DNA of 64,000 nt from Bradyrhizobium sp. 186 (GTDB lineage: Bacteria > Pseudomonadota > Alphaproteobacteria > Rhizobiales > Xanthobacteraceae): NCBI RefSeq assembly GCF_023101685.1, contig NZ_CP082164.1, positions 9,889,001-9,953,000 on the forward strand, read 5' to 3'. The stretch's first letter is position 1. The number at the start of each line of letters is the position of its first letter. Under the pieces are notes generated by a model that had not been told where the DNA came from, did no database searches, and saw nothing but the letters and a program-made list of their open reading frames with translations. Made by a program: the position numbers and the translations under genes. Below, one piece after another: positions 1 through 64,000 of this stretch.

Positions 1-44
1 ATGAGACAACCGGCGCCTGATGACAGCGTCGCCGCGAATCGGCA

Positions 45-2081
45 GTGATATGGCGGCGGATAGGGCACATTCGCGTGGGGGCGTTCGTTTTGACGTTGAG
101 AGGTCACCGACACTGGTTGCTGCACACAGCGGCGACCGCAGGCCTGCTGGGGTTTTCCGCCGCTGCCCACGCGGCCGATCTCCCGTTGAAGGCGCCGGCG
201 CTCAAGGCCATCCATGACTGGACCGGCCTCTATATCGGCGCGCATGTCGGGTACGGCCGCGGCTCGTCCAGCTTCGCCCTGAACGACGGCGCGGGGATCA
301 ACGACAACGGCGTCTTCAGCGGCATGATCGGCGGGGTGCAGGCCGGCTACAATTACCGGCTCAACTCCGGCTGGCTTGTCGGCGTCGAAGGCGATTTTTC
401 GTTTCCGAACTACATGATCTCCAACTCGATCGTTTCCTTCCTCGCGACGCCCGCCAACACGGTCACCCAGCAATGGGACTACACCGCCAGCTTGCGCGGC
501 CGCGTCGGCTACACGAGCGGCGCGTGGCTATTCTATGCCACCGGCGGCTTCGCATGGATGGGCGAGCGCTATTTCGACACGCCGGCCGTGGGCGATGATC
601 AGAAAATCCTGAACACGAGGCCTGGCTGGATCGCAGGCGCGGGCATCGAATACGGCTTCGCGCCGCACTGGAGCGCGCGGCTCGAGTACCTCTATAGCCG
701 CTTCGACAGCGCCAATATCGCCTTCTCCTCGGGCGCCCAATACACCTCCTCATCTCTCGATTTCCAGTCGATCAGGCTCGGCCTCAACCGCAAGGTCGAT
801 TGGCCGGGCATGCCGAGCTATGATCCCAGGAGCTCGCTGACCGACACCGAATCGGATCGCTGGGAGATTCACGGCCAGAGCACCTATCTGCCGCAAGGCT
901 ATCCATCGTTCCCTGCCCTCTACAGCGGGCCGAACTCTCTCTCGCCTTCGGCGCAGGCCAAGGCGACCTGGAGCAACAGCCTGTTCCTGAACGCGCGGCT
1001 GTGGGACGGCGGCGAGGTCTATTACAATCCCGAGTTGCTCCAGGGATTTGGATTGAACGACACGGTGGGCGCGGCCGGCTTTCCGAACGGCGAAGCGCAG
1101 AAATCGAACTTCCCCTACCCGCACTACAACACCTCGCGCCTGTTCCTGCGCCAGACGTTTGGTTTTGGCGGCGAACAGGAAGAACTCGCGAGCGGCCAGT
1201 TGCAGCTTGGGCAGAAGGTCGACGTTTCTCGGCTCACCGTGCAGGCCGGCAAGTTTGCGGTGATCGACGTGTTCGACGGTAACGCCTATGCCAAGGACAC
1301 CCGCAGGGATTTCATGAACTGGTCGCTGTGGGCGCCGGGTGCCTTGGACTATTCCGCCGACAAGGTCGGCCTGACCTACGGCGTCACGGCCGAGCTCAAT
1401 CAGAAGCAATGGGCGCTGCGCGGCGGCTATTTCCTGATGGTCGCGGAGCCCAATTCGAATCATTTCGACACCAAGGTGCCGGAGCGCGGCCAGTATGTGG
1501 TCGAGCTCGAGACGCGCTACTCGCTGTTTTCACAACCCGGCAAGCTCAGGACCATGGGTTGGGTCGACAGCGCCAATATGGGCAGCTTCCGCGAGACGCT
1601 GGACAATCCCGCGCTCAACCTCGACATCGCGCAGACCCGGCGCGGCCGCATCAAGGTCGGCTATGTCGTCAATCTCGAACAGGCCATCACCGACGATGTC
1701 GGACTGTTTGGCCGCTGGAGCTGGAACGATGGCAAGTCCGAAACGCTTGCCTTCACCGATATCAACCGCAGCCTGTCCGGCGGACTGTCGATCAAAGGTA
1801 CGAAATGGGGCCGGCCCGACGACGTGATCGGCATCGGCGGCGCCGTCAACGCCATTTCGCAGGATTATCGCGACTTCCTGGCCGCCGGCGGCCTCGGCGT
1901 GCTCGTCGGCGACGGGGCGCTCAACTACCGCAAGGAGCGCATCCTCGAAACCTACTACGCCTATGCGCTGAACAAGAATTTCACCCTCACCGCCGACTAC
2001 CAGCTCATCGTCAACCCCGCCTACAACGCCGACCGCGGACCGGTGTCGGTGTTCTCGGGACGGCTGCACGGCGAGTTCTGA
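45..2081 (+). CDS. Two-domain outer-membrane porin (Omp31-like barrel plus OprB-type carbohydrate porin)
   Basis: The protein has 678 residues. A basic start is followed by a hydrophobic stretch and a likely cleavage after AAAHA, giving ADLPLKAP, which is typical of rhizobial Omp31/RopB-type proteins. Residues about 55-255 resemble the Omp31/OmpA-like beta-barrel family (WTGLYIGAHVGYGRG, followed by VGVEGDFS-type strands). Residues about 280-678 resemble the OprB carbohydrate-selective porin family and end in a terminal Phe, the usual outer-membrane assembly signal. Its likely role is sugar or small-solute diffusion across the outer membrane. The start used is GTG; an in-frame GTG at 75 is an alternative that still keeps the signal peptide. 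The gene is convergent with the next one. Confidence 0.85.
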   Translation: MIWRRIGHIRVGAFVLTLRGHRHWLLHTAATAGLLGFSAAAHAADLPLKAPALKAIHDWTGLYIGAHVGYGRGSSSFALNDGAGINDNGVFSGMIGGVQAGYNYRLNSGWLVGVEGDFSFPNYMISNSIVSFLATPANTVTQQWDYTASLRGRVGYTSGAWLFYATGGFAWMGERYFDTPAVGDDQKILNTRPGWIAGAGIEYGFAPHWSARLEYLYSRFDSANIAFSSGAQYTSSSLDFQSIRLGLNRKVDWPGMPSYDPRSSLTDTESDRWEIHGQSTYLPQGYPSFPALYSGPNSLSPSAQAKATWSNSLFLNARLWDGGEVYYNPELLQGFGLNDTVGAAGFPNGEAQKSNFPYPHYNTSRLFLRQTFGFGGEQEELASGQLQLGQKVDVSRLTVQAGKFAVIDVFDGNAYAKDTRRDFMNWSLWAPGALDYSADKVGLTYGVTAELNQKQWALRGGYFLMVAEPNSNHFDTKVPERGQYVVELETRYSLFSQPGKLRTMGWVDSANMGSFRETLDNPALNLDIAQTRRGRIKVGYVVNLEQAITDDVGLFGRWSWNDGKSETLAFTDINRSLSGGLSIKGTKWGRPDDVIGIGGAVNAISQDYRDFLAAGGLGVLVGDGALNYRKERILETYYAYALNKNFTLTADYQLIVNPAYNADRGPVSVFSGRLHGEF

Positions 2082-2088
2082 TCGCCGC

Positions 2089-2832
2089 TTAGAACAACAG
2101 CGCAACGCCGGAGACGAACAGCAGCGCGAGCACGATCTTGCGGAACGTGGCCTCGTCGATCCGACCGAACAGTTTCAGCCCCAGCCACGTCCCGGCAAAC
2201 AGGAACGGCAGACCAAGCGCAAAGAGCTTTGCCGTCTCAAGCGTGAGCGATCCCTTGGCGCCCAGCAACAGCGCCGCCGTGGCAAACACCACGACCGCGA
2301 TGGGCTGGAACGTGGCGCGCTGGAGATCCTTGGGCAGGCCGCGCAGATTGCACCAGATGGTGATGACGATGCCGGCAAGGCCGGTCAGCCCGCCGAGCAG
2401 GCCGTTGACGAAACCCACCGCCAAGTCGGCGGAAGACGGCACGACGGTCGCGATCTTGAGCCGCGGCCGGAAGAACGCATAAAGGCTGTAGGCGACGAGG
2501 ATCGTTCCAACTGCGATGCGGACGCTGTTCGGGTCGGCCCAGGTCAGAAGCGACACCCCGACTGGCACTCCCGTGACGGCGCCGATCATGAACGGCCACA
2601 GCCGGCGCCAATCGATTGCGGCGCGCAGCTTCCAGACCGAGTAGCCCTGCACCACAAGGCCGAAACCGACGATCAGGCTGGCGCTCTGAACCGGCGTCAG
2701 CACATAGAGCCACAGCGATGCCGCGACCAAGCCAAAGGCAAAGCCGGACAGGCCGGCCACGAATGCGCCGGCGAAAGTAGCCAACAGGAAAATTGGAAGC
2801 TCGATTGCGATCCCGTCCATTGCTCGCTCCAT
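2089..2832 (-). CDS. TauE/SafE family sulfite/anion exporter
   Basis: This 247-residue, very hydrophobic protein has about eight predicted membrane segments and two glycine-rich repeats: FAGAFVAGLSGFAFGLVA near the N-terminus and VNGLLGGLTGLAG in the middle. That is the pattern of the TauE/SafE (DUF81) permeases, which move sulfite, sulfonates or other organic anions across the inner membrane. No neighbouring sulfur gene points to a substrate. The ATG at 2820 (MDGIAIEL) is a possible alternative start. The stop lies 7 bp from that of the convergent porin gene. Confidence 0.85.
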   Translation of the reverse strand: MERAMDGIAIELPIFLLATFAGAFVAGLSGFAFGLVAASLWLYVLTPVQSASLIVGFGLVVQGYSVWKLRAAIDWRRLWPFMIGAVTGVPVGVSLLTWADPNSVRIAVGTILVAYSLYAFFRPRLKIATVVPSSADLAVGFVNGLLGGLTGLAGIVITIWCNLRGLPKDLQRATFQPIAVVVFATAALLLGAKGSLTLETAKLFALGLPFLFAGTWLGLKLFGRIDEATFRKIVLALLFVSGVALLF

Positions 2833-3046
2833 ACATCAGCGAGCAGCGCTTGCGTGGGATCACCACTTCACGGGAAGGCTGCGACGTCCCCGGCTGCAAA
2901 TTTAGGAGAAATTGGTTCCCTCCACAATGCCTCCTCCGGCGCGGTGCGACAATTTGGTCGGAACCGGGCAAACCGCTCATTGAGTTTATATATGATGGGC
3001 TCGGTCCGGCGTCCGCCTGACCGGATATCCCATTCCATCGCGCACA
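2833..3046. other. Divergent intergenic region, no gene seen
   Basis: These 214 bp separate the divergent TauE-type and CorC-type genes and must hold both promoters. I see no convincing ORF, RNA gene or strong hairpin in it. Confidence 0.5.
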
Positions 3047-4342
3047 ATGTTGTCTGTCGAACTCATCATCGTCGTCGTCCTGATCGTCATTAACGGCCTC
3101 TTGTCCATGTCCGAGCTGGCGGTCGTCTCCTCACGCCCGGCCCGGCTGTCGCTGCTCGCCGCCAGGGGCGTGCGCGGCGCCGAGCGGGCACTGACGCTGG
3201 CGGCCGATCCCGGAAAATTCCTCTCGACGGTGCAGATCGGCATCACGCTGGTCGGCGTGCTCTCCGGTGCGTTCTCGGGCGCGACGCTCGGGCAGCGGCT
3301 GACGCAATGGCTGGTCGAGCTCGGGCTATCGTCGGGCATCGCCGACATCGTCGGCGTCGGCATCGTCGTCACGCTCATCACTTACGCCACCCTGATCGTC
3401 GGCGAGCTCGTGCCGAAACAGGTGGCGTTGCGCGACCCCGAGAGCATCGCGGTCAGGGTCGCGCCCGCGTTGCACTTGCTGGCAAAGATATCGCTGCCGC
3501 TCGTCTTTCTGCTCGATCTCTCCGGCAAACTGATCCTCACGTTGCTCGGCCGCGGCGGCAGGGCCGAGGAGAAAGTGTCGGAGGACGAGATCCATCATCT
3601 CGTCAGCGAAGCCGAGAGCGCCGGCGTGCTGGAGCCCGGCGAGAAGGAGATGATCGCCGGCGTGATGCGGCTCGGCGACCGGCCGGTCGGCGCGGTGATG
3701 ACGCCGCGCACGGAGGTCGACGAGATCGACCTGAACGACGCGCCCGAGATCATCCGAGGGATCATCGCAAAAAGCCCGCACTCGCGCTTTCCAGCTTCGG
3801 ATGGCGATCGCGACGAGCCGATCGGCGTGCTCCAGGCCAAGGACCTGCTGGTCGCCTTCATGAACGAACGCACGCCGGACCTGCGGGCGCTCGTCCGGGA
3901 AGCGCCGAGCATTCCGGCATCAGCGGATGCCCGCGACGTGCTGGCAATCCTGAGAACTGCGCCGGTTCACGTCGGCTTCGTTTACGACGAATACGGCGCC
4001 TTCGAAGGCGTGGTCACGGCGGCCGATATCCTGGAATCGATCGTCGGAGCCTTCCATTCCGAGGAAGGGCCGCCAGAGCCTGCCTACGTCATGCGCGCCA
4101 ACGGCTCGCTGCTGATCGAGGGCTGGATGCCGGTCGACGAGTTCGGGGAGCTGCTCGGCATCGAACTGCCGCCGCACCGCTACAACACGGTGGCGGGCCT
4201 CGTGTTGCAACAGTTCAACGTTCTGCCCAACGTCGGCGATGCCTTCGACCTCGGTGGCTGGCATATCGAAGTGGTCGATCTCGACGGCCGAAGGATCGAC
4301 AAGATTCTCGCGAGCCGGAGCGATGAGCAGACGTCGGCATAA
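3047..4342 (+). CDS. CorC/HlyC-type membrane protein (CNNM-CBS-CorC_HlyC), copy 1
   Basis: The 431-residue protein has an N-terminal DUF21/CNNM membrane domain (residues about 1-145, with SMSELAVVSSRPARL and VGELVPKQVALRDPE), a CBS-pair region (about 200-340, with VMTPRTEVDEID and VGFVYDEYGAFEGVVT) and a C-terminal CorC_HlyC domain (about 350-425). The family is tied to Mg2+/Co2+ efflux or homeostasis in the inner membrane; the old name 'hemolysin' is misleading. A paralogue lies at 19629-20933. No clear Shine-Dalgarno precedes the ATG. Confidence 0.9.
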   Translation: MLSVELIIVVVLIVINGLLSMSELAVVSSRPARLSLLAARGVRGAERALTLAADPGKFLSTVQIGITLVGVLSGAFSGATLGQRLTQWLVELGLSSGIADIVGVGIVVTLITYATLIVGELVPKQVALRDPESIAVRVAPALHLLAKISLPLVFLLDLSGKLILTLLGRGGRAEEKVSEDEIHHLVSEAESAGVLEPGEKEMIAGVMRLGDRPVGAVMTPRTEVDEIDLNDAPEIIRGIIAKSPHSRFPASDGDRDEPIGVLQAKDLLVAFMNERTPDLRALVREAPSIPASADARDVLAILRTAPVHVGFVYDEYGAFEGVVTAADILESIVGAFHSEEGPPEPAYVMRANGSLLIEGWMPVDEFGELLGIELPPHRYNTVAGLVLQQFNVLPNVGDAFDLGGWHIEVVDLDGRRIDKILASRSDEQTSA

Positions 4343-4349
4343 CCGATGC

Positions 4350-4787
4350 TCAGTTCGAGCTGTCGATCAAACTCTCCAGCAGCCGCTTCAATTCGCTCGT
4401 CGACTTGTCGCCGTAGCTTTCCAGGATGTGCTCCTCCTGGTCCACCGCGAGCGAGTTGAGCTTCTTGCACAGCACCTTGCCGCGGTCGGAGATGAACATC
4501 AAAACCTTGCGGCGATCGTTCGGGTCCTGCACGCGATAGACCAGCGTGTCGGAGACCATGCGGTCGATCATCTTGGTCAGCGTCGGATGGTTGAGCAGCA
4601 CGGCGTCGGCGAGCTCGCCCATCGAATGGCCGTCGCCGTCGGACAGAACCTTCAGGATGCGCCATTGCTCGACGGGGACCCCTTCCTTGCTCAACCGTAG
4701 CTCAAGCTGTCGATTGATTTCCCGGTTGGCTTGCGCCAGCAGGTAGGCGAGGTGTTCGGTGATCGGAGAGTTCTGCGGTTTGGCCAC
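4350..4787 (-). CDS. MarR family transcriptional regulator
   Basis: The domain is a winged helix: VEQWRILKVLSDGDG leads into the recognition region MGELADAVLLNHPTLTKMID, then the wing VQDPNDRRKVLMFISDRG. This is the layout of MarR dimers, which usually repress a nearby operon until a small ligand binds. It is divergent from the amide operon at 4966 onward, so that operon is the obvious target. I chose the GTG at 4787 (start of VAKPQNSPITEHL); the frame stays open to a TTG at 4829, and neither has a good ribosome-binding site, so the start is uncertain. It is convergent with the CorC-type gene, 7 bp away. Confidence 0.85.
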   Translation of the reverse strand: MAKPQNSPITEHLAYLLAQANREINRQLELRLSKEGVPVEQWRILKVLSDGDGHSMGELADAVLLNHPTLTKMIDRMVSDTLVYRVQDPNDRRKVLMFISDRGKVLCKKLNSLAVDQEEHILESYGDKSTSELKRLLESLIDSSN

Positions 4788-4859
4788 GGTTGAGACTTCG
4801 TATTGTCCAAATGAGCGAATGTCTTGCAATCAATGCTGCATCTATATGCACTTCAATTC

Positions 4860-4871
4860 TTGAATATTCAA
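4860..4871. promoter_or_regulatory. AT-rich palindrome TTGAATATTCAA, possible MarR operator
   Basis: A perfect 12-bp palindrome sits in an unusually AT-rich stretch (about 4830-4895) between the divergent MarR gene and the amide-binding-protein gene. MarR proteins typically bind such symmetric sites in the shared intergenic region. The assignment to this MarR protein is inference from position. Confidence 0.35.
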
Positions 4872-4965
4872 TATTTTCAAAATAGGATGATTGCCTAACA
4901 ATAGGGCGGATGCCGCGGCCGCCTGCTGAATGTGCTTTCAAGTCTGGTGCCAGACAGGAGTTGGC

Positions 4966-6153
4966 GTGCGCGCGACGGTAAACTTCCCGGCTCACGGCGG
5001 CCCGGCGTTGCCGCCGTCTCTGCTGTTCAGGAATCTGTCGCCCGCGGCAGCGGATTTCGACCTGTCGCCGGTTGACGCGCATTTCATGAAGCGCCGCGGC
5101 GCACGCAACAAGCTCCGCATCGGGGGCTTCATCTGCTGCACCGGCTCGCCTGGGGTTTGGGGTCCGTGTGCGACAAGCAGTGCTCAGCTCGCGGTCGCCG
5201 AGATCAATAAACGCGGCGGCATCCTCGGGCGCGAGATCGAGCTTTCGATCTACGACGCCGGCGGCCCGCTCGACGAGATACTGAACCGCGCCGAGCAGGC
5301 GATCGCTTTCGATGAGGTCGATCTCATCGTCGGGCTGCACACCAGCGCGGTGCGCGTCGCGCTGCGCAAGGTCACCACACGCCACCGCATTCCCTACATC
5401 TACACGCCCGTCTACGAGGGCGGCGAGCAGACGCCGGGCGTCATGGCGATCGGCGAGACGCCGCGCTGGCAGAGCCGGCCGTCGATCCACTGGCTTGCCG
5501 ACGTCAAGAAGGCCTCGCGATGGTATTTGATCGGCAGCGACTATGTCTGGCCCTGGCAGTCGCACCGCGCGGTGAAGCGCTACATCAAGGAAGCTGGCGG
5601 CCAGGTCGTCGGCGAGGAGTTCGTTCCCCTCGGCGAGGATAACCACGAGCCGCATCTGGCACGCATCCGTGCAACGAGGCCGGACGTCGTCCTGATCTCG
5701 CTGATCGGTACCGACAGCATCACCTTCAATCGGGCGTTCGGCGAATGCGGCCTTGCCGCCACGACGCTGCGGCTGGCCGGGGCGATGGACGAGACCGTGC
5801 TGCTCGGCATCGGCGCCGACAACAGCGAGAATCTGTTCTGCGCCTCCGGCTATTTCCCTGGAATCGGCTCGCGGGCCAACGAGGATTTCCAGAGCCGCTA
5901 CCGCGCGATGTTTGGACCGAACGGTCCCCCGATCGGCTCGCTCGGTCAATCCAGCTATGAAGGGCTGCGCTTTCTCGAAGCCGTGGCGAACAAGGCCGGC
6001 ACGTTGGCGACGGGAGCCATGCTCGCGGCGGGGCGGAACATCGTCTATGGCGGCGCGCGCGGCCCGGTCACCGTTCGCAACGGTCACGCCCGGATGCCGA
6101 TGTATCTCGCCGAAGCGGATGGCCTCGACTTCAGGCTGATCAAGCCGGTCTGA
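4966..6153 (+). CDS. AmiC/UrtA-like amide-binding protein, predicted cytosolic sensor
   Basis: This is a periplasmic-binding-protein fold of the AmiC/UrtA (Peripla_BP_5) family. Hallmarks are LAVAEINKRGGILGREIEL, YTPVYEGGEQTPG and IGSDYVWPWQSHRAVK, and the RGPVTVRNGHARM segment near the C-terminus; these match Pseudomonas AmiC, the cytosolic amide sensor, as remembered from the family. No signal peptide or Tat motif is visible, unlike the second family member at 8729. I chose the GTG at 4966 because CAGGAG lies just upstream (4955-4960); ATGs at 4930 and 5086 are alternatives. It is first in a same-strand series with the amidase and transporter. Sensing rather than transport is inference. Confidence 0.8.
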   Translation: MRATVNFPAHGGPALPPSLLFRNLSPAAADFDLSPVDAHFMKRRGARNKLRIGGFICCTGSPGVWGPCATSSAQLAVAEINKRGGILGREIELSIYDAGGPLDEILNRAEQAIAFDEVDLIVGLHTSAVRVALRKVTTRHRIPYIYTPVYEGGEQTPGVMAIGETPRWQSRPSIHWLADVKKASRWYLIGSDYVWPWQSHRAVKRYIKEAGGQVVGEEFVPLGEDNHEPHLARIRATRPDVVLISLIGTDSITFNRAFGECGLAATTLRLAGAMDETVLLGIGADNSENLFCASGYFPGIGSRANEDFQSRYRAMFGPNGPPIGSLGQSSYEGLRFLEAVANKAGTLATGAMLAAGRNIVYGGARGPVTVRNGHARMPMYLAEADGLDFRLIKPV

Positions 6154-6316
6154 CGCCGCCGTAACCACGCGCACACTCCGAATCCAAAATAATACTTGAA
6201 AAGGAAAATATTTCCGTCTGTAGTATCGACGCGAAGCCGATTGGCCCGCGCTGTGCAGGCGCGACCGGGCGGCTTCCGTCCAACGCCAGGGATCAAGAAG
6301 CCTCAAGGAGAGCGCC

Positions 6317-7831
6317 GTGACAGTTGCCCTTCCCACGCCCGACCAGCTTCGCAGTGTCGCTGAGCAATGCGGCCTCGCGCTGACCGATGAAGACGTCGCC
6401 TCGTTCCGCGGCCTGATGCAGGGCTCGATCGAGGCCTACAACCTCGTCGGCGCGATGCCGGACGAAGTGCCGGAGGTGAAATATCCGCGTACGCCGGGCT
6501 ATCGGCCCTCGGCCGAAGAGAACCCGCGCAACGCGTGGTATCGCAAGTCGACCGTGAAGGGCGCGGCGAGCGGCAAGCTCAAGGGCAAGACCGTCGCGCT
6601 GAAGGACAACATCATGCTCGCCGGCGTGCCGATGATGAACGGCTCGGCGACGCTCGAGGGCTACGTGCCCGATTTCGACGCCACTGTCGTCACGCGCATC
6701 CTGGACGCCGGTGGGGAAATCCTCGGCAAAACCCACTGTGAATCCTTCTGCATGTCCGGCGGCAGTCACACCGGTGCGGTCGGCGCGGTGCATAATCCCT
6801 ATAAGATGGGTTATTCCGCCGGCGGCTCGTCCTCGGGCAGCGGCGTCGTCGTCGCCCTTGGCGAAGCCGACATGGCGATGGGCGGCGACCAGGGCGGCTC
6901 GATCCGCATGCCGTCCTCGTTCTGCGGCACCTATGGCATGAAGCCGACCTGGGGCCTGGTCCCCTACACCGGCATCATGCCGATCGAGATCTTCGTCGAT
7001 CACACCGGCCCGATGACGGCCACCGTCGCCGACAACGCGCTAATGCTCGAAGTGCTCGCCGGCGACGACGGTTACGATCCCCGCATCAAGGCGCCCAAGG
7101 TCGAGGACTACACCAAGGCGCTCGGCCAGGGCGTGAAGGGCATGAAGATCGGCATTCTCAAGGAAGGCTTTGAGCAGGCGACCGCGGAAGCCGCGGTGAA
7201 TGAAAGTGTGCGCGAGGCTGCCAAGCGTTTTAGGGATCTCGGCGCCACCGTCGAGGCCGTCTCGATCCCGATGCATCTCATGGGCCCCGCGATCTGGACG
7301 CCGATCGGCACCGAAGGCATGACCCAGACCATGATGTATGGCGACGGCTATGGGCTCAGCCGGTCCGACCTCTATTCGACCTCGCTGATGGATTTCCATC
7401 GCGGCTGGCGGCGGCAGGCGGATTCGCTGTCCGAGACCACAAAACTGTTCCTTCTGCTCGGCACCTACATCAACAACAACTTCGGTCCGCGCTATTACGG
7501 CAAAGCGCTCAACATCTCCCGCCGCCTGACCGCGGCCTACGACAAGGCGTTCGGCGAATACGACCTGCTGCTGCTGCCGACGACGCCGATGAAGGCGACG
7601 AAGCTGCCGGAGCCGACCGCCAGCCGCGAGGACTATGTCGCCCGGGCACTCGAGATGATCTCCAACACCGCGCCGTTCGACATCACCCATCATCCCGCGA
7701 TGTCGCTGCCTTGCGGCATGGTCGACGGCCTGCCCGTCGGGCTGATGCTGGTTGGCCGCATGTTCGAGGAATCCACGATCTATCGCGCCGCTCACGCTTT
7801 CGAGCAGATCGGCGACTGGAAGAAGATGTGA
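6317..7831 (+). CDS. Amidase (amidase-signature family)
   Basis: The protein has 504 residues and starts at GTG, with CAAGGAG at 6304-6310. The Ser-cisSer-Lys triad of the amidase-signature family is visible: Lys96 in VALKDNIM, the Ser171/172 pair in AGGSSSGSG, and nucleophile Ser195 in GGDQGGSIRMPS. Such enzymes hydrolyse a carboxamide to the acid and ammonia in the cytosol. Placement between an AmiC-like protein and a complete Urt/LIV-type transporter suggests it releases nitrogen from an imported short amide or urea derivative. The exact substrate cannot be read from the sequence. Confidence 0.9.
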   Translation: MTVALPTPDQLRSVAEQCGLALTDEDVASFRGLMQGSIEAYNLVGAMPDEVPEVKYPRTPGYRPSAEENPRNAWYRKSTVKGAASGKLKGKTVALKDNIMLAGVPMMNGSATLEGYVPDFDATVVTRILDAGGEILGKTHCESFCMSGGSHTGAVGAVHNPYKMGYSAGGSSSGSGVVVALGEADMAMGGDQGGSIRMPSSFCGTYGMKPTWGLVPYTGIMPIEIFVDHTGPMTATVADNALMLEVLAGDDGYDPRIKAPKVEDYTKALGQGVKGMKIGILKEGFEQATAEAAVNESVREAAKRFRDLGATVEAVSIPMHLMGPAIWTPIGTEGMTQTMMYGDGYGLSRSDLYSTSLMDFHRGWRRQADSLSETTKLFLLLGTYINNNFGPRYYGKALNISRRLTAAYDKAFGEYDLLLLPTTPMKATKLPEPTASREDYVARALEMISNTAPFDITHHPAMSLPCGMVDGLPVGLMLVGRMFEESTIYRAAHAFEQIGDWKKM

Positions 7832-7867
7832 GAGAGGCATTGATGCAGGCGGACGGAAACGCAACGC

Positions 7868-8725
7868 ATGGCTAACGTGTTCGTCGCGGCGTTCGAGATC
7901 CTGAGCTTTGGCGCGATCATCGTCCTGATCGTGCTAGGGCTCGGGATCATCGCCAGCATGATGGGTATCTTCAACTTCGCGCAGGGCGAGTTCGTCCTGC
8001 TCGGGGCCTACATCACCTATCTCGCCTACGCCAAAGGCCTGCCGATCTGGACCGGCATGGTCGCGGCGCCCTTCGCGGTCGGAGCGCTCGGCTTCATGCT
8101 GGAGGCACTGATCATCCGGCGCTTCTACGCCGCACCGATCGTCGCCATGCTCGGTACCTATGCACTCGGCCTGATCATCCGCGAAACTGTACGCGGCCTG
8201 ATCGGCGGATTCTATCTCACCGTGCCCGAGCCGATCGGCGGCTCGATCGATATCGGCGCCATGCATATCTCGGCCTGGCGCTTCACCATCATCATCATCA
8301 CGCTGCTGGTGATGGCTTGCTGCTATCTCCTGCTGGCACGCACCAGTTTTGGCCTGCGCGTGCGTGCGACGCTGGAAAATCCGTCGCTGGCGCGCGCCTC
8401 CGGCATCTCCACGCCGCTGATCTACGGTGCAACTTTCGCCTTCGGTGCGGCGCTCGCCGGCCTTGCCGGCGCGCTGATCGTGCCGGTGTTCAGCCTGTTC
8501 GCCGATCTCGGCCTGCGCTTCCTGATCCAGGGCTTTGTCGCGGTCATGGTCGGCGGCGTCGGATCCTTCATCGGGCCGGTCGCGGGCGCGGGCGTCATCG
8601 GCACGCTGAGCGCCGCGCTGCCATGGGTGATGGCGCCGGTCGTCGCAGACGTCCTCGTCTTCGTTCTCGCCATTGTCTTCATCAAATTCCGGCCACAGGG
8701 CCTCATCGCTGGAAAAGGGGTTTAG
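7868..8725 (+). CDS. LIV/Urt-type ABC transporter permease (LivH/UrtB-like)
   Basis: This 285-residue inner-membrane protein has about eight hydrophobic segments and the BPD_transp_2 permease pattern (GIFNFAQGEFVLLGAYITY early; FGLRVRATLENPSLARASG loop; GGVGSFIGPVAGA near the end). It forms one half of the translocation pore, with the LivM-like protein at 9956 as the other. It lies 36 bp after the amidase and 3 bp before the binding-protein gene, so the genes are very probably co-transcribed. Confidence 0.92.
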   Translation: MANVFVAAFEILSFGAIIVLIVLGLGIIASMMGIFNFAQGEFVLLGAYITYLAYAKGLPIWTGMVAAPFAVGALGFMLEALIIRRFYAAPIVAMLGTYALGLIIRETVRGLIGGFYLTVPEPIGGSIDIGAMHISAWRFTIIIITLLVMACCYLLLARTSFGLRVRATLENPSLARASGISTPLIYGATFAFGAALAGLAGALIVPVFSLFADLGLRFLIQGFVAVMVGGVGSFIGPVAGAGVIGTLSAALPWVMAPVVADVLVFVLAIVFIKFRPQGLIAGKGV

Positions 8726-8728
8726 TTC

Positions 8729-9949
8729 ATGTATGCAGATCGCACCAATCTCACGCGCCGCCGCTTTCTCTCCAATCTCGCCTTCACCACCGGCGCCGTC
8801 GCGACCGGGGTCGGGAGCTGGGTGATTCCGGCTGGCTGGGCCAACGCGGCGGAAGGCCCGATCAAGGTCGGCATCGCGACCGACCTCACCGGTCCGATCG
8901 CCTATGCCGGCACGGCGGACGCCAACGTCGCCAAGATGCTGATCAAGCAGATGAACGATGCCGGCGGCCTGCTCGGCCGGCCGCTCGAGCTCTACATCGA
9001 GGACACCGCCTCCAACGAATCCGTTGCGGTGGGCAACGTACGAAAACTGATCCAGCGCGACAAGGTCGACATGGTGCTGGGCGGTATCACCTCATCGATG
9101 CGCAACGCGATCAAGGATCCGATCGTGGCCCGTGGCAAGACGCTCTACATCTATCCGCAGCTCTACGAGGGCAAAGAGTGCACGCCTTATCTATTCTGCA
9201 CCGGGCCGACGCCGGCGCAGCAGTGCGACGACTTCATCCCCTGGCTGATCAAGAACGGCGGCAAGAAGTTCGCGCTGCCGAGCGCTAACTACGTCTGGCC
9301 GCACACGCTCAACGTCTATGCCCGCAAGGTGATCGAAGCCAACGGCGGCGAGGTCGTGTTCGAGGAATACTATCCGCTCGACCAGGTCGATTTCTCTTCG
9401 ACCGTCAACCGCATCATCTCCAACAAGGTCGACGTCGTCTTCAACACCGTCATTCCGCCCGGTGTCGGTCCATTCTTCAAGCAGCTCTATGAAGCAGGCT
9501 TCCTCAAGAACGGCGGCCGTCTCGCCTGCGTCTACTATGACGAGAACACGCTCAACATCAACCAGGCCGCCGAGATCGAGGGGCTCGCAAGCTGTCTCGA
9601 TTATTTCAAGGTGCTGACCAAGGAGGATGCGTTCAACGCCAAGATCCAGGCGGCCTATGAAAAGGATTTCCCCGGCAACTTCCTGTTCGCCGCCGGCAGC
9701 GCCGCGACCGGCACCTATCGCGGCCTGAAGCTGTGGGAGGCCGCCGTCAAGGAGGCCGGCAAGATCGACCGCGAGTCGGTTGCGGCCGCGCTCGACCATG
9801 CCAAGATCGCCGAAGGTCCGGGTGGACCGGCCGAGATGGTGCCGGGCAAGCGGCACTGCAAGATGAAGATGTACACCGCGGTCGCCAAGGGCGGGAACTA
9901 CGAGATCGTCGGACGCAGCGATGGTCTCGTCGATCCCAAGGAGTGCTGA
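8729..9949 (+). CDS. Amide/urea ABC transporter substrate-binding protein with Tat signal
   Basis: The N-terminus carries a twin-arginine motif (LTRRRFLSNLAF) and a hydrophobic stretch ending near WANAAEG, so the protein is exported folded by Tat. The mature part is of the Peripla_BP_5 (UrtA/AmiC) family: VGIATDLTGPIAYAGTADAN, NDAGGLLGRPLELYIED, YPQLYEGKECTPY and SANYVWPHTLNVYARK. This is the true periplasmic receptor of the transporter. Its relation to the non-exported protein at 4966 suggests that both see the same class of amide ligand (inference). Confidence 0.92.
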   Translation: MYADRTNLTRRRFLSNLAFTTGAVATGVGSWVIPAGWANAAEGPIKVGIATDLTGPIAYAGTADANVAKMLIKQMNDAGGLLGRPLELYIEDTASNESVAVGNVRKLIQRDKVDMVLGGITSSMRNAIKDPIVARGKTLYIYPQLYEGKECTPYLFCTGPTPAQQCDDFIPWLIKNGGKKFALPSANYVWPHTLNVYARKVIEANGGEVVFEEYYPLDQVDFSSTVNRIISNKVDVVFNTVIPPGVGPFFKQLYEAGFLKNGGRLACVYYDENTLNINQAAEIEGLASCLDYFKVLTKEDAFNAKIQAAYEKDFPGNFLFAAGSAATGTYRGLKLWEAAVKEAGKIDRESVAAALDHAKIAEGPGGPAEMVPGKRHCKMKMYTAVAKGGNYEIVGRSDGLVDPKEC

Positions 9950-9955
9950 GGCGGA

Positions 9956-11074
9956 ATGCTGAAGCCGATGAGTGTGGTAAGAGAGGCCATCGTCGCCGAC
10001 GCGAGCGGCGAAGCGGACGGTGCGATGGCTGAAGGCGCAGCGACGGGACAGGCGAGAGCAAGCCGCAATATCCTGCCGATCGTGGAGGGCGTGGTGCTCG
10101 TCGCGGCGCTGGTCGCGCCGATGGTGCTGCAAGACTATCTCACGGTGTTCGCGACCCGCGTGATCATCCTCGCGCTGTTCGCGCTATCGTTCGATCTGGT
10201 GTGGGGCTATGCCGGCATCATGAGCTTCGGCCAGGCGCTGTTCTTCGGCTCGGCCGGCTATGGCGTCGCGCTGCTGGCACGCGATCTCGACATCACCAAC
10301 ATCTTTCTGGTGCTGCCGGCGGGCACGATCATCGGGCTTACCTTCGCGCTCCTGCTCGGCGGCTTCCTGCTGCTGGGACGGCATCCCTCGAGCGTGATCT
10401 TCGTATCGCTGGGTACGCTGACCGGGTCCTACGCCGCCGACCGGCTCGCGCGCGGCTGGTACTATCTCGGCGGCCAAAACGGCATCCCCTCGATCGCGCC
10501 AATGACGGCCAGCAGTTACGAATTCTCGGAAGGGCCGGCCTTCTATTATCTCGTGCTCGGCATTCTCACAGTCGTCTATCTGCTTTGCCGCTTCCTGGTG
10601 CGCTCGCAGTTTGGGCTTGCGTTGGCAGGCCTGCGCGAGAACGAGCAGCGCATCGCCTTCTTCGGCTACAAGGCGCAGCATCTCAAGGCGATCATCTTCG
10701 CGATCGGCGGCGCCGTCGCAGGCCTTGCCGGCAGCCTCTATGCGTTCCACGAGGGGTTCGTCTGGCCCAACATGGTCGGCGTCGTCGTCTCGACCCAAGT
10801 CGTGCTCTACGTGCTGTTCGGCGGCTCCGGCACGCTGATCGGCGCCGTCATCGGCGCTGTCATCGTCGAGGGCGTCAGCTTCTGGCTGTCGGACAATTAC
10901 CGCGAGATCTGGCCGATCATACTCGGCCTCCTGCTGCTGCTCGTGATCCTGTTCCGGCCGCTAGGCCTGATCAGTTTCGTGCTCGGCGAGCGCGAGCGGG
11001 TCGGCAGCTTTGGTGCGAAGCCCAAGGAGACCGGCAAGCAGAACTTAAAGGAGAAGCGCAATGCCGCTCCTTGA
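9956..11074 (+). CDS. LIV/Urt-type ABC transporter permease (LivM/UrtC-like)
   Basis: The 372-residue inner-membrane permease has about nine to ten hydrophobic segments and the LivM hallmark region FDLVWGYAGIMSFGQALFFG, followed by FGLALAGLRENEQRIAFFGY and a C-terminal VILFRPLGLISF. The first 35 residues form a polar Ala/Glu-rich cytosolic extension. The start lies 6 bp after the binding-protein stop, and the end overlaps the ATPase start by 14 bp, which indicates translational coupling. Confidence 0.92.
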   Translation: MLKPMSVVREAIVADASGEADGAMAEGAATGQARASRNILPIVEGVVLVAALVAPMVLQDYLTVFATRVIILALFALSFDLVWGYAGIMSFGQALFFGSAGYGVALLARDLDITNIFLVLPAGTIIGLTFALLLGGFLLLGRHPSSVIFVSLGTLTGSYAADRLARGWYYLGGQNGIPSIAPMTASSYEFSEGPAFYYLVLGILTVVYLLCRFLVRSQFGLALAGLRENEQRIAFFGYKAQHLKAIIFAIGGAVAGLAGSLYAFHEGFVWPNMVGVVVSTQVVLYVLFGGSGTLIGAVIGAVIVEGVSFWLSDNYREIWPIILGLLLLLVILFRPLGLISFVLGERERVGSFGAKPKETGKQNLKEKRNAAP

Positions 11075-11795
11075 AGCCGCAGGCATCAAAAAGATCTTTG
11101 GCAAGCTCACCGCGCTGGACGGCGCAGCCCTCACCGTCGGCGAGAACGAGTTCCACGGCCTGATCGGCCCGAACGGCTCCGGCAAGAGCACGCTGATGAA
11201 GTGCATCGCCGGCGCCGAAGTGCCGACGCAGGGCAAAGTCTCCTTCATCAACACCGACATCACCGCGTTCACGCCGACCGAGCGCGCCCGCGCCGGCATG
11301 AGCCTGAAATTCCAGATCACGAGCGTGCTGCCGACGCTGACGCTGTACGACAACATCCTGCTCGCACTCCAGGCGCAATCCTCGCTGTTCGATCTGGTGT
11401 TCTCGCGTACCCGCGGCGTGCTGCACGAGCAGGTCATGACCATGCTCACCCAGTTTCGCCTCGCCGATCGCGCCTTCGACGCGGCGGCTGCGCTGTCGCA
11501 CGGTCAGCAGCAATGGCTGGAGATCGCGATGGCGCTCGCGGGCAAGCCGAAGCTGTTGCTGTTGGACGAACCGACCGGCGGCATGAGCCTGGAGGAGCGC
11601 CGCGTCACCGGCGAGTTGCTCCAGCCGATCAAACAACATTGCTCGCTCGTCATTGTCGAGCACGACCTCGATTTCATCCGCGACATTTGTGATCGGTTGA
11701 CCGTGCTCGATCAGGGCAAGGTGCTGGCATCCGGCACGGTGTCCGAGATCCAGGCCAACAAAGCCGTCCAGGAGATTTATCTGCGCCGTGCCTGA
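11061..11795 (+). CDS. LIV/Urt-type ABC transporter ATP-binding protein (LivG/UrtD-like)
   Basis: This 244-residue ATPase has Walker A GPNGSGKST (residues 36-44), Walker B LLLLDEPTGGMS and the H-loop IVEHDLDFI. Its signature motif reads LSHGQQQWLEIAMAL rather than LSGGQ; LSHGQ is a variant seen in the UrtD branch. It powers the importer together with the LivF-like ATPase. It overlaps the gene before it by 14 bp and the gene after it by 8 bp. Confidence 0.92.
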   Translation: MPLLEAAGIKKIFGKLTALDGAALTVGENEFHGLIGPNGSGKSTLMKCIAGAEVPTQGKVSFINTDITAFTPTERARAGMSLKFQITSVLPTLTLYDNILLALQAQSSLFDLVFSRTRGVLHEQVMTMLTQFRLADRAFDAAAALSHGQQQWLEIAMALAGKPKLLLLDEPTGGMSLEERRVTGELLQPIKQHCSLVIVEHDLDFIRDICDRLTVLDQGKVLASGTVSEIQANKAVQEIYLRRA

Positions 11796-12483
11796 ATTTT
11801 TGGACATCAAGCATCTCGACGCCGGCTATGGCCGCAGCCAGGTCCTGTTCGACGTCACCCTCGGCATTCCCTGGCGCGGCGGCGTCGCCGTGTTGGGGCG
11901 CAACGGCGCCGGCAAGACCACGCTGATGAAGACCATCGTCGGCGAGCTGCCGGCGTGGAAGGGCGAGGTCGGCTTCGACGGCCGCGACATCAGCCGCCAC
12001 CGCACCGAGGAGCGCGTGCGCGCCGGCATCGGCTACGTGCCGCAGGAGCATTCTGTGTTCGCGCGCCTGTCGGTGCGCGACAATCTCGCCGTCGGCTCGC
12101 TCGCGAGCAAGAAGGCCGATGCGGTCGACCACGTGCTGACGATCTTCCCAAAACTCGGCCAGCGCCTCGACCAGCCCGCCGGTACCCTCTCCGGCGGCGA
12201 ACGCAAGATGCTGGCGATCGGCCGCGCCATGTTAGGCGATCCAAAATTGCTACTGCTGGACGAGCCGACCGAAGGCGTCTGGATCGGCGTCATCGAGGAG
12301 ATCACCGAGCGCCTGATCGAGCTTGCGAAAAACATCGCCGTCATCATCGTCGAGCAACACCTCGACCTCGCGCTGCGCGTTGCGGACTACGCCTATGTGC
12401 TGGACCGCGGCCGCGTCGCGCTGCAAGGCGCGGCGCGCGAGGTTCGGGGGAATCCGGAGCTGATGCGGTATCTGGCGCCGTAG
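11788..12483 (+). CDS. LIV/Urt-type ABC transporter ATP-binding protein (LivF/UrtE-like)
   Basis: This 231-residue ATPase has Walker A GRNGAGKTT, Q-loop YVPQEHSVFARLSVRDN, signature LSGGERKMLAIGRAM, Walker B LLLLDEPTEGVW and H-loop IVEQHLDL, as in LivF/UrtE proteins. The GTG start overlaps the end of the LivG-like gene by 8 bp. It is the last gene of the amide operon; the next genes run the other way. Confidence 0.92.
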   Translation: MPEFLDIKHLDAGYGRSQVLFDVTLGIPWRGGVAVLGRNGAGKTTLMKTIVGELPAWKGEVGFDGRDISRHRTEERVRAGIGYVPQEHSVFARLSVRDNLAVGSLASKKADAVDHVLTIFPKLGQRLDQPAGTLSGGERKMLAIGRAMLGDPKLLLLDEPTEGVWIGVIEEITERLIELAKNIAVIIVEQHLDLALRVADYAYVLDRGRVALQGAAREVRGNPELMRYLAP

Positions 12484-12534
12484 GGGAGCGTCGATGCCGG
12501 CTCCGGAGCCAACTCTCGCATTGCGGTCGAGCGC

Positions 12535-12939
12535 TTACGGCATGTTTCCGAGGAACGGATTGACGATGGTGAGCCCGCCGACGTTACGGCCATGCTGCAT
12601 GTCTTCGCTGTAGAGCGTATCGCAGCCGGCCTCGATCGCGGCCGCGACGATCAGCGCATCGTAGAATGCGAAGCCGTGATTTCGTGCCAGGGCGAGAGCG
12701 CCCGCATGGGTGTTCAGCGTGATAGGGACGACGTCAACAAGTGACACTCGAAACTGTTGAAGTGCGAATTCGATCTGCGGCCAATCAGTGCGGAGTTTTC
12801 GGCGGGCGACATGGACGAACTCGTTCAACACCTGAACGCTTACATAACCGCCGCCGCTGAGGCAGGCGGCGGCCTGCTGCTTTCTCGGATCGGACGTCGC
12901 GGTGTAAACGAGGATGCTGGAATCGAAAAATGCCTTCAC
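12535..12939 (-). CDS. PIN-domain ribonuclease toxin
   Basis: The PIN fold is recognisable by its spaced acidic residues: Asp in AFFDSSILVY at the N-terminus, Glu in VLNEFVHVARR, Asp in GFAFYDALIVAAA and Asp in TLYSEDMQHG near the C-terminus. PIN toxins are Mg2+-dependent RNases. The frame is open to 12990, but the GTG at 12939 overlaps the antitoxin TGA as GTGA, which is typical of translational coupling, so I take that as the start (134 residues). The antitoxin gene lies directly upstream. Confidence 0.88.
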   Translation of the reverse strand: MKAFFDSSILVYTATSDPRKQQAAACLSGGGYVSVQVLNEFVHVARRKLRTDWPQIEFALQQFRVSLVDVVPITLNTHAGALALARNHGFAFYDALIVAAAIEAGCDTLYSEDMQHGRNVGGLTIVNPFLGNMP

Positions 12940-13181
12940 CGCTCGTTCGCCTCGTCGCGATCGAACTTGTAGTCGGCAGGAAGAGTCCAATTGAGCGAGG
13001 CAAGGTTCTCGATCGCCCGCCGACGACGCTCTTCCTTGGTCTCGACCTCGATCGTGCCCTTACGGGAGGCAACCACGTCGAGTTCGTCGCCCTCTTTGAG
13101 GCCAAGCTCTTCCACAAGCGCTTTGGGCAAGCGGACCGCGAGGCTGTTGCCCCATTTGGAGACTTGCACCGCACCCTCCAT
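12936..13181 (-). CDS. AbrB/MazE-type antitoxin
   Basis: The N-terminal swapped-hairpin DNA-binding domain is clear (VSKWGNSLAVRLPKALVEEL, then GLKEGDELDVV). The C-terminal half is charged (KEERRRRAIENLASL) and ends in an acidic tail, as expected for the toxin-binding part. It should neutralise the PIN protein and repress its own promoter. The ATG at 13181 lies inside a perfect palindrome; a TTG at 13190 is an alternative. No Shine-Dalgarno is visible, so translation may be leaderless. Confidence 0.88.
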   Translation of the reverse strand: MEGAVQVSKWGNSLAVRLPKALVEELGLKEGDELDVVASRKGTIEVETKEERRRRAIENLASLNWTLPADYKFDRDEANER

Positions 13182-13209
13182 GATATACAAAATCTATTGT
13201 ATATCATGG
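13178..13209. promoter_or_regulatory. Perfect 13-bp inverted repeat, toxin-antitoxin operator
   Basis: The arms CCATGATATACAA (13178-13190) and TTGTATATCATGG (13197-13209) are exact inverted copies around the spacer AATCTA. The repeat covers the antitoxin start codon and the region just upstream. AbrB/MazE antitoxins commonly bind such palindromes to autoregulate, so this is the likely operator. Confidence 0.75.
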
Positions 13210-13319
13210 GGTATATATCATTGGAATTCAAGGCGCGCGCAGGCCGTCGCCGATGTTCCCAAATGGGTCGCGCGTTTCGCTCGGACGGAATATATGGACG
13301 ATGAAGAGCTCGCCCGCCC

Positions 13320-14855
13320 CTACTTCACCGCTCCGAACCGGCTATCGAACGAATTCGACTGCACCACGGGTGCTGCGCCAGCGAACTGCGCGCCGCCGGA
13401 TTCGGCCGCGCCATCCGACACCGACGGTTTCAGCGGCGGACGCGTCGCGGCAAGGCGCGTGTCGGGCTTCGGCGGTTCGGCAGGCTTGGTGGCTGCGACC
13501 GACTTCGGCGCGTCCTTGGAGGTGTCGTGGCCCGGCCCGAACCGGGTCACCGCGGCTTTCAGCCTGGACGCCGCAGTTGGGGGCGTTGCGGACGTGGTGG
13601 CCGGGGCGACAGACGCGGTGGCTTGCGGCGGCGGTGTAGCGGCTGTGGTATCGGCGGTGCCCATGCCCATCTTGCGGGCGATGCCGGAGAAGAAGCCGCC
13701 GGACTTCTCGGGCGGCGCGGCCGCAGCGACGCGGGTGTTGGCGACGGGCGCGGCGACGACCGGCTCCTCCTGGGGCGCAGCGGCCGCGGCCGCCTCGAAA
13801 TTCGGCTTCGGCGGATTGACGTGTCCGGGAATCGTCCCCGGCGCCTTCGACATCGCGAGCATCTGGAGAGTATTGCCCTCGGCCCCTTCCGACAGGCCGG
13901 TCGAGCCTTCGGGAATCTTGGCGGCAAAGATCTTGTTCATGCCGCCGTCGATGCCGGTGTTCATGCGCGCCACCGGCGTGCCGCGAGAGACGAGCTTGCT
14001 GTATTCGGCCTCGTCGCGCGCCTGCTTCTCGCGCACGGCGCTGGCGACATCCTCGGCGATCACATAGGCCGGGCATTTTGCCGAGGCGTCGAACACCGGA
14101 TCGCGCTTGGCGTCGGGCCCGCGTGTCGCGTCGAAGACGTACTTCCGCTCGCAGAAATCGACCTTCGGCTCCTGCCGCGTCACCTCGAAATGATCATAGC
14201 CTTCCTTGATCATCTTCCAGAACGCCATGTTCGGATTGGTCCGGTGCTTTGCCATGTTCACCGGCGTCATCTTGAACGGATAGGCCTGGAGCTGGAACGC
14301 CTTCTGGCCGCCGAAGAAGGATTCGCGGCCGAGCGAATAGATCTCCGCGATCTGCTCGTCCGTCATGGCGTAGCAGCCGCGCGAAGAACAGTCGCCGTGC
14401 ACCATCAGCTGCGAGCCGGAGCGGCCGAGCGCCTTGTCGAAGGCGTTGGGATAGCCGGTGTTGAAGGAGAGGTAATAGGCCGATTGCGGATTCATCTGGC
14501 CGGGATTGATCGAATAGAATCCCTCGGGTGCCTGACGATCGCCCTCGCGCACCTTCGGGCCGAGATCGCCCGACCAGCGGCAGATCGGATAAGTCTTGAG
14601 CAGCGCGAACTGGCCGGAGCGGGTCTGCTTCCAGACCTCGAGTTCGGCCTCCTGCTTGAACAGGCGGACCAGGATCGGCGATTGCAGATCCATGTCCTTC
14701 TCGACCATCGCGGCGAGAAGCTTTGGCGGGACCGGCTGGTTGGCCTTGGCGTTGGTCGCGAGCGAGACCTGATCGGTGTCGCAGCCGGCCAGCAGAATGC
14801 TGGCGGCAAGCGCAACCGAAGCCATAACCGCGCGAGCAAGCGAACGAGAAATCAA
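13320..14855 (-). CDS. L,D-transpeptidase-family lipoprotein (YkuD/YafK type)
   Basis: A signal sequence ends in a lipobox (ASILLAGC), so the protein is probably a lipoprotein. The first half carries the L,D-transpeptidase domain with the catalytic motif HGDCSSRGCYAMTD (His, Ser and catalytic Cys), preceded by YSINPGQMNPQSAYYLSFN. It would cross-link peptidoglycan or attach proteins to it in the periplasm. The last 200 residues or so are low-complexity Ala/Pro/Lys sequence. I chose the TTG at 14855 to give a normal signal peptide; GTG at 14867 and ATG at 14825 are alternatives. Confidence 0.85.
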   Translation of the reverse strand: MISRSLARAVMASVALAASILLAGCDTDQVSLATNAKANQPVPPKLLAAMVEKDMDLQSPILVRLFKQEAELEVWKQTRSGQFALLKTYPICRWSGDLGPKVREGDRQAPEGFYSINPGQMNPQSAYYLSFNTGYPNAFDKALGRSGSQLMVHGDCSSRGCYAMTDEQIAEIYSLGRESFFGGQKAFQLQAYPFKMTPVNMAKHRTNPNMAFWKMIKEGYDHFEVTRQEPKVDFCERKYVFDATRGPDAKRDPVFDASAKCPAYVIAEDVASAVREKQARDEAEYSKLVSRGTPVARMNTGIDGGMNKIFAAKIPEGSTGLSEGAEGNTLQMLAMSKAPGTIPGHVNPPKPNFEAAAAAAPQEEPVVAAPVANTRVAAAAPPEKSGGFFSGIARKMGMGTADTTAATPPPQATASVAPATTSATPPTAASRLKAAVTRFGPGHDTSKDAPKSVAATKPAEPPKPDTRLAATRPPLKPSVSDGAAESGGAQFAGAAPVVQSNSFDSRFGAVK

Positions 14856-15270
14856 GATGGACCCCACACCGTGCCGGGCAAGTCGCGCGAACCCCAATCT
14901 TGGAACATGGCCTGACCGGAGATCCGGACCCGTCGTGACAACTTTCGTCGAGACAGGCTTTTCGAGACCACGCCCCAGCGCTTATGCCCTGAAGCCATTG
15001 ATTAAAATTCTAACCTCTGGGTCATGACGTCGCAACCCGAGCGGGGATCACGAGCCCGTTGGCCCAGTAGCATGGTCAACAAGGACTAAACTTCAGGCTT
15101 TACTTGGGCCCTCCGGCCAAATCACAACTCAGATCGCTGATTTGGGCAAAAAAAGGGTTAACGCAGGGTTATTGCCCCGTCATTCCGGGCCGGCGAAGCA
15201 CCGAACCCGGAACCCCGAGATTCCGGCATCGCCCCTTCGGGCGCCCCGGAACGACCGAAAAATCAGGGAA
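14856..15270. other. Intergenic region upstream of the L,D-transpeptidase gene
   Basis: About 415 bp without a convincing gene. It should contain the L,D-transpeptidase promoter. Its distal part holds a palindromic repeat (15179-15255), reported separately. Confidence 0.5.
15179..15255. repeat. Palindromic intergenic repeat, family C (copy 1)
   Basis: The sequence begins GTCATTCCGGGCCGGCGAAG and ends CGCCCCGGAACGAC, so it can fold into an imperfect hairpin. A related copy lies at 51610-51687. Such units are common between genes in Bradyrhizobium-like genomes. Confidence 0.6.
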
Positions 15271-16233
15271 TCAGCCCAGTTTCCGGCCGATATCGAGGAA
15301 TTTCTGGCGCCGCTGCTTGCGGACGGCGTCCGCGTCCAGGCCGCGCAGCTCGTCAAAAGCCTTGCCGATGGCATCACCCGTGGTGGCGATCATGGCGGCG
15401 GGGTCGCGGTGGGCGCCGCCGACCGGCTCCTTCAAAATGCTGTCGATCACCCCGAAGCGGAGCATGTCCTGGGCGGTGATCTTCATGTTGTTGGCGGCTT
15501 CCTGCGCCTTGGTGCCATCGCGCCAGAGGATCGAGGAGGCGGCCTCCGGCGAGATCACGCTGTAGATCGCGTGCTCCAGCATCAGCACCCGGTTGGTGGT
15601 CGTGATCGCGATCGCCCCGCCCGACATGCCTTCGCCAGTGATGATCGCGACATTGGGCACGCCCAATGCCATGCAGGCATCGGTCGAGCGAGCAATCGCC
15701 TCAGCCTGTCCGCGCTCTTCGGCGCCGATACCGGGATAGGCGCCGGCGGAATCCACGATCGACAGCACGGGAAGGCCGAAACGCTCGGCCATCTCCATCA
15801 GCCGCACCGCCTTGCGATAGCCTTCCGGCCGCGCCATTCCAAAGTTGTGCTTGATGCGGCTGTCGGTGGAATCGCCCTTCTCCTGGCCCAACACGCAGAT
15901 GCTCTCGCCGCGGAAACGGCCGAAGCCCGCGACCAGCGCCTCGTCCTCGCCAAACTTGCGGTCGCCGGCGAGCGGGGTGAATTCGGTGATCAGGCCCTTG
16001 ATGAAGTCGGAGAAATGCGGCCGCTGCGGGTGCCGCGCGACCAGCGTCTTCTGCCACGGCGTCAGGTTCAGATAGAGGTCGGCCAGCGCCTGCGCCGCCT
16101 TGTCCTCGATCCGCTCGATCTCCTCCGCGATGTCGGAGCCCGAGGCAGCCAACGTGCGCAATTCGTCGAGCTTGGAGTCGAGCTCGGCGACCGGCTTTTC
16201 GAAGTCGAGATAGCTGCGCATCTGGTCTGGCAT
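15271..16233 (-). CDS. accA: Acetyl-CoA carboxylase carboxyltransferase subunit alpha
   Basis: The 320-residue protein is full length for AccA and easily recognised by the N-terminal YLDFEKPVAELDSKLDELR, the middle HPQRPHFSDFI and FGMARPEGYRKAVRLMEMA, and the carboxyltransferase core DSAGAYPGIGAEERGQ and EGMSGGAIAI. With AccD it transfers CO2 from carboxybiotin to acetyl-CoA, making malonyl-CoA for fatty acid synthesis. The ATG at 16233 is preferred over the adjacent TTG at 16236. Confidence 0.97.
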   Translation of the reverse strand: MPDQMRSYLDFEKPVAELDSKLDELRTLAASGSDIAEEIERIEDKAAQALADLYLNLTPWQKTLVARHPQRPHFSDFIKGLITEFTPLAGDRKFGEDEALVAGFGRFRGESICVLGQEKGDSTDSRIKHNFGMARPEGYRKAVRLMEMAERFGLPVLSIVDSAGAYPGIGAEERGQAEAIARSTDACMALGVPNVAIITGEGMSGGAIAITTTNRVLMLEHAIYSVISPEAASSILWRDGTKAQEAANNMKITAQDMLRFGVIDSILKEPVGGAHRDPAAMIATTGDAIGKAFDELRGLDADAVRKQRRQKFLDIGRKLG

Positions 16234-16420
16234 CAACTCAATATAGGGGGACGGGGCGAGGCGGCGAAGCGGGATTGGCTTTGCGAAAACTTGGCGGAAA
16301 GAAGTGTAGCTTCTTCAAGGGGTTGACCTGTGCGTTCCCGGGAACGCACCAAATCACGCGTGAGGCCACGGCTCTTTCTGCGGAGATGTGGCCGAAGTCA
16401 AGGGCGGTTCGTGCGTCGTC

Positions 16421-16507
16421 CGTAGCCCGGATGGAGCGAAGCGCAATCCGGGAAAATCTATCCGCGAGGTGAGAACCCGGATTTCGCTGCGCTCCATCCG
16501 GGCTACG
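16421..16507. repeat. Palindromic intergenic repeat, family A (copy 1)
   Basis: The left arm CGTAGCCCGGATGGAGCGAA is mirrored on the right by GCGCTCCATCCGGGCTACG. The same pair of arms recurs at 22094-22186 and 58069-58173. It lies between accA and xerD, right beside the xerD stop. Confidence 0.85.
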
Positions 16508-16516
16508 CGAGAGCAC

Positions 16517-17488
16517 CTACTTCTCCGCCAGCGGGTGCAGGTCGCGCACCAGGCTCTTCAGCCGCTCCTCGACCACATGGGTGTAGATTTGCGTCGTCGA
16601 GATATCGGTATGGCCGAGCAGGGTCTGCACGATGCGCAAGTCCGCGCCGTTGTGCAGGAGGTGGCTGGCAAAGGCGTGGCGCAGCACGTGCGGGGAGACC
16701 AGCCTGGCCTGGAGGCCGGAGGCGACCGCGAGCTCTTTCAAGTCGCGGGCAAAATGCTGCCGCGTCAGGTGCCCGCTCTCGCCGAAGGAGGGAAACAGCC
16801 ATTTCGAGGCGGCGAGGCTGTTCTTCTTCTCCGCCTTCGTCGCGTCGGTGGCCGCGAGATAATCCGCCATCGCCTGCCGTGAGGCCTCGTTCAGCGGCAC
16901 CAGCCGCTCCTTGTCGCCCTTGCCGCGCACCACGATCATGCGGGCGTCGCGCTTGGCCGCCGTACGCGGCAGCGCCACCAGCTCGGAGACGCGTAGGCCC
17001 GTGGCGTAGAGCACTTCGAGAAGGCAATAGAGCCGCAACGCGCGCAGCCGTTGCGACGGCGAGGCATCGGCCGCCTCGCTCATCTCCTTGGCGCGCCGGA
17101 GCATGCGGTCGACGTCGGCAATCGACAGCACCTTCGGCAGCCCGCGGCCGCGTTTCGGGCCGGACAGGATCGCCGCGGGATCCTCGGTGCGGATGCGCTC
17201 GTTCAGGAGAAAGCGGAACATGTGGCGCATCGCCGACAGCCGCCGCGCGACGCTGGAGGATTTGAAGCCGCGGGCGTCGAGATCGGCAAGATAGTCGCGC
17301 AAGGTCTGAGTCTCGGCGTCCGCAAAACCATGGCCGGCGCGGGCCAGAAATTCCGAGAAATCGGTGAGGTCGCGGCGGTAGGCATCGAGCGTGTTAGGCC
17401 CGGCGCCCTGTTCCGCCGCGAGCATGTCGAGGAACAGGCCGGTGAGCTTGATATCTGAGGGCTTGCTGGTGGAGGATTTGGCGCGCAT
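16517..17488 (-). CDS. xerD: Site-specific tyrosine recombinase XerD
   Basis: This 323-residue recombinase has an N-terminal SAM-like core-binding domain (residues about 12-100) and a catalytic domain with the tyrosine-recombinase residues: Arg in YATGLRVSELVAL, His-x-x-Arg in SPHVLRHAFASHLLHNGADL, the second His in LLGHTDISTTQIYTHV, and the Tyr nucleophile in that same segment. With XerC it resolves chromosome dimers at dif. It starts 15 bp after the stop of a small membrane-protein gene on the same strand. Another Xer-family assignment is possible but less likely. Confidence 0.92.
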   Translation of the reverse strand: MRAKSSTSKPSDIKLTGLFLDMLAAEQGAGPNTLDAYRRDLTDFSEFLARAGHGFADAETQTLRDYLADLDARGFKSSSVARRLSAMRHMFRFLLNERIRTEDPAAILSGPKRGRGLPKVLSIADVDRMLRRAKEMSEAADASPSQRLRALRLYCLLEVLYATGLRVSELVALPRTAAKRDARMIVVRGKGDKERLVPLNEASRQAMADYLAATDATKAEKKNSLAASKWLFPSFGESGHLTRQHFARDLKELAVASGLQARLVSPHVLRHAFASHLLHNGADLRIVQTLLGHTDISTTQIYTHVVEERLKSLVRDLHPLAEK

Positions 17489-17503
17489 CCCGCAGCCTAG
17501 TTC

Positions 17504-17650
17504 CTATTTCTTGAGAAATTTGTCAGGCGGGATCGTCACCGTCATTTCCCGCGACTTCGGATTGACGAAGTTCGCCAGCGCGAAGACCACGCCATAGACG
17601 ATGCCGGCGATCACGGCGACGACCGTCAGGAAGCGGAACAGGCTGGGCAT
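17504..17650 (-). CDS. Small single-pass membrane protein (48 aa), function unknown
   Basis: A 48-residue ORF reads MPSLFRFLTVVAVIAGIVYG and ends IPPDKFLKK. It has one hydrophobic segment (residues about 7-28) and a short basic tail. The ATG is at 17650 and the stop at 17504, 15 bp before xerD on the same strand, so the two are probably co-transcribed. The composition is that of a real membrane peptide, but I do not recognise a named family. Confidence 0.65.
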   Translation of the reverse strand: MPSLFRFLTVVAVIAGIVYGVVFALANFVNPKSREMTVTIPPDKFLKK

Positions 17651-17658
17651 CGGCAAGA

Positions 17659-17694
17659 TCTCGGCAAGGGTCTCAGCAAGGGTCTCAGCAAGGG
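17659..17694. repeat. Three 12-bp tandem repeats TCTC(A/G)GCAAGGG
   Basis: Three direct 12-bp units lie just upstream of the 48-codon gene, in the divergent region with aroK. Copy number could vary by slippage. No known function. Confidence 0.7.
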
Positions 17695-17830
17695 TCTCGA
17701 ACGGGCAAATTAACCAATGAAATCATCCAACATGTTCGCTGTTTCGTGGCAAGAGTCCTCTGGCGATGGCGGCTCACGGGGTAGTATAGGTGGCCGGATG
17801 CCGCATCTGGCGGCAGATCGAGCGAGGGAC

Positions 17831-18454
17831 ATGTCCGACGCCGCGTTGCCAGCACCTGCCTCGCCCGAGACCGACATATTGTCGGCCCTGGGAGCGCGCT
17901 CGATTGTGCTGGTCGGCATGATGGGGGTCGGCAAATCCACCATCGGCCGCCGCATGGCCGCGCGGCTGCGGCTGCCCTTCGTCGATGCCGACACCGAGAT
18001 CGAGGCGGCAGCCGGCATGACCATACCGGAAATCTTCGAGCGCCATGGTGAGCCGCATTTCCGCGACGGCGAGGCGCGGGTGATCGCGCGCCTTCTGGAC
18101 GGCGGCCCCATCGTGCTGGCGACCGGCGGCGGCGCCTTCATGCGCGAGGAGACGCGCGCGCGCATCGCGGCCAAGGCGGTCTCGATCTGGCTCAAGGCCG
18201 ATGCCGAAATCATCATGCGGCGCGTGCGCCGGCGGGCCGACCGTCCGCTGCTCCAGACCGCCGATCCCGAAGGCACCGTCACCCGTTTGCTCACTGAACG
18301 CGAACCGGTCTACGGCAATGCCGACCTCACCATCGCCTCGCGCGACGTGCCGCATGACCGCATCGTCGAGGAGACCATCGAGACGCTGCACGCGCATCTC
18401 TGCGGCGAGCCGGCGTCTCAACCACCAGCCGACGTCGCGAGTGCCGTACGATGA
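17831..18454 (+). CDS. aroK: Shikimate kinase
   Basis: It phosphorylates shikimate at the 3-hydroxyl with ATP in aromatic amino acid synthesis. The P-loop GMMGVGKSTIGRRMA, the shikimate-binding region DADTEIEAAAGMTIPEIFE, FRDGEARVIARLL and the ATGGGAFM motif are all visible, as is the lid region RRRADRPLLQ. The frame is open from 17717, but the ATG at 17831 is preceded by GAGGGAC and gives a normal length of 207 residues; the ATG at 17798 is an alternative. The stop overlaps the aroB ATG (ATGA). Confidence 0.93.
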   Translation: MSDAALPAPASPETDILSALGARSIVLVGMMGVGKSTIGRRMAARLRLPFVDADTEIEAAAGMTIPEIFERHGEPHFRDGEARVIARLLDGGPIVLATGGGAFMREETRARIAAKAVSIWLKADAEIIMRRVRRRADRPLLQTADPEGTVTRLLTEREPVYGNADLTIASRDVPHDRIVEETIETLHAHLCGEPASQPPADVASAVR

Positions 18455-19599
18455 CTGCGCCCATAAAACATTCTGATCCCGTAAACGTCGACGTCGCGCT
18501 CGGCGATCGCGGCTATGACATCGTCATCGGTCGCGGCGTGCTTGCCTCGCTCGGCGAACGGGTCGCGCGCTTGCGCCCCGGCGTGCGCACCGCGATCGTT
18601 ACCGACCGCACCGTCGCAAAGCACTGGCTCGTGCCTGCCGAGGCATCGCTGGCCGCGGCCGGCATTCCGACCTCGCCTGTCGTGGTCGAGGAAGGCGAGA
18701 TCTCGAAGACCTATGCGGGGCTCGAAAAGGTCAGCGAAGCCCTGATCGCCGCAAAAATCGAGCGCAACGATCTCGTCATCGCGCTCGGCGGCGGTGTGGT
18801 CGGCGATCTCGCCGGCTTTGCGGCGGCGATCCTGCGCCGCGGCGTCGATTTCGTGCAGGTGCCGACCTCGCTGCTGGCGCAGGTCGATTCCTCCGTCGGC
18901 GGCAAGACCGGCATCAATTCACCGCAGGGCAAGAACCTGCTCGGCGCCTTTCACCAGCCGGTGCTGGTCATCGCCGACACTGCCGTGCTCGACACGCTGT
19001 CGCCGCGGCAGTTCCGCGCCGGCTATGCCGAGGTCGCCAAATACGGCGTGCTCGGCGATGAAGCCTTCTTCAGCTGGCTGGAGAAGAACCACGCCGACAT
19101 TTTCAAGGGCGGCTCGGCCCGCGAGCATGCGATCGCGACCTCCTGCCGCGCCAAGGCAGGAGTCGTCTCGCGCGACGAGCGCGAGACCGGCGAACGCGCG
19201 CTGCTCAATCTCGGCCACACTTTTGGCCATGCGCTGGAAGCCGCGACCGGCTTTTCCGACCGGTTGTTCCATGGCGAGGGCGTCGCGATCGGCATGACGC
19301 TGGCGGCGCAGTTCTCGGCCAGGCTCGGCATGATTGGCGAGGCGGACGCCGCGCGCGTCGAACGTCATCTGATCGAAGCGGGCCTGCCGACACGTTTGCA
19401 GGATATCTCGGGTTTCGCGCAGGAAGGGCTCAGCGACGCCGATGCGCTGATGGCGCTGATGGCGCAGGACAAGAAGGTCGAGCGCGGCAAGCTCACCTTC
19501 ATCCTGCTGGAGGCAGTCGGGCGCGCGGTCATCGCAAAGGACGTCGAGCTGGCTCCGGTGCGCGACTTCCTGAAAGAGAAGCTCGCGCGCAAGGCATGA
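18451..19599 (+). CDS. aroB: 3-dehydroquinate synthase
   Basis: The protein has 382 residues, normal for AroB, which converts DAHP to 3-dehydroquinate using NAD+ and a divalent metal. Visible motifs are the dinucleotide-binding IALGGGVVGDLAGFAAAIL, the VPTSLLAQVDSSVGGKTGIN segment, and the metal-binding region with LLNLGHTFGHALEAA and FHGEGVAIGM. It overlaps aroK by 4 bp, so these consecutive shikimate-pathway genes are translationally coupled. Confidence 0.96.
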   Translation: MTAPIKHSDPVNVDVALGDRGYDIVIGRGVLASLGERVARLRPGVRTAIVTDRTVAKHWLVPAEASLAAAGIPTSPVVVEEGEISKTYAGLEKVSEALIAAKIERNDLVIALGGGVVGDLAGFAAAILRRGVDFVQVPTSLLAQVDSSVGGKTGINSPQGKNLLGAFHQPVLVIADTAVLDTLSPRQFRAGYAEVAKYGVLGDEAFFSWLEKNHADIFKGGSAREHAIATSCRAKAGVVSRDERETGERALLNLGHTFGHALEAATGFSDRLFHGEGVAIGMTLAAQFSARLGMIGEADAARVERHLIEAGLPTRLQDISGFAQEGLSDADALMALMAQDKKVERGKLTFILLEAVGRAVIAKDVELAPVRDFLKEKLARKA

Positions 19600-19628
19600 T
19601 GCGCGGCTGAACGGCGGCAGAGAGGTAC

Positions 19629-20933
19629 ATGGACTGGCTCGGATTCACGATCGTCGTTCTCTGCCTCCTGGTCTCGGGGTTCTTCGCCGCGAGCGAGACC
19701 GCGCTGACCGGCGCCTCGCGCGCCAGCATGTTGCGGCTGTCCAAGCAGGGTAATCGCGACGCCGACGTCGTCTCGCGGTTGCTCGACATGCGCGAACGCC
19801 TGATCGGCGCGCTCCTGCTCGGCAACAATATCGCCAATATCAGTGCATCCGCACTGGCCACCAGCATCTTCACGGCCTGGTTCGGCGACGTCGGCGTGCT
19901 CTATGCGACCGGCGTGATGACCGTGCTGGTCGTGATCTTCGCGGAAGTCCTGCCCAAGACCATCGCGATCAACGCGCCCGATCGCATGGCGCTTGCGGTC
20001 GCGCGCCCGATGCGGCTGACGATGTACGTGCTGGGGCCGCTGCTCCATGTGGTCGAGATCGTGGTGCGCGTGTTGATGCGCCTGTTCGGCCTTGCCGGCG
20101 AGCACCAGGCGATCCTGTCGCCGACCGAGCGCCTGCGCGGTGCGGTCGACCTGCTGCACCATGAAGGCAAGTTCGAGAAGCAGGACCGCGACATGCTCGG
20201 TGGCCTGCTCGATCTGCGCGAGCTCCAGGTCTCCGACGTCATGATCCATCGCACCGAGATGATGATGATCAATGCCGACCTGCCGCCGGAGGAACTGGTG
20301 CGCGAGGTGCTGGCGACCGAATACACCCGCATCCCGCTCTGGCGCGAGAAGCCGGAAAACATCATCGGCGTGCTCCACGCCAAGGATCTGTTGCGCGCGA
20401 TCCGTGCCGCCGACGGCGACACCTCGCGCATCGACGTCTCCACCATCGCATTGCCGCCCTGGTTCGTGCCGGAGATGCGGCCCGTGTCCGAGCAGCTCAA
20501 GGCGTTCCGGCGCCGAAAAACCCATTTCGCGCTCGTCGTCGACGAGTACGGCGAAGTGGAAGGTCTTGTGACGCTGGAAGACATTCTGGAAGAGATTGTC
20601 GGCGACATCTCCGACGAGCACGACGTCGTTGTCGCGGGCGTGCGCGCCCAGCCGGACGGTTCGGTCGTGGTCGACGGCTCGGTGCCGATCCGCGATCTCA
20701 ACCGCGCCATGGACTGGCATCTGCCCGATGAAGAGGCGACCACGGTCGCCGGCCTCGTCATTCACGAGGCGCGCTCGATCCCCGACCGCGGCCAGAGTTT
20801 CACCTTCCACGGCTTCCGTTTCCGCGTGCTCCGCCGCGAGCGCAACCGCATTACCGCACTCCGTATTTCACCGGTGCCGCGCGAGGCGGAGGTGGAGGAA
20901 ACCAAGCCGCGGCGTGCAGGGACGTCGTTTTAG
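19629..20933 (+). CDS. CorC/HlyC-type membrane protein (CNNM-CBS-CorC_HlyC), copy 2
   Basis: This 434-residue protein has the same order as the copy at 3047: DUF21/CNNM membrane region (SGFFAASETALTGASRASML, FAEVLPKTIAINAPD), a CBS pair (VSDVMIHRTEMMMI, FALVVDEYGEVEGLVTLEDI) and a C-terminal CorC_HlyC domain. It probably acts in divalent-cation homeostasis. It follows aroB by 29 bp and may be part of the aroKB transcript. Confidence 0.9.
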   Translation: MDWLGFTIVVLCLLVSGFFAASETALTGASRASMLRLSKQGNRDADVVSRLLDMRERLIGALLLGNNIANISASALATSIFTAWFGDVGVLYATGVMTVLVVIFAEVLPKTIAINAPDRMALAVARPMRLTMYVLGPLLHVVEIVVRVLMRLFGLAGEHQAILSPTERLRGAVDLLHHEGKFEKQDRDMLGGLLDLRELQVSDVMIHRTEMMMINADLPPEELVREVLATEYTRIPLWREKPENIIGVLHAKDLLRAIRAADGDTSRIDVSTIALPPWFVPEMRPVSEQLKAFRRRKTHFALVVDEYGEVEGLVTLEDILEEIVGDISDEHDVVVAGVRAQPDGSVVVDGSVPIRDLNRAMDWHLPDEEATTVAGLVIHEARSIPDRGQSFTFHGFRFRVLRRERNRITALRISPVPREAEVEETKPRRAGTSF

Positions 20934-20947
20934 CTCCCGCGGCCGAT

Positions 20948-21048
20948 GTCATCGTCCGCGCAGGCGGACGATCCAGTACGCCGCGGCGGCTTTGCTCTTG
21001 CCGAGGTGTCTCTGATTACTGGATGCCCCCGCCTTCGCTGGGCATGAC
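20948..21048. repeat. Imperfect palindromic intergenic repeat
   Basis: The left arm GTCATCGTCCGCGCAGGCGG...GATCCAGTA is matched imperfectly on the right by TACTGGATGC...GGGCATGAC. It lies between convergent genes and may also serve as a bidirectional terminator. Confidence 0.5.
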
Positions 21049-21062
21049 AGCCAATTGGCGAG

Positions 21063-21338
21063 CTAGGTCCCGCCTTCCCCCGGCGCCTGCGCGTGGATCG
21101 CCAGCGCGTGCACGCCGCCGGAGAGTTCCGCGGCCAGCGCCGAATTTATCATGCGGTGGCGCTCGACCCGGCTCTTCCCTTTGAAGGCAGCAGACACGAT
21201 ATAGACCCGGAAGTGCGTCTCGCCGCTCGGTCGATGGCCGGCGTGACCCTCATGCAAATGTGACTCGTCGACGACTTGCAGGCTTTCCGGCGTGAAAGCT
21301 TCCTGCAACTTGTTGCTGATAATGTCTCTGGCAGCCAT
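21063..21338 (-). CDS. BolA family protein
   Basis: The 91-residue protein matches the BolA/IbaG fold: IISNKLQEAFTPESLQVVDE, the conserved HRPSGETHFRVYIVSAAFKG and the RVERHRMINSALAAEL helix. BolA proteins work with monothiol glutaredoxins in iron-sulfur or iron regulation. It is divergent from the J-domain gene, with 106 bp between. Confidence 0.93.
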   Translation of the reverse strand: MAARDIISNKLQEAFTPESLQVVDESHLHEGHAGHRPSGETHFRVYIVSAAFKGKSRVERHRMINSALAAELSGGVHALAIHAQAPGEGGT

Positions 21339-21444
21339 GTTTGCTCATTAATGTGCGCGATCGCACTCCGTCAATTGTCGGGGTTCCATCCTAATTGCAA
21401 TGTCAAGACTTGAACGTTTTCGCATTGCGTAGTCAAAGTTGGTC

Positions 21445-22080
21445 ATGCCGATCGATTCATCCAAGTTCTTCGACTCCATCCGCGTCAAGCCGAACAAGGG
21501 CAAGGCGGAAGCGAAGCCGCGCGACACCGTGGTCAATTGCGAATGGACCGGGTGTCAGAACAAGGGCGGTCACCGCGCGCCCAAGGGCCGCGAGAATTCG
21601 CGCGAGTACTGGCACTTCTGCCTCAACCACGTGCGTGAGTACAACCAGAACTACAATTTCTTCTCCGGCATGAATGCCGACGCGGTCGCGCGCTACCAGA
21701 AGGATGCGCTGACTGGCCACCGTCCGACCTGGAAGATGGGCGCCAATGGCGGCGTCAAGAAGGGAGCCGAGGCCGAGATCGACGGCGCCTTCGATCCGTT
21801 CAGCATGTTCTCGGAGATCAACGGCCGCGCGAACTGGCGCCGCGGCCCCGAGGCCCCGCCCAAGGCCGAAACGCGCAAGATCATGAATGCCGAGCGCAAG
21901 GCGCTCCAGGTGATGGGTCTCGGCCCCGACGCCAAGCTCGCCGACGTCAAGACCAAGTACAAGGCGCTGGTGAAGCAGCACCACCCCGACGCCAACAACG
22001 GCGACCGCTCCACCGAAGACCGCCTGATCGAGATCATCAAGGCGTACAATTATCTGAAGACGGTGGTGCGGGAGGCGTAG
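21445..22080 (+). CDS. J-domain (DnaJ-like) protein
   Basis: A 211-residue protein with an N-terminal region rich in conserved Trp, Cys and His (CEWTGCQNKGGHRAPKGREN, YWHFCLNHVREYN), which looks like a zinc-ribbon-like or family-specific domain. The C-terminal J-domain has the HPD motif (VKQHHPDANNGD) needed to stimulate Hsp70 ATPase. The ATG at 21445 is preferred over the TTG at 21439. In other Rhizobiales this gene type lies next to bolA and cobST. Confidence 0.9.
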   Translation: MPIDSSKFFDSIRVKPNKGKAEAKPRDTVVNCEWTGCQNKGGHRAPKGRENSREYWHFCLNHVREYNQNYNFFSGMNADAVARYQKDALTGHRPTWKMGANGGVKKGAEAEIDGAFDPFSMFSEINGRANWRRGPEAPPKAETRKIMNAERKALQVMGLGPDAKLADVKTKYKALVKQHHPDANNGDRSTEDRLIEIIKAYNYLKTVVREA

Positions 22081-22093
22081 GCCTCGCGCAAAC

Positions 22094-22186
22094 GCGTAGC
22101 CCGGATGGAGCGCAAGCGTAATCCGGGTCTTTCTGGCATAGCGATCTATCTTCCCCGGATTACGCTTCGCTCCATCCGGGCTACGC
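22094..22186. repeat. Palindromic intergenic repeat, family A (copy 2)
   Basis: GCGTAGCCCGGATGGAGCGC on the left is mirrored by GCTCCATCCGGGCTACGC on the right. It lies between the convergent J-domain and citrate-synthase-like genes, where it could act as a terminator for both. Confidence 0.85.
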
Positions 22187-22187
22187 A

Positions 22188-23282
22188 TCATTCCTTCGGC
22201 ATCGCCCCCACATAGGACGAGCTCGGCCGGATCAACCGCCCTGTGCGCTGCTGCTCGCGCGCATGCGCGGTCCAGCCCGCGCTGCGGGCGACCGCGAAGA
22301 TCGGCGTAAAAGCCTGGCGGGGGATGGCGAGCGCATCGAGCAGGATAGCGGTGAAGAACTCCACATTCGTCTCCAGCGGCCGGTCCGGGTTCTTCTTGCG
22401 CAGCGCTGCGCGGATGTAGGCCTCGACCTCGCCGGCGAAAGGCAAACCGGCGCCCTCGGTGGAAAGCCGCTCGATCGCGGCCTTGAGCACGTCGGCGCGC
22501 GGATCGCGCACGCGATAGACGCGATGGCCGAAACCCATCAGCCGCTCGCCGCGCGCGAGCGCCGCATCGACCCATGGCTTGATCCGCTCGCTCGAGCCGA
22601 TCGCATCCAGCATTTCCAGCACTGGCTCCGGCGCGCCGCCATGCAGCGGCCCGGTCAGCGCGCAATAGCCGGCCGTGACGGCGGCGAACAGATCGGCCTG
22701 GGTGGACGCCACCACGCGCGTGGTGAAAGTCGACGCATTCATGCCGTGATCGCAGACCGTGACGAAATAGGCATCCAAAGCGGCGACCTTGCGCGGTTCC
22801 GGCGCGGCGCCACGCAGCATGCGAAGCGTATCGGCGGCATGGCTCGCGTTCGGATCCGGTGTGAGCGGATCGAGCCCTTTGGTGCGCCGGACCAGTGCGC
22901 CAGCAATTACCGGAAACGCGCCGACAATGGTGGCTTCGTGCTCCAGCCCGTTCTCTGCGCGAAGGCCCGCGACCGCCGCGCGAAAACCGTCGACGATATT
23001 CATGCCGCTTGTCGCCGGCAGCAGGTCCGGCAGCCGCGCGAAGGCGCGCTCGCGGGCGGCGCCGAGACTTGCCCGCACATTGGCCTCGCTGAGCGTGCTC
23101 TTGCTGGCGCCGTTCCAGAGCCGGGCGGTGACGCCCTCGAAGCTCGATTTGGCGGCGAAGGTGCCGACATGCTCGCCGGCGATGATCAGCTGGCCGCGCT
23201 CGCCGTCGACATGGCTCAGCACGGTCTCGGCCGCCGGAACGCCGTCCAGCCCGATCTGGCTTTTGGTGAGGTGGATGTTCAT
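22188..23282 (-). CDS. Citrate synthase-family protein with a Glu in place of the catalytic Asp
   Basis: The ATG at 23282 has CAGGAG upstream (364 residues). Citrate-synthase landmarks are present: NASTFTTRVVASTQADL, the first catalytic His in TGPLHGGAPEPVLEML, and the second in MGFGHRVYRVRDPRAD. The usual catalytic-Asp motif NVD(F/Y) here reads NVEFFTAILLDAL, so Asp has become Glu; GAPEP also departs from the usual GANEA. It could be a low-activity citrate or 2-methylcitrate synthase, one with another acyl acceptor, or a partner subunit of the divergent homologue at 23359. Confidence 0.85.
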   Translation of the reverse strand: MNIHLTKSQIGLDGVPAAETVLSHVDGERGQLIIAGEHVGTFAAKSSFEGVTARLWNGASKSTLSEANVRASLGAARERAFARLPDLLPATSGMNIVDGFRAAVAGLRAENGLEHEATIVGAFPVIAGALVRRTKGLDPLTPDPNASHAADTLRMLRGAAPEPRKVAALDAYFVTVCDHGMNASTFTTRVVASTQADLFAAVTAGYCALTGPLHGGAPEPVLEMLDAIGSSERIKPWVDAALARGERLMGFGHRVYRVRDPRADVLKAAIERLSTEGAGLPFAGEVEAYIRAALRKKNPDRPLETNVEFFTAILLDALAIPRQAFTPIFAVARSAGWTAHAREQQRTGRLIRPSSSYVGAMPKE

Positions 23283-23327
23283 GGCCCAAATCTCCTGTTC
23301 ACGAGGGGAAAGGTCGGGCCTCTCGAC

Positions 23328-23357
23328 AGATTGATCAATCTTGATTACATAAATCAA
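23328..23357. promoter_or_regulatory. Two palindromes in the divergent citrate-synthase promoter region
   Basis: AGATTGATCAATCT (23328-23341) is a perfect 14-bp palindrome. It runs directly into TTGATT-ACATA-AATCAA (23341-23357), a second perfect inverted repeat ending just before the ATG at 23359. Both share the half-site TTGAT/ATCAA. They fill much of the 76 bp between the divergent genes, one of which encodes a DNA-binding domain, so autoregulation is a natural hypothesis. Confidence 0.5.
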
Positions 23358-23358
23358 T

Positions 23359-24585
23359 ATGAAAAATTCTCCGGAGCTCTACCTCTCCGCCCGGGAAGCT
23401 GCCGCCGAGCTCGCGATCTCGCCGGCCACGCTCTACGCCTATGTCAGCCGCGGCCTGATCCGCTCCGAGCCGACGCCGGACTCGCGCAAGAACCGCTACC
23501 GCGCCGAGGACGTCCGTACCCTGAAGGAGCGCCGTGTGCCCTCGCCGGAGCCGCGCGGCCTGCGCAGCTTCGATGCCGACCTACCGGTGATGGATACGGA
23601 GATCTCGACCATCACCGAGGACGGCCCGATCTATCGCGGCGTGAACTGCGTCGATCTCGCCGAGAGCGACACGCTGGAGCACACCGCGACGTTGCTCTGG
23701 GACGTCTCGAGCGTCGATCCCTTCGCGCCTGACAATTATCCTGTGGTCTCCGACGAGATGCGGGCGATTGCGCAGGCCGCGCGCCGTGCCGCGCCGATCG
23801 ATCGCGCCATTGCGGTGCTGGCGCTGGCGTCGAGCGCCGATCCCCGCGCCTTCACCCGCGCGCATGATGGACGTGCGATGGTCGGTGCGCGCATTGTCCG
23901 ACTCCTGGTCGCGACCATGCTCAATACGGAGCCGTCAGCCGAGCCGTTGCACCAGCAAATCGCCAAGGCCTGGGCACCCGACAACAAGCACGCGGCCGAT
24001 CTCATCCGCCGCGCGCTGGTTCTGCTCGCCGAGCATGAACTGAACGCCTCCACCTTCACTGCGCGCTGCGCGGCGTCGACCGGCCTCAATCTCTATGATT
24101 CCGTCATCGCCGGCCTCGCCGCGCTGAAGGGGCCGAAGCACGGCGGCGCCGGCGTGCTCGCCTCGCAGCTCGTCAAGATGCTGGTGGATCGTGACGTCGA
24201 GCCGATGGTCCGCGAACGCGTCGCGCTCGGCGAACGCTTTGCCGGATTCGGCCATGGCGTCTACAAGCGCGGCGATCGGCGCGCGCAGTCGCTCCTGAAC
24301 GCGCTGTCGCGTGCCGGCGCGCCGCGAAAGTTCACGCGCGAAGTGCCGGAGCGCATCGCTGAAGCGACCGGCGAGCTCGTCAATATCGATTATGCGCTCG
24401 CGGTGCTCGTGCACGCCCTGCGCCTGCCCGCCGGCAGCGAGCTCGCGCTGTTCGCGATGGCCCGCAGCGTCGGCTGGATCGCGCATGCCAGCGAACAGTT
24501 GCAGTTCGGCAAGCTGATCCGCCCGCGTGCGCGTTATGTCGGACCTGCGCCGGGGCGGAGGACGATGATGGAGCCGAAGACCTAA
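23359..24585 (+). CDS. Citrate synthase-family protein with N-terminal MerR/excisionase-like HTH
   Basis: Residues about 8-60 form a MerR/HTH_17-like DNA-binding domain (YLSAREAAAELAISPATLYA, then RYRAEDVRTLKERR). Residues about 75-400 are a citrate-synthase domain with NASTFTARCAASTGLN, the first His in GPKHGGAG, the second in FGHGVYKRGDRRAQ and the catalytic Asp kept in NIDYALAV. The usual Arg after the second His (GHR) is Gly here. No Shine-Dalgarno precedes the ATG, so translation may be leaderless. It may be an enzyme that also regulates transcription, or a sensor using the fold to bind acyl-CoA/oxaloacetate (inference). Confidence 0.85.
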   Translation: MKNSPELYLSAREAAAELAISPATLYAYVSRGLIRSEPTPDSRKNRYRAEDVRTLKERRVPSPEPRGLRSFDADLPVMDTEISTITEDGPIYRGVNCVDLAESDTLEHTATLLWDVSSVDPFAPDNYPVVSDEMRAIAQAARRAAPIDRAIAVLALASSADPRAFTRAHDGRAMVGARIVRLLVATMLNTEPSAEPLHQQIAKAWAPDNKHAADLIRRALVLLAEHELNASTFTARCAASTGLNLYDSVIAGLAALKGPKHGGAGVLASQLVKMLVDRDVEPMVRERVALGERFAGFGHGVYKRGDRRAQSLLNALSRAGAPRKFTREVPERIAEATGELVNIDYALAVLVHALRLPAGSELALFAMARSVGWIAHASEQLQFGKLIRPRARYVGPAPGRRTMMEPKT

Positions 24586-24700
24586 TCAGACCTTCATGGA
24601 TCAGCGCGGTTCACGGCAACAGCAGAAGCGCTTAATTGCTTTCCGTACTGTCCACCCCCGGGCAGGCTTGTGGCATCTTCTAACGCCTCGGGAGCCATTC

Positions 24701-26083
24701 GTGTCGCAAGCCGCCCTACCTAGCCGAAGCCGAGCCCTTCGCACGCCCGCCGAACTCACTTCGGCCATCGCAACGGCATACGAGCGCATCGAACGTGACC
24801 AACACCGCAATTGCTGGGTCTATGTGAGGCCGATGGGGGAGGCGCTGGCGGAGGCTGAGGCTCTCGCGCGGCGCGGCGCGCAAGGCGAATTCCTGCCGCT
24901 CCTCGGTGTGCCTTTCGGCGTGAAGGACAACATCGACGTGGAGGGCATGCCTACCACGGCGGCCTGTCCGTCATTCGCCTATGTTGCGGAGCGATCGGCC
25001 CGGTGCGTCGAGCGCCTGGCCGCAGCGGGCGCAATCTGTCTCGGTAAGACAAACCTGGATCAGTTCGCCACCGGGCTCTCCGGCGCCCGGTCACCTCACG
25101 GCGCCTGCCCGAGCGCCGCTGATGATCGCTATATCTCGGGCGGGTCGAGCTCCGGCTCGGCTGTCGCCGTGGCCGCCGGCCATATTGCGTTTTCACTCGG
25201 AACCGACACCGGCGGCTCGGGCCGGATACCGGCAGGTTTCAACGGCATCGTCGGAATCAAGCCGACGGTCGGGTTTGTCTCATCCCGCGGGCTCGTCCCG
25301 AACTGCCCGACGATCGATTGTCCATCGATCTTTTGCAATTCCGCAGCCGAGGGCAAACTGTTGCTGGAGCTCATTGACGGCTTCGATGAAGAAGATCCCT
25401 ACAGCCGTAAGGCGCTCGGCCCGTCATCTGCTTTTCCCCAAGAATTCCGCTTCGGACGCATTTTTGGTCGTCAGCTGAATTCATTCGGCATGCCCGAATG
25501 CGACGCGCTTTACGAACAGGCTTGCGAGAGGCTTGTGGGGTTGGGAGGCCAGGCCCTTGAGACTGACTTCACGCCTTTCGCCGAGGCCGGCGAAATGCTG
25601 TTTTCGGGGCCCTGGATCGCTGAACGCTATGCGGCGATCAGCAAGCTCCTCGACATTGATCATGGTAATTTGCTGGACGTTACGCGCAAAGTCCTGCATT
25701 CCGCGGCGCAGTTTACAGCGGCAGATGCATTCGCGGCGCAACACCGTCTCCTGAAGCTGCGGCGGCAGGTCCAGTTACTCTTCAAACAGATGGATGTCCT
25801 CGTGGTGCCCACCGCACCGCGCCCCTTCGCCATTGCGGAAATGCTGGAGGACCCCATCACGCTCAATAGCCGTCTTGGTCACTACTCCTATTTCGCCAAT
25901 CTTTTGGACCTGTGCGCGGTGGCGCTTCCCAATGCAACGCTCCCCAACGGCATGCCCATGGGCGTCACCCTGCTGGCACCCGCATGGCACGATCACGCCC
26001 TCCTGGACTTTGCCTCGCGATGGCAGCCGAAAGATCGTGGCGCTTTCTTCGGTCTGAAAGTCTATTCGCGTACCGCCAGTTAG
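24701..26083 (+). CDS. Amidase resembling the amidase domain of allophanate hydrolase (AtzF-like)
   Basis: The closest recalled resemblance is to AtzF/DUR1,2 allophanate hydrolase: PFGVKDNIDVEGMPTTAACP, GKTNLDQFATGLSGARSPHG and RYISGGSSSGSAVAVAAGH. The catalytic set is visible as Lys75, the Ser149/150 pair and Ser173 in GTDTGGSGRIP. I chose the GTG at 24701, with GGGAG upstream, giving 460 residues; an ATG at 24596 is also in frame. AtzF is usually about 600 residues, so the C-terminal domain is absent. Its neighbours are a Crp-like regulator and an ABC importer rather than urea carboxylase, so allophanate may not be the substrate. Confidence 0.82.
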   Translation: MSQAALPSRSRALRTPAELTSAIATAYERIERDQHRNCWVYVRPMGEALAEAEALARRGAQGEFLPLLGVPFGVKDNIDVEGMPTTAACPSFAYVAERSARCVERLAAAGAICLGKTNLDQFATGLSGARSPHGACPSAADDRYISGGSSSGSAVAVAAGHIAFSLGTDTGGSGRIPAGFNGIVGIKPTVGFVSSRGLVPNCPTIDCPSIFCNSAAEGKLLLELIDGFDEEDPYSRKALGPSSAFPQEFRFGRIFGRQLNSFGMPECDALYEQACERLVGLGGQALETDFTPFAEAGEMLFSGPWIAERYAAISKLLDIDHGNLLDVTRKVLHSAAQFTAADAFAAQHRLLKLRRQVQLLFKQMDVLVVPTAPRPFAIAEMLEDPITLNSRLGHYSYFANLLDLCAVALPNATLPNGMPMGVTLLAPAWHDHALLDFASRWQPKDRGAFFGLKVYSRTAS

Positions 26084-26838
26084 ACGAGTTCGAGATCGAG
26101 GGCGCGCAAATTCAGAATGACGATCAGACCCCTGTCGTAGCGGATGATGCCTCTCGCCTGCGTGCGCGAAAGCTGCACCGTCACCCATTGTCGTGTCGCT
26201 CCGATCAGGTTGGCGAGATCGCCATGGGTGAACGGAATGCCGATCACGATCTCACGGCCATGCTGCGATCCGTAGATCTTCGAGAGAAAGATGAGCAGAC
26301 GCTGCAACCGTTCGGTAACTGACCGCGTGCCGAGCATTTGCGCCATGGCTGAGTAGCATCTCGCCTTGAAGGCCAGCGCATCCAGAAGCGCAACCGCGAT
26401 GGTCGCCGACTGAAGCGCAAGTTCGCGCAGAGCGTGGCCAGGCAAGAACAGGAGCCGGCTGCGCTCAACTGCAACCGAAGACCACATATGCGCTCCGGCT
26501 CCGAAGAGGTCCGGCCCGCCGACGAAATTGCCGCCAAACCAATAGGCGAGCGTCACCTCACGCCCGGAGGGTGCGGCGTAATAGCTGCGGATCCGGCCGG
26601 ATTCGATCAGATATATGCCGTTCTGTGTGTCTCCCTGGCGCCAGATATGCTTGCCGGTTTCCAGGACCTCGTGACGACCAATTGCAAGGACGCGACGCCG
26701 GTCAGCCTCACTTAGCGGATCGAGCAAACCCGGCAGCGACCTGACCAGAGTATCCGACTCGGCCAGCATGATCCCGGCCGTAGTCCTGAGTGTTGCCGCT
26801 GACATCTGCCCACTCCCTCGTAGCCGGAGCGGATCCAT
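26080..26838 (-). CDS. Crp/Fnr family transcriptional regulator
   Basis: A cyclic-nucleotide-binding-like beta-roll (about residues 30-150, IWRQGDTQNGIYLIESGRIR) is followed by a helical linker and a winged HTH (FTHGDLANLIGATRQWVTVQ). No N-terminal Fnr cysteine cluster is visible. Its stop overlaps that of the convergent amidase by 4 bp. Its start lies about 20 bp from the IS630 insertion; removing the element would place it directly downstream of the ABC ATPase gene on the same strand. Confidence 0.88.
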   Translation of the reverse strand: MDPLRLRGSGQMSAATLRTTAGIMLAESDTLVRSLPGLLDPLSEADRRRVLAIGRHEVLETGKHIWRQGDTQNGIYLIESGRIRSYYAAPSGREVTLAYWFGGNFVGGPDLFGAGAHMWSSVAVERSRLLFLPGHALRELALQSATIAVALLDALAFKARCYSAMAQMLGTRSVTERLQRLLIFLSKIYGSQHGREIVIGIPFTHGDLANLIGATRQWVTVQLSRTQARGIIRYDRGLIVILNLRALDLELV

Positions 26839-26867
26839 TCAAGAGCCATGCCAGCCCTAGTGGTTCA

Positions 26868-27149
26868 TCACAGTGATTTTGACGTTTTGATACCGAGCCA
26901 TTCGAGGATCGGCAAGCTTTCCGGCGGCACGAGGATTTCGATGCTTCTGGGGACGCCAGGTTGACGGCGAATGAAACCGTTTCGTTCGAGGGTGACGATC
27001 ATCTGGTGGACCGAAGGCGGGCTGACGCGGAAATGGCGCTGCATGTCGGTTTCGGCGGGTGGGCGTCCGAACATGTGCGCGTAGGTGTAGATAAAGGCCA
27101 GGTAGTGTCCCTGCTTCTCCGTGAAGTGCGTGCCTGATTTTTGACTCAT
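26868..27149 (-). CDS. Small winged-helix protein carried by the IS element
   Basis: About 93 residues, starting at the ATG at 27149 (MSQKSGTHFTEKQGHYLAF). The core MQRHFRVSPPSVHQMIVTLE followed by RNGFIRRQPGVPRSIEILV is a LexA/MarR-like winged helix-turn-helix. It is transcribed away from the transposase and its end overlaps the left inverted repeat. It may repress transposase expression (inference). The frame extends to 27176, but the later ATG fits better. Confidence 0.75.
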   Translation of the reverse strand: MSQKSGTHFTEKQGHYLAFIYTYAHMFGRPPAETDMQRHFRVSPPSVHQMIVTLERNGFIRRQPGVPRSIEILVPPESLPILEWLGIKTSKSL

Positions 27150-27187
27150 CGCTGGATTCGTCCCGGCCTCCGACAAGGAGGCGAAGC

Positions 27188-28318
27188 ATGAATGTACGTT
27201 ATCGGGTCGAATTGAGCCAAATCGAGCGGGACGAACTGACGGCGATGCTGGGCGGCGGGAAGCATGCTGCCCGCAAGCTCAAGCGGGCGCAGATTTTGCT
27301 GGCGGCCGATGCCGGCAGTTGCGACGCGGAGATTGCCCGGTCTGTCCGGGTCAGCCTGTCCAGCATCGGCCGGACCAAGCGCCGCTTCGTGGAAGGCAAT
27401 CTGGAGCGGGCCTTGAGCGAGGAACCGCGTCCGGGCGCAGAGCGCAAATTGACCGGCAAGGAGGAGGCCCTGCTGGTGGCGACGGCGTGCGCCAAGCCGC
27501 CCGCCGGCCGCAAACGTTGGACGCTGACGCTGCTGGCGGACACGATGGTCAAGCTCACCGATCATGACAGCCTGTCGGGCGAGACCGTGCGTCGCCGGCT
27601 GGCCGAGAACGACCTCAAGCCATGGCGCAGGGACATGTGGTGCATCCCCTATGTCGACGGCGAATACGTCGCCCGCATGGAGGACGTGCTCGACCTCTAC
27701 GCCGAGGCGCCGGATCCCGTCCGGCCGCTGGTCTGCTTCGACGAGACCCCCGTCCAGCTCATCGGCGAGGTCCGTCAGCCGATTCCAGCCGAGCCGGGAC
27801 AGCGCGAGCGTTACGATTACGAGTACCGCCGCAACGGCACCGTCAATCTCTTCGTTACCTTCGACCCGCATCGTGGCTGGCGCAACGTCAAGGTCACCGA
27901 GCACCGCGCCGCCGTGGACTACGCCTACTGCATGCGCGAACTCGTCGACGTCCATTATCCCGACGCCGACTGCATCCGCCTCGTGCAGGACAATCTGTCG
28001 ATCCATACCGCCGGCGCGTTGTATCAAGCATTTGCGCCTGCTGAGGCCCGTCGCATCCTGCGCCGCCTCGAATTCCACTTCACCCCGAAACACGCCAGTT
28101 GGCTCAATATGGTCGAGTGCGAGATCAGCGTGCTCCAGCGCCAGTGCCTCGGCCGCCGCATCGACGACCCCAAAAGGCTCCGAAACGAGATCGCAGCATG
28201 GCAAAAGCGGCGGAATAAAACCCGAGCCCGCATCAAATGGATGTTCACAACCGACAAGGCCCGCGCCAAACTCGGCCGCGCCTATCCAGCCACCGCCAAA
28301 GAGTCAAAATCACTGTGA
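27188..28318 (+). CDS. IS630 family transposase
   Basis: The 376-residue protein has an N-terminal HTH region (about residues 30-80, ILLAADAGSCDAEIARSVRV) and a DDE catalytic domain: Asp185 in CFDETPVQLIGEV, Asp268 in LVQDNLSIHTAGALY and Glu310 in HASWLNMVECEIS. AAGGAG precedes the ATG at 27188. The gene is intact and runs into the right inverted repeat, so the element may still be active. Confidence 0.93.
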   Translation: MNVRYRVELSQIERDELTAMLGGGKHAARKLKRAQILLAADAGSCDAEIARSVRVSLSSIGRTKRRFVEGNLERALSEEPRPGAERKLTGKEEALLVATACAKPPAGRKRWTLTLLADTMVKLTDHDSLSGETVRRRLAENDLKPWRRDMWCIPYVDGEYVARMEDVLDLYAEAPDPVRPLVCFDETPVQLIGEVRQPIPAEPGQRERYDYEYRRNGTVNLFVTFDPHRGWRNVKVTEHRAAVDYAYCMRELVDVHYPDADCIRLVQDNLSIHTAGALYQAFAPAEARRILRRLEFHFTPKHASWLNMVECEISVLQRQCLGRRIDDPKRLRNEIAAWQKRRNKTRARIKWMFTTDKARAKLGRAYPATAKESKSL

Positions 28319-28325
28319 TGAGCCA

Positions 28326-29204
28326 CTAGGTCACTGTTTCCATTTGCTCGAAGGCCTTGCGGCCTTCGGTCCGGATCAGATCAAGGCAATCCCGCTTGAG
28401 GGCGAGATAGGCGGGGTCGGTCAGGATGGCGCTGGAGCGCGGGCGCGGCAGGCCCACGGAAAGATCCCGCAGGATACGGCCCGGCCCGGCGCTCATGATC
28501 AGCACGCGATCCGACAGGAGAATGGCTTCGTCGATATCGTGCGTGACGAAAACGATGGTGGCATTGATCCGGTCGCGAAGTTCGAGAAGGTTATCCTGCA
28601 TCACCGCCCGGGTCTGCGCGTCCAAAGCACCGAACGGCTCGTCCATGAGCAGGACACGCGGCTGGTTTGCGAGGGCGCGAGCAATCGCCACCCGCTGCTG
28701 CATGCCGCCTGAAAGCGTATGCGGATAGGCGTTCGCGAATTTTGTCAGCCCGATCATTTCGATCAGGTCGTCGGCGATCTGCAGCGCCTCCGCCTTCGAC
28801 TTGCCGAGCGCGCGCGGCCCGTGAGCGATATTACGGCGCACCGATTTCCACGGAAACAGATGCGGCTGCTGGAAGACCATCCCGATATCCGGCCGGGGTG
28901 CCAGCATTGGCTCGCCAGCTACCATTACCTGGCCTTCGAACGGCCGTTCGAGGCCAGCCATCGCATTCAAAAGCGTAGACTTGCCGCAGCCCGACGGACC
29001 AACGAGCGAGACGAATTCGCCCGACATGACCGCCAGAGACACCCGGTCCACCGCAATAACCTGGCCGCGCGGCACATCGAAGACGATGCTCAAATCCTCG
29101 ACGCGGATGATCGCTTGAGGTGTTGCCGATGAAGGTGCGGGCGCAGCATCCACGAGCCGGAGCGGTGGGGGCGGACGAAGCGGGTTGTGCATCATCGCCA
29201 CCAT
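28326..29204 (-). CDS. NMT1/Ssu-type ABC transporter ATP-binding protein
   Basis: The 292-residue ATPase has Walker A GPSGCGKST, Q-loop MVFQQPHLFPWKSVRRN, signature LSGGMQQRVAIARAL, Walker B LLMDEPFGALD and H-loop FVTHDIDEA, the pattern of the nitrate/sulfonate/taurine group (SsuB/TauB). It energises import with the permease at 29192. The start overlaps the permease end by 13 bp. The TAG stop lies inside the CTAG where the IS630 element inserted, yet the frame is not shortened because the same TAG would form without the element. Confidence 0.9.
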   Translation of the reverse strand: MVAMMHNPLRPPPPLRLVDAAPAPSSATPQAIIRVEDLSIVFDVPRGQVIAVDRVSLAVMSGEFVSLVGPSGCGKSTLLNAMAGLERPFEGQVMVAGEPMLAPRPDIGMVFQQPHLFPWKSVRRNIAHGPRALGKSKAEALQIADDLIEMIGLTKFANAYPHTLSGGMQQRVAIARALANQPRVLLMDEPFGALDAQTRAVMQDNLLELRDRINATIVFVTHDIDEAILLSDRVLIMSAGPGRILRDLSVGLPRPRSSAILTDPAYLALKRDCLDLIRTEGRKAFEQMETVT

Positions 29205-29971
29205 ACGGCACGTTCGGCAATTGCCGCGAAGGAACGATCGGCCACGAATGAGAGCAATCCGAGCGCCGCCAGCCCTCCCATGACCTGTCCGGTCTGCATG
29301 TTCTGTTGCGCAATCTCGATCCGGTAGACGATGCCGGCAAACGCGCCCGCCAGCTCAGCCGCGACCAGCGTGTAAAAGGAGATGCTTACGGCGGTGCGCA
29401 GACCGACAACGATGTAGGGAAGCGCGCCCAGCAGAACGATCTCCGATAGCATCTGCCGACGTGGCGTGCCGAGCATCAGAGCGGCGCGAATGAGGCCGCG
29501 ATCGACCTTCTGCACGCCGATATGGGTCGCGAGCCACACGGTGAAGAACACACCCCAGACGACCAGAAACAGTTTGCCGGCCTCCGACAGCCCAAACCAG
29601 AGGATCACGATAGGCACAAAGGCGATTGGGGGGATCGGGCGAAGAATATGGAACAACGGGGAGAGCAGGCTTGAGACCAGCCGGAACTGGCCTGTCAGGA
29701 CGCCGAGCATGATCCCACCCGTGGTACCGATCAAAAATCCCACACTGACGCGGAAGAGGCTCGCTGAAAGGTCGCCGAAAAACTGACCGCTATGGATCCA
29801 GTCAAGGACGGCGACAGCTACCGTCGAAGGTGGCGGAAAGAGCACCGCGTTGACGATCCGCAATCGTGCAATCAATTCCCAAACGCCGACGAAGGTTGGC
29901 ACGGAGAGCACGCCGACAAGCACGCTCAGGCGTCCGGCCGCGTTCGCACGGTTGCGTCCGCCGATGCTCAT
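29192..29971 (-). CDS. NMT1/Ssu-type ABC transporter permease
   Basis: A 259-residue BPD_transp_1 permease with about six membrane segments and the cytosolic EAA-type loop (RAALMLGTPRRQMLSEIVLL, then GALPYIVVGLRTA) that contacts the ATPase, as in SsuC/TauC. It is coupled to its neighbours by a 13-bp overlap downstream and a 4-bp ATGA overlap with the binding-protein gene upstream. Confidence 0.9.
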   Translation of the reverse strand: MSIGGRNRANAAGRLSVLVGVLSVPTFVGVWELIARLRIVNAVLFPPPSTVAVAVLDWIHSGQFFGDLSASLFRVSVGFLIGTTGGIMLGVLTGQFRLVSSLLSPLFHILRPIPPIAFVPIVILWFGLSEAGKLFLVVWGVFFTVWLATHIGVQKVDRGLIRAALMLGTPRRQMLSEIVLLGALPYIVVGLRTAVSISFYTLVAAELAGAFAGIVYRIEIAQQNMQTGQVMGGLAALGLLSFVADRSFAAIAERAVWWR

Positions 29972-30966
29972 GGATTGGCCGACAGCGTCACACGTGCAGC
30001 ATCAAGCGCTTTCAGCGACGCCGTCGCAATGATTTTCGAGAAATCGGGCATCCCCGCCCCGGGCGGATGATTGCCGGTCTCAAGCCGCCAGGCAGCGTGC
30101 GTTTTTAGCGTCTCGAGCAGCTTGTCGTCGAGGCGCACATGATAGATGTAATCCGACCAGATCGCCGCCAGCTCGTCGCGCTTCATGCCAGTTGCTGCGG
30201 CAACAATGTCGATCGCTTCATTCGGATGAGCCTTGACCCAGCCTTCAGCTTCAATGAGCGCAGCCAGGAATTTGCTGACGACCGCGGGGTTTGCTTCCAG
30301 ATAGGACCGCGTCACAACGATGTTGAAGGTCTCCGAGTAGACCCCCCTCGTATCGAGCAGGACGGCACCCTCGCCAAGAGCCTTCTTTGCATTAGCCACA
30401 TGCGGCTCCCAGGTGTCGAACGCATCAATGCTCCCCGCCGCCAGGGCGGGAAGCATCTCCTGTGGGCGAAGATTGACGAGCGTAACGTCCTTGGCGGTCA
30501 GTCCCGCCGCTTTCAACAGAACCGATGTGTAGACCTCGCTACCCGTCCCGGCCGTGAAGCCGATGCGTTTACCGCGCAAATCGGCTTTCGTCCTGATTGC
30601 GGCGGACGCGGCCGTCATTGTCTTCAGATCCGAGTATTCCATGCCGGCGACGAAGGCGATCGGCTGCTGGGCCATCGCGGCCGCCGTTACCGGAGCTTCG
30701 GCCGTCGTTGCGATATCCGCTCCTCCGCCCACCACTGTATCGAGGCACTGCTTTCCGCTCGTGAAATTCGAGACAAAAATATCGAGTCCCTGCTTGGCGA
30801 AGAGGCCGTTCGTCTTGGCGACGATCGCGAGGGCCGAAATCGGCGCGAGATTCTGCGCAAGCCGCGCCTTCACATCTTCGGCTCTAGCCCGGGAGCCGGG
30901 ATTCAAGACGCCCGCATATGCAGAGACCGCAAACAAAACCATGCGAAGAGCTGTTTTCGAGCGCAT
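29968..30966 (-). CDS. NMT1/SsuA-like ABC transporter substrate-binding protein
   Basis: About 332 residues from the ATG at 30966, which has GAGGTGG upstream. A signal peptide (KTALRMVLFAVSAYAGVL) ends near RARA-EDV. The mature part shows the NMT1/SsuA fold: NLAPISALAIVAKTNGLFAK, VVGGGADIATTAEAPVT, ADLRGKRIGFTAGTGSEVY and AGSIDAFDTWEPHVANAK. It captures a small organic N or S compound in the periplasm. It is the first gene of the transporter operon. The substrate is unknown; the nearby amidase suggests a nitrogenous one. Confidence 0.88.
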   Translation of the reverse strand: MRSKTALRMVLFAVSAYAGVLNPGSRARAEDVKARLAQNLAPISALAIVAKTNGLFAKQGLDIFVSNFTSGKQCLDTVVGGGADIATTAEAPVTAAAMAQQPIAFVAGMEYSDLKTMTAASAAIRTKADLRGKRIGFTAGTGSEVYTSVLLKAAGLTAKDVTLVNLRPQEMLPALAAGSIDAFDTWEPHVANAKKALGEGAVLLDTRGVYSETFNIVVTRSYLEANPAVVSKFLAALIEAEGWVKAHPNEAIDIVAAATGMKRDELAAIWSDYIYHVRLDDKLLETLKTHAAWRLETGNHPPGAGMPDFSKIIATASLKALDAARVTLSANP

Positions 30967-31323
30967 GCAACCACCTCGGTCATGTCGGCGGCCGCAACGG
31001 CCAGCCTGTGATTGGACGAGGGTCATCCGAAGGCAACGCGCCGTGAAGCAATTAATCGACAAGCTATCCCGCTGACAAATATTTGCGCATCGAAGAAGCG
31101 CAGGGGACCGCAATTTGGGCAACAGAGAGCTCCAGCCGCCCGTCTCTTGTGCTGCGCGAGCTCGGCCCATTCAGAGCCGCCGTGTCCGCCGCCGGAGGAC
31201 TCGGTGCCGCGCCCGGGTTACGGTGCTTTCCCGGTTGGCGGTCATCATCAACGCGGGCTATCCGTCCGCCGTGCTTGAGAAGGGCAAAGTCGAGGCCGCG
31301 GCCCGTACGCTCGGCATCGCGCT
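30967..31323. other. Intergenic region upstream of the ABC transporter operon
   Basis: About 357 bp with no intact gene. It should hold the promoter for the binding-protein gene. A degenerate coding remnant occupies the distal third (next entry). I looked for a guanidine-type riboswitch here because of the transporter and amidase context and did not see one. Confidence 0.45.
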
Positions 31324-31342
31324 TCAGGCCCGCGGCTTCGCG
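31217..31342 (+). pseudogene. Possible remnant of an ABC-type substrate-binding protein gene
   Basis: Translated on the + strand, this short piece reads like the middle of ABC_sub_bind (TrpX-like) proteins: RLAVIINAGYPSAVLEKGK then VEAAARTLGIALQARGF, compare the family pattern 'VNP.NP.A...-EAAAR.LG'. No start and no flanking coding sequence are visible, and its end overlaps the DedA gene. It may be a decayed fragment or chance. Confidence 0.3.
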
Positions 31343-31983
31343 GCAGCGACGCCACCGCCCTGCCTGCGGCGGATGATCCAGATCGCCAGTCCCAAAATGA
31401 TCGCGACGCCGACCACGCTGAGGATCCAGATGTGCTTGCCGATATGCCCGTGGTGATGCAGCCCGGCATATTCGTGCAGGGCCGACACCGCCAGCACGCC
31501 TGGCAGCACATGCGCCGGCGCCCAGACCAGGATCGCCGGGATGTTGATCGCGTAGAAGCGAACCGGTGCCATGCCGAGCGCGCCGGCCGTGACCGGGACA
31601 AAGGCACGGATCGGCGGCACGAAGCGGGCGAAGAACACGGCCCAGGTGCCGAAGCGGTTGAAGAAGCTTTCGCTCTCTTCCACCACGCGCGGATAGTTGG
31701 TCAGTGGCCAAGTGTCGAGAATCTCGCGTTGCCTTCGGTGGCCGATCCAATAGGCCGAGCCGTCCCCCAGGACGGCGCCGAGCGCCGCCACCAGCAAAAC
31801 CCATTGCAGTTTCAGGTCCCCGCCCGGAACCAGCGCGCTCAGCGCCAGGATGATGGTCGAGCCCGGGACCACCGAGCCTACCACCGGAACGGCTTCCAGC
31901 AGCGCCGCCAGGAACAGGGTCAAATAGGCCAGCCACGCATGGGCCGAAACGAATGAAATGAGGGGATCGAGGAAGGACGTCAC
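31324..31983 (-). CDS. DedA family membrane protein
   Basis: About 219 residues from the GTG at 31983 (VTSFLDPLISFVSAH). DedA/SNARE-associated family motifs are present: VVGSVVPGSTIILALSAL, LGDGSAYWIGHRRQREIL, and FFARFVPPIRAFVPVTAGALG with the conserved Arg residues. DedA proteins are inner-membrane flippases for undecaprenyl phosphate or other lipid carriers. The C-terminus is His-rich (HEYAGLHHHGHIGKH) and ends in a basic tail. The frame extends to 32109 but the extra residues look non-coding. Confidence 0.85.
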   Translation of the reverse strand: MTSFLDPLISFVSAHAWLAYLTLFLAALLEAVPVVGSVVPGSTIILALSALVPGGDLKLQWVLLVAALGAVLGDGSAYWIGHRRQREILDTWPLTNYPRVVEESESFFNRFGTWAVFFARFVPPIRAFVPVTAGALGMAPVRFYAINIPAILVWAPAHVLPGVLAVSALHEYAGLHHHGHIGKHIWILSVVGVAIILGLAIWIIRRRQGGGVAAAKPRA

Positions 31984-32282
31984 GTCGTCTCTGTGGTGGG
32001 CTGGGGCAAATCGGGGCTCAGACCCTACACAAGTAAGGAGGGGCGGTAAAAGTGCCACTCGCGTGGGCAGGCCGCGCATCCTCGCGCAAAATTCAGGCGT
32101 GATTCGCAAGGCAGCCCTCCAAAAATCGCGTTCCTTGCCTATCTAAATGAAAAGACAATGGAACTTTGATCCGGGGGCGGGCTTCTGCCGGCACGTTGTC
32201 TCTGATAGGTTCGCAAACGCACCCAGCCGCAGCCAACGTGCAAATAACTGGTCTCGGGACCGCCCGGGGCCTCGGAGGATTG

Positions 32283-33281
32283 ATGACGACCGCCGCCCTG
32301 TCCAAAGTTGAGGAAGTTTCCGGTCTGCCCGACATGAAGGTGTCGGTGCGCCAGGTGTTCGGGATCGACAGCGATCTCGAAGTGCCGGCCTATTCCGAAG
32401 TCGATCCTCATGTGCCGGAAGTTGACGCCGACTACCGCTTCGACCGCGCCACCACGCTCGCCATCCTGGCCGGCTTCGCCAGGAACCGCCGCGTCATGGT
32501 GACGGGCTATCACGGCACCGGCAAATCCACCCATATCGAGCAGGTCGCTGCCCGGCTGAACTGGCCCTGCGTGCGCGTCAACCTCGACAGCCACATCAGC
32601 CGTATCGACCTCGTCGGCAAGGACTCGATCGTTGTCCGCGACGGCAAGCAGGTCACCGAATTCCGCGACGGCATCCTGCCCTGGGCGCTCCAGCACAACG
32701 TCGCGCTGGTGTTCGACGAATACGATGCCGGCCGACCTGACGTGATGTTCGTGATCCAGCGCGTGCTGGAGGTCTCCGGCCGCCTGACGCTGCTCGACCA
32801 GAACAAGGTGATCAAGCCGCACCCGGCCTTCCGCATGTTTTCGACCGCCAACACCGTCGGCCTCGGCGACACCTCGGGCCTCTACCACGGCACCCAGCAG
32901 ATCAATCAGGGCCAGATGGACCGCTGGTCGATCGTCACCACGCTGAACTATCTCAGCCATGACGAGGAAGTGGAGATCGTGCTGGCGAAAGCGAAGCACT
33001 ATCGCACCCAGGAAGGCCGCGACATCGTCAACAAGATGGTGCGGCTGGCCGATCTCACCCGCAACGCGTTCGCCAACGGCGACCTGTCGACGGTGATGAG
33101 CCCGCGCACGGTGATCACCTGGGCGGAAAACGCCGACATCTTCGGCGATATCGGCTTCGCCTTCCGCGTCACCTTCCTCAACAAGTGCGACGAGCTCGAG
33201 CGTCCGCTGGTCGCCGAGTTCTATCAGCGCTGCTTCAACGCGGAGCTGCCGGAATCGGCGGTCAACGTGGCGCTGTCCTGA
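32283..33281 (+). CDS. cobS: Aerobic cobaltochelatase subunit CobS
   Basis: The 332-residue AAA+ ATPase has Walker [10 protein letters not shown] (residues 75-83), Walker [13 protein letters not shown] and the sensor region [19 protein letters not shown], all characteristic of CobS. With CobT it forms the ATP-driven chaperone ring that helps CobN insert Co2+ into hydrogenobyrinate a,c-diamide. The ATG at 32283 has GGAGG upstream; the frame opens at 32166. cobT follows after 144 bp, and cobN is not in the window. I see no cobalamin riboswitch upstream. Confidence 0.95.
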
Positions 33282-33294
33282 TCGCTCTCGTGAT

Positions 33295-33413
33295 GTCGTC
33301 CCGGCGAAGGCCGGGACCCATACCGCGTGATTTCTCGATGGTACGACGCTGAGAGTATCTCCTGACGCAATGATCGCCGGTGGTTATGGGTCCCGGCCTT
33401 CGCCGGGACGACG
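33295..33413. repeat. Palindromic intergenic repeat, family B (copy 1), between cobS and cobT
   Basis: GTCGTCCCGGCGAAGGCCGG on the left is mirrored by CCGGCCTTCGCCGGGACGAC on the right. Related copies lie at 36420-36547 and 50271-50406. This one separates two functionally linked genes on the same strand. Confidence 0.85.
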
Positions 33414-33425
33414 GATAGAGGCGAG

Positions 33426-35327
33426 ATGACGACGTCGAACTCCAAATTCCGCAACACCAAGGAAGCCCCGACCGAGCCGTTCAAGCGCTCGGTGGCGTCC
33501 TGCCTGAAGGCGATCGCCAAGACGCCTGAGCTCGACGTCAGCTTCGCCGCCGAGCGTCCGGGCCTTGCGCCCGGCAAGGCCCGGCTGCCGGAGCCGGCGC
33601 GCAAGATGACCAAGCGCGACGCCGCGATCGTGCGCGGCCACGCCGACTCCATCGCGCTCAAGCTCGCTTGTCACGATCCGAAGCTGCATCGCAAGCTGAT
33701 GCCCGGCAATCCGCAGGCGCGCGGCGTGTTCGAGGCGGTCGAGCAGGCCCGGGTTGAGGCAATCGGCGCACGCCGCATGGCCGGTGTTGCCAAGAACCTC
33801 ACCGCGATGCTCGACGATCATTTCCATCGCGGCAAGTTCGACGAGATCACCGACCGCGCCGATGCGCCGCTTGCGGACGCGCTGGCGATGCTGGTGCGCG
33901 AGCGCCTGACCGGCATGGCGCCGCCGACAGCAGCGAAGAAGGTGGTCGACCTCTGGCGGCCAATCCTGGAAGACAAGATCGGCAGGCGGCTCGACCGGCT
34001 CGACGGCCTGGTCGAGGACCAGACCCGGTTCGGCGATGCCGTGCATGATCTCTTGACGGCGCTCGAGCTCGGCGACGAGCGCAATGCCGACAGCGACGAC
34101 AACGACGATCAGGACGAAAACCGCGACGGCGACAACGACCAGTCCGGCGCCGAGGGCTCGCCCGATTCCGACGCAGCCCAGGAGATGAGCGCCGACCAGG
34201 CGCAGGCCTCGAGCGAGGACATGAGCGAGAGTGCGATGGAAAGCGCACAGGCCTCGACCTCCGACACCTTCGACGACGGCGAGCTCGGTGACGACGAGAC
34301 GCCGGGCGAGGCGACGCGGCCGAATTCGCGCGGTACCAACGAGCCGCGCGGGCCGGAATACCATGCCTTCGCGCCGAAATTCGACGAGATCATCGCCGCC
34401 GAAGACCTCTGCGACCATGACGAGCTGGAGCGCCTGCGCGCCTATCTCGACAAGCAGCTCGCGCATCTGCAAGGCATCGTCGCGCGGCTCGCCAACCGGC
34501 TGCAGCGCCGGCTGATGGCGCAGCAGAACCGCGCCTGGGAGTTCGACCTCGAAGAAGGCATTCTGGACCCTGCGCGGCTGTCGCGCGTGGTGACCGATCC
34601 CTATCACCCGCTGTCCTTCATGCACGAGAAGGAAGCGACGTTCCGCGACACCGTGGTGACGCTGCTGCTCGACAATTCCGGCTCGATGCGGGGACGCCCC
34701 ATTACGGTGGCGGCGACCTGCGCCGACATTCTCGCCCGCACGCTGGAGCGTTGCGGCGTCAAGGTCGAGATTTTGGGCTTCACCACCCGTGCCTGGAAGG
34801 GCGGCCAGTCCCGCGAGGCCTGGCTTGCCGCCGGCAAGCCGGCCAATCCCGGCCGCCTCAACGATCTCCGCCACATCATCTACAAGTCGGCGGATGCGCC
34901 GTGGCGCCGTGCGCGAAAAAATCTCGGCTTGATGATGCGCGAGGGTCTCCTGAAGGAGAACATCGACGGCGAGGCGCTGGACTGGGCGCACAAGCGCCTG
35001 CTCGGCCGGCCCGAGCAGCGCAAGATCCTGATGATGATCTCGGACGGCGCACCGGTCGACGATTCCACGCTGTCGGTCAATCCCGGCAACTATCTCGAGC
35101 GGCACCTGCGCCACATCATCGAGGAGATCGAGACGCGCTCGCCGGTGGAGCTGATCGCGATCGGCATCGGCCATGACGTCACGCGCTATTATCGCCGCGC
35201 GGTGACGATCGTGGACGCTGAAGAGCTTGGTGGCGCCATCACCGAAAAGCTCGCCGAACTCTTCAGCGAGACGAATACTGCGCCCACGCAACCGGCCAAC
35301 CGCCCGCGCCGCAAACTGCATTCGTGA
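33426..35327 (+). CDS. cobT: Aerobic cobaltochelatase subunit CobT
   Basis: The 633-residue protein is normal for CobT. The N-terminal half matches the CobT family ([20 protein letters not shown]); a strongly acidic Asp/Glu-rich stretch spans residues about 215-310; a VWA domain follows with the MIDAS motif [13 protein letters not shown] near residue 415. CobT binds CobS and bridges to CobN during cobalt insertion in vitamin B12 synthesis. The TGA overlaps the GTG of the next gene. Confidence 0.96.
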
Positions 35328-36397
35328 GCAAACCTTCATCCCGCCGCAGCTTTCTTGGCCACGCGGCGGCGGGATTTTCCACTCTCGCACTCTCCGGGTT
35401 GGCGCGGGCGCAGCCTGCGACCGAGCCGCCGCCGAAGCCGGCGCTCGTCGAGCACGCCGTCACCGAGCCTGTTGCCGTCGAGGTCAACGCACGGCCGATC
35501 CCGGCGTTCGAGCCGCGCGACCGCTCGCGCGTGCGCTTCGGCTCGCTGCAATATCGCAGCGGCCTGGTGCTGACCTCGCCCTATCGCGGCTTCGGCGGAT
35601 TATCCGGCATTCGCTTTCTCGACACCAAGGGTGAGCGTTTCCTCGCGATCTCCGACCAGGGCGGCTGGTTCACCGGTGCGATCCGCTACTCCGGGCGCGA
35701 GATGACCGGGCTCGACAATGTCGAGGCCGCGCCGCTGCTCAACGCCGAAGGCCGGCCGATCACGGAGAAGCGGCTCTGGTACGATTCGGAGTCGATCGCG
35801 CGCGACGGCTCTTACGTCTATGTCGGGCTCGAACGCGTCAACCAGATCATGCGTTACGACTTCTCCAAGGGCGGCACCCGCGCCCGTGGCGAGGTGCTGC
35901 CGGTGCCGCCGGGGTTACGAAAACTGCCGTACAACAAGGGGCTCGAAGCGCTGGTGTTCGTGCCCAAGGGCCAGCCGCTCGCGGGCACCTTGATCGCTTT
36001 CTCCGAGCGCGGGCTGGATGCCGACGGCAATCTGATCGCGTTCCTGATCGGCGGTCCCACGCCCGGCCAGTTCAGCGTGCGCCGTACGGAAAAGTTCGAC
36101 ATCAGCGACGCTGTGCTGTTGCCCTCGGGCGAGCTTCTCATCCTCGAGCGAAAGTTCTCCTGGTTCACCGGCGTCAACATCCGCATCCGCGCCATCCCGC
36201 TCAAGTCCATCGCGCCGAACACGCTGGTCGATGGCCCCGAGCTGTTCGCGGCGGATCTCGGCCACGAGATCGACAACATGGAAGGCATCGACGCGCACGT
36301 CAGCGCGGAGGGCGAGACTGTGCTGACGTTGATCTCGGACGACAATTTCTCGCTGCTCCAGCGCACGTTGCTGTTGCAGTTCACGCTGGTGGAGTGA
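35324..36397 (+). CDS. Phytase-like esterase-domain protein with Tat-type signal
   Basis: The 357-residue protein begins with [20 protein letters not shown], a twin-arginine-type export signal, followed by a Pro-rich linker. The body fits the 'esterase-like activity of phytase' family ([57 protein letters not shown]), a predicted beta-propeller. Its activity is uncertain. The GTG start overlaps the cobT stop as GTGA, so translation is coupled to cobT, although no role in cobalamin synthesis is known to me. Confidence 0.82.
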
Positions 36398-36419
36398 ACG
36401 CGCGCGGGAAGCCTCTTCG

Positions 36420-36547
36420 CGTCGTCCTGGCGAAAGCCAGGACCCATTACCCCAGGGAGAAGTTTGGCGAAGATTGGTCGTTCGGGATTAGCACCATCCA
36501 CAGTCGACAGACCTCGCGGTATGGGTCCTGGCTTTCGCCAGGACGAC
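36420..36547. repeat. Palindromic intergenic repeat, family B (copy 2)
   Basis: GTCGTCCTGGCGAAAGCCAG (with compensating changes) is mirrored by CTGGCTTTCGCCAGGACGAC. The matched base changes on both arms keep the stem paired, which suggests that the secondary structure matters. Confidence 0.85.
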
Positions 36548-36689
36548 AGCGGAGGGTGGGCGCCACCTTGCGCCGGTGTGACATCGCAATGCGCAGGCCC
36601 ACAGGCCGGCATTCCCGCCACGCCGCTGGTAATCCCGCATCCGCTCACTACACTCCCTCCATCGCCCCTCCCATCCCCGGAACTCCCGC

Positions 36690-37802
36690 ATGAGTGCCCT
36701 GTTTTCCCCGATCAAGCTGCGCGGCCTGACGTTGAAGAACCGTCTCGTGGTGTCGCCGATGTGCCAGTATTCGGCCGATGACGGCGTCGCCAATGACTGG
36801 CACTTCACCCACATCAACAATCTCGCGCTGTCGGGCGCGGCGATGTTCTGCGTCGAGGCGACCCATGTCGAGGCGATCGGTCGGATCACGCCGGGCTGCC
36901 TCGGGCTCTACAGCGATGCCTGCGAGGCGGCGCTGAAGCAGGTGCTCGCCTCGGTGCGCAAGCATTCCACCACGGCAATCGCGATGCAGCTCGCGCATGC
37001 CGGCCGCAAAGCCTCCAGCGCGCGACCCTGGGACGGCGGTCAGCTGATCCCGCAGTCGCAGGGCGGCTGGCAGACGGTCGCGCCGTCGGCACTGCCGCAC
37101 AAGGAGGGTGAAGCCGCGCCGCTGGCGCTGGATGCGGCCGGCCTTAAGCGCATCCGCGACGCCTTCGTCGACTCGGCCCGCCGCGCCGATCGCATCGGCA
37201 TCGACGCGATCGAGCTGCACGGCGCACACGGGTATCTCATGCATCAGTTCCTGTCGCCGATCTCCAACCGGCGCATCGACGAATATGGCGGTTCACTGGA
37301 GAATCGCATGCGCTTCCCACTGGAGGTGTTCGACGCGGTACGCGCGGTGTTCCCGCACAACAAACCGGTCGGCATGCGGGTCTCGTCGACCGACTGGGTC
37401 GAGGGCGGCTGGGATTTGGCGCAGACCATCGAATTCGCCAAGGCGCTGAAGGCGCGCGGCGTCGACTGGATCGATGCCTCCTCCGGCGGCGTCTCGCCGC
37501 TGCAGAAGATCCCGCTCGGCTCCGGCTACCAGGTGCAGTTTGCCGAAGCCATCAAGCGCGAGATCGGCTTGCCCACCATCGCCGTCGGCCTGATCACCGA
37601 AGCGAGGCACGCCGAGGACATCGTCGCCTCCGGCAAGGCCGACATGGTCGCGCTCGCCCGCGGCATGCTCTACGACCCCCGCTGGGGCTGGCACGCTGCG
37701 GCGGAAGTTGGCGGCGTGGTCGACGCCCCGCCGCAATACTGGCGCTCGCAGCCGTCGACGCAGAAGGAGCTATTTGGGAAGACGACGTTCGGGGCAAGGT
37801 AG
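36690..37802 (+). CDS. NADH:flavin oxidoreductase, Old Yellow Enzyme family (YqjM-like)
   Basis: The 370-residue TIM barrel shows OYE hallmarks: LFSPIKLRGLTLKNRLVVSP, MCQYSADDG, the active-site region IELHGAHGYLMHQFLSPISN with the paired His, NRRIDEYGGSLENRMRF and the late GKADMVALARGMLYDPRWGW. It uses FMN and NAD(P)H to reduce activated C=C bonds. The MCQYSA segment is typical of the YqjM/thermophilic-like class. It appears to stand alone. Confidence 0.93.
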   Translation: MSALFSPIKLRGLTLKNRLVVSPMCQYSADDGVANDWHFTHINNLALSGAAMFCVEATHVEAIGRITPGCLGLYSDACEAALKQVLASVRKHSTTAIAMQLAHAGRKASSARPWDGGQLIPQSQGGWQTVAPSALPHKEGEAAPLALDAAGLKRIRDAFVDSARRADRIGIDAIELHGAHGYLMHQFLSPISNRRIDEYGGSLENRMRFPLEVFDAVRAVFPHNKPVGMRVSSTDWVEGGWDLAQTIEFAKALKARGVDWIDASSGGVSPLQKIPLGSGYQVQFAEAIKREIGLPTIAVGLITEARHAEDIVASGKADMVALARGMLYDPRWGWHAAAEVGGVVDAPPQYWRSQPSTQKELFGKTTFGAR

Positions 37803-37859
37803 TGGGGCGTGATAGCGGTTATGGGTTCCAGCCGCCCGTGCACAATTGCGCACCAGCCC

Positions 37860-38099
37860 TCACCCAAACCTCACCCCAATCCGCTTTTCCTTGCGCCAGA
37901 CCACGGTGCAGGGCAGATGCGTTCCGTCGGGCTGGATGAACAGGGTGAATTGCTCGGGGATGCGGAGGGGGATGGTGACGTCGAGCGCAGCGCCGGTGTC
38001 CGAGAAATTGCGGACGGTGCAGTCGATCGCGCCGCCGCCGAACTCGATCGTTCCGGCCTTCAGCACGCGATGCCTGGATTTATTGCGTCGCTCGTCCAT
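37860..38099 (-). CDS. PilZ-domain protein (single domain)
   Basis: The 79-residue protein has the PilZ c-di-GMP-binding features: a basic N-terminal MDERRNKSRHRVLKAG with the RxxxR element, and NFSDTGAALDV fitting the (D/N)xSxxG motif, then a beta-barrel ending GVRFG. It likely responds to c-di-GMP; its partner is unknown. Confidence 0.87.
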   Translation of the reverse strand: MDERRNKSRHRVLKAGTIEFGGGAIDCTVRNFSDTGAALDVTIPLRIPEQFTLFIQPDGTHLPCTVVWRKEKRIGVRFG

Positions 38100-38205
38100 G
38101 GGCCAAATTTATCCCCGAAGCTGACACGAACATTAAGTCTCGACCCTGCCCCAACGAATTTGCGCCGGCCCGGAGGCCGCCGCTAGCATGCGATGAAGCG
38201 GCACC

Positions 38206-39831
38206 TTACGGCGCCGGCTGGAACGTCTCCGTCTGCGCCATCCGCCAAGCGTCGCGGAAGCGCGGGTCCTCGGTTCCTTCGAGCAGCTCACCCGGGCGCA
38301 GCGACGGATAGAGCTGCGCGAAGGACTTCACCTCCGTCGTCGAGTTGCGCTGGCTGAAGTGGATCGGGCGCAGCTGCTGCGGATGTTCGAGACCGGCCGC
38401 GGCGATCAGCTCGGCCAGCGAGTGCAGCGTGGCGTGATGATAGTTGTGCACACGGTCGATCTTGAGCGGCACATAGAGCGCGCGGGCCCGCGTCGGATCC
38501 TGCGTCGCCACCCCGGTCGGGCAGCGATCGGTGTGGCAGCTCAGCGACTGGATGCAGCCGAGCGAGAACATGAATCCGCGCGCCGAATTGCACCAGTCGG
38601 CGCCGATCGCCATCGCGCGCGCCATGTCGAAGGCGGTGGCGATCTTGCCGGAAGCGCCCAGCTTGACGCGGTCGCGGGCATTGATGCCGATCAGCGCATT
38701 GTGGACGAAACTGACGCCCTCGCGCATCGGCATGCCCAGATGATCCATGAACTCGAGCGGCGCGGCGCCGGTACCGCCCTCATTGCCGTCGACGACGATG
38801 AAGTCCGGATAGACGCCGGTCTCGATCATTGCCTTGCAGATCGCCAAAAATTCCCAGGGGTGGCCGATGCAGAGCTTGAAGCCGGTCGGCTTGCCACCGG
38901 AGAGCCTGCGCATTTCGGCGATGAATTGCATCATGCCGACCGGGGTGGAGAAGGCGCGGTGCGAGGCCGGCGAGATGCAGTCTTCGCCCATCGAAACGCC
39001 GCGGATCTTGGAAATCTCTTCCGAGACCTTCGCCGCCGGCAGCACGCCGCCATGGCCGGGCTTGGCGCCCTGGCTGATCTTGAGCTCGACCATCTTGATC
39101 TGGTCTGCGCTGGCGACCCGCGCGAACGCCTCCGGATCGAACGTGCCGTCGCGATGGCGGCAGCCGAAATAGCCGGAGCCGACCTCCCAGATGATGTCGC
39201 CGCCCATCTCTGCATGATAGGGGCTGAAGCCGCCCTCGCCGGTATCGTGCGCAAATCCGCCCTTCTTCGCGCCGGCATTCAGTGCGCGCACGGCGTTCGG
39301 GCTGAGCGCGCCAAAGCTCATCGCGGAGATGTTGAACACCGAGGCCGAATAAGGCTTCTTGCAGTCGGGGCCGCCGATGGCGATGCGGAACTTCTCGTCG
39401 GCATGCGTCTTCGGCGAGACCGAGTGATGCATCCATTCATAGCCCTCGCGATAGACGTCCTCCTGGGTACCGAAGGGACGCTTGTCGAGCTGCATCTTGG
39501 CGCGCTGATAGACGACAGCGCGGATGTCGCGCGAGAACGGCATGCCGTCCTTCTCGCTCTCGAAGAAGTACTGCCGCATCTCGGGCCGTATCTCTTCGAG
39601 CAGGAAGCGGATATGCGCCGAGATCGGGTAGTTGCGCAGGACCGCGTGGCCCTTCTGCATGAGATCGCGGACGCCGAGCAAGGTGAGCGCGCCAAAAATC
39701 AGGATCGGGATCAGCAGGATGTCGAAGATCTTGCGATCCGCGATGCCGATGCCGATCAGCAGCGCGGTCACGACCGCGCAGATCGTCAGCACGATGAAGC
39801 GCGGCGAGAACGGAAGCAGCAGAGTTTCCAT
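38206..39831 (-). CDS. FMN-binding glutamate synthase-family protein, membrane-anchored
   Basis: About 541 residues from the ATG at 39831, with GAGGG upstream. Two N-terminal hydrophobic segments (FIVLTICAVVTALLIGIGIA and ILLIPILIFGALTLLGV) anchor it to the membrane. The rest is the FMN domain of glutamate synthase (GEGGFSPYHAEMGGDIIWEV, KISQGAKPGHGGVLPAAKVS), with the 3Fe-4S Cys set in CIQSLSCHTDRCPTGVATQ. It lacks the glutaminase domain, so it is not a complete GOGAT; it may oxidise another substrate. Confidence 0.9.
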   Translation of the reverse strand: METLLLPFSPRFIVLTICAVVTALLIGIGIADRKIFDILLIPILIFGALTLLGVRDLMQKGHAVLRNYPISAHIRFLLEEIRPEMRQYFFESEKDGMPFSRDIRAVVYQRAKMQLDKRPFGTQEDVYREGYEWMHHSVSPKTHADEKFRIAIGGPDCKKPYSASVFNISAMSFGALSPNAVRALNAGAKKGGFAHDTGEGGFSPYHAEMGGDIIWEVGSGYFGCRHRDGTFDPEAFARVASADQIKMVELKISQGAKPGHGGVLPAAKVSEEISKIRGVSMGEDCISPASHRAFSTPVGMMQFIAEMRRLSGGKPTGFKLCIGHPWEFLAICKAMIETGVYPDFIVVDGNEGGTGAAPLEFMDHLGMPMREGVSFVHNALIGINARDRVKLGASGKIATAFDMARAMAIGADWCNSARGFMFSLGCIQSLSCHTDRCPTGVATQDPTRARALYVPLKIDRVHNYHHATLHSLAELIAAAGLEHPQQLRPIHFSQRNSTTEVKSFAQLYPSLRPGELLEGTEDPRFRDAWRMAQTETFQPAP

Positions 39832-40244
39832 GACACCCTCTTCCGCGATCCGCCCTACGGACACCTTCGGCGAGTTTAGCGCTTTATCGTCGTCGGCCAC
39901 GATCACATCCTCTCGTCGGAATGACGGGGTAAGGTACGCCCGTGTCACCTTACGGATATGACGCCGGCCGCGTTTCAGGCTACCGAATTCGGTCCTTGCA
40001 GATCAATTCGTCCGATGGGCGGGGTTTTTGCAGTGCAGCAGACGGCAAGGCCAGTGACCATGCTGCATCGTCGTCGTGGGGAATATGGCCGTTTGGCAGG
40101 GCCATCCCGCGCCAGCCGAGCGCCACCGACATCCGCCGCTGTCGCCCCATCCTCGCGCGCAATCTCGCACGGCGGCCGGGATGACGGCCGCGTTGGTGGC
40201 TAACAGCCGGGAACGGTAGGAGCGCTAGCTGCCGCGAGCGGCGA
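39832..40244. other. Intergenic region, no gene seen
   Basis: About 413 bp with no convincing gene. It should hold the promoter of the glutamate synthase-family gene. Open frames here have no family resemblance and no ribosome-binding site. A small inverted motif (AAGGTACGCCCGTGTCACCTT, near 39929-39950) is weak. Confidence 0.45.
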
Positions 40245-41018
40245 TCAGCGCTCGACGAACGCCTTCTCGATCACGAAATGGCCGGGGGTATTGCCCGAGC
40301 CTTCGGCGAAGCCGCGGCTCTCGAACATGACGCGCAGCTCTTCCAGCATCCCCGGGCTGCCGCACATCATGACGCGGTCGGTTTCGATGTCGAGCGGGGA
40401 CTGACCGATGTCGTTGAAGATCTGCTCGGAGCTGATCAGGTCGGTGATACGGCCGCGGTTGCGGAACGGCTCGCGGGTCACGGTCGGGTAATAAACGAGC
40501 TTCTCCGACAGCAGCGGCCCGAACAGCTCATCCTCGCGCAAATTCGCGACGAGTTGCTCGCCATAGGCGAGCTCGGAGACCTGGCGGCAGCCATGGACCA
40601 GCACGATGGTATCGAACTGGTCATAGACCTCGGGGTCCTTGATCAGGCTGGCGAACGGCGCCAGCCCGGTGCCGGTCGAGAGCAGCATGAGCCGCTTGCC
40701 GGGAATGAGATTGTCGGCGATGAGCGTGCCGGTCGCCTTGCGGCCGACCAGGATGGTATCGCCTTCCTTGATCTTCTGGAGCCGCGAGGTCAGCGGGCCG
40801 TCCTGAACCTTGATCGAGAAGAACTCGAGCTCTTCCTCGTGATTGGCGCTCGCCATGCTGTAAGCGCGCAGCAGCGGGCGACCTTCGACCTCGAGCCCGA
40901 TCATCGCGAACTGACCGTTCTGGAAGCGGAAGCCGGAATCGCGGGTGGCGCGAAAGCTGAACAGGGTGTCGGTCCAGTGCTGGACGGAAAGAACCTTCTC
41001 TCGGTAAAACGCGCTCAT
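40245..41018 (-). CDS. fpr: Ferredoxin--NADP reductase
   Basis: 257 residues from the ATG at 41018 (MSAFYREKVLSVQHWTDTLF). The FAD-binding barrel has RAYSMASANHEEELEFFSIK, matching the RxYS motif; the NADP domain has LLSTGTGLAPFASLIKDPEV, and the C-terminus carries MMCGSPGMLEELRVMF then GHFVIEKAFVER, as in bacterial Fpr. It moves electrons between NADPH and ferredoxin/flavodoxin. The frame opens further upstream at 41099. Divergent from the ATP-grasp gene. Confidence 0.93.
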   Translation of the reverse strand: MSAFYREKVLSVQHWTDTLFSFRATRDSGFRFQNGQFAMIGLEVEGRPLLRAYSMASANHEEELEFFSIKVQDGPLTSRLQKIKEGDTILVGRKATGTLIADNLIPGKRLMLLSTGTGLAPFASLIKDPEVYDQFDTIVLVHGCRQVSELAYGEQLVANLREDELFGPLLSEKLVYYPTVTREPFRNRGRITDLISSEQIFNDIGQSPLDIETDRVMMCGSPGMLEELRVMFESRGFAEGSGNTPGHFVIEKAFVER

Positions 41019-41389
41019 TGTTTTCGATATTCCGAATATTTGCGGTTTTGAACAAAAGCGTTGCACGGCCCTGAAAGCGAGGCGGACACCACTTGTCATG
41101 GTGGAAGATTATCGGGTGTGATCTACGCCATTGAGGCCAATAATCAACCTCGTTTCGGATGCAATTGATGCCGGTCAAACCGGCATTTGCGGCGGAATTG
41201 GCCGCATCATCAATGAATCTGCTGCCGAGCGGCGCCGGAGGGAATTTCCTTTCCCTACAGAGCAAAATTGCAGCACTTAATTTCCGGCGCGCTCGCGAGA
41301 ATTTCATTAAGAATAGCTCTGATTTTCGGCCGGGTTTCGTGCTTTTTCCGCATTTTTGTGGCCTTCGGCAGGTGGAGCGGCTTCAAGAC
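41019..41389. other. Divergent intergenic region between fpr and the ATP-grasp gene
   Basis: About 371 bp, AT-richer than its surroundings, holding both promoters. It contains a perfect hairpin ATGCCGGT-CAA-ACCGGCAT (41168-41186), possibly an operator or transcript hairpin. No additional gene is seen. Confidence 0.5.
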
Positions 41390-42319
41390 ATGGCAACCGG
41401 TGAGCGCATCTTCGTCCAGGCGATACAGCATTATTGTTCACGCCATGGCATCGCGGTCGATCTGCGCTCCGGCGGCTGGCTGGTTGCGATGCGGCGGGGC
41501 GCGACGCGCCATTTCGCCTTCGGCTACGACATCGGCCTCAACAGCGCGATCGCGCACCGCCTGGCCAACGACAAATCGGCAACCGCCGAGGCGCTGGCGC
41601 TGGAGCGCGTACCCTGCATTCCCCATCATCTCTTCCTCAACCCGAGCATGGGCGTGCACGTCGCCGGCGCCGGCTGGCATGAAGCGATGCTGGATCTGCT
41701 CGCGCAGAATCCGCAAGGCGTCGTGGTCAAGCCCAACGAGGGAACGTCAGGGCGTTCAGTGTTCAAGGTGACGCGCCGCGACGAGCTCGATCGCGCCGTC
41801 GGCGAGGTCTTCTCATCCAGCCTCGGCCTCGTGATCGCACCCTATGTCGAGATCGAGGAGGAGGTCCGCGTGATCCTGCTCGATGGCAAACCGATGATGG
41901 TCTACCGCAAGGAGCGGCCGACGGTCGTTGGTGACGGCGTGCACACATTGCATGAACTGGCGGCCACGGCAGGACACGGCAGGCAGGTTCGCGAGTTCGA
42001 CGCACACGAGGCCAACGCCATTGTCCCGAAGGGCGAGCGCCGCATCCTGAACTGGCGGCACAATCTCGACGCCGGCGCACGGCCGGTTCTCGTGGAGGAC
42101 GACGAGACTCGCGAGGCTTGCGCAAAACTCGCCACCGACGCCGCGAGCGCCATCGGCATCGTCTTCACATCGATCGACGTGGTCCGTGTCGACGGCACCT
42201 GGCGGGTGCTCGAGATCAATTCGGGCGTGATGATGGAAGCGCTGGGGAAGCTGTATCCGGAGCTGGTGCAAGCGACGTACGATGCGGCGCTGGATCGGGT
42301 GTTTGGGGAGAAGCGTTGA
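41390..42319 (+). CDS. Orphan ATP-grasp ligase (RimK/cyanophycin-synthetase-like)
   Basis: About 309 residues from the ATG at 41390; the frame is open from 41159 but the extra 77 residues look non-coding. The ATP-grasp domain shows GVVVKPNEGTSGRSVFKV (nucleotide-binding loop), EEEVRVILLDGKPMMVYRKE, VVGDGVHTLHELA (as in cyanophycin synthetase) and the metal-binding end VVRVDGTWRVLEINSGVMM. Such enzymes ligate a carboxylate to an amine using ATP. No Mur-ligase domain or peptide-synthesis neighbour is present, so the substrates are unknown. Confidence 0.82.
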   Translation: MATGERIFVQAIQHYCSRHGIAVDLRSGGWLVAMRRGATRHFAFGYDIGLNSAIAHRLANDKSATAEALALERVPCIPHHLFLNPSMGVHVAGAGWHEAMLDLLAQNPQGVVVKPNEGTSGRSVFKVTRRDELDRAVGEVFSSSLGLVIAPYVEIEEEVRVILLDGKPMMVYRKERPTVVGDGVHTLHELAATAGHGRQVREFDAHEANAIVPKGERRILNWRHNLDAGARPVLVEDDETREACAKLATDAASAIGIVFTSIDVVRVDGTWRVLEINSGVMMEALGKLYPELVQATYDAALDRVFGEKR

Positions 42320-42339
42320 TCGCCGCGCACTCGCTGCGA

Positions 42340-42495
42340 TCCCTTCCCCCCTTGTGGGAGAAGGTGGCGCGAAGCGCCGGATGAGGGGTCTGTCTCCGCG
42401 CATTCAAATGGAAATGGAGTCGCGGAGACAGACCCCTCACCCGTCTCGCCGCGGCGCGGCGAGCCACCCTCTCCCCTTGTTGTAAGGGGAGAGGG
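42340..42495. repeat. Nested palindromic repeat with terminator-like hairpin
   Basis: GGATGAGGGGTCTGTCTCCGCG is mirrored by CGCGGAGACAGACCCCTCACCC (one mismatch). A second perfect 12-bp stem follows: CCCTCTCCCCTT-GTTGT-AAGGGGAGAGGG (42467-42495). The region lies between convergent genes, so it may terminate both transcripts. Confidence 0.75.
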
Positions 42496-42536
42496 TGCAC
42501 CGAGCTCGCGGACCCGAGCGTCGCAGTCCAGAGGCG

Positions 42537-43454
42537 CTAATTATTCGCGCTCGCCGAATCGTCCATTGCCTTGAAGGCTTCCTCCAGTTGCAGCGAGATC
42601 GGCACGTTCAGCCGTTCGCCGGTGGGAAGCCGCGCGGTGAACCATTTGTTGTAGAGCGGGACGAGGTCGTGGTTGGAGCCGAGCTTGCGGAAGGTGCGCT
42701 CGACCACGGCCGTCAATTGCGGCTCGCCCTTGCGGAACATGATGCCGTAGGGATCGTAGGACAGGTAATCGCCGGTGACGCGGAACTTGTCCTGTGCCTT
42801 GTGGCGCACGATCAGACCCGACAGGAGAATGTCGTCGGTCGCAAACGCATCGGCCTTGCCGTCGGCGAGCATCTGGAACGACTGCTCGTGATCGGCGCCG
42901 ACGACGATGTTCAGCCCCAGCGAGGCTTTCTTGTCGGCCGCCTGTATCGCCTGCTCGTTGGTGGTGCCCTTCGTCACCACGATGGTCTTACCCTTCAGAT
43001 CAGCCAGCGACTGGACGCTCGACGCCTTCGACACCATCAGCTTGGTGCCGGCGACGAACATCAGGGGCGAGAAGGCGACGCGCTTGGCGCGCTCGGCATT
43101 GGCCGTGGTCGAGCCGCATTCCAGATCGATCTTGTTCGCAAGCACGGCGTCGATGCGGTCGTCCGAGGTGACCTTGACGTAGCCGATCTTCAGATTGGGA
43201 TCGTCGACCTCGACGCCGATCTCCTCGACGATGGCCTCGCAGAGCTCGAGGCTGTAGCCGATCGGGCGATTGGCCTGGTCGAGGAAGGAGAACGGCGGCG
43301 AGCTCTCGCGATAGCCGAGCCGCACGGTGTGCGCATTCTTGATGGCGAGCAGCGTCGGGCTAAGCCCCTCGCTGCCGCCGGTCTGTGCCGAGGCGCCGGT
43401 TGCCAGCAGGCACGCTGCCAGCAAACCGCCCGAAATCGCCATAACAGGGCGCAT
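42537..43454 (-). CDS. Amino-acid ABC-type substrate-binding protein (GltI-like), orphan
   Basis: The 305-residue protein has a signal peptide (PVMAISGGLLAACLLATGAS, cleavage near ASAQ) and the SBP_bac_3 fold of polar amino-acid receptors: GYSLELCEAIVEEIGVEVDD, DRIDAVLANKIDLECGSTTA, NAERAKRVAFSPLMF and DDILLSGLIVRHK, close to glutamate/aspartate-binding proteins. No ABC permease or ATPase gene is adjacent. It starts 12 bp after the stop of the DAACS symporter gene on the same strand. Confidence 0.88.
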   Translation of the reverse strand: MRPVMAISGGLLAACLLATGASAQTGGSEGLSPTLLAIKNAHTVRLGYRESSPPFSFLDQANRPIGYSLELCEAIVEEIGVEVDDPNLKIGYVKVTSDDRIDAVLANKIDLECGSTTANAERAKRVAFSPLMFVAGTKLMVSKASSVQSLADLKGKTIVVTKGTTNEQAIQAADKKASLGLNIVVGADHEQSFQMLADGKADAFATDDILLSGLIVRHKAQDKFRVTGDYLSYDPYGIMFRKGEPQLTAVVERTFRKLGSNHDLVPLYNKWFTARLPTGERLNVPISLQLEEAFKAMDDSASANN

Positions 43455-43466
43455 GTCGCACTCCCT

Positions 43467-44762
43467 TCAATGGCCGGCCATCGCGGGCACTTCGCCCGGC
43501 ACCATGTCGCCCGGCACGGCGTCGCTCGGTTCCATCGCATGCTCAGGCCCGAGCTCGCCTTCCCACTTCGCCACGACCGAGGTCGCGAGCGTGTTGCCGA
43601 TTACGTTGGTGGCACTGCGGCCCATGTCGAGGAAGGTGTCGATGCCCATGATCATCAACAGCCCCGCCTCGGGGATGCCGAACTGCGACAGCGTCGAGGC
43701 GATCACGACGAGGGAGGCGCGCGGCACGCCGGCGACGCCCTTCGAGGTGATCATCAGCGTTGCCAGCATCGCGAGCTGGGTGCCGAGCGGCATGTCGATG
43801 TGATAGCTCTGCGCGATGAAGATACTGGCGAAGGTGCAGTACATCATCGTGCCGTCGAGGTTGAAGGAATAGCCGAGCGGCAGCACGAAGCTCGAGATCC
43901 GCGACGACGCGCCGAACCGGTTGAGACCCTCCAGCGTCTTCGGATAGGCGGCTTCCGAGCTCGCGGTTGAGAACGCGATCATCAGCGGCTCGCGGATCAG
44001 CTTCAGCAGATGGGCGTAGCGTGGCCCGATCACAATGAAGCCGACGACCACCAGGATGCCCCACAGGATCGCGAGCGAGAGGTAGAAGCCGCCCATGAAG
44101 ACGATGAGCTTCCAGAGCACCAGCAGGCCGTTCTTGGCGACTGTCGCCGTGATGGCGGCCCAGACCGCGAACGGTGCGAACAGCATCACATAGCCCGTAA
44201 CCTTGAGCATGATGTGGCCGATATCGTCGATCAGCGCCAGGATCGGCTTGGAGCGCTCGGGCATCGAGCCCATCGCCACCGAGAAGAACACGGCAAATAT
44301 CACGATCTGCAAAATCTCGTTCTGCGCCATCGCATCGGCGATCGAGGTCGGGATCAGATGGGTGAGGAATTTCTCGATCGAGAACGCTGAAACCGGCAAG
44401 CCCGTCGACTGCGCCTTGTCCGGCAGCGTACCGGGGAAGTTGGCGCCGGGCTGAAGCAGATTGACCATCACGAGGCCGAGCATCAGCGAAACGAAGGACG
44501 CGCTGACGAACCAGCCCATGGTCTTGGCGAAGATACGGCCGAGCTTGGAGCCCGAGCCCATATGGGCGATGCCGCCGACCAGGGTCGCGAACACCAGCGG
44601 CGCGATGATCATCTTGATCAGGCGCAGGAAGATTACGGCGATCAGGTTGATGGAGGAGGCCAAGTCGGCGCGCGTATCGGGCAGGAAATTGTAGATCGCC
44701 GCGCCCATGATGATGCCCAGCACCATCGCCACCAGGATGAATTGCGTAAACCTGTTCGACAT
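43467..44762 (-). CDS. Dicarboxylate/amino acid:cation symporter (DAACS family)
   Basis: About 431 residues from the ATG at 44762 (MSNRFTQFILVAMVLGIIMG), with a GGGGG run upstream. Family signatures include IFLRLIKMIIAPLVFATLVG, AFSTASSEAAYPKTLEGL (the Ser-rich re-entrant hairpin 1), SFVLPLGYSFNLDGTMMYCT, and the late FLDMGRSATNVIGNTLATSV, which contributes substrate and cation sites. It imports C4-dicarboxylates or Glu/Asp with Na+ or H+. It ends with an unusual Pro/Met-rich tail. It heads a two-gene unit with the amino-acid-binding protein. Confidence 0.92.
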   Translation of the reverse strand: MSNRFTQFILVAMVLGIIMGAAIYNFLPDTRADLASSINLIAVIFLRLIKMIIAPLVFATLVGGIAHMGSGSKLGRIFAKTMGWFVSASFVSLMLGLVMVNLLQPGANFPGTLPDKAQSTGLPVSAFSIEKFLTHLIPTSIADAMAQNEILQIVIFAVFFSVAMGSMPERSKPILALIDDIGHIMLKVTGYVMLFAPFAVWAAITATVAKNGLLVLWKLIVFMGGFYLSLAILWGILVVVGFIVIGPRYAHLLKLIREPLMIAFSTASSEAAYPKTLEGLNRFGASSRISSFVLPLGYSFNLDGTMMYCTFASIFIAQSYHIDMPLGTQLAMLATLMITSKGVAGVPRASLVVIASTLSQFGIPEAGLLMIMGIDTFLDMGRSATNVIGNTLATSVVAKWEGELGPEHAMEPSDAVPGDMVPGEVPAMAGH

Positions 44763-44972
44763 TGAAGACCCCCACGACACCGGCGCTTCATGATGTCGCA
44801 GATATGATAGCGACGCAACACGCTTGGCGTGTAGCCGCGTTGGCCGGATGTTCCCATTGTGAAACCGGCGCCGGCGATCTAGCCTTCATGCAGCGCACAA
44901 CAAATGCGGCTTGCACGTTTTCTTTGCGGCAGCTGCATCAATAATCGTCAAAACAATCAAAAGGGAAATGTC

Positions 44973-45974
44973 ATGAGCGGCAGCATCAATCGCCAAATTC
45001 TTCTGGTGGAGAAGCCCAGCGGTAAGCTCGGTCCCGAACATTTCAAGATGGTGGAGAGCGCCCTGCCGGAGCCGAAGGACGGCGAGGCTCTGCTGCGCGT
45101 GCGTTACATCTCGCTCGACGCCGCCAACCGTGCCTGGATGCACGGCGCGACCTATCGTTCGGCGATCGAAGCCAACAGCGTGATGGCCGGCGGCGCTATC
45201 GCCGAAGTGGTCAGCTCGAAGGCGCCGGGCCTTGCGGCCGGCGACATCGTGTTCGGCGACACCGGCTGGCAGGACTATGCCGCGGTCCCCGCAAGGCACC
45301 TGAACAAGATGCCGAAGCTCGAGCCGATGACGCACCTGCTCAGCGTGTTCGGCGTTGCGGGGCTCACTGCCTATTTCGGCCTGCTGGAGATCGGCAAGCC
45401 CAAGGAGGGCGAGACGGTCGTGGTGTCCGCGGCCGCGGGCTCGGTCGGCTCGATCGTCGGGCAGATCGCCAAGATCAAGGGGTGTCGCGTCATCGGCATC
45501 GCCGGCGGCGCGGACAAGTGCAACTGGCTGACTTCAGAGCTCGGCTTCGATGCCGCGGTCGATTACAAGGACGGCGCGGTGTTCAAGGCGCTACGCGCGG
45601 CGGCGCCCAAGGGCGTCGACGTCTATTTCGACAATGTCGGCGGCGACATTCTCGAAGCCTGCTTGCCGCAGATGAACAATTACGGCCGCATCGCCTGCTG
45701 CGGCGCGATCTCGCAGTATGACGGCGCGCCCTCCGCGCACGGCCCGCGCGGCGTGCCAGGGCTGATCGTGGTGAAGCGGCTGGTCATGCAGGGCTTCATC
45801 GTGATGGACTACATGAAGGACAGCCAGCGCGCGCTCGCCGAGCTCCAGGCCTGGGTCAAATCCGGCAAGCTGAAGGTGCAGGAGGACATCATCGATGGCC
45901 TCGAGAACACACCGAGGGCGCTGATCGGATTGCTCGCGGGTGAGAACCGCGGCAAGCGCATGGTCAAGCTCTGA
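44973..45974 (+). CDS. Zinc-free MDR-family NADP-dependent oxidoreductase (curcumin-reductase-like)
   Basis: 333 residues from the ATG at 44973, with AAAGGGA upstream. The N-terminus NRQILLVEKPSGKLGPEHF and the NADP-binding segment ETVVVSAAAGSVGSIVGQIA are typical of the CurA/leukotriene B4 12-hydroxydehydrogenase branch of medium-chain reductases, as are VDVYFDNVGGDILEACLPQM and the GFIVMDY segment. It probably reduces the C=C bond of an enone. It is divergent from the symporter gene. Confidence 0.92.
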   Translation: MSGSINRQILLVEKPSGKLGPEHFKMVESALPEPKDGEALLRVRYISLDAANRAWMHGATYRSAIEANSVMAGGAIAEVVSSKAPGLAAGDIVFGDTGWQDYAAVPARHLNKMPKLEPMTHLLSVFGVAGLTAYFGLLEIGKPKEGETVVVSAAAGSVGSIVGQIAKIKGCRVIGIAGGADKCNWLTSELGFDAAVDYKDGAVFKALRAAAPKGVDVYFDNVGGDILEACLPQMNNYGRIACCGAISQYDGAPSAHGPRGVPGLIVVKRLVMQGFIVMDYMKDSQRALAELQAWVKSGKLKVQEDIIDGLENTPRALIGLLAGENRGKRMVKL

Positions 45975-46129
45975 CGACGCAGTTACGTCGCATTGGCGTT
46001 GGCACAATCTACTTGCGGTAGAAGCCAAAGCGGCCAAAGATACCGTGCGCGAGGCATCACTCGCGACGATTGCGTTTACATCACATTAAAAATTCGTCGG
46101 CGTTACCGACAGGGCAGGAATCCACCCAG

Positions 46130-46963
46130 ATGTTCAACACGTTGAAACATGTCTCAACGCGCAAGGCGTTGCTGGCGGCAGCACTCTTCGCAGCTGCAAC
46201 AGGCGCATTCGCGCAGATGCCAACGGATGCGCAAAAGGCCGCAATTCGCTCATCGTGCCGCGCAGACTATCAGGCGCATTGCGCCAGCGTGCCGCCCGGT
46301 GGCGAAGCGTCGTTGCAATGTCTCCAGAAGAACATGTCGAGCCTGTCGTCGTCATGCCAAAGCGCGGTTCGCGCGGTCGAGCCGGCCGCCTCACCCAAGA
46401 CCGAAGCTGCACCCAAATCCGAACCGGCCAAATCTGAACCCGCGAAGACGGAAGCCGCCCCTGCCACCGAGCCCGCGGCCAAGCCGGCCGCCGCAGCGGC
46501 TCCGAAAACCGCCGCGCCAAAACAGCCGAGCAGTGCGCAGGTTTCTGCGGTCAAGAGCGCCTGCCGTTCCGACTATCCAAAGGTCTGCGCCAGCGTGCCG
46601 CCGGGCGGCGCGCCCGCGCTCGAATGCCTGGAGAAGAACAAGGCAAAGGTGTCGCCGGCCTGCGCGAAAGCGGTGAGCGCCGCGTCCGGCGCAGGAGCAA
46701 CAGCGGCGCCCGTGGGCGCGGCTCCCGCCACAGCACCGGCGACTGCGACAGCACCGGCGGCTGCGCCGACCGTCATCGTGCTGCGGCCGTTGCGACCCCG
46801 CGAAGAACTGTTCATCGTCCGATCCGCCTGCGGCGCCGACATCCGCACGCTGTGCGCCGGCGTGGCGCCCGGCGGCGGCCGTATCGTGCAGTGCATTGCA
46901 AGCAATGCCGCCTCGCTGTCGCCCGCGTGCAAGGACGTGCTCGCGCCGTTCGCGGCGCGATAG
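46130..46963 (+). CDS. Secreted protein with three four-cysteine repeats
   Basis: 277 residues from the ATG at 46130. A signal peptide ends near TGAFAQ. Three repeats of about 43 residues each have the exact spacing C-x7-C-x12-C-x11-C (starting CRADYQAHC, CRSDYPKVC and CGADIRTLC, each followed by a (V/A)PPGG-type turn and an S(P/S)xC end). Between them lie low-complexity Ala/Pro/Lys linkers. The repeats resemble the cysteine-rich GLG1/FGFR repeat seen in bacterial secreted proteins. Disulfide-bonded periplasmic modules are likely; function unknown. Confidence 0.82.
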   Translation: MFNTLKHVSTRKALLAAALFAAATGAFAQMPTDAQKAAIRSSCRADYQAHCASVPPGGEASLQCLQKNMSSLSSSCQSAVRAVEPAASPKTEAAPKSEPAKSEPAKTEAAPATEPAAKPAAAAAPKTAAPKQPSSAQVSAVKSACRSDYPKVCASVPPGGAPALECLEKNKAKVSPACAKAVSAASGAGATAAPVGAAPATAPATATAPAAAPTVIVLRPLRPREELFIVRSACGADIRTLCAGVAPGGGRIVQCIASNAASLSPACKDVLAPFAAR

Positions 46964-47088
46964 GATCGACATGCGACTGCGCGCATCAACAAGCTGGCGG
47001 CGCGCATAAAAGCATCGCGCGCCGGCAACGACCATCGCAGAACCTTGCCGATATCCAATTTCGATCACGACAAGACCGGGAGGAAGAC

Positions 47089-47304
47089 ATGCGTGCATTC
47101 CTACTCACTGCCTCGGCACTCCTCGCCTTCGCGGCGACCATGACCTTCGAGGCCTCCGATGCCAACGCGGTGGTGTGCGCCCGCGGCGTCTATCGCGCCG
47201 GCTGCGCCGGGCCGAACGCCGCCGTCGTGGTCCGCAAGCCGGTGCTGGCGGTCCGCTGCACCACCGTGCTGGTGAACGGGGTCCGGGTGAAGCGCTGCGT
47301 CTGA
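47089..47304 (+). CDS. Small secreted Cys-containing protein (71 aa)
   Basis: GGGAGGAAG precedes the ATG at 47089. A signal peptide (LLTASALLAFAATMTFEA) ends near ANA. The mature part of about 45 residues has four Cys, two in VVCARGVYRAGCAGPNAA and two in the tail RCTTVLVNGVRVKRC. It resembles small uncharacterised rhizobial exported proteins; function unknown. It follows the Cys-repeat gene on the same strand. Confidence 0.72.
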   Translation: MRAFLLTASALLAFAATMTFEASDANAVVCARGVYRAGCAGPNAAVVVRKPVLAVRCTTVLVNGVRVKRCV

Positions 47305-47455
47305 CGCGCAGGTGGCCAAGCCGGCGCGGTTTGGCTATGCTCCGCACTTGATGGTTTCGGACATGCGCCAAAACGTGTGTTTGGAGCCGGCTTCGGCGCG
47401 CCATGCCATGCCGATAATTCCGCTGGCGCCGGACGTCGGAGCACATTAGTCTACC

Positions 47456-47480
47456 CCTAGATAGTAAGTATACTGTCAAT
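47456..47480 (+). promoter_or_regulatory. Shared 25-bp operator-like site upstream of the monooxygenase-ligase operon
   Basis: CCTAGAtaGTAAGTATACTGTCAAT matches the site at 51710-51734 at 23 of 25 positions and has the palindromic core AGTATACT. TATACT could serve as a -10 element. It lies 15 bp before the TTG start at 47495. The likely binder is the MarR protein at 50448. Confidence 0.65.
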
Positions 47481-47494
47481 TAGGGAGGCAGACG

Positions 47495-48634
47495 TTGCGG
47501 ATCGCCGTGATCGGCGGGGGGCCCGGTGGGCTCTACTTCGCCTATCTCTGGAAGAAGCGCCACCCCGAGGATCAAGTCGACCTGTTCGAACAGAACCCGG
47601 CCGACGCGACCTGGGGCTTTGGCGTCGTGTTCTCCGACCAGGCGCTGGAATTCCTGCGCGCCGACGACCCCGAGACGGTCGACGCGATCGCGCCGCATAT
47701 GGAGCGCTGGGAGAACATCACGCTGAACCTGCATGGCGACAACGTCGCCATCGACGGGGTCGGCTTCTCCTCGATCGGCCGGCTCGAACTCTTGAAGTTC
47801 CTCCAGCAGCGCGCACTCGATGCCGGCGTCACGCCGCGCTTCGACACACAGATTCATGCGATTGACCAGCTCAACGGCCACGATCTGATCGTCGCCGCCG
47901 ACGGATTGAACTCGCTGGTGCGCCGCGCCTTCGAGGGCGATTTCGGCACCTCGCTGTCCTACTCCTCCAACAAGTTCGTCTGGTACGGCACCCCGAAGCG
48001 GTTCGATACGCTGTCGCAGACCTTCGTGAAGACCGACCGCGGCGCCTTCACCGCTCATCACTACCGCTACTCGCCGACCATGAGCACGTTCCTGGTCGAG
48101 TGCGACCACGCCACCTGGCAGGCCTATGGCTTCGCCTACAAGGATGTCGAGCAGTCCAAGGGCGTCTGCGAGGAGGTGTTTGCGGATACGCTCGGCGGCC
48201 GCTCGCTGGTTTCCAACAAATCGGTGTGGCGCAACTTTCCTTGGGTCTGGAACGAGCACTGGTCGTTCAAGAACATCGTGCTGATCGGCGACGCCTTGCA
48301 CTCGGCGCATTTCTCGATCGGCTCGGGCACGCGGCTCGCGATCGAGGACGCCATCGCGCTGGTCAAGGCGCTGGAATCGGATGCGCATCTTTCGACCGCG
48401 CTGCATCGCTACCAAGCCGCGCGCAAGCCGGTGCTGCAGAAGCTCATCAACGCCGCGCGTACCTCGGCCGGCTGGTACGAGCACTTTTCCGAACACATGA
48501 AGCTCGACCTAATGGACTTCGCCTATAGCTACATCACCCGCTCCGGCCGCATCGACGATGCCCGGCTGCGCGCGATGTCGCCGGCCTTCATGGCGCGCTA
48601 CGAGGCCGCAAAGAACGGCGGAGATGCGGAATGA
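47495..48634 (+). CDS. FAD-dependent aromatic monooxygenase (possible salicylyl-CoA 5-hydroxylase type)
   Basis: 379 residues from a TTG start with AGGGAGG upstream; it begins directly with the FAD-binding motif RIAVIGGGPGGLYFAYLW. The later GD motif reads NIVLIGDALHSAHFSIGSGT, and the middle contains DLIVAADGLNSLVRRAF. This pattern recalls the flavin domain of anthraniloyl-CoA monooxygenase and salicylyl-CoA 5-hydroxylases, which use CoA esters. The next gene encodes an aryl-CoA ligase and overlaps by 4 bp. Hydroxylation of a CoA-activated aromatic acid is inferred from context. Confidence 0.85.
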   Translation: MRIAVIGGGPGGLYFAYLWKKRHPEDQVDLFEQNPADATWGFGVVFSDQALEFLRADDPETVDAIAPHMERWENITLNLHGDNVAIDGVGFSSIGRLELLKFLQQRALDAGVTPRFDTQIHAIDQLNGHDLIVAADGLNSLVRRAFEGDFGTSLSYSSNKFVWYGTPKRFDTLSQTFVKTDRGAFTAHHYRYSPTMSTFLVECDHATWQAYGFAYKDVEQSKGVCEEVFADTLGGRSLVSNKSVWRNFPWVWNEHWSFKNIVLIGDALHSAHFSIGSGTRLAIEDAIALVKALESDAHLSTALHRYQAARKPVLQKLINAARTSAGWYEHFSEHMKLDLMDFAYSYITRSGRIDDARLRAMSPAFMARYEAAKNGGDAE

Positions 48635-50244
48635 GCAACGAGATTCGCGACCAGGTGCCCGCGGACAGCCCGGGCGCACGCGAGATCGGCTTTGCCGTTC
48701 CGGAAATCTACAACGCCAGCCGCGTGCTGTTCGACAATCTCGCCAAGGGACGCGGCGACAAGCTCGCACTGATCGGCCCGGCGGGCACGCGCGCCTATGC
48801 CGAGCTCTGCGCGGAAGCCGGCCAATGGGGTAACGGCTTGATTTCGCTGGGACTGAAGCGCGGCGACCGCGTGCTGCTGTTCCTCGACGACACGCCGGCC
48901 TATCCGGCCGCCTTCTTCGGCGCGGTCCGCGCCGGCTTCGTGCCGCTGCTGATCAACACGCTGACGCCGCCGGACCTGCTGCAATTCTATCTCGCCGATT
49001 CCGGCGCGAGCGTTGCGGTGGCGGAGTCCGAGTTCTGCACGCGCTTCAACGCGGAGGCCTGCAAGGCGACCTGCCTGCGCACGCTGATCGTCGTCAATGG
49101 CGAGGTGCGCAACCACGCTGCGCCGGAGGCGATGGCCGCAGCAAGCTGGCTCGGGCCATTCCCGACTGAGCTCGCGGAAGCCGATACGCGTCGCGACGAG
49201 ATGGCGTTCTGGATGTATTCGTCGGGATCGACTGGCCGGCCCAAGGGCATCGTGCATCTCCAGCACGACATGGCCTATAGCGACACAGCCTTTGCGCAGA
49301 ATGTGCTGAAGCTGACGCCGGACGACATCTGCTTCTCGGTGCCCAAGATCTTCTTCGCCTATGGTTTCGGCAACTCCGTCACCTTCCCGTTCTCGGCGGG
49401 CGCGGCGACGCTGCTGCTGCCGGGTCAGCCGAAGCCCGCGGCCATTTTCGCCGCTATCGAGCAGTACACGCCGACCGTCTTCTTCGGGCTGCCGACGCTC
49501 TACACGTCCCTCACCAAAGCCGAGGGCGCCGATAAAGCAGATTTCTCGTCGCTGCGGATGTCGCTGTCCGCGGCCGAAGTGTTGTCGGCGGAGGTCTTCA
49601 ACGGCTGGAACAAGCTCACGGGCCTCGAAATCGTCGAAGGCCTCGGCTCGACCGAAGTGCTGCACATCTATCTCTCCAACAGTCCTGAGAAAAAGAAGCT
49701 CGGCGCCGCGGGCCTGCGCGTGCCCGGCTACGAGGTCGCGCTGAGGGACAAGGACGGCCGCGAGGTCGGCGACGACGAGGAAGGCATCTTGTGGGTGCGC
49801 GGCGATTCCAACACGCCGCTCTACTGGAACCGGCCGGACAAATCCGCCGAGACGATTCGCGAGGGCGGCTGGATCTACACCGGCGATCGCTTCGTGCGCG
49901 ACAGCGACGGCTTCCATTTCTTCCGCGGCCGTGCCGACGATCTCATCAAGATTTCCGGCCAGTGGGTCTACCCGCTCGAGGTCGAGCTCTGTCTCGCCGA
50001 CCACCCCGACATCCGCGAATGTGCGGTATTCGCCGCCGAGCTGCCCGACCGGCGCATGACGCTGAAGGCGGTTGTGGTGATGAACAACCGGACCGTCGAT
50101 CAAAGCGTGACGACGCGCAGGCTCCAGGACTACGTGAAGGGCAAGCTGCTGCCCTACAAATATCCGCGCGAAGTGATCTTTATCGACGAACTGCCGAAGA
50201 CGGGCACGGGGAAGATCGACCGGCAGGCGCTGCTGAGGATGTGA
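48631..50244 (+). CDS. Benzoate-CoA ligase family protein (aryl-CoA ligase)
   Basis: The 537-residue AMP-forming ligase has the P-loop-like MYSSGSTGRPKGIVHLQHD, the A5 motif EGLGSTEVLHIYL, the hinge YTGDRFVRDSDGFHFFRGRA and the catalytic Lys near the C-terminus in LPKTGTGKIDRQALL. Overall it is closest to benzoate/4-hydroxybenzoate-CoA ligases. It would make the CoA thioester of benzoate, salicylate or a relative. ATGA overlap with the monooxygenase gene suggests the two act in sequence. Confidence 0.92.
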   Translation: MSNEIRDQVPADSPGAREIGFAVPEIYNASRVLFDNLAKGRGDKLALIGPAGTRAYAELCAEAGQWGNGLISLGLKRGDRVLLFLDDTPAYPAAFFGAVRAGFVPLLINTLTPPDLLQFYLADSGASVAVAESEFCTRFNAEACKATCLRTLIVVNGEVRNHAAPEAMAAASWLGPFPTELAEADTRRDEMAFWMYSSGSTGRPKGIVHLQHDMAYSDTAFAQNVLKLTPDDICFSVPKIFFAYGFGNSVTFPFSAGAATLLLPGQPKPAAIFAAIEQYTPTVFFGLPTLYTSLTKAEGADKADFSSLRMSLSAAEVLSAEVFNGWNKLTGLEIVEGLGSTEVLHIYLSNSPEKKKLGAAGLRVPGYEVALRDKDGREVGDDEEGILWVRGDSNTPLYWNRPDKSAETIREGGWIYTGDRFVRDSDGFHFFRGRADDLIKISGQWVYPLEVELCLADHPDIRECAVFAAELPDRRMTLKAVVVMNNRTVDQSVTTRRLQDYVKGKLLPYKYPREVIFIDELPKTGTGKIDRQALLRM

Positions 50245-50270
50245 GGGAATGGCGCAACCACACTCCAGGT

Positions 50271-50406
50271 GTCGTCCCGGCGAAGGCCGGGACCCATAAC
50301 CACAGGGAGAAGTTGTGGCGCGAGACTGGCAACCACGAGTCTTCGCCAAACTACTCCCTGTGGTTATGGGTCCCGGATCTGCGCTTCGCTTGTCCGGGAC
50401 GACGAC
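50271..50406. repeat. Palindromic intergenic repeat, family B (copy 3)
   Basis: GTCGTCCCGGCGAAGGCCGG on the left pairs with a diverged right arm ending GTCCGGGACGAC. It sits between the convergent ligase and MarR genes. Confidence 0.8.
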
Positions 50407-50447
50407 TGAATGCGAAGCGCGAGCTCAGCCTCGCTCACATGCGCCCC

Positions 50448-50960
50448 TCACCCCGACTTCCCCAGATGCTCCAGCGCATCCTCGGCCCGCAGCGGCACCC
50501 GTGAGGCCTCGTTGTTGAGATCGACGAGCTGCACCATCAGCGCCATCAGCGTCTTGCGGTCGGCGGGCTTCAAAGGCTCCAGCATGCGCGCCTGGGCGCG
50601 CTCGACGATGGGGATAATCTCCTTGAGCAAAGCCGCACCTGACTTCGTCAGATAGAGCAGCTTGATCCGCTTATCCTCGGGCGCCGGCTTCCGCTCGATA
50701 TAATCCTTGGTTTGCAGTCGCTCGATCACGCTGCCGAGCGTGGAGCGGTCGAAGGCGATCACCGCCGACAGCCGCGTCGCGTCGATGCCGGGATGGGTGT
50801 GGATCGCGATCAGCGCCGCATATTGCACTGGAGTGAGGTCGAACGCCTTGCACTCCTCCATGAAGATCGAGACCGCGATCTGCTGCATACGCCGGAACAG
50901 ATAGCCCGGCGCGGCATAGACCGCGTCTATCGTGATCGGAGGGGCAGGCTTACTCGGCAT
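50448..50960 (-). CDS. MarR family transcriptional regulator of the gentisate cluster
   Basis: 170 residues from the ATG at 50960 (MPSKPAPPITIDAVYAAPGY); the frame opens much further upstream but overlaps the GST gene there. The winged helix is clear: FDLTPVQYAALIAIHTHPGI, then ATRLSAVIAFDRSTLGSVIE and the wing KPAPEDKRIKLLYLTKSG. It overlaps the end of the GST gene by 11 bp and is probably co-transcribed with it. It is the best candidate to bind the two 25-bp sites at 47456 and 51710. Confidence 0.9.
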   Translation of the reverse strand: MPSKPAPPITIDAVYAAPGYLFRRMQQIAVSIFMEECKAFDLTPVQYAALIAIHTHPGIDATRLSAVIAFDRSTLGSVIERLQTKDYIERKPAPEDKRIKLLYLTKSGAALLKEIIPIVERAQARMLEPLKPADRKTLMALMVQLVDLNNEASRVPLRAEDALEHLGKSG

Positions 50961-51582
50961 CGGCCTGCTTCTCCGGCGCGGCGTTGGCGAACGCTGCCAG
51001 CGCCTTTGCGGCGGCTTCCGCCTTGAGCAGTCGCGGATAGGCGGAGACGTCGACGCCGAAGCGGCGCGCATTGGCGAGCTGCGGCACAAGACAGAGATCG
51101 GCGAGCGTCGGCGCATCGCCGAAGCAAAGCGGTCCCGGCTCGTCCCTGATCAGCGTCTCACAGGCGGACAGTCCCTCGCGATTGACCCATGCCGCCCATT
51201 CCTGGACCTTCTCTTCTGCAAGGCCCAACTCGCGCAGCCGCGCCAGCACCTTCAAATTCTGCACCGGATGAGTATCGCAGGCGATGGCCAGCGCGAACGC
51301 CCTTACCTTGGCGCGCCGCAGCGGCTCCTTCGGCAGCAGCGGCGGGTTGGGGTGGATTTCGTCCAGCCACTCGATGATGGCGACCGACTGCGTCAGCACC
51401 GCGCCGGCATCATTCTCCAGCGCCGGCACCAGGCCCTGCGGGTTGATGGCGAGATAGGCCGGCGCGCATTGCTCGCCCTTGCGAAGGTGATGCGGCAAAT
51501 GCTCGGCGCCAAGGCCCTTGAGGTTCAGCGCGATCCGAACCCGGTAGGCGGCGCTGGAGCGGAAATAGCCGTGCAGCTTCAT
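50950..51582 (-). CDS. Maleylpyruvate/maleylacetoacetate isomerase (zeta-type GST)
   Basis: 210 residues with an N-terminal thioredoxin-like domain and the zeta-class signature FRSSAAYRVRIALNLKG, then NPQGLVPALE and QSVAIIEWLDE, and an all-helical C-terminal domain (FGDAPTLADLCLVPQLANAR). With glutathione it isomerises maleylpyruvate to fumarylpyruvate, the step after gentisate 1,2-dioxygenase, whose gene starts on the opposite strand 177 bp away. The maleylacetoacetate isomerase of tyrosine breakdown is the alternative. Confidence 0.9.
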   Translation of the reverse strand: MKLHGYFRSSAAYRVRIALNLKGLGAEHLPHHLRKGEQCAPAYLAINPQGLVPALENDAGAVLTQSVAIIEWLDEIHPNPPLLPKEPLRRAKVRAFALAIACDTHPVQNLKVLARLRELGLAEEKVQEWAAWVNREGLSACETLIRDEPGPLCFGDAPTLADLCLVPQLANARRFGVDVSAYPRLLKAEAAAKALAAFANAAPEKQADAE

Positions 51583-51609
51583 CGGAACCCTCCCTCTGTT
51601 TTCTCATTC

Positions 51610-51687
51610 GTCATTCCGGGACGGCTCGCAGAGCCGAACCCGGAATCTCGAGATTCCGGGTTCTCGCTTCGCGAGCCCCGGAATGAC
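51610..51687. repeat. Palindromic intergenic repeat, family C (copy 2)
   Basis: GTCATTCCGGGACGGCTCGC on the left; right end GCGAGCCCCGGAATGAC is its near mirror. It lies in the divergent GST/gentisate-dioxygenase region, close to the operator. Confidence 0.7.
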
Positions 51688-51700
51688 CTTCTCCTACGCG

Positions 51701-51734
51701 TTGACGCTACCTAGACCGTAAGTATACTGTCAAT
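51701..51734 (+). promoter_or_regulatory. Predicted promoter plus 25-bp operator upstream of gentisate 1,2-dioxygenase
   Basis: TTGACG (51701-51706) and TATACT (51723-51728) are spaced 16 bp apart, a sigma-70-like promoter directed at the dioxygenase gene. The operator-like CCTAGAccGTAAGTATACTGTCAAT (51710-51734) overlaps the -10 element, so a repressor bound there would block transcription. The same site occurs at 47456-47480. Confidence 0.65.
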
Positions 51735-51759
51735 CAACAAAACGAACGGGAGCAGCACC

Positions 51760-52800
51760 ATGGAAGCCGTGACCAAGACGCCGGAACGCGAGGCGTTCTA
51801 CAAAAAGATCGACGGCGAGAATCTCACCGCGCTCTGGACTGTGATGAGCGACCTGATCACGCCGGAGCCAAAAAGCGCCTGCCGGCCGCATCTGTGGAAA
51901 TTCGAAATCATCCGCGACTACATGACCGAAGCCGGCAAGCTTATCACGGCGAAGGAAGCGGAGCGGCGCGTGCTGGTCTTGGAAAATCCGGGCCTGCGCG
52001 GGCAATCCAAAATTACCACCTCGCTCTATGCCGGCGTTCAGATGGTGGTGCCGGGTGACGTCGCGCCCGCCCATCGCCACAGCCAGTCGGCGCTGCGATT
52101 CGTGCTCGAAGGCAAGGGCGCCCACACCGCCGTCGACGGCGAGCGCACCGCGATGGAGCCCGGCGACTTCATCATCACACCGTCGATGACCTGGCACGAT
52201 CATTCCAACGAGACGAATGAGCCGATGTTCTGGCTCGACGGTCTGGATATCCCGCTGGTGCAATTCCTCGACTGTTCCTTCGCGGAAGGATCGAATGAGG
52301 ACCAGCAGACAATCACAAGGCCTGCCGGCGACAGCTTTGCGCGCTATGGCCACAATCTGCTGCCGGTCGACGTGAAGCGGTCGTCAAAGACCTCGCCGAT
52401 CTTCAGCTATCCCTATGCCTACACGCGCGAAGCACTGGAGAAGGCCAGGACGCGCGAGGAGTGGGACGCCTGCCACGGGCTGAAGCTGAAGTTCAGCAAC
52501 CCCGAGACCGGCGATTTCGCGATGCCGACCATCGGCACCTTCATCCAGCTGCTGCCGAAAGGCTTCAAGACCTCCCGCTATCGCTCGACGGACGCCACCG
52601 TGTTCTGTCCGATCGAAGGCCACGGCCGCACCCGCATCGGCGATGCGACGTTCGAATGGGGCCCGCGCGATTTGTTCGTGGTGCCGAGCTGGCACTCGGT
52701 CACGCACGAGGCTGACATGGATGCGATACTGTTCAGCTTCTCGGATCGCCCGGTGCAGCAGAAGCTCGACCTGTTCCGCGAAGATCGCGGGAATGCGTGA
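51760..52800 (+). CDS. Gentisate 1,2-dioxygenase (bicupin)
   Basis: 346 residues, normal for the family. Two cupin domains are visible; the first carries the Fe(II) ligand motif VAPAHRHSQSALRFVLEG and DFIITPSMTWHDHSNE. The second, near FCPIEGHGRTRIGDATF and LFVVPSWHSVTHEA, keeps a His. It opens gentisate between C1 and C2 to give maleylpyruvate, the substrate of the GST-type isomerase encoded divergently. GGGAG precedes the ATG. A related salicylate or 1-hydroxy-2-naphthoate dioxygenase is a less likely alternative. Confidence 0.93.
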   Translation: MEAVTKTPEREAFYKKIDGENLTALWTVMSDLITPEPKSACRPHLWKFEIIRDYMTEAGKLITAKEAERRVLVLENPGLRGQSKITTSLYAGVQMVVPGDVAPAHRHSQSALRFVLEGKGAHTAVDGERTAMEPGDFIITPSMTWHDHSNETNEPMFWLDGLDIPLVQFLDCSFAEGSNEDQQTITRPAGDSFARYGHNLLPVDVKRSSKTSPIFSYPYAYTREALEKARTREEWDACHGLKLKFSNPETGDFAMPTIGTFIQLLPKGFKTSRYRSTDATVFCPIEGHGRTRIGDATFEWGPRDLFVVPSWHSVTHEADMDAILFSFSDRPVQQKLDLFREDRGNA

Positions 52801-52817
52801 GGCACACTCCCTCCACC

Positions 52818-52904
52818 GTCATGGCCGGGCTTGACCCGGCCATCCACGCGCGACCACAATTGAGGAAAGACGTGGATGCCCGGCTCAAGCCCGGGCACGA
52901 CGAC
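52818..52904. repeat. Palindromic intergenic repeat, GTCATGGCCGGGCTTGACCC type
   Basis: The left arm ending in CGGCCATCCACG is mirrored by CGTGGATGCCCGG...GGGCACGACGAC on the right. It lies between the convergent dioxygenase and ABC permease genes. Confidence 0.7.
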
Positions 52905-52936
52905 TGAGATTTTGGCGCGAGCTCGCGTCCACAGCC

Positions 52937-53761
52937 TCACCGCCAGTGCAGCAACCGCGTCTCAAGCCAGTTAATCACCCTCCCCACCGCTAATCCAAAC
53001 ACCGACAAGATCACGACGCCCGCAAGCAGCTGATCCGTCTGCATCAGATTGCCCGCCTGCAGCACGAACGCGCCGATGCCGTACTGCGCGCCGATCATCT
53101 CGGCGCTGACGACGAGCAGCAGCGCCACCGACGCGGTGATGCGGAAGCCGGCGAGGATCGCGGGCAACGCGCCCGGCCAGATCACCTTCCGCACGATGGT
53201 CGCAAACGGCACGTTGAAACTCTGCGCCATGCGGATGAGGTTGCGCGGCACCGCATCGACGCCGCTATAGACCGATATCGCGGTCGAGAAGAACACCCCG
53301 AGCGCAATGGTCGCGATCTTCGGCTCTTCGCCGATGCCGAGCCAGAGGATCAACAGCGGCAACAGCGCGATCTTCGGGATCGGAAACAGCGCCGAGATGA
53401 AGGTGATGCCGATGCTGCGCGCGAGCCGAGACAGGCCGATGGCAAAACCGACGGCCACGCCGGCTGCGGTGCCGAGTAGCCAGCCGACACCGATGCGCAG
53501 GAGCGAAGCGGAAAGGTGCTGCCAGAGCGCGCCGGAGACGGCGAGCTCATAGATCGCCCGCGCGATCGCCGCCGGCGCCGGCAGGAACAGCGGATTGACG
53601 ACACCGGCACTGCCGGCCGTCTGCCAGATCGCGATGACCAGCGCGAGCGCGATCCAGCCGCCGAAGCGGCTAGAAGCCGGCACGAAGCCTGCCCCGCGAA
53701 AGCGGACGCGCCGCGTCGCAGTCTCCTTCGCAGGCGTTTCAGTCGTCGCGCGATCAAGCAT
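52937..53761 (-). CDS. NMT1/Tau-type ABC transporter permease
   Basis: About 274 residues from the ATG at 53761 (MLDRATTETPAKETATRRVR). A BPD_transp_1 permease with about six membrane segments and the conserved loop IRMAQSFNVPFATIVRKVIW, then PGALPAILAGFRITA, as in SsuC/TauC. The start overlaps the ATPase gene end by 8 bp. It is the last gene of the transporter operon. Confidence 0.9.
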   Translation of the reverse strand: MLDRATTETPAKETATRRVRFRGAGFVPASSRFGGWIALALVIAIWQTAGSAGVVNPLFLPAPAAIARAIYELAVSGALWQHLSASLLRIGVGWLLGTAAGVAVGFAIGLSRLARSIGITFISALFPIPKIALLPLLILWLGIGEEPKIATIALGVFFSTAISVYSGVDAVPRNLIRMAQSFNVPFATIVRKVIWPGALPAILAGFRITASVALLLVVSAEMIGAQYGIGAFVLQAGNLMQTDQLLAGVVILSVFGLAVGRVINWLETRLLHWR

Positions 53762-54527
53762 GCTGAACCTCGCGCTCGGCATCGATCGCCTCGTTGCGGA
53801 TCAGCGACCATATCTGGTTCTGAAGCGCGAGCAGCTTTTCACGCGCAGCGGTTTCGCCGCGTTCGGCGCGCGTGAGCGGCACAGTCACGACCTCGCGAAT
53901 ACGGCCGGGACGCCGCGACAGCACCACGATGCGGTCGGCAAGCCGCGCCGCCTCTTCGAGATTATGCGTGACATAGACCGCGCCCATGCCGCCATCGGCG
54001 AGCAGACGGACAAAATCCTCCATCAGGAGCTCGCGGGTCTGCGAGTCCAGCGCCGAGAGCGGCTCGTCCATCAGTAGGATGGCCGGGCGCGCCGCCAACG
54101 CCCGCGAAATACCGACGCGCTGCCGCATGCCGCCGGAAAGCTGCTTCGGATAAGTCTTGCGGAAATCGGTCAGGCCGGTGCGGCGCAAGGCATCATCGAC
54201 CTGCGCGCGGCGCTGCGCGGCCGAGAGCTGCGTGTGCAGCAGCGGGAATTCGACGTTCTCCTCCACGGTGGCCCAGGGCAGCAGCGCAAAATCCTGGAAC
54301 ACGAAGGTCAGCGGGTTGAGACTGCCCGCCGGCGGCGATCCGCGCAGCTCGGGCGCGCCCGACGACGGCTGCAACAGCCCGCCCAGGATCGACAGCAGCG
54401 TGCTCTTGCCGCAGCCCGACGGCCCGACGATCGCCACCACCTCGCCGGCACTGACGGTGAATGAGACATCGTCGAGCACGGCGAGCTCGCCGAAACGATG
54501 GCTAATGTGGTTGGCGATCAGGTCCAT
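53754..54527 (-). CDS. NMT1/Tau-type ABC transporter ATP-binding protein
   Basis: 257 residues with Walker A GPSGCGKST, Q-loop FVFQDFALLPWATVEENVEF, signature LSGGMRQRVGISRAL, Walker B LLMDEPLSALDSQT and H-loop VYVTHNLEEA: the nitrate/sulfonate/taurine group. It works with the permease at 52937 and the receptor at 54637. The 109-bp gap to the receptor gene holds a perfect inverted repeat. Confidence 0.92.
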   Translation of the reverse strand: MDLIANHISHRFGELAVLDDVSFTVSAGEVVAIVGPSGCGKSTLLSILGGLLQPSSGAPELRGSPPAGSLNPLTFVFQDFALLPWATVEENVEFPLLHTQLSAAQRRAQVDDALRRTGLTDFRKTYPKQLSGGMRQRVGISRALAARPAILLMDEPLSALDSQTRELLMEDFVRLLADGGMGAVYVTHNLEEAARLADRIVVLSRRPGRIREVVTVPLTRAERGETAAREKLLALQNQIWSLIRNEAIDAEREVQHA

Positions 54528-54550
54528 GAGCTGCGTTCTACTCTCAATCC

Positions 54551-54613
54551 GTCATCCTGAGGTGCTCCCATTGCGATGCGGATGCATCGCAATGGGAGCC
54601 TCGAAGGGTGACG
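54551..54613. repeat. Perfect 16-bp inverted repeat within the ABC operon
   Basis: GCTCCCATTGCGATGC (54564-54579) and its exact complement (54584-54599) flank GGAT, inside the wider imperfect frame GTCATCCTGAGGTGC...CCTCGAAGGGTGACGG. In the transcript it would form a strong hairpin between the receptor and ATPase genes, possibly stabilising the upstream mRNA. Confidence 0.8.
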
Positions 54614-54636
54614 GGGATGGAGGGACAAGTGCACCA

Positions 54637-55641
54637 TCAATCCGCCTTCACAAAATCGCTGGCGATGATCGCATTCGCATCAAAGCCCTTGTCGGCAAAG
54701 CCCTGCTCTTGAAGCCATTTGATCTGGTTGTCGACGTTCTTCACATCCAGCTTGCCGTCCGGATCGATGTAGGCGCAGTTACCAACCACCTGCTCGACCG
54801 GCAGGTTGGTGTACTTTGCGATGATCTCCAGCAGCGGTTTTGTCTTGTCGTTGATCGGAGCAACGCCGTCCTTCATCGCGGCGAGGATGACGTCGTGATA
54901 TTCGCGATCGGCTTTCGCCAACGCGCCGAGCAGTTTCGTGACCAGCACCTTGTTGGTCAGCGTCTTCGGCGCGGCGAACACCGCGCCCAATTGCCAGGGC
55001 GTCTCGTCACCGACCCAGCCCAGGAATTTCGCGCCGCCCTCGTCCATCAGCTTGCGTGCGGTGGAGATGGGAAGCAACGCGGCGTCGACTGTCTCGCCCT
55101 TCAGCGCGGCGGCCGCGTTCGACAGCGATTGCAGCGGGATGATCTTCACGTCCGCGAGCTTGAAGCCATATTTGTCGGCGAGCAGCCCCAGCGAATAGTG
55201 AAAGGAGGAGCCGACCTGCGTCACCGCCACACGCTTGCCCGCGAGATCCTTCGGCGTCTTCAATCCGGCGGCGTAGGCATTGTTGCTGGCGAAATAGCCG
55301 ATCAGGGGATAGCCGGCCTTCTCGCGGCTCATGCCGCCGATCACCTTCAGCACGCCCTTGCCGGCCAGATTATAGAGACCGGCGGTGAAGGCGGTGACGC
55401 CGAAATCGATGTCTCCCGAGGTGGTAGCGACCGCGATCGGTTGCGCCGCATCGAAGAATTTCAGCTCTACGTCGAGGCCGGCCTCGCGAAAATAGCCCTT
55501 GTCCTGCGCGATGAAGACCGGCGCGGAGGACGACAGCCGGAGCACGCCGATCCTGGCCTTCAGCGCGTTCTCGGCCCGCGCCGTGCCCATCGCCATGATC
55601 GCAACCAGGCCCGCAAGCGCGAGCCGCACAATCCCGATCAT
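54637..55641 (-). CDS. NMT1/THI5-like ABC transporter substrate-binding protein
   Basis: 334 residues with a signal peptide (LALAGLVAIMAMGTARA-ENA). The NMT1/THI5-like fold shows LSSSAPVFIAQDKGYFREAG, SGDIDFGVTAFTAGLYNLAG, DLAGKRVAVTQVGSSFHYSL and ALKGETVDAALLPISTA. The ligand is unknown. It follows the FAD oxidoreductase gene by 58 bp on the same strand. Confidence 0.9.
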   Translation of the reverse strand: MIGIVRLALAGLVAIMAMGTARAENALKARIGVLRLSSSAPVFIAQDKGYFREAGLDVELKFFDAAQPIAVATTSGDIDFGVTAFTAGLYNLAGKGVLKVIGGMSREKAGYPLIGYFASNNAYAAGLKTPKDLAGKRVAVTQVGSSFHYSLGLLADKYGFKLADVKIIPLQSLSNAAAALKGETVDAALLPISTARKLMDEGGAKFLGWVGDETPWQLGAVFAAPKTLTNKVLVTKLLGALAKADREYHDVILAAMKDGVAPINDKTKPLLEIIAKYTNLPVEQVVGNCAYIDPDGKLDVKNVDNQIKWLQEQGFADKGFDANAIIASDFVKAD

Positions 55642-55699
55642 TCCGTCTCCTCCGTCGTCGCTATCTTGACCGTTCTCTTGGTCGTTCTTTTGCAGCCCG

Positions 55700-57064
55700 T
55701 CACAACCCCTCGGGCACGGGTTGGCCCCGTCCGATGAAGGCGCCCTGTTGTTTCAACGTTTCCTGCAATTTTTCAACCGGGATGTCACGCGGGATCCGGT
55801 TTCCGGAGAGCGCCAGCACTGCTGCGGAACCGGCCGCCTCCCCCATCACGAAACAGGCACCGGAGACCCGCGCCGCCGACTGGCCCTCATGGGTCATGGA
55901 GGCGCAGCGGCCGGCAACCAGGAGATTGTCGACCCCCTCAGGCACCAGCATACGATACGGCAGCTCATTATAGCCGCGCGATTCCGGGATCGGCGGGAAG
56001 GTGAAGACGACATCGCCGGGAACATGGGCCTCGATCGGCCAGCCATTGACGCCGATCGAATCCTCGAACGAGGCGCAGCCGAGCACATCCTCACCGCTGA
56101 GCTGATAGCCGCCCTTGATGCGGCGGGTCTCGCGGATGCCAAGCTGCGGCGGCAGGTCGACGATGTAGGATTTTTCAAAGCCCGGCACGGTGCGCAAGAA
56201 TTCGAACGCGGCGAGCGCCTGCTTTCGGCCCTCGATCTCGCCGCGGGTGAGATCGTCGGGCTCGATGCCGTTGACGGCATGGCCGTCCTCGCGCGCGATT
56301 TGCGTGAAATTCACCCGCCATTCGATGCCGGACTTTTGCGGCCGCACGATCGCGCTTTTGCGCGGGAATTTGTGCGTGCCGGCGGCCAGCGCCTTCTCCA
56401 TCAATTGCGGGATTGTCCGCCAGGCCTCGCCCGCCTTCTCGGGATCGATGCCGTTAAGACGGAGCATCATCGAGGGATACAGGGGATGGCCGTGTTCGTC
56501 GCCGACCTCGAACGGCGCGCCGGCCCAGACCGCGAGATCGCCGTCGCCGGAGCAATCGATGAAGATCTCGGCGCGGACCGCCTGCCGTCCGGCCTTGGTC
56601 TCGACCATCAGCGCATCGATGCGGCGGTCGTCGCCCATCACGACGCCGGCGCCGAGCGCATGGAAGAGGATGTGCACCTTGTGGCTTGCGAGGAGTTCGT
56701 CGGCCGCGATCTTGTAGGCCGCGGTGTCATAGGCCTGCGCGAAGACCTTGCCGAGGATCAGGTGCGGCGCATTCAGGCCGTTCAAGCGATCGATCCGCGC
56801 CAGCAGCTCGGACGCCATGCCCTGCACCAGCCGGTGGGCCTGGCCGTAGACATTGCCATGCAGGCCGCAGAAATTGGTGACGCCGGCAGCGGTGCCCATG
56901 CCGCCGAGGAAGCCGTAGCGTTCGATCAGCAGCGTCCGCCGCCCGGCACGCGCGGCAGATGCCGCCGCCACGATGCCGGCCGGACCGCCGCCGAGGACAA
57001 CGACCTCATATTCGCCGTAAAGCGGCACCTGGCGCGCTGGTTCTTCGATCGTCGTGGCCCGCAT
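55700..57064 (-). CDS. FAD-dependent oxidoreductase
   Basis: The 454-residue protein opens with a Rossmann FAD motif, YEVVVLGGGPAGIVAAASAA, followed by LLIERYGFLGGMGTAAGVTN, which is typical of the FAD_oxidored (PF12831-like) family. FIDCSGDGDLAVWAG and the late LLVAGRCASMTHEGQSAARV are further family features. Substrate unknown. It is the first gene of a same-strand set with the ABC transporter and divergent from a LysR gene, so it may process the imported compound. Confidence 0.88.
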   Translation of the reverse strand: MRATTIEEPARQVPLYGEYEVVVLGGGPAGIVAAASAARAGRRTLLIERYGFLGGMGTAAGVTNFCGLHGNVYGQAHRLVQGMASELLARIDRLNGLNAPHLILGKVFAQAYDTAAYKIAADELLASHKVHILFHALGAGVVMGDDRRIDALMVETKAGRQAVRAEIFIDCSGDGDLAVWAGAPFEVGDEHGHPLYPSMMLRLNGIDPEKAGEAWRTIPQLMEKALAAGTHKFPRKSAIVRPQKSGIEWRVNFTQIAREDGHAVNGIEPDDLTRGEIEGRKQALAAFEFLRTVPGFEKSYIVDLPPQLGIRETRRIKGGYQLSGEDVLGCASFEDSIGVNGWPIEAHVPGDVVFTFPPIPESRGYNELPYRMLVPEGVDNLLVAGRCASMTHEGQSAARVSGACFVMGEAAGSAAVLALSGNRIPRDIPVEKLQETLKQQGAFIGRGQPVPEGL

Positions 57065-57177
57065 GGCGCGTCCTACCCCTGAAAATCTCTTGCTTGGGCC
57101 CGACTATGAATTAACGCGGCTCAAGCTACAATCCACCGAAATAAGCGATCAGCTTGCTCGAATCGCGAAAGGTCGAG

Positions 57178-58062
57178 ATGGACATCCTGGTGAACCTTCA
57201 AGCGTTCCTTGCCACCGCCGATGCGGCCGGATTCTCCGCGGCGGCAAGAAAGCTCAATGTCTCGACCTCGGTGGTCGCCAAGCGCGTCACGCAACTGGAG
57301 GCGCGGATCGGCACGCCGCTGTTTCATCGCTCGACGCGTCAATTGCGCCTGACGGAAGCCGGCCAGCGCTATGTGCATCGCGCCCGCAGCGTCGTAACTG
57401 ATGCCACCGATCTGCTATCGCGCATGGGCGAAAAGGGCCACGACCTCGTCGATCATCTGCGCATCAAGGCGCCGACCTCGCTGACCGTGGCGCGGCTTGC
57501 GGACGCCTTCAGCGCCTTTCAGACCCAAAACCCGAGACTCAAGCTCGATATCGTGCTGATCGATCGCCCCGTCGATCCCGTCACCGAAGGTTTTGACATA
57601 GCCATCGGCGCCTTCCCGCATTCCTTTGGCGGTGTCGTCGACGAGCCGCTGTGCCCGCTGAAGCGGCTGCTGTGCGCCTCACCGGCCTATTTGAAGAAGC
57701 ACGGCACGCCAAAGCATCCGCGCGACCTCGTCGATCATCGCTGCCTCAGTTTTCTGCCGACCGGCCCCGAATGGATTTTTGACGGGCCGCGCGGCCGCAT
57801 CAGCATCCAGGTCAGCCCGCTGCTCTCCTCCAACGAGGGCCATGTGCTGGCGCGCAGCGCGATCGCCGGCAACGGTATCGCGCTGATCTCGCATTACCTT
57901 GTCGCGAACGCCTTGCGCGATGGCGCGCTGAAGCCGGTTCTGCGCGACTTTCCCATTCCGGAATTATGGGTCAAGGCCGCGATCCCCGAGCGGCGGCGCA
58001 ACGCGGCCGCGGTGCAGGCGCTGCTCACTTTGCTGAAAACGTCGCTCGCGCCGTCGTTGTAA
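57178..58062 (+). CDS. LysR family transcriptional regulator
   Basis: 294 residues from the ATG at 57178. The N-terminal winged HTH is clear (LVNLQAFLATADAAGFSAAA, RKLNVSTSVVAKRVTQLEAR), followed by the effector-binding domain (LKLDIVLIDRPVDPVTEGFD). It lies divergent from the FAD oxidoreductase-ABC operon with 113 bp between, so it probably regulates that operon. It ends beside a family A repeat. Confidence 0.92.
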   Translation: MDILVNLQAFLATADAAGFSAAARKLNVSTSVVAKRVTQLEARIGTPLFHRSTRQLRLTEAGQRYVHRARSVVTDATDLLSRMGEKGHDLVDHLRIKAPTSLTVARLADAFSAFQTQNPRLKLDIVLIDRPVDPVTEGFDIAIGAFPHSFGGVVDEPLCPLKRLLCASPAYLKKHGTPKHPRDLVDHRCLSFLPTGPEWIFDGPRGRISIQVSPLLSSNEGHVLARSAIAGNGIALISHYLVANALRDGALKPVLRDFPIPELWVKAAIPERRRNAAAVQALLTLLKTSLAPSL

Positions 58063-58068
58063 AGGCCC

Positions 58069-58173
58069 GTAGCCCGGATGGAGCGCAAGCGTAATCCGGG
58101 TTTCGTGCCACGCGGGGCAGTCGGGAGATTCGGTTGGTCCGTCCCGGATTGCGCTTCGCTCCATCCGGGCTAC
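58069..58173. repeat. Palindromic intergenic repeat, family A (copy 3)
   Basis: GTAGCCCGGATGGAGCGCAA is mirrored on the right by GCTTCGCTCCATCCGGGCTAC. The arms match those at 16421 and 22094; the central spacer differs. Confidence 0.85.
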
Positions 58174-58230
58174 AAGCTGTTTTCAAAGGTTGCAGTTGCC
58201 CTTCGTCGGCGGACCTGAGAGAAGGCCGCC

Positions 58231-58503
58231 ATGGATCCGACCTTCACAAAATTCGCCCTTTCCGCCCTGATCGTTCTCACGGTCTCAGCCGCCCCCGCCG
58301 CAGCTGTGGAGCAGAACTGCCGCTTCATCCAGGCCAAGCCCGATCGCGAGGCCTGCTACAAGCGCCAGGAGGAAGAACTCGCGGCGAAGCGCAAGCCCGC
58401 GGCGCCGGCCGGCGAGAGCAAGACGCTCCAATCGCTGCAGCAGATGCGGCAGGACGACGACGCCGTCTATCGCAGCATCAACAACATCTGCCGCGGCTGC
58501 TGA
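58231..58503 (+). CDS. Small exported Cys-containing protein (90 aa)
   Basis: A signal-like N-terminus (FALSALIVLTVSAAPAAA) is followed by a short charged region with Cys in QNCRFIQAKPDREACYKRQE and two more in the terminal NNICRGC. GAGAGAAGG lies upstream. It resembles small hypothetical exported proteins of the Bradyrhizobium group; no function is assigned. Confidence 0.72.
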   Translation: MDPTFTKFALSALIVLTVSAAPAAAVEQNCRFIQAKPDREACYKRQEEELAAKRKPAAPAGESKTLQSLQQMRQDDDAVYRSINNICRGC

Positions 58504-58526
58504 GATCGCGACCGAGCTCAACGCGC

Positions 58527-59447
58527 CTAACGTTCCGACTGATTTCGATAGATCAGTGAGATCACGAAGGCCTCGATCGACCTGCTGCCGGGAGGCAATG
58601 GCGGGAACGGTTGTGCCTGCCTGAGGGTATTGAGCGCCGCCTCATCCAGCATGGCCGAGCCCGAGCTGGTTTTCACGCTGCTCGCCGCGAGCAATCCCCA
58701 GCGGGTGATGCTGAATGCAAGCTCAGCCGTCCCTTCGACCCTGTCGCTGACGGCCCGCCGCGGGTAGGACTTTTCGATTTGCAGCCGCGCAACCAACATG
58801 CGGCTGTATTCATCGATGGATTTCACACCTGCGCCCTTCGCCGCGCGCACATTGTCACGCGCCAGCGCGCTGCGGCCGTCGCTAGGGTCACGCTTGAGCA
58901 ACCGGTCATAGTCCGCGATCGCGAGATCGAATGCCTTTTTCCGGCTGTAAGCCCATGCGCGATCCGCATAGGCGTCCTTGGAACGAGGATCGAGCTTGAT
59001 CGCCCGTGTCATGTCGGCGATCCCAGCATCAAACTGTCGCAGCAAAACGTATCTCCGCCCTCGGGACAACAGATGCGATGGCGTCGGATCGAGCCGAAGC
59101 GCCGCATCGAAATCCTTGAACGCGGCCTCATCTTCGAGACGGTACCAGTGCAGGAAACCGCGACGCATGAAGGCGTCAGCATTCCCCGGATGACTTACAA
59201 TCGCTTCGTCGAAATCGGTCAACGCACGTGCGAAGTCGTCCTTGTCAAAATAGGCATCGGCGCGGCGGGCCAGCAGTCGGGATCGGCTCTCCTTGTTCTT
59301 TTCCTGATCGAGCAGTCTTGTGCAGACCTCGATGCGTATGTTGGAGGGGACCTTCTCGTCGTTGCAGACGACGCTGTCATCGGAGCTTGCATGACCGGGC
59401 CAGATTGCGACGATCAACGGCAGTGCAAGAATGAACTTCCTACGCAT
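58527..59447 (-). CDS. TPR protein with TonB-like C-terminal domain
   Basis: 306 residues: a signal peptide (KFILALPLIVAIWPGHASS), TPR-like repeats at about residues 55-195 (ADAYFDKDDFARALTDFDEA, RAIKLDPRSKDAYADRAWAY, DYDRLLKRDPSDGRSALA) and a C-terminal TonB_C-like domain (EGTAELAFSITRWGLLAASS, LRQAQPFPPLP). There is no proline-rich spacer or retained membrane anchor, so it is not a classical TonB; it may be a periplasmic scaffold. Confidence 0.78.
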   Translation of the reverse strand: MRRKFILALPLIVAIWPGHASSDDSVVCNDEKVPSNIRIEVCTRLLDQEKNKESRSRLLARRADAYFDKDDFARALTDFDEAIVSHPGNADAFMRRGFLHWYRLEDEAAFKDFDAALRLDPTPSHLLSRGRRYVLLRQFDAGIADMTRAIKLDPRSKDAYADRAWAYSRKKAFDLAIADYDRLLKRDPSDGRSALARDNVRAAKGAGVKSIDEYSRMLVARLQIEKSYPRRAVSDRVEGTAELAFSITRWGLLAASSVKTSSGSAMLDEAALNTLRQAQPFPPLPPGSRSIEAFVISLIYRNQSER

Positions 59448-59508
59448 GACCTCTCAGCCCCCACACTCTCGATAGTGGCGGCCATCCTGCACATCGCCGG
59501 AGCAAAAT

Positions 59509-60308
59509 CTACCCTTGGTTGCTCCAACGCCCCGCCCGCTTCTCGGCGAACGACGCCAGCCCCTCCGCTGCCTCCGCACTCTGCCGCTTCAGCGAATGCA
59601 GGTGCACGAGCCGGGCATAATCCGCATCGTCCACAGCCATCCCGCCGAACGAGCTCTCCAGCGCCAGCCGCTTGGTCTCGGCCATCGCCTCCGGGCCGTT
59701 GGCAAGCAACTGCTCGACCACCTTGGCGCCAGCGGCTTCCAGCTCGGCGAGCGGCACGACCTCGTGGACAAGGCCGATGCGGCGGGCATCTTCGGCGCCA
59801 AAACGTTCGCCGGTGAGCGCGTAGCGGCGCACCTGACGTACGCCGATGGCGTCGCAGAGCTGTGGGATGATGATCGCCGCCGTCAGCCCCCAGCGCACCT
59901 CCGTGATCGAGAACAGCGCGTTATCCGCCGCGATCACGACGTCGCAAGCCGCGATCACGCCGGTGCCGCCGCCGAAACAGCCGCCCTGCACCAGCGCGAC
60001 CGTCGGGATCGGCAGCGTGTTGAGCCGCTGCACGGCCTCATAGGTCGCCCGGGACGCCGCCTCGTTCGCATCAGTCGATTGCGGCCGCACGCCGTTGATC
60101 CATTTGAGATCGGCGCCGGCCTGGAAGTGCTTGCCGTTACCGCGGAGCCGACGACGCGAAGATTGGGCTTCCTGCCCAATTCGTCCATGGCCGCGAGCAC
60201 GCCCGCGATCAGCGCGCCGTCATAGGCATTGTTGACCTCCGGGCGGTTCAAGGTCACGGTTGCGACCCCGCGCGCATCGAGGGCCCACAGGACGGGTTTG
60301 GCGGTCAT
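59509..60308 (-). pseudogene. Enoyl-CoA hydratase/isomerase family gene with a frameshift
   Basis: The N-terminal part from the ATG at 60308 reads KPVLWALDARGVATVTLNRP then VNNAYDGALIAGVLAAMDEL; the C-terminal part continues in another frame as GKHFQAGADLKWINGVRPQS and QGGCFGGGTGVIAACDVVIA, both typical of crotonases. Adding one base near 60148-60150 restores VV-x-LRGNGKHF, the expected family sequence. So one base appears missing, either a real inactivating mutation or a sequencing error. The rebuilt length of about 266 residues is normal. Confidence 0.85.
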
Positions 60309-60461
60309 CGGCGATCCTCCGGTCGTTTGTTTGCCGCGCACTATGGCCGAGGCCGCGCACCCTGATCCATATCTTTCCGTCGTGGGGCGGCCGCGCCCAT
60401 CGCATGGCGGGTTGTGCCATGGTGGCACCGGGCGACAGCCAAGGGACCAGGACATCACATC

Positions 60462-61436
60462 ATGCGCATTTGCATTTTTGGCGCGGGCGCCGTCGGCAGC
60501 CACATCGCGGTCAGGCTCGCACGCGCCGGCCATGAGGTCTCGTGCGTGATGCGGGGGGCGCATCTCGAGGCGGTGCGGGCGGGCGGCCTCAAGCTGCGCG
60601 TCGGCGATTCCGAGGTCGGAACCAAGGTGAACGCCACCGGCGATCCGGCCCAGCTCGGTCCGCAGGATGTGGTGATCAGCACGCTGAAGGCTACCGCGCT
60701 TCAGGGGCTGGTCGCCAACCTCAAACCATTGCTCGGCGAGGACACCGCGATCGTGTTCGCGCAGAACGGCATTCCCTGGTGGTACGGGATCGGCCTGCCG
60801 CCGCGGCACCCGACGCCGCCCGACATCTCCTTCCTCGATCCGGGCGGGCGCCTGCGTGCATACATCCCGAAGGAGCGGATCGTCGGCGGCGTGGTCTTCT
60901 CCTCCAATGAGGTGATCGCGCCCGGCGTGGTGCAAAACCTGACGCCGGACCGCAACCGCCTGCTGATCGGCGAATGCGACGACCGCAATTGCGAGCGCAT
61001 CACAAAGCTCCGCGGTGTCCTGAACGACGCACGGCTGGAATCGCCGCCGGTGGCCGAGATCCGCGAGGCAATCTGGTCAAAGCTCCTGACCAACATGTCG
61101 CTGTCGGTGCTGTGCCTGCTCACCGGCCAGACCGCGCGTGGCGTGCGCGACGACCCCGCCTTTGCCGAGGTCATCCCGCGCATGCTGAACGAGGCCAACG
61201 AGATCGCGCAGCACTTCATTCCCGAGGTCAAGCGCGTGTCACGCAGCGGCCCCGCCCCCAACCACAAGCCGTCACTGCTCCAGGATTACGAGCTCGGCCG
61301 CACCATGGAGATCGACGTCCTGGTGAAGGCGCCTGCCGCCTTCGCGCGCGCCGCCGGGCTCTCGACGCCGACGCTCGACCTGATCGCCGCACTCGCGATC
61401 CAGAAGGCGCGCGACAAGGGGCTCTATGCGATGTGA
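60462..61436 (+). CDS. Ketopantoate reductase-family protein (PanE/ApbA-like)
   Basis: 324 residues from the ATG at 60462. The NADP-binding Rossmann start is RICIFGAGAVGSHIAVRLAR; AQNGIPWWYG and the C-terminal-domain start IREAIWSKLLTNMSLSVLC, with the conserved Lys, are as in 2-dehydropantoate 2-reductases. Classic PanE makes pantoate for coenzyme A, but many family members in catabolic regions act on other 2-oxo acids, so the substrate is uncertain. Confidence 0.87.
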   Translation: MRICIFGAGAVGSHIAVRLARAGHEVSCVMRGAHLEAVRAGGLKLRVGDSEVGTKVNATGDPAQLGPQDVVISTLKATALQGLVANLKPLLGEDTAIVFAQNGIPWWYGIGLPPRHPTPPDISFLDPGGRLRAYIPKERIVGGVVFSSNEVIAPGVVQNLTPDRNRLLIGECDDRNCERITKLRGVLNDARLESPPVAEIREAIWSKLLTNMSLSVLCLLTGQTARGVRDDPAFAEVIPRMLNEANEIAQHFIPEVKRVSRSGPAPNHKPSLLQDYELGRTMEIDVLVKAPAAFARAAGLSTPTLDLIAALAIQKARDKGLYAM

Positions 61437-61439
61437 GCC

Positions 61440-62132
61440 TCAGCCGAGTCCGTCGATCCAGGCCGCGAGCGCGTCGAGCACCTCCTCAAGCGCCTCGTCA
61501 TTGCTGCGGCCGGACTTTCGCAGTACCGCGAAGGAGTGATCGCCACCTTCGATCTCGTGCAGCTTCGCCTTCGGGCCGAGCGCCTTGACGACGGGCTTGA
61601 GGGTGCCGAGATCGGCGAGCCGGTCGCGCGTGCCTTGCAGGAACAGCATGGGGACATCGACCCGGGCGAGATGCTCGGCACGCTCGGTCGACGGCTTGTT
61701 GTCGGCATGCAGGGGAAAGCCGAGGAAGGCGAGCGCTTTTACGCCCGGCAATGGCGCCTTCGATTGCGCCTGCGACGTCATGCGCCCGCCGAACGACTTT
61801 CCACCCGCGACGAGCGTCACGCCGGGGCACAGCCGCGCCGCCTCCTCGACCGCCGCGCTGATGGTGGCGTGCGCGACCATCGGTTGATCCGGACGGCGCT
61901 GGTTCTTCTCCATGTAGGGAAAATTGAAGCGGAACGTCGCGATGCCGCGGTTCGCAAGGCCTGAAGCGATCTCCTCAAGGAACGAATGCCGCATGCCGGC
62001 GCCCGCGCCATGCGCCAGGACGTAACAGGCGCGCGCCTTGTCCGGCTGCATCAGGATCGCCGAGACCATGCCGATGCGCTCGATGTCGAGCTTGAGCTCT
62101 TTGGTTTTGATCGCCAAGATCAACCATCCCAA
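61440..62132 (-). CDS. Alpha/beta hydrolase (Tex30/KANL3-like, dienelactone-hydrolase-like)
   Basis: 230 residues with an alpha/beta-hydrolase core: YVLAHGAGAGMRHSFLEEIA (oxyanion region), nucleophile elbow AGGKSFGGRMTSQAQ (GxSxG form), MLFLQGTRDRLADLG with the acid residue, and the late His in EIEGGDHSFAV. Substrate unknown. Its end is 4 bp from the convergent PanE-like gene. The ATG at 62069 is a possible shorter start. Confidence 0.83.
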   Translation of the reverse strand: MGWLILAIKTKELKLDIERIGMVSAILMQPDKARACYVLAHGAGAGMRHSFLEEIASGLANRGIATFRFNFPYMEKNQRRPDQPMVAHATISAAVEEAARLCPGVTLVAGGKSFGGRMTSQAQSKAPLPGVKALAFLGFPLHADNKPSTERAEHLARVDVPMLFLQGTRDRLADLGTLKPVVKALGPKAKLHEIEGGDHSFAVLRKSGRSNDEALEEVLDALAAWIDGLG

Positions 62133-62242
62133 CAGACGCTACCCCGGCCGCCTTGGTAGCGTCACCGGCGCAGCCTGAAAACACAATAATTGCCGCCGCC
62201 GGCTGGCCTACCAAGCCGGCAACCGCATCAACCGAGGTGACC

Positions 62243-63388
62243 ATGTCCTACCGCTCCGCCTGGATGACCGAAGAGCTCGACGTTTTCCGCGACCAGTTCC
62301 GGAAGTTTTTGGCCAAGGATTTGGCGCCGCACGCCGAGAAATGGCGCGAGCAGAAGATGGTCGACCGCTCCGCCTGGCGCGCGCTCGGCGAGATGGGCGC
62401 GCTGCTGGCAAGCGTGCCGGAGGCCTATGGCGGTCTGGGTGCGACCTTCGCCTATGACGCGGCCGTGCTGGACGATCTCGAAAGCACGGTGCCGGAGATG
62501 ACGACCGGCGTCTCCGTACACAGCGCCATCGTCGCCCACTACATCCTCAACTACGGCTCGGAGGAGCAGAAGAAACGCTGGCTGCCCAGGATGGCTTCGG
62601 GCGAGATGGTCGGTGCCATCGCCATGACCGAGCCCGGCACTGGCTCGGATCTCCAAGCCGTGAAGACCACCGCCAAGAAGCAGGGCAATTCCTACGTGAT
62701 CAACGGCCAGAAGACTTTTATTACCAACGGCCAGGCCGCCGATCTCGTCATCGTCGTCGCCCGTACCGGCGAGGCCGGCGCCAAGGGCATTTCGCTGATC
62801 GTGGTCGAGACCGCCGGCGCGGACGGTTACAAGCGCGGGCGCAACCTCGACAAGATCGGCCTGCACGCCTCCGACACGTCTGAGCTGTTCTTCGACAACG
62901 TGCAGGTGGCCCCGGAAAACCTGCTCGGCGGCGAGGAAGGCCAGGGTTTTGCGCAGCTGATGCAGCAATTGCCGCAGGAGCGCCTCGCGCTCGCCGTCGG
63001 CGCCGTCGCCTCAATGGAACGCGCCATCAAGCTCACCACCGAATACACCAAGGAACGGAAAGCCTTCGGCAAGCCGCTGCTGGAGTTCCAGAACACTGCG
63101 TTCAAGCTCGCCGAGCGCAAGACCGAGGCGATGATCGCGCGCGTCTTCGTCGACTGGTGCATCGAGCGCCTGGTCGCAAAGGATCTCGACACCGTCACCG
63201 CCTCGATGGCGAAATACTGGTGCTCGGAGAAGCAGGTCGAGACCGCCGACGAATGCCTCCAGCTGTTCGGCGGCTACGGCTACATGCAGGAATATCCGAT
63301 CTCGCGCATCTTCATCGATTCCCGCATCCAGAAGATCTATGGCGGCACCAACGAGATCATGAAGCTGCTGATCGCGCGCTCGCTGTAG
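62243..63388 (+). CDS. Acyl-CoA dehydrogenase
   Basis: 381 residues from the ATG at 62243, with GAGGTG upstream. The family features are clear: IAMTEPGTGSDLQAVKTTA (FAD/substrate site), YVINGQKTFITNGQAADLV, ERKAFGKPLLEFQNTAFKLA, and the C-terminal LFGGYGYMQEYPISRIFIDS followed by KIYGGTNEIMK. The catalytic Glu of short/medium-chain enzymes is probably the one in GGTNEIM. It introduces a C2-C3 double bond into an acyl-CoA and passes electrons to ETF. Confidence 0.95.
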   Translation: MSYRSAWMTEELDVFRDQFRKFLAKDLAPHAEKWREQKMVDRSAWRALGEMGALLASVPEAYGGLGATFAYDAAVLDDLESTVPEMTTGVSVHSAIVAHYILNYGSEEQKKRWLPRMASGEMVGAIAMTEPGTGSDLQAVKTTAKKQGNSYVINGQKTFITNGQAADLVIVVARTGEAGAKGISLIVVETAGADGYKRGRNLDKIGLHASDTSELFFDNVQVAPENLLGGEEGQGFAQLMQQLPQERLALAVGAVASMERAIKLTTEYTKERKAFGKPLLEFQNTAFKLAERKTEAMIARVFVDWCIERLVAKDLDTVTASMAKYWCSEKQVETADECLQLFGGYGYMQEYPISRIFIDSRIQKIYGGTNEIMKLLIARSL

Positions 63389-63393
63389 CGCGG

Positions 63394-64000
63394 CTATCTC
63401 ATCCGCTTGTCGGCGGCGATGAAGTCGATGAAGGTCCTCACCTTGGCGGAGAGGTATTTGCGGCTCGGATAGACCGCGAACAGGCGTCCCTCGAAGATGA
63501 CCTGCCCGGGCATCAATTGCTCAAGGCGGCCGGCGGCGATGTCGTCGGCGACCAGCCATTTCGGCAGGAAGGCGAGGCCCATGCCTTCCAGCGCGGCCAT
63601 GTGCAGCAGCGTTTCGTTGGCGCTGCGCAGCACCGGATTCAACTTGACGGTCTCGACGCCGTGCTCGCCCGTAAAGGAGAAGCTCTCGCCCGGATAAAGC
63701 GCATAGTGCAGCAAGGCATGGCCGGAGAGATCGGACAGCTTCGTCGGGCGTCCGGCGCGATCGAGATAAGCGGGCGCGCCGACCATATGGAACGCAACCT
63801 TGGTGATCGGCCGCGCAATCAGCGCCTCGTCGGGCGCGCCGGTCGCGCGCAGAGCCAGGTCAAAGCCTTCCTCGACCAGGTTGGCCAGCCGCCCGCTGAG
63901 ATCAACGTCCAGCCGCACCTCGGGGTATTGGGCCTGGTAGTCCGCCAAAATCCTAGCAAACATCGTGTTCGCCATCCACACCGGCGCGGTTAGCCGCAGC
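63394..64000 (-). CDS. LysR family regulator, truncated by the window end (C-terminal part)
   Basis: The visible C-terminal 200 residues or so are a LysR effector-binding domain (PEVRLDVDLSGRLANLVEEG, then FDLALRATGAPDEALIARPI and LPKWLVADDIAAGRLEQLMP). The frame runs open through the edge of the window (LRLTAPVWMANTMF), so the N-terminal HTH lies outside. Convergent with the acyl-CoA dehydrogenase gene. Confidence 0.9.
   Translation of the reverse strand, partial: LRLTAPVWMANTMFARILADYQAQYPEVRLDVDLSGRLANLVEEGFDLALRATGAPDEALIARPITKVAFHMVGAPAYLDRAGRPTKLSDLSGHALLHYALYPGESFSFTGEHGVETVKLNPVLRSANETLLHMAALEGMGLAFLPKWLVADDIAAGRLEQLMPGQVIFEGRLFAVYPSRKYLSAKVRTFIDFIAADKRMR

Follow-up and report, generated by a model that had tools for sequence, protein, structure and literature searches.

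A citrate synthase-fold protein with a MerR/HTH_17-like domain as a probable one-component regulator next to a CitA-type citrate synthase gene in Bradyrhizobium

Introduction

The operators of MerR-family regulators lie between the -35 and -10 elements, which are separated by a long spacer. MocR/GabR regulators combine a winged GntR-type helix-turn-helix (HTH) with a sensor that has the fold of a PLP-dependent aminotransferase. As described in two reports (PMC4944035, PMC5734734), the latter are one-component regulators in which an HTH is joined to a whole enzyme fold. Broad queries of the open-access literature, with subscription papers mostly outside their scope, returned no description of a regulator with a citrate synthase fold among the matches listed.

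Citrate synthase genes that occur in pairs have been reported. In Caulobacter crescentus, the extra citrate synthase genes citB and citC (CCNA_03757/03758) have consecutive locus tags, like the pair described here, and CitB, which is 37% identical to Bacillus subtilis CitA, is reported to complement an Escherichia coli gltA deletion, which CitC does not (PMC7083601). The main text of that paper contains no mention of "merr" or "helix-turn-helix." Judging from the consecutive locus tags and the similar identities, CitB is probably the orthologue of the plain synthase at our locus, and CitC that of its HTH-bearing neighbor. In Streptomyces coelicolor, SCO5831/SCO5832 (citA3/citA4) form a citrate synthase pair of which the shared intergenic region is bound by MtrA (PMC12323332), at a site unlike the operator-like site that we describe; SCO5831 is also mentioned in PMC9739823.

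Here, we analyze a stretch of 64,000 nucleotides from Bradyrhizobium sp. 186 (the window), in which one of two divergent citrate synthase homologues carries an N-terminal HTH. We propose, with a probability of roughly 0.8 and on the basis of sequence comparison, that this HTH-citrate-synthase protein (HTH-CS) is a one-component transcription regulator with a citrate synthase-fold sensor that controls itself and the adjacent synthase gene. The proposal rests on the anatomy of the protein, the conservation and position of an operator-like site, the tracking of this site with the gene, the variable neighbors, and a set of invariant arginines.

Results and Discussion

HTH-CS (408 amino acids [aa]) is encoded at positions 23359 to 24585 on the plus strand, separated by an intergenic gap of 76 bp from a divergent CitA-type (PRK12350/NF009005) citrate synthase of 364 aa at positions 22188 to 23282 on the minus strand, the proposed main target gene. 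This partner most likely starts with the ATG at 23282 and not, as in the mechanical open reading frame (ORF), with the TTG at 23357. A sequence-only reading of the window had noted a divergent pair of citrate synthase homologues, one fused to an HTH, which is borne out by the Pfam matches (HTH_17 plus Citrate_synt) and by the partner's place on the minus strand. In HTH-CS, the HTH_17/MerR-like DNA-binding domain, with the core TLYAYVSRG, spans residues 8 to 59 (positions 23380 to 23535, plus strand), and the citrate synthase-fold domain, the proposed sensor, spans residues 74 to 390 (positions 23578 to 24528, plus strand). The HTH_17 score of 27.4 bits exceeds the cut-off of 27 by a margin of 0.4 bits, and the scores for MerR (21.7 versus 28.2 bits) and MerR_1 (19.7 versus 21.6 bits) stay below their cut-offs. 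Citrate_synt (PF00285) is matched at 208 bits, over a cut-off of 27, and the NF009005/PRK12350 model for CitA-type synthases is missed at 163.8 bits versus 332. Structure prediction gave an HTH plus a complete citrate synthase domain with high confidence. Together with the Pfam matches, this model places an HTH and a sensor domain in one chain, the architecture of one-component regulators. The stretch LY..VSRG of the HTH core is invariant in alignments of 21 and 90 HTH-CS rows and altered in loci L137, L195, and L207 (YASRG) and L188 and L198 (VGRK).

The proposed working principle, an HTH with an enzyme-fold sensor, resembles that of MocR/GabR, from which HTH-CS differs in its MerR/HTH_17-like HTH and its citrate synthase fold. 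The N-terminal HTH is similar to that of the MerR family, but the MerR and MerR_1 scores below cut-off and the large enzyme-fold sensor set HTH-CS apart; no consensus promoter was seen around the operator-like site. By its sequence, the HTH-CS family is separate from MocR/GabR and only marginally MerR-like.

In the window protein, alignment shows a complete active-site set of H226 (in EHELNAST), H261 (GPKHGG), H299 (GFGHG), R308, D344, R369, and R388, which we take to be the catalytic His and Asp and the carboxylate-binding Arg residues. Each of the seven is kept in 89 or 90 of the 90 rows of alignment A3, which comprises the window protein and 89 of 237 listed proteins. At the position of Asp344 (in NID; positions 24388 to 24390, plus strand), the catalytic Asp position, D is found in all 90 rows and in 47/54 members of a wider set. 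His299 is followed by Gly300 (positions 24256 to 24258, plus strand), which gives GHG where other synthases have Arg in GHR. The sequence-only reading had these residues right, but GHG cannot be maintained as a functional change, as this position varies among the 90 rows (P in 61, R in 14, G in 7, Q in 6, and others in 2).

Possibly, HTH-CS is a trigger enzyme, that is, an active (methyl)citrate synthase as well as a regulator, with substrate supply deciding whether it acts as a catalyst or binds DNA. The near-complete retention of the seven active-site residues is consistent with this, as is the superposition of the HTH-CS fold on CS and PrpC structures, substrate complexes among them. On the other hand, the catalytic His/Asp are lost in some HTH-CS proteins that nevertheless have the operator-like site (L090, L140, L141, and L201) and the three carboxylate-binding arginines, the latter being kept in 54/54 HTH-CS proteins, even where catalytic residues are gone. 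In addition, CitC of C. crescentus, the probable orthologue, fails to replace GltA in E. coli (PMC7083601). We consider a trigger enzyme rather unlikely. A divergent HTH-CS subfamily (L176, L178, L183, and L186) retains the three arginines, is devoid of some catalytic residues through loss, and has no site; the gene 3' of HTH-CS is BacA-like in L176, and ORFs of 267 to 268 aa are found there in the other three.

The favored reading, a regulator with a citrate synthase-fold sensor, draws on the site between the two genes. This operator-like site (TCAATCTTGATTACATAAATCAA, 23 bp, positions 23335 to 23357) forms a conserved block in intergenic alignments: across 81 intergenic regions (78 of them different), one block is constant and the rest is variable. 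A palindrome (ATTGATCAAT, positions 23330 to 23339) overlies its left end and is represented by ATTGACGTCAAT in some relatives and missing in others. The site pattern is the palindromic TCAATMTTGAWN7RTCAA, which we defined on 25 order-level loci (25/25 at 16/16 positions) and then fixed. Of 80 close Bradyrhizobium-type loci, 78 match at 16 positions and 2 at 15, and the pattern lies beside the HTH-CS start at loci with 37 to 47% protein identity. Among 51 HTH-CS loci fetched later, 43 match at 15 or 16 of the 16 pattern positions, two of these (L135 and L201) only with a 6-bp spacer, while the best score in 102 block-shuffled loci was 14 of 16. These 51 consist of 44 loci (10 plasmid and 34 whole genome) plus seven further plasmid loci; they include five from genomes of the defining set (G081, L090/L202; G126, L093/L203; G084, L095/L204; G087, L094/L174; and G093, L110/L175) and three groups of near-identical kin (L137, L195, and L212; L188 and L198; L177 and L206), and the HTH-CS of L190 was read inside an overlong ORF. 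Site-bearing loci span alpha-, beta-, and gammaproteobacteria as well as Deinococcus. The site is absent from 8/51 loci (L176, L178, L180, L183, L186, L188, L198, and L210), seven of which score below 310 bits against the family profile, the exception being L180 with 454 bits.

A survey of 398 Pseudomonadota genomes located the exact site in 40/53 genomes with a full-length HTH-CS versus 12/345 without (Fisher P = 7e-33, kinship ignored), where at most 4 candidates were scored per genome and some of the 345 genomes may carry an HTH-CS. One genome (G437) was counted among the 53 from the genome scan, without a view of its locus. A backward control pattern was present in 2/398 genomes. The 53 genomes contain 42 exact sites, 41 of which adjoin the HTH-CS gene or the operon that includes it. 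Thirteen HTH-CS genomes have no exact site; among them, G305, G392, G388, and G520 carry a site at 15/16 positions and G166 carries the form with the 6-bp spacer. The exact sites in the 12 genomes without a detected HTH-CS (G417, G444, G506, G155, G452, G159, G187, G303, G231, G182, G376, and G352) may reflect chance, missed genes, or orphan targets. In the genome from which the window comes (10.77 Mb), the pattern occurs once exactly, twice with one mismatch, and 15 times with two, one of the 15 overlapping the operator itself on the opposite strand; the backward control does not occur. We take the mismatched sites elsewhere in this genome for chance. A scan of positions 23150 to 23450 revealed no sigma-70 consensus promoter around the site.

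The divergent neighbor of HTH-CS is less constant than the site. Among the 44 loci, in which position and codon-position GC guided the choice of neighbors among mechanical ORFs, it is a CitA-type synthase in 14 (15/51 with the seven further loci), a CaiB-type CoA-transferase in 8, a PrpB-like protein (PEP_mutase/ICL domain) in 4, all with a same-strand PrpC-like synthase nearby, a 2-hydroxyacid dehydrogenase in 5, two of them across an operon ending in HTH-CS, and a major facilitator superfamily (MFS) transporter with a 2-hydroxyacid dehydrogenase in 2. There are single cases of an HMGL-like protein, TctC, and a methyltransferase; cation efflux (3/44) and MipA (2/44) genes account for five loci, all without the site; and three neighbors have no assignment (L176, which has no Pfam match, L186, and L190). 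At the seven further loci, where neighbor names come from record annotation, the neighbors are two DUF2332 genes, two hydroxyacid dehydrogenase operons, a CitA-type synthase, a ring-hydroxylating dioxygenase at a locus that lacks the site, and one unannotated neighbor (L213). It should be kept in mind that the 51 loci were picked mostly outside the order, inside which the CitA-type share is 23/25. The site is present beside genes for CitA-type synthase, CoA-transferase, PrpB, 2-hydroxyacid dehydrogenase, MFS, HMGL-like protein, TctC, methyltransferase, and DUF2332. Since the divergent neighbor changes while the site stays, HTH-CS looks like a local regulator. The sharpest case is found in Burkholderia cepacia and two close relatives, where HTH-CS is the last gene of an SDR-MFS-VOC-HTH-CS operon and the sites lie ~3 kb upstream, between this operon and a divergent D-glycerate dehydrogenase gene. 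In a Roseomonas plasmid (L209) and a Pseudoroseomonas plasmid (L214), HTH-CS and a DUF2332 gene flank the site, which may hint at the role of DUF2332.

This behavior bears on a second explanation, namely, that HTH-CS is an ordinary citrate or methylcitrate synthase in which the HTH is a relic, the site being owned by another regulator. The active site is indeed kept, database records annotate these proteins as citrate synthase, and the Pfam HTH score is marginal. Yet the HTH core is invariant across 90 rows, and the site follows HTH-CS rather than the neighbor, even to an operon promoter ~3 kb away. Furthermore, in a tree that includes no A3 rows and not L210, a 100/100 branch sets the HTH-CS rows apart, and the plain synthases group in a clade of their own. 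An ordinary synthase with a vestigial HTH therefore seems improbable to us. In contrast, the tracking of the site and the varying neighbors give good support, as far as sequence can tell, to one suggestion of the sequence-only reading, namely, that the HTH form acts as a metabolite-sensing regulator.

The partner has the motifs DHGMNAST, GPLHGG, GFGHR, and NVE, the last containing Glu308 (positions 22359 to 22361, minus strand) at the catalytic Asp position, as the sequence-only reading had described (both His, GHR, and NVE for NVD). It exceeds the curated NF009005 cut-off (437.4 bits versus 332), which was passed by 1/14 control genomes, matches PF00285 at 329.5 bits (cut-off, 27), and is 37.7% identical to B. 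subtilis CitA over 361 aligned columns. Because Glu occupies the Asp position in 19/19 aligned partners as well as in B. subtilis and Mycobacterium tuberculosis CitA, the closest solved relatives of the partner, the Asp-to-Glu change is the norm of the clade. In a wider comparison, Glu was found in 17/17 CitA-type partners plus B. subtilis CitA, and the six remaining plain synthases, namely, three PrpC-like ones, the genome's own GltA-like protein, and two more, had Asp. The residue changes that had been offered as a clue are thus real, but neither carries the special meaning attached to it, Glu being usual in the clade and the GHG position variable. A degenerate partner is rejected on the same 19/19 count, and by sequence the partner is a normal member of the known CitA-type clade. 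Citrate synthase domains occur at four places in the genome, the GltA-like gene, the two genes of the pair, and an open frame of 293 aa that the domain model matches in part.

Linkage of the two genes is tight near home. The same divergent pair occurs in 80/80 close loci with a gap of 72 to 84 bp; nearly all of these are titled Bradyrhizobium, and they include a few metagenome-assembled genomes and one record titled Frankia sp. RB7 (L060). In the latter, the HTH-CS is 91% identical and the pair is present, so its title is probably wrong. In match lists for 40 genomes of the genus, with HTH-CS recognized by place and strand, 36 had both genes (G542 as fragments only, G560 with a fragmented partner), and the remaining 4 (G534, G543, G552, and G559) had neither. 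A full-length HTH-CS is present in 25/150 genomes of the order, with a divergent citrate synthase in 23 of the 25 and a CoA-transferase as the divergent gene in the other two (G087 and G093). The only Actinomycetota locus that we looked at (Nonomuraea, L208) encodes a plain citrate synthase. The co-occurrence that the sequence-only reading had asked to see surveyed holds for close loci and most order-level loci and is seen in 15/51 loci of the wider set.

That reading had also raised a mixed enzyme, an obligate heterodimer of HTH-CS and the plain synthase with shared active sites. The 80/80 linkage and the finding of both genes or neither in 40/40 genus genomes (fragments counted) fit this idea, but such co-inheritance is equally expected for a regulator and its target, 36/51 wider loci have no divergent CitA-type synthase (4 of these with a PrpC-like one nearby), the plain clade is separate with complete active sites and Glu in 19/19, and Caulobacter CitB, the likely orthologue of the partner, is functional by itself in E. 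coli (PMC7083601), so that we judge it very improbable. As a general explanation it is rejected; a heterodimer confined to this one organism is possible.

Two other features of the window may be mentioned. An inverted repeat with GTAGCCCGGATGGAGCG arms occurs in three copies (positions 16422 to 16506, 22096 to 22184, and 58069 to 58173). The copy at 22096 to 22184 lies just downstream of the partner synthase; with a folding energy of -70 kcal/mol (z, -12), it is a possible terminator or REP-like element. Judged by their translations, the ORF at 27188 to 28318 resembles an IS630-type transposase, and the adjoining ORF at 26868 to 27176 may contain a LexA-like HTH.

How might HTH-CS work as a regulator? 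Binding of the site by HTH-CS, its dimeric state, the ligand, and the sign of control are elements that we infer. Two MerR/HTH_17-like N-terminal domains would bind the 23-bp palindromic site within the promoter region common to both genes, the citrate synthase fold holding the regulator dimer together. The citrate synthase domain would keep an oxaloacetate-type carboxylate pocket that closes on a di- or tricarboxylate, and this closing would alter DNA binding. Probable ligands are oxaloacetate together with an acyl-CoA, or else citrate or 2-methylcitrate as the product; methylcitrate-type ligands are favored because of the PrpB contexts of HTH-CS. In this genome, the targets would be the divergent CitA-type synthase gene and the regulator's own gene, whereas elsewhere HTH-CS may control prpBC-like genes, CaiB-type CoA-transferases, 2-hydroxyacid dehydrogenase operons, and others. 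With one base between the site and the HTH-CS ATG and 52 bases between it and that of the partner, a protein bound there should influence both genes, and the position of the site at the start of the regulator gene points to autorepression. We lean slightly toward control by relief of repression over activation.

Some observations count against a regulator. All catalytic residues are retained in most HTH-CS proteins, that of the window included, as in an enzyme. The HTH_17 margin is 0.4 bits, 8/51 loci are siteless, and no sigma-70-type promoter was seen around the site. Finally, the exact site occurs in 12 genomes without a detected HTH-CS, which is more than for the backward control (2/398).

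Conclusions

Our analysis suggests that regulators with a citrate synthase fold are widespread, and they have apparently gone undescribed. More tentatively, and at somewhat less than even odds, HTH-CS proteins may represent a new transcription factor family that gauges central carbon supply with a citrate synthase active site, in which the substrate-closed or product-bound state sets DNA binding and turnover is possible, and which has been rewired to citrate synthase, methylcitrate pathway, CoA-transferase, and hydroxyacid genes. If HTH-CS is a regulator, then many Pseudomonadota and at least one Deinococcus would have regulators among the proteins now recorded as citrate synthases, and metabolic models that count these regulators as enzymes would need correcting. 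It may also explain why the Caulobacter paralogue CitC does not work as a citrate synthase in E. coli. Any genome could be searched for the predicted operator, and there would be a first entry point into how second citrate synthases, several uncharacterized acid catabolism operons and, in some Pseudomonadota, prpBC-like genes are controlled. Citrate synthase would thereby join the enzyme folds that are used as transcription sensors.
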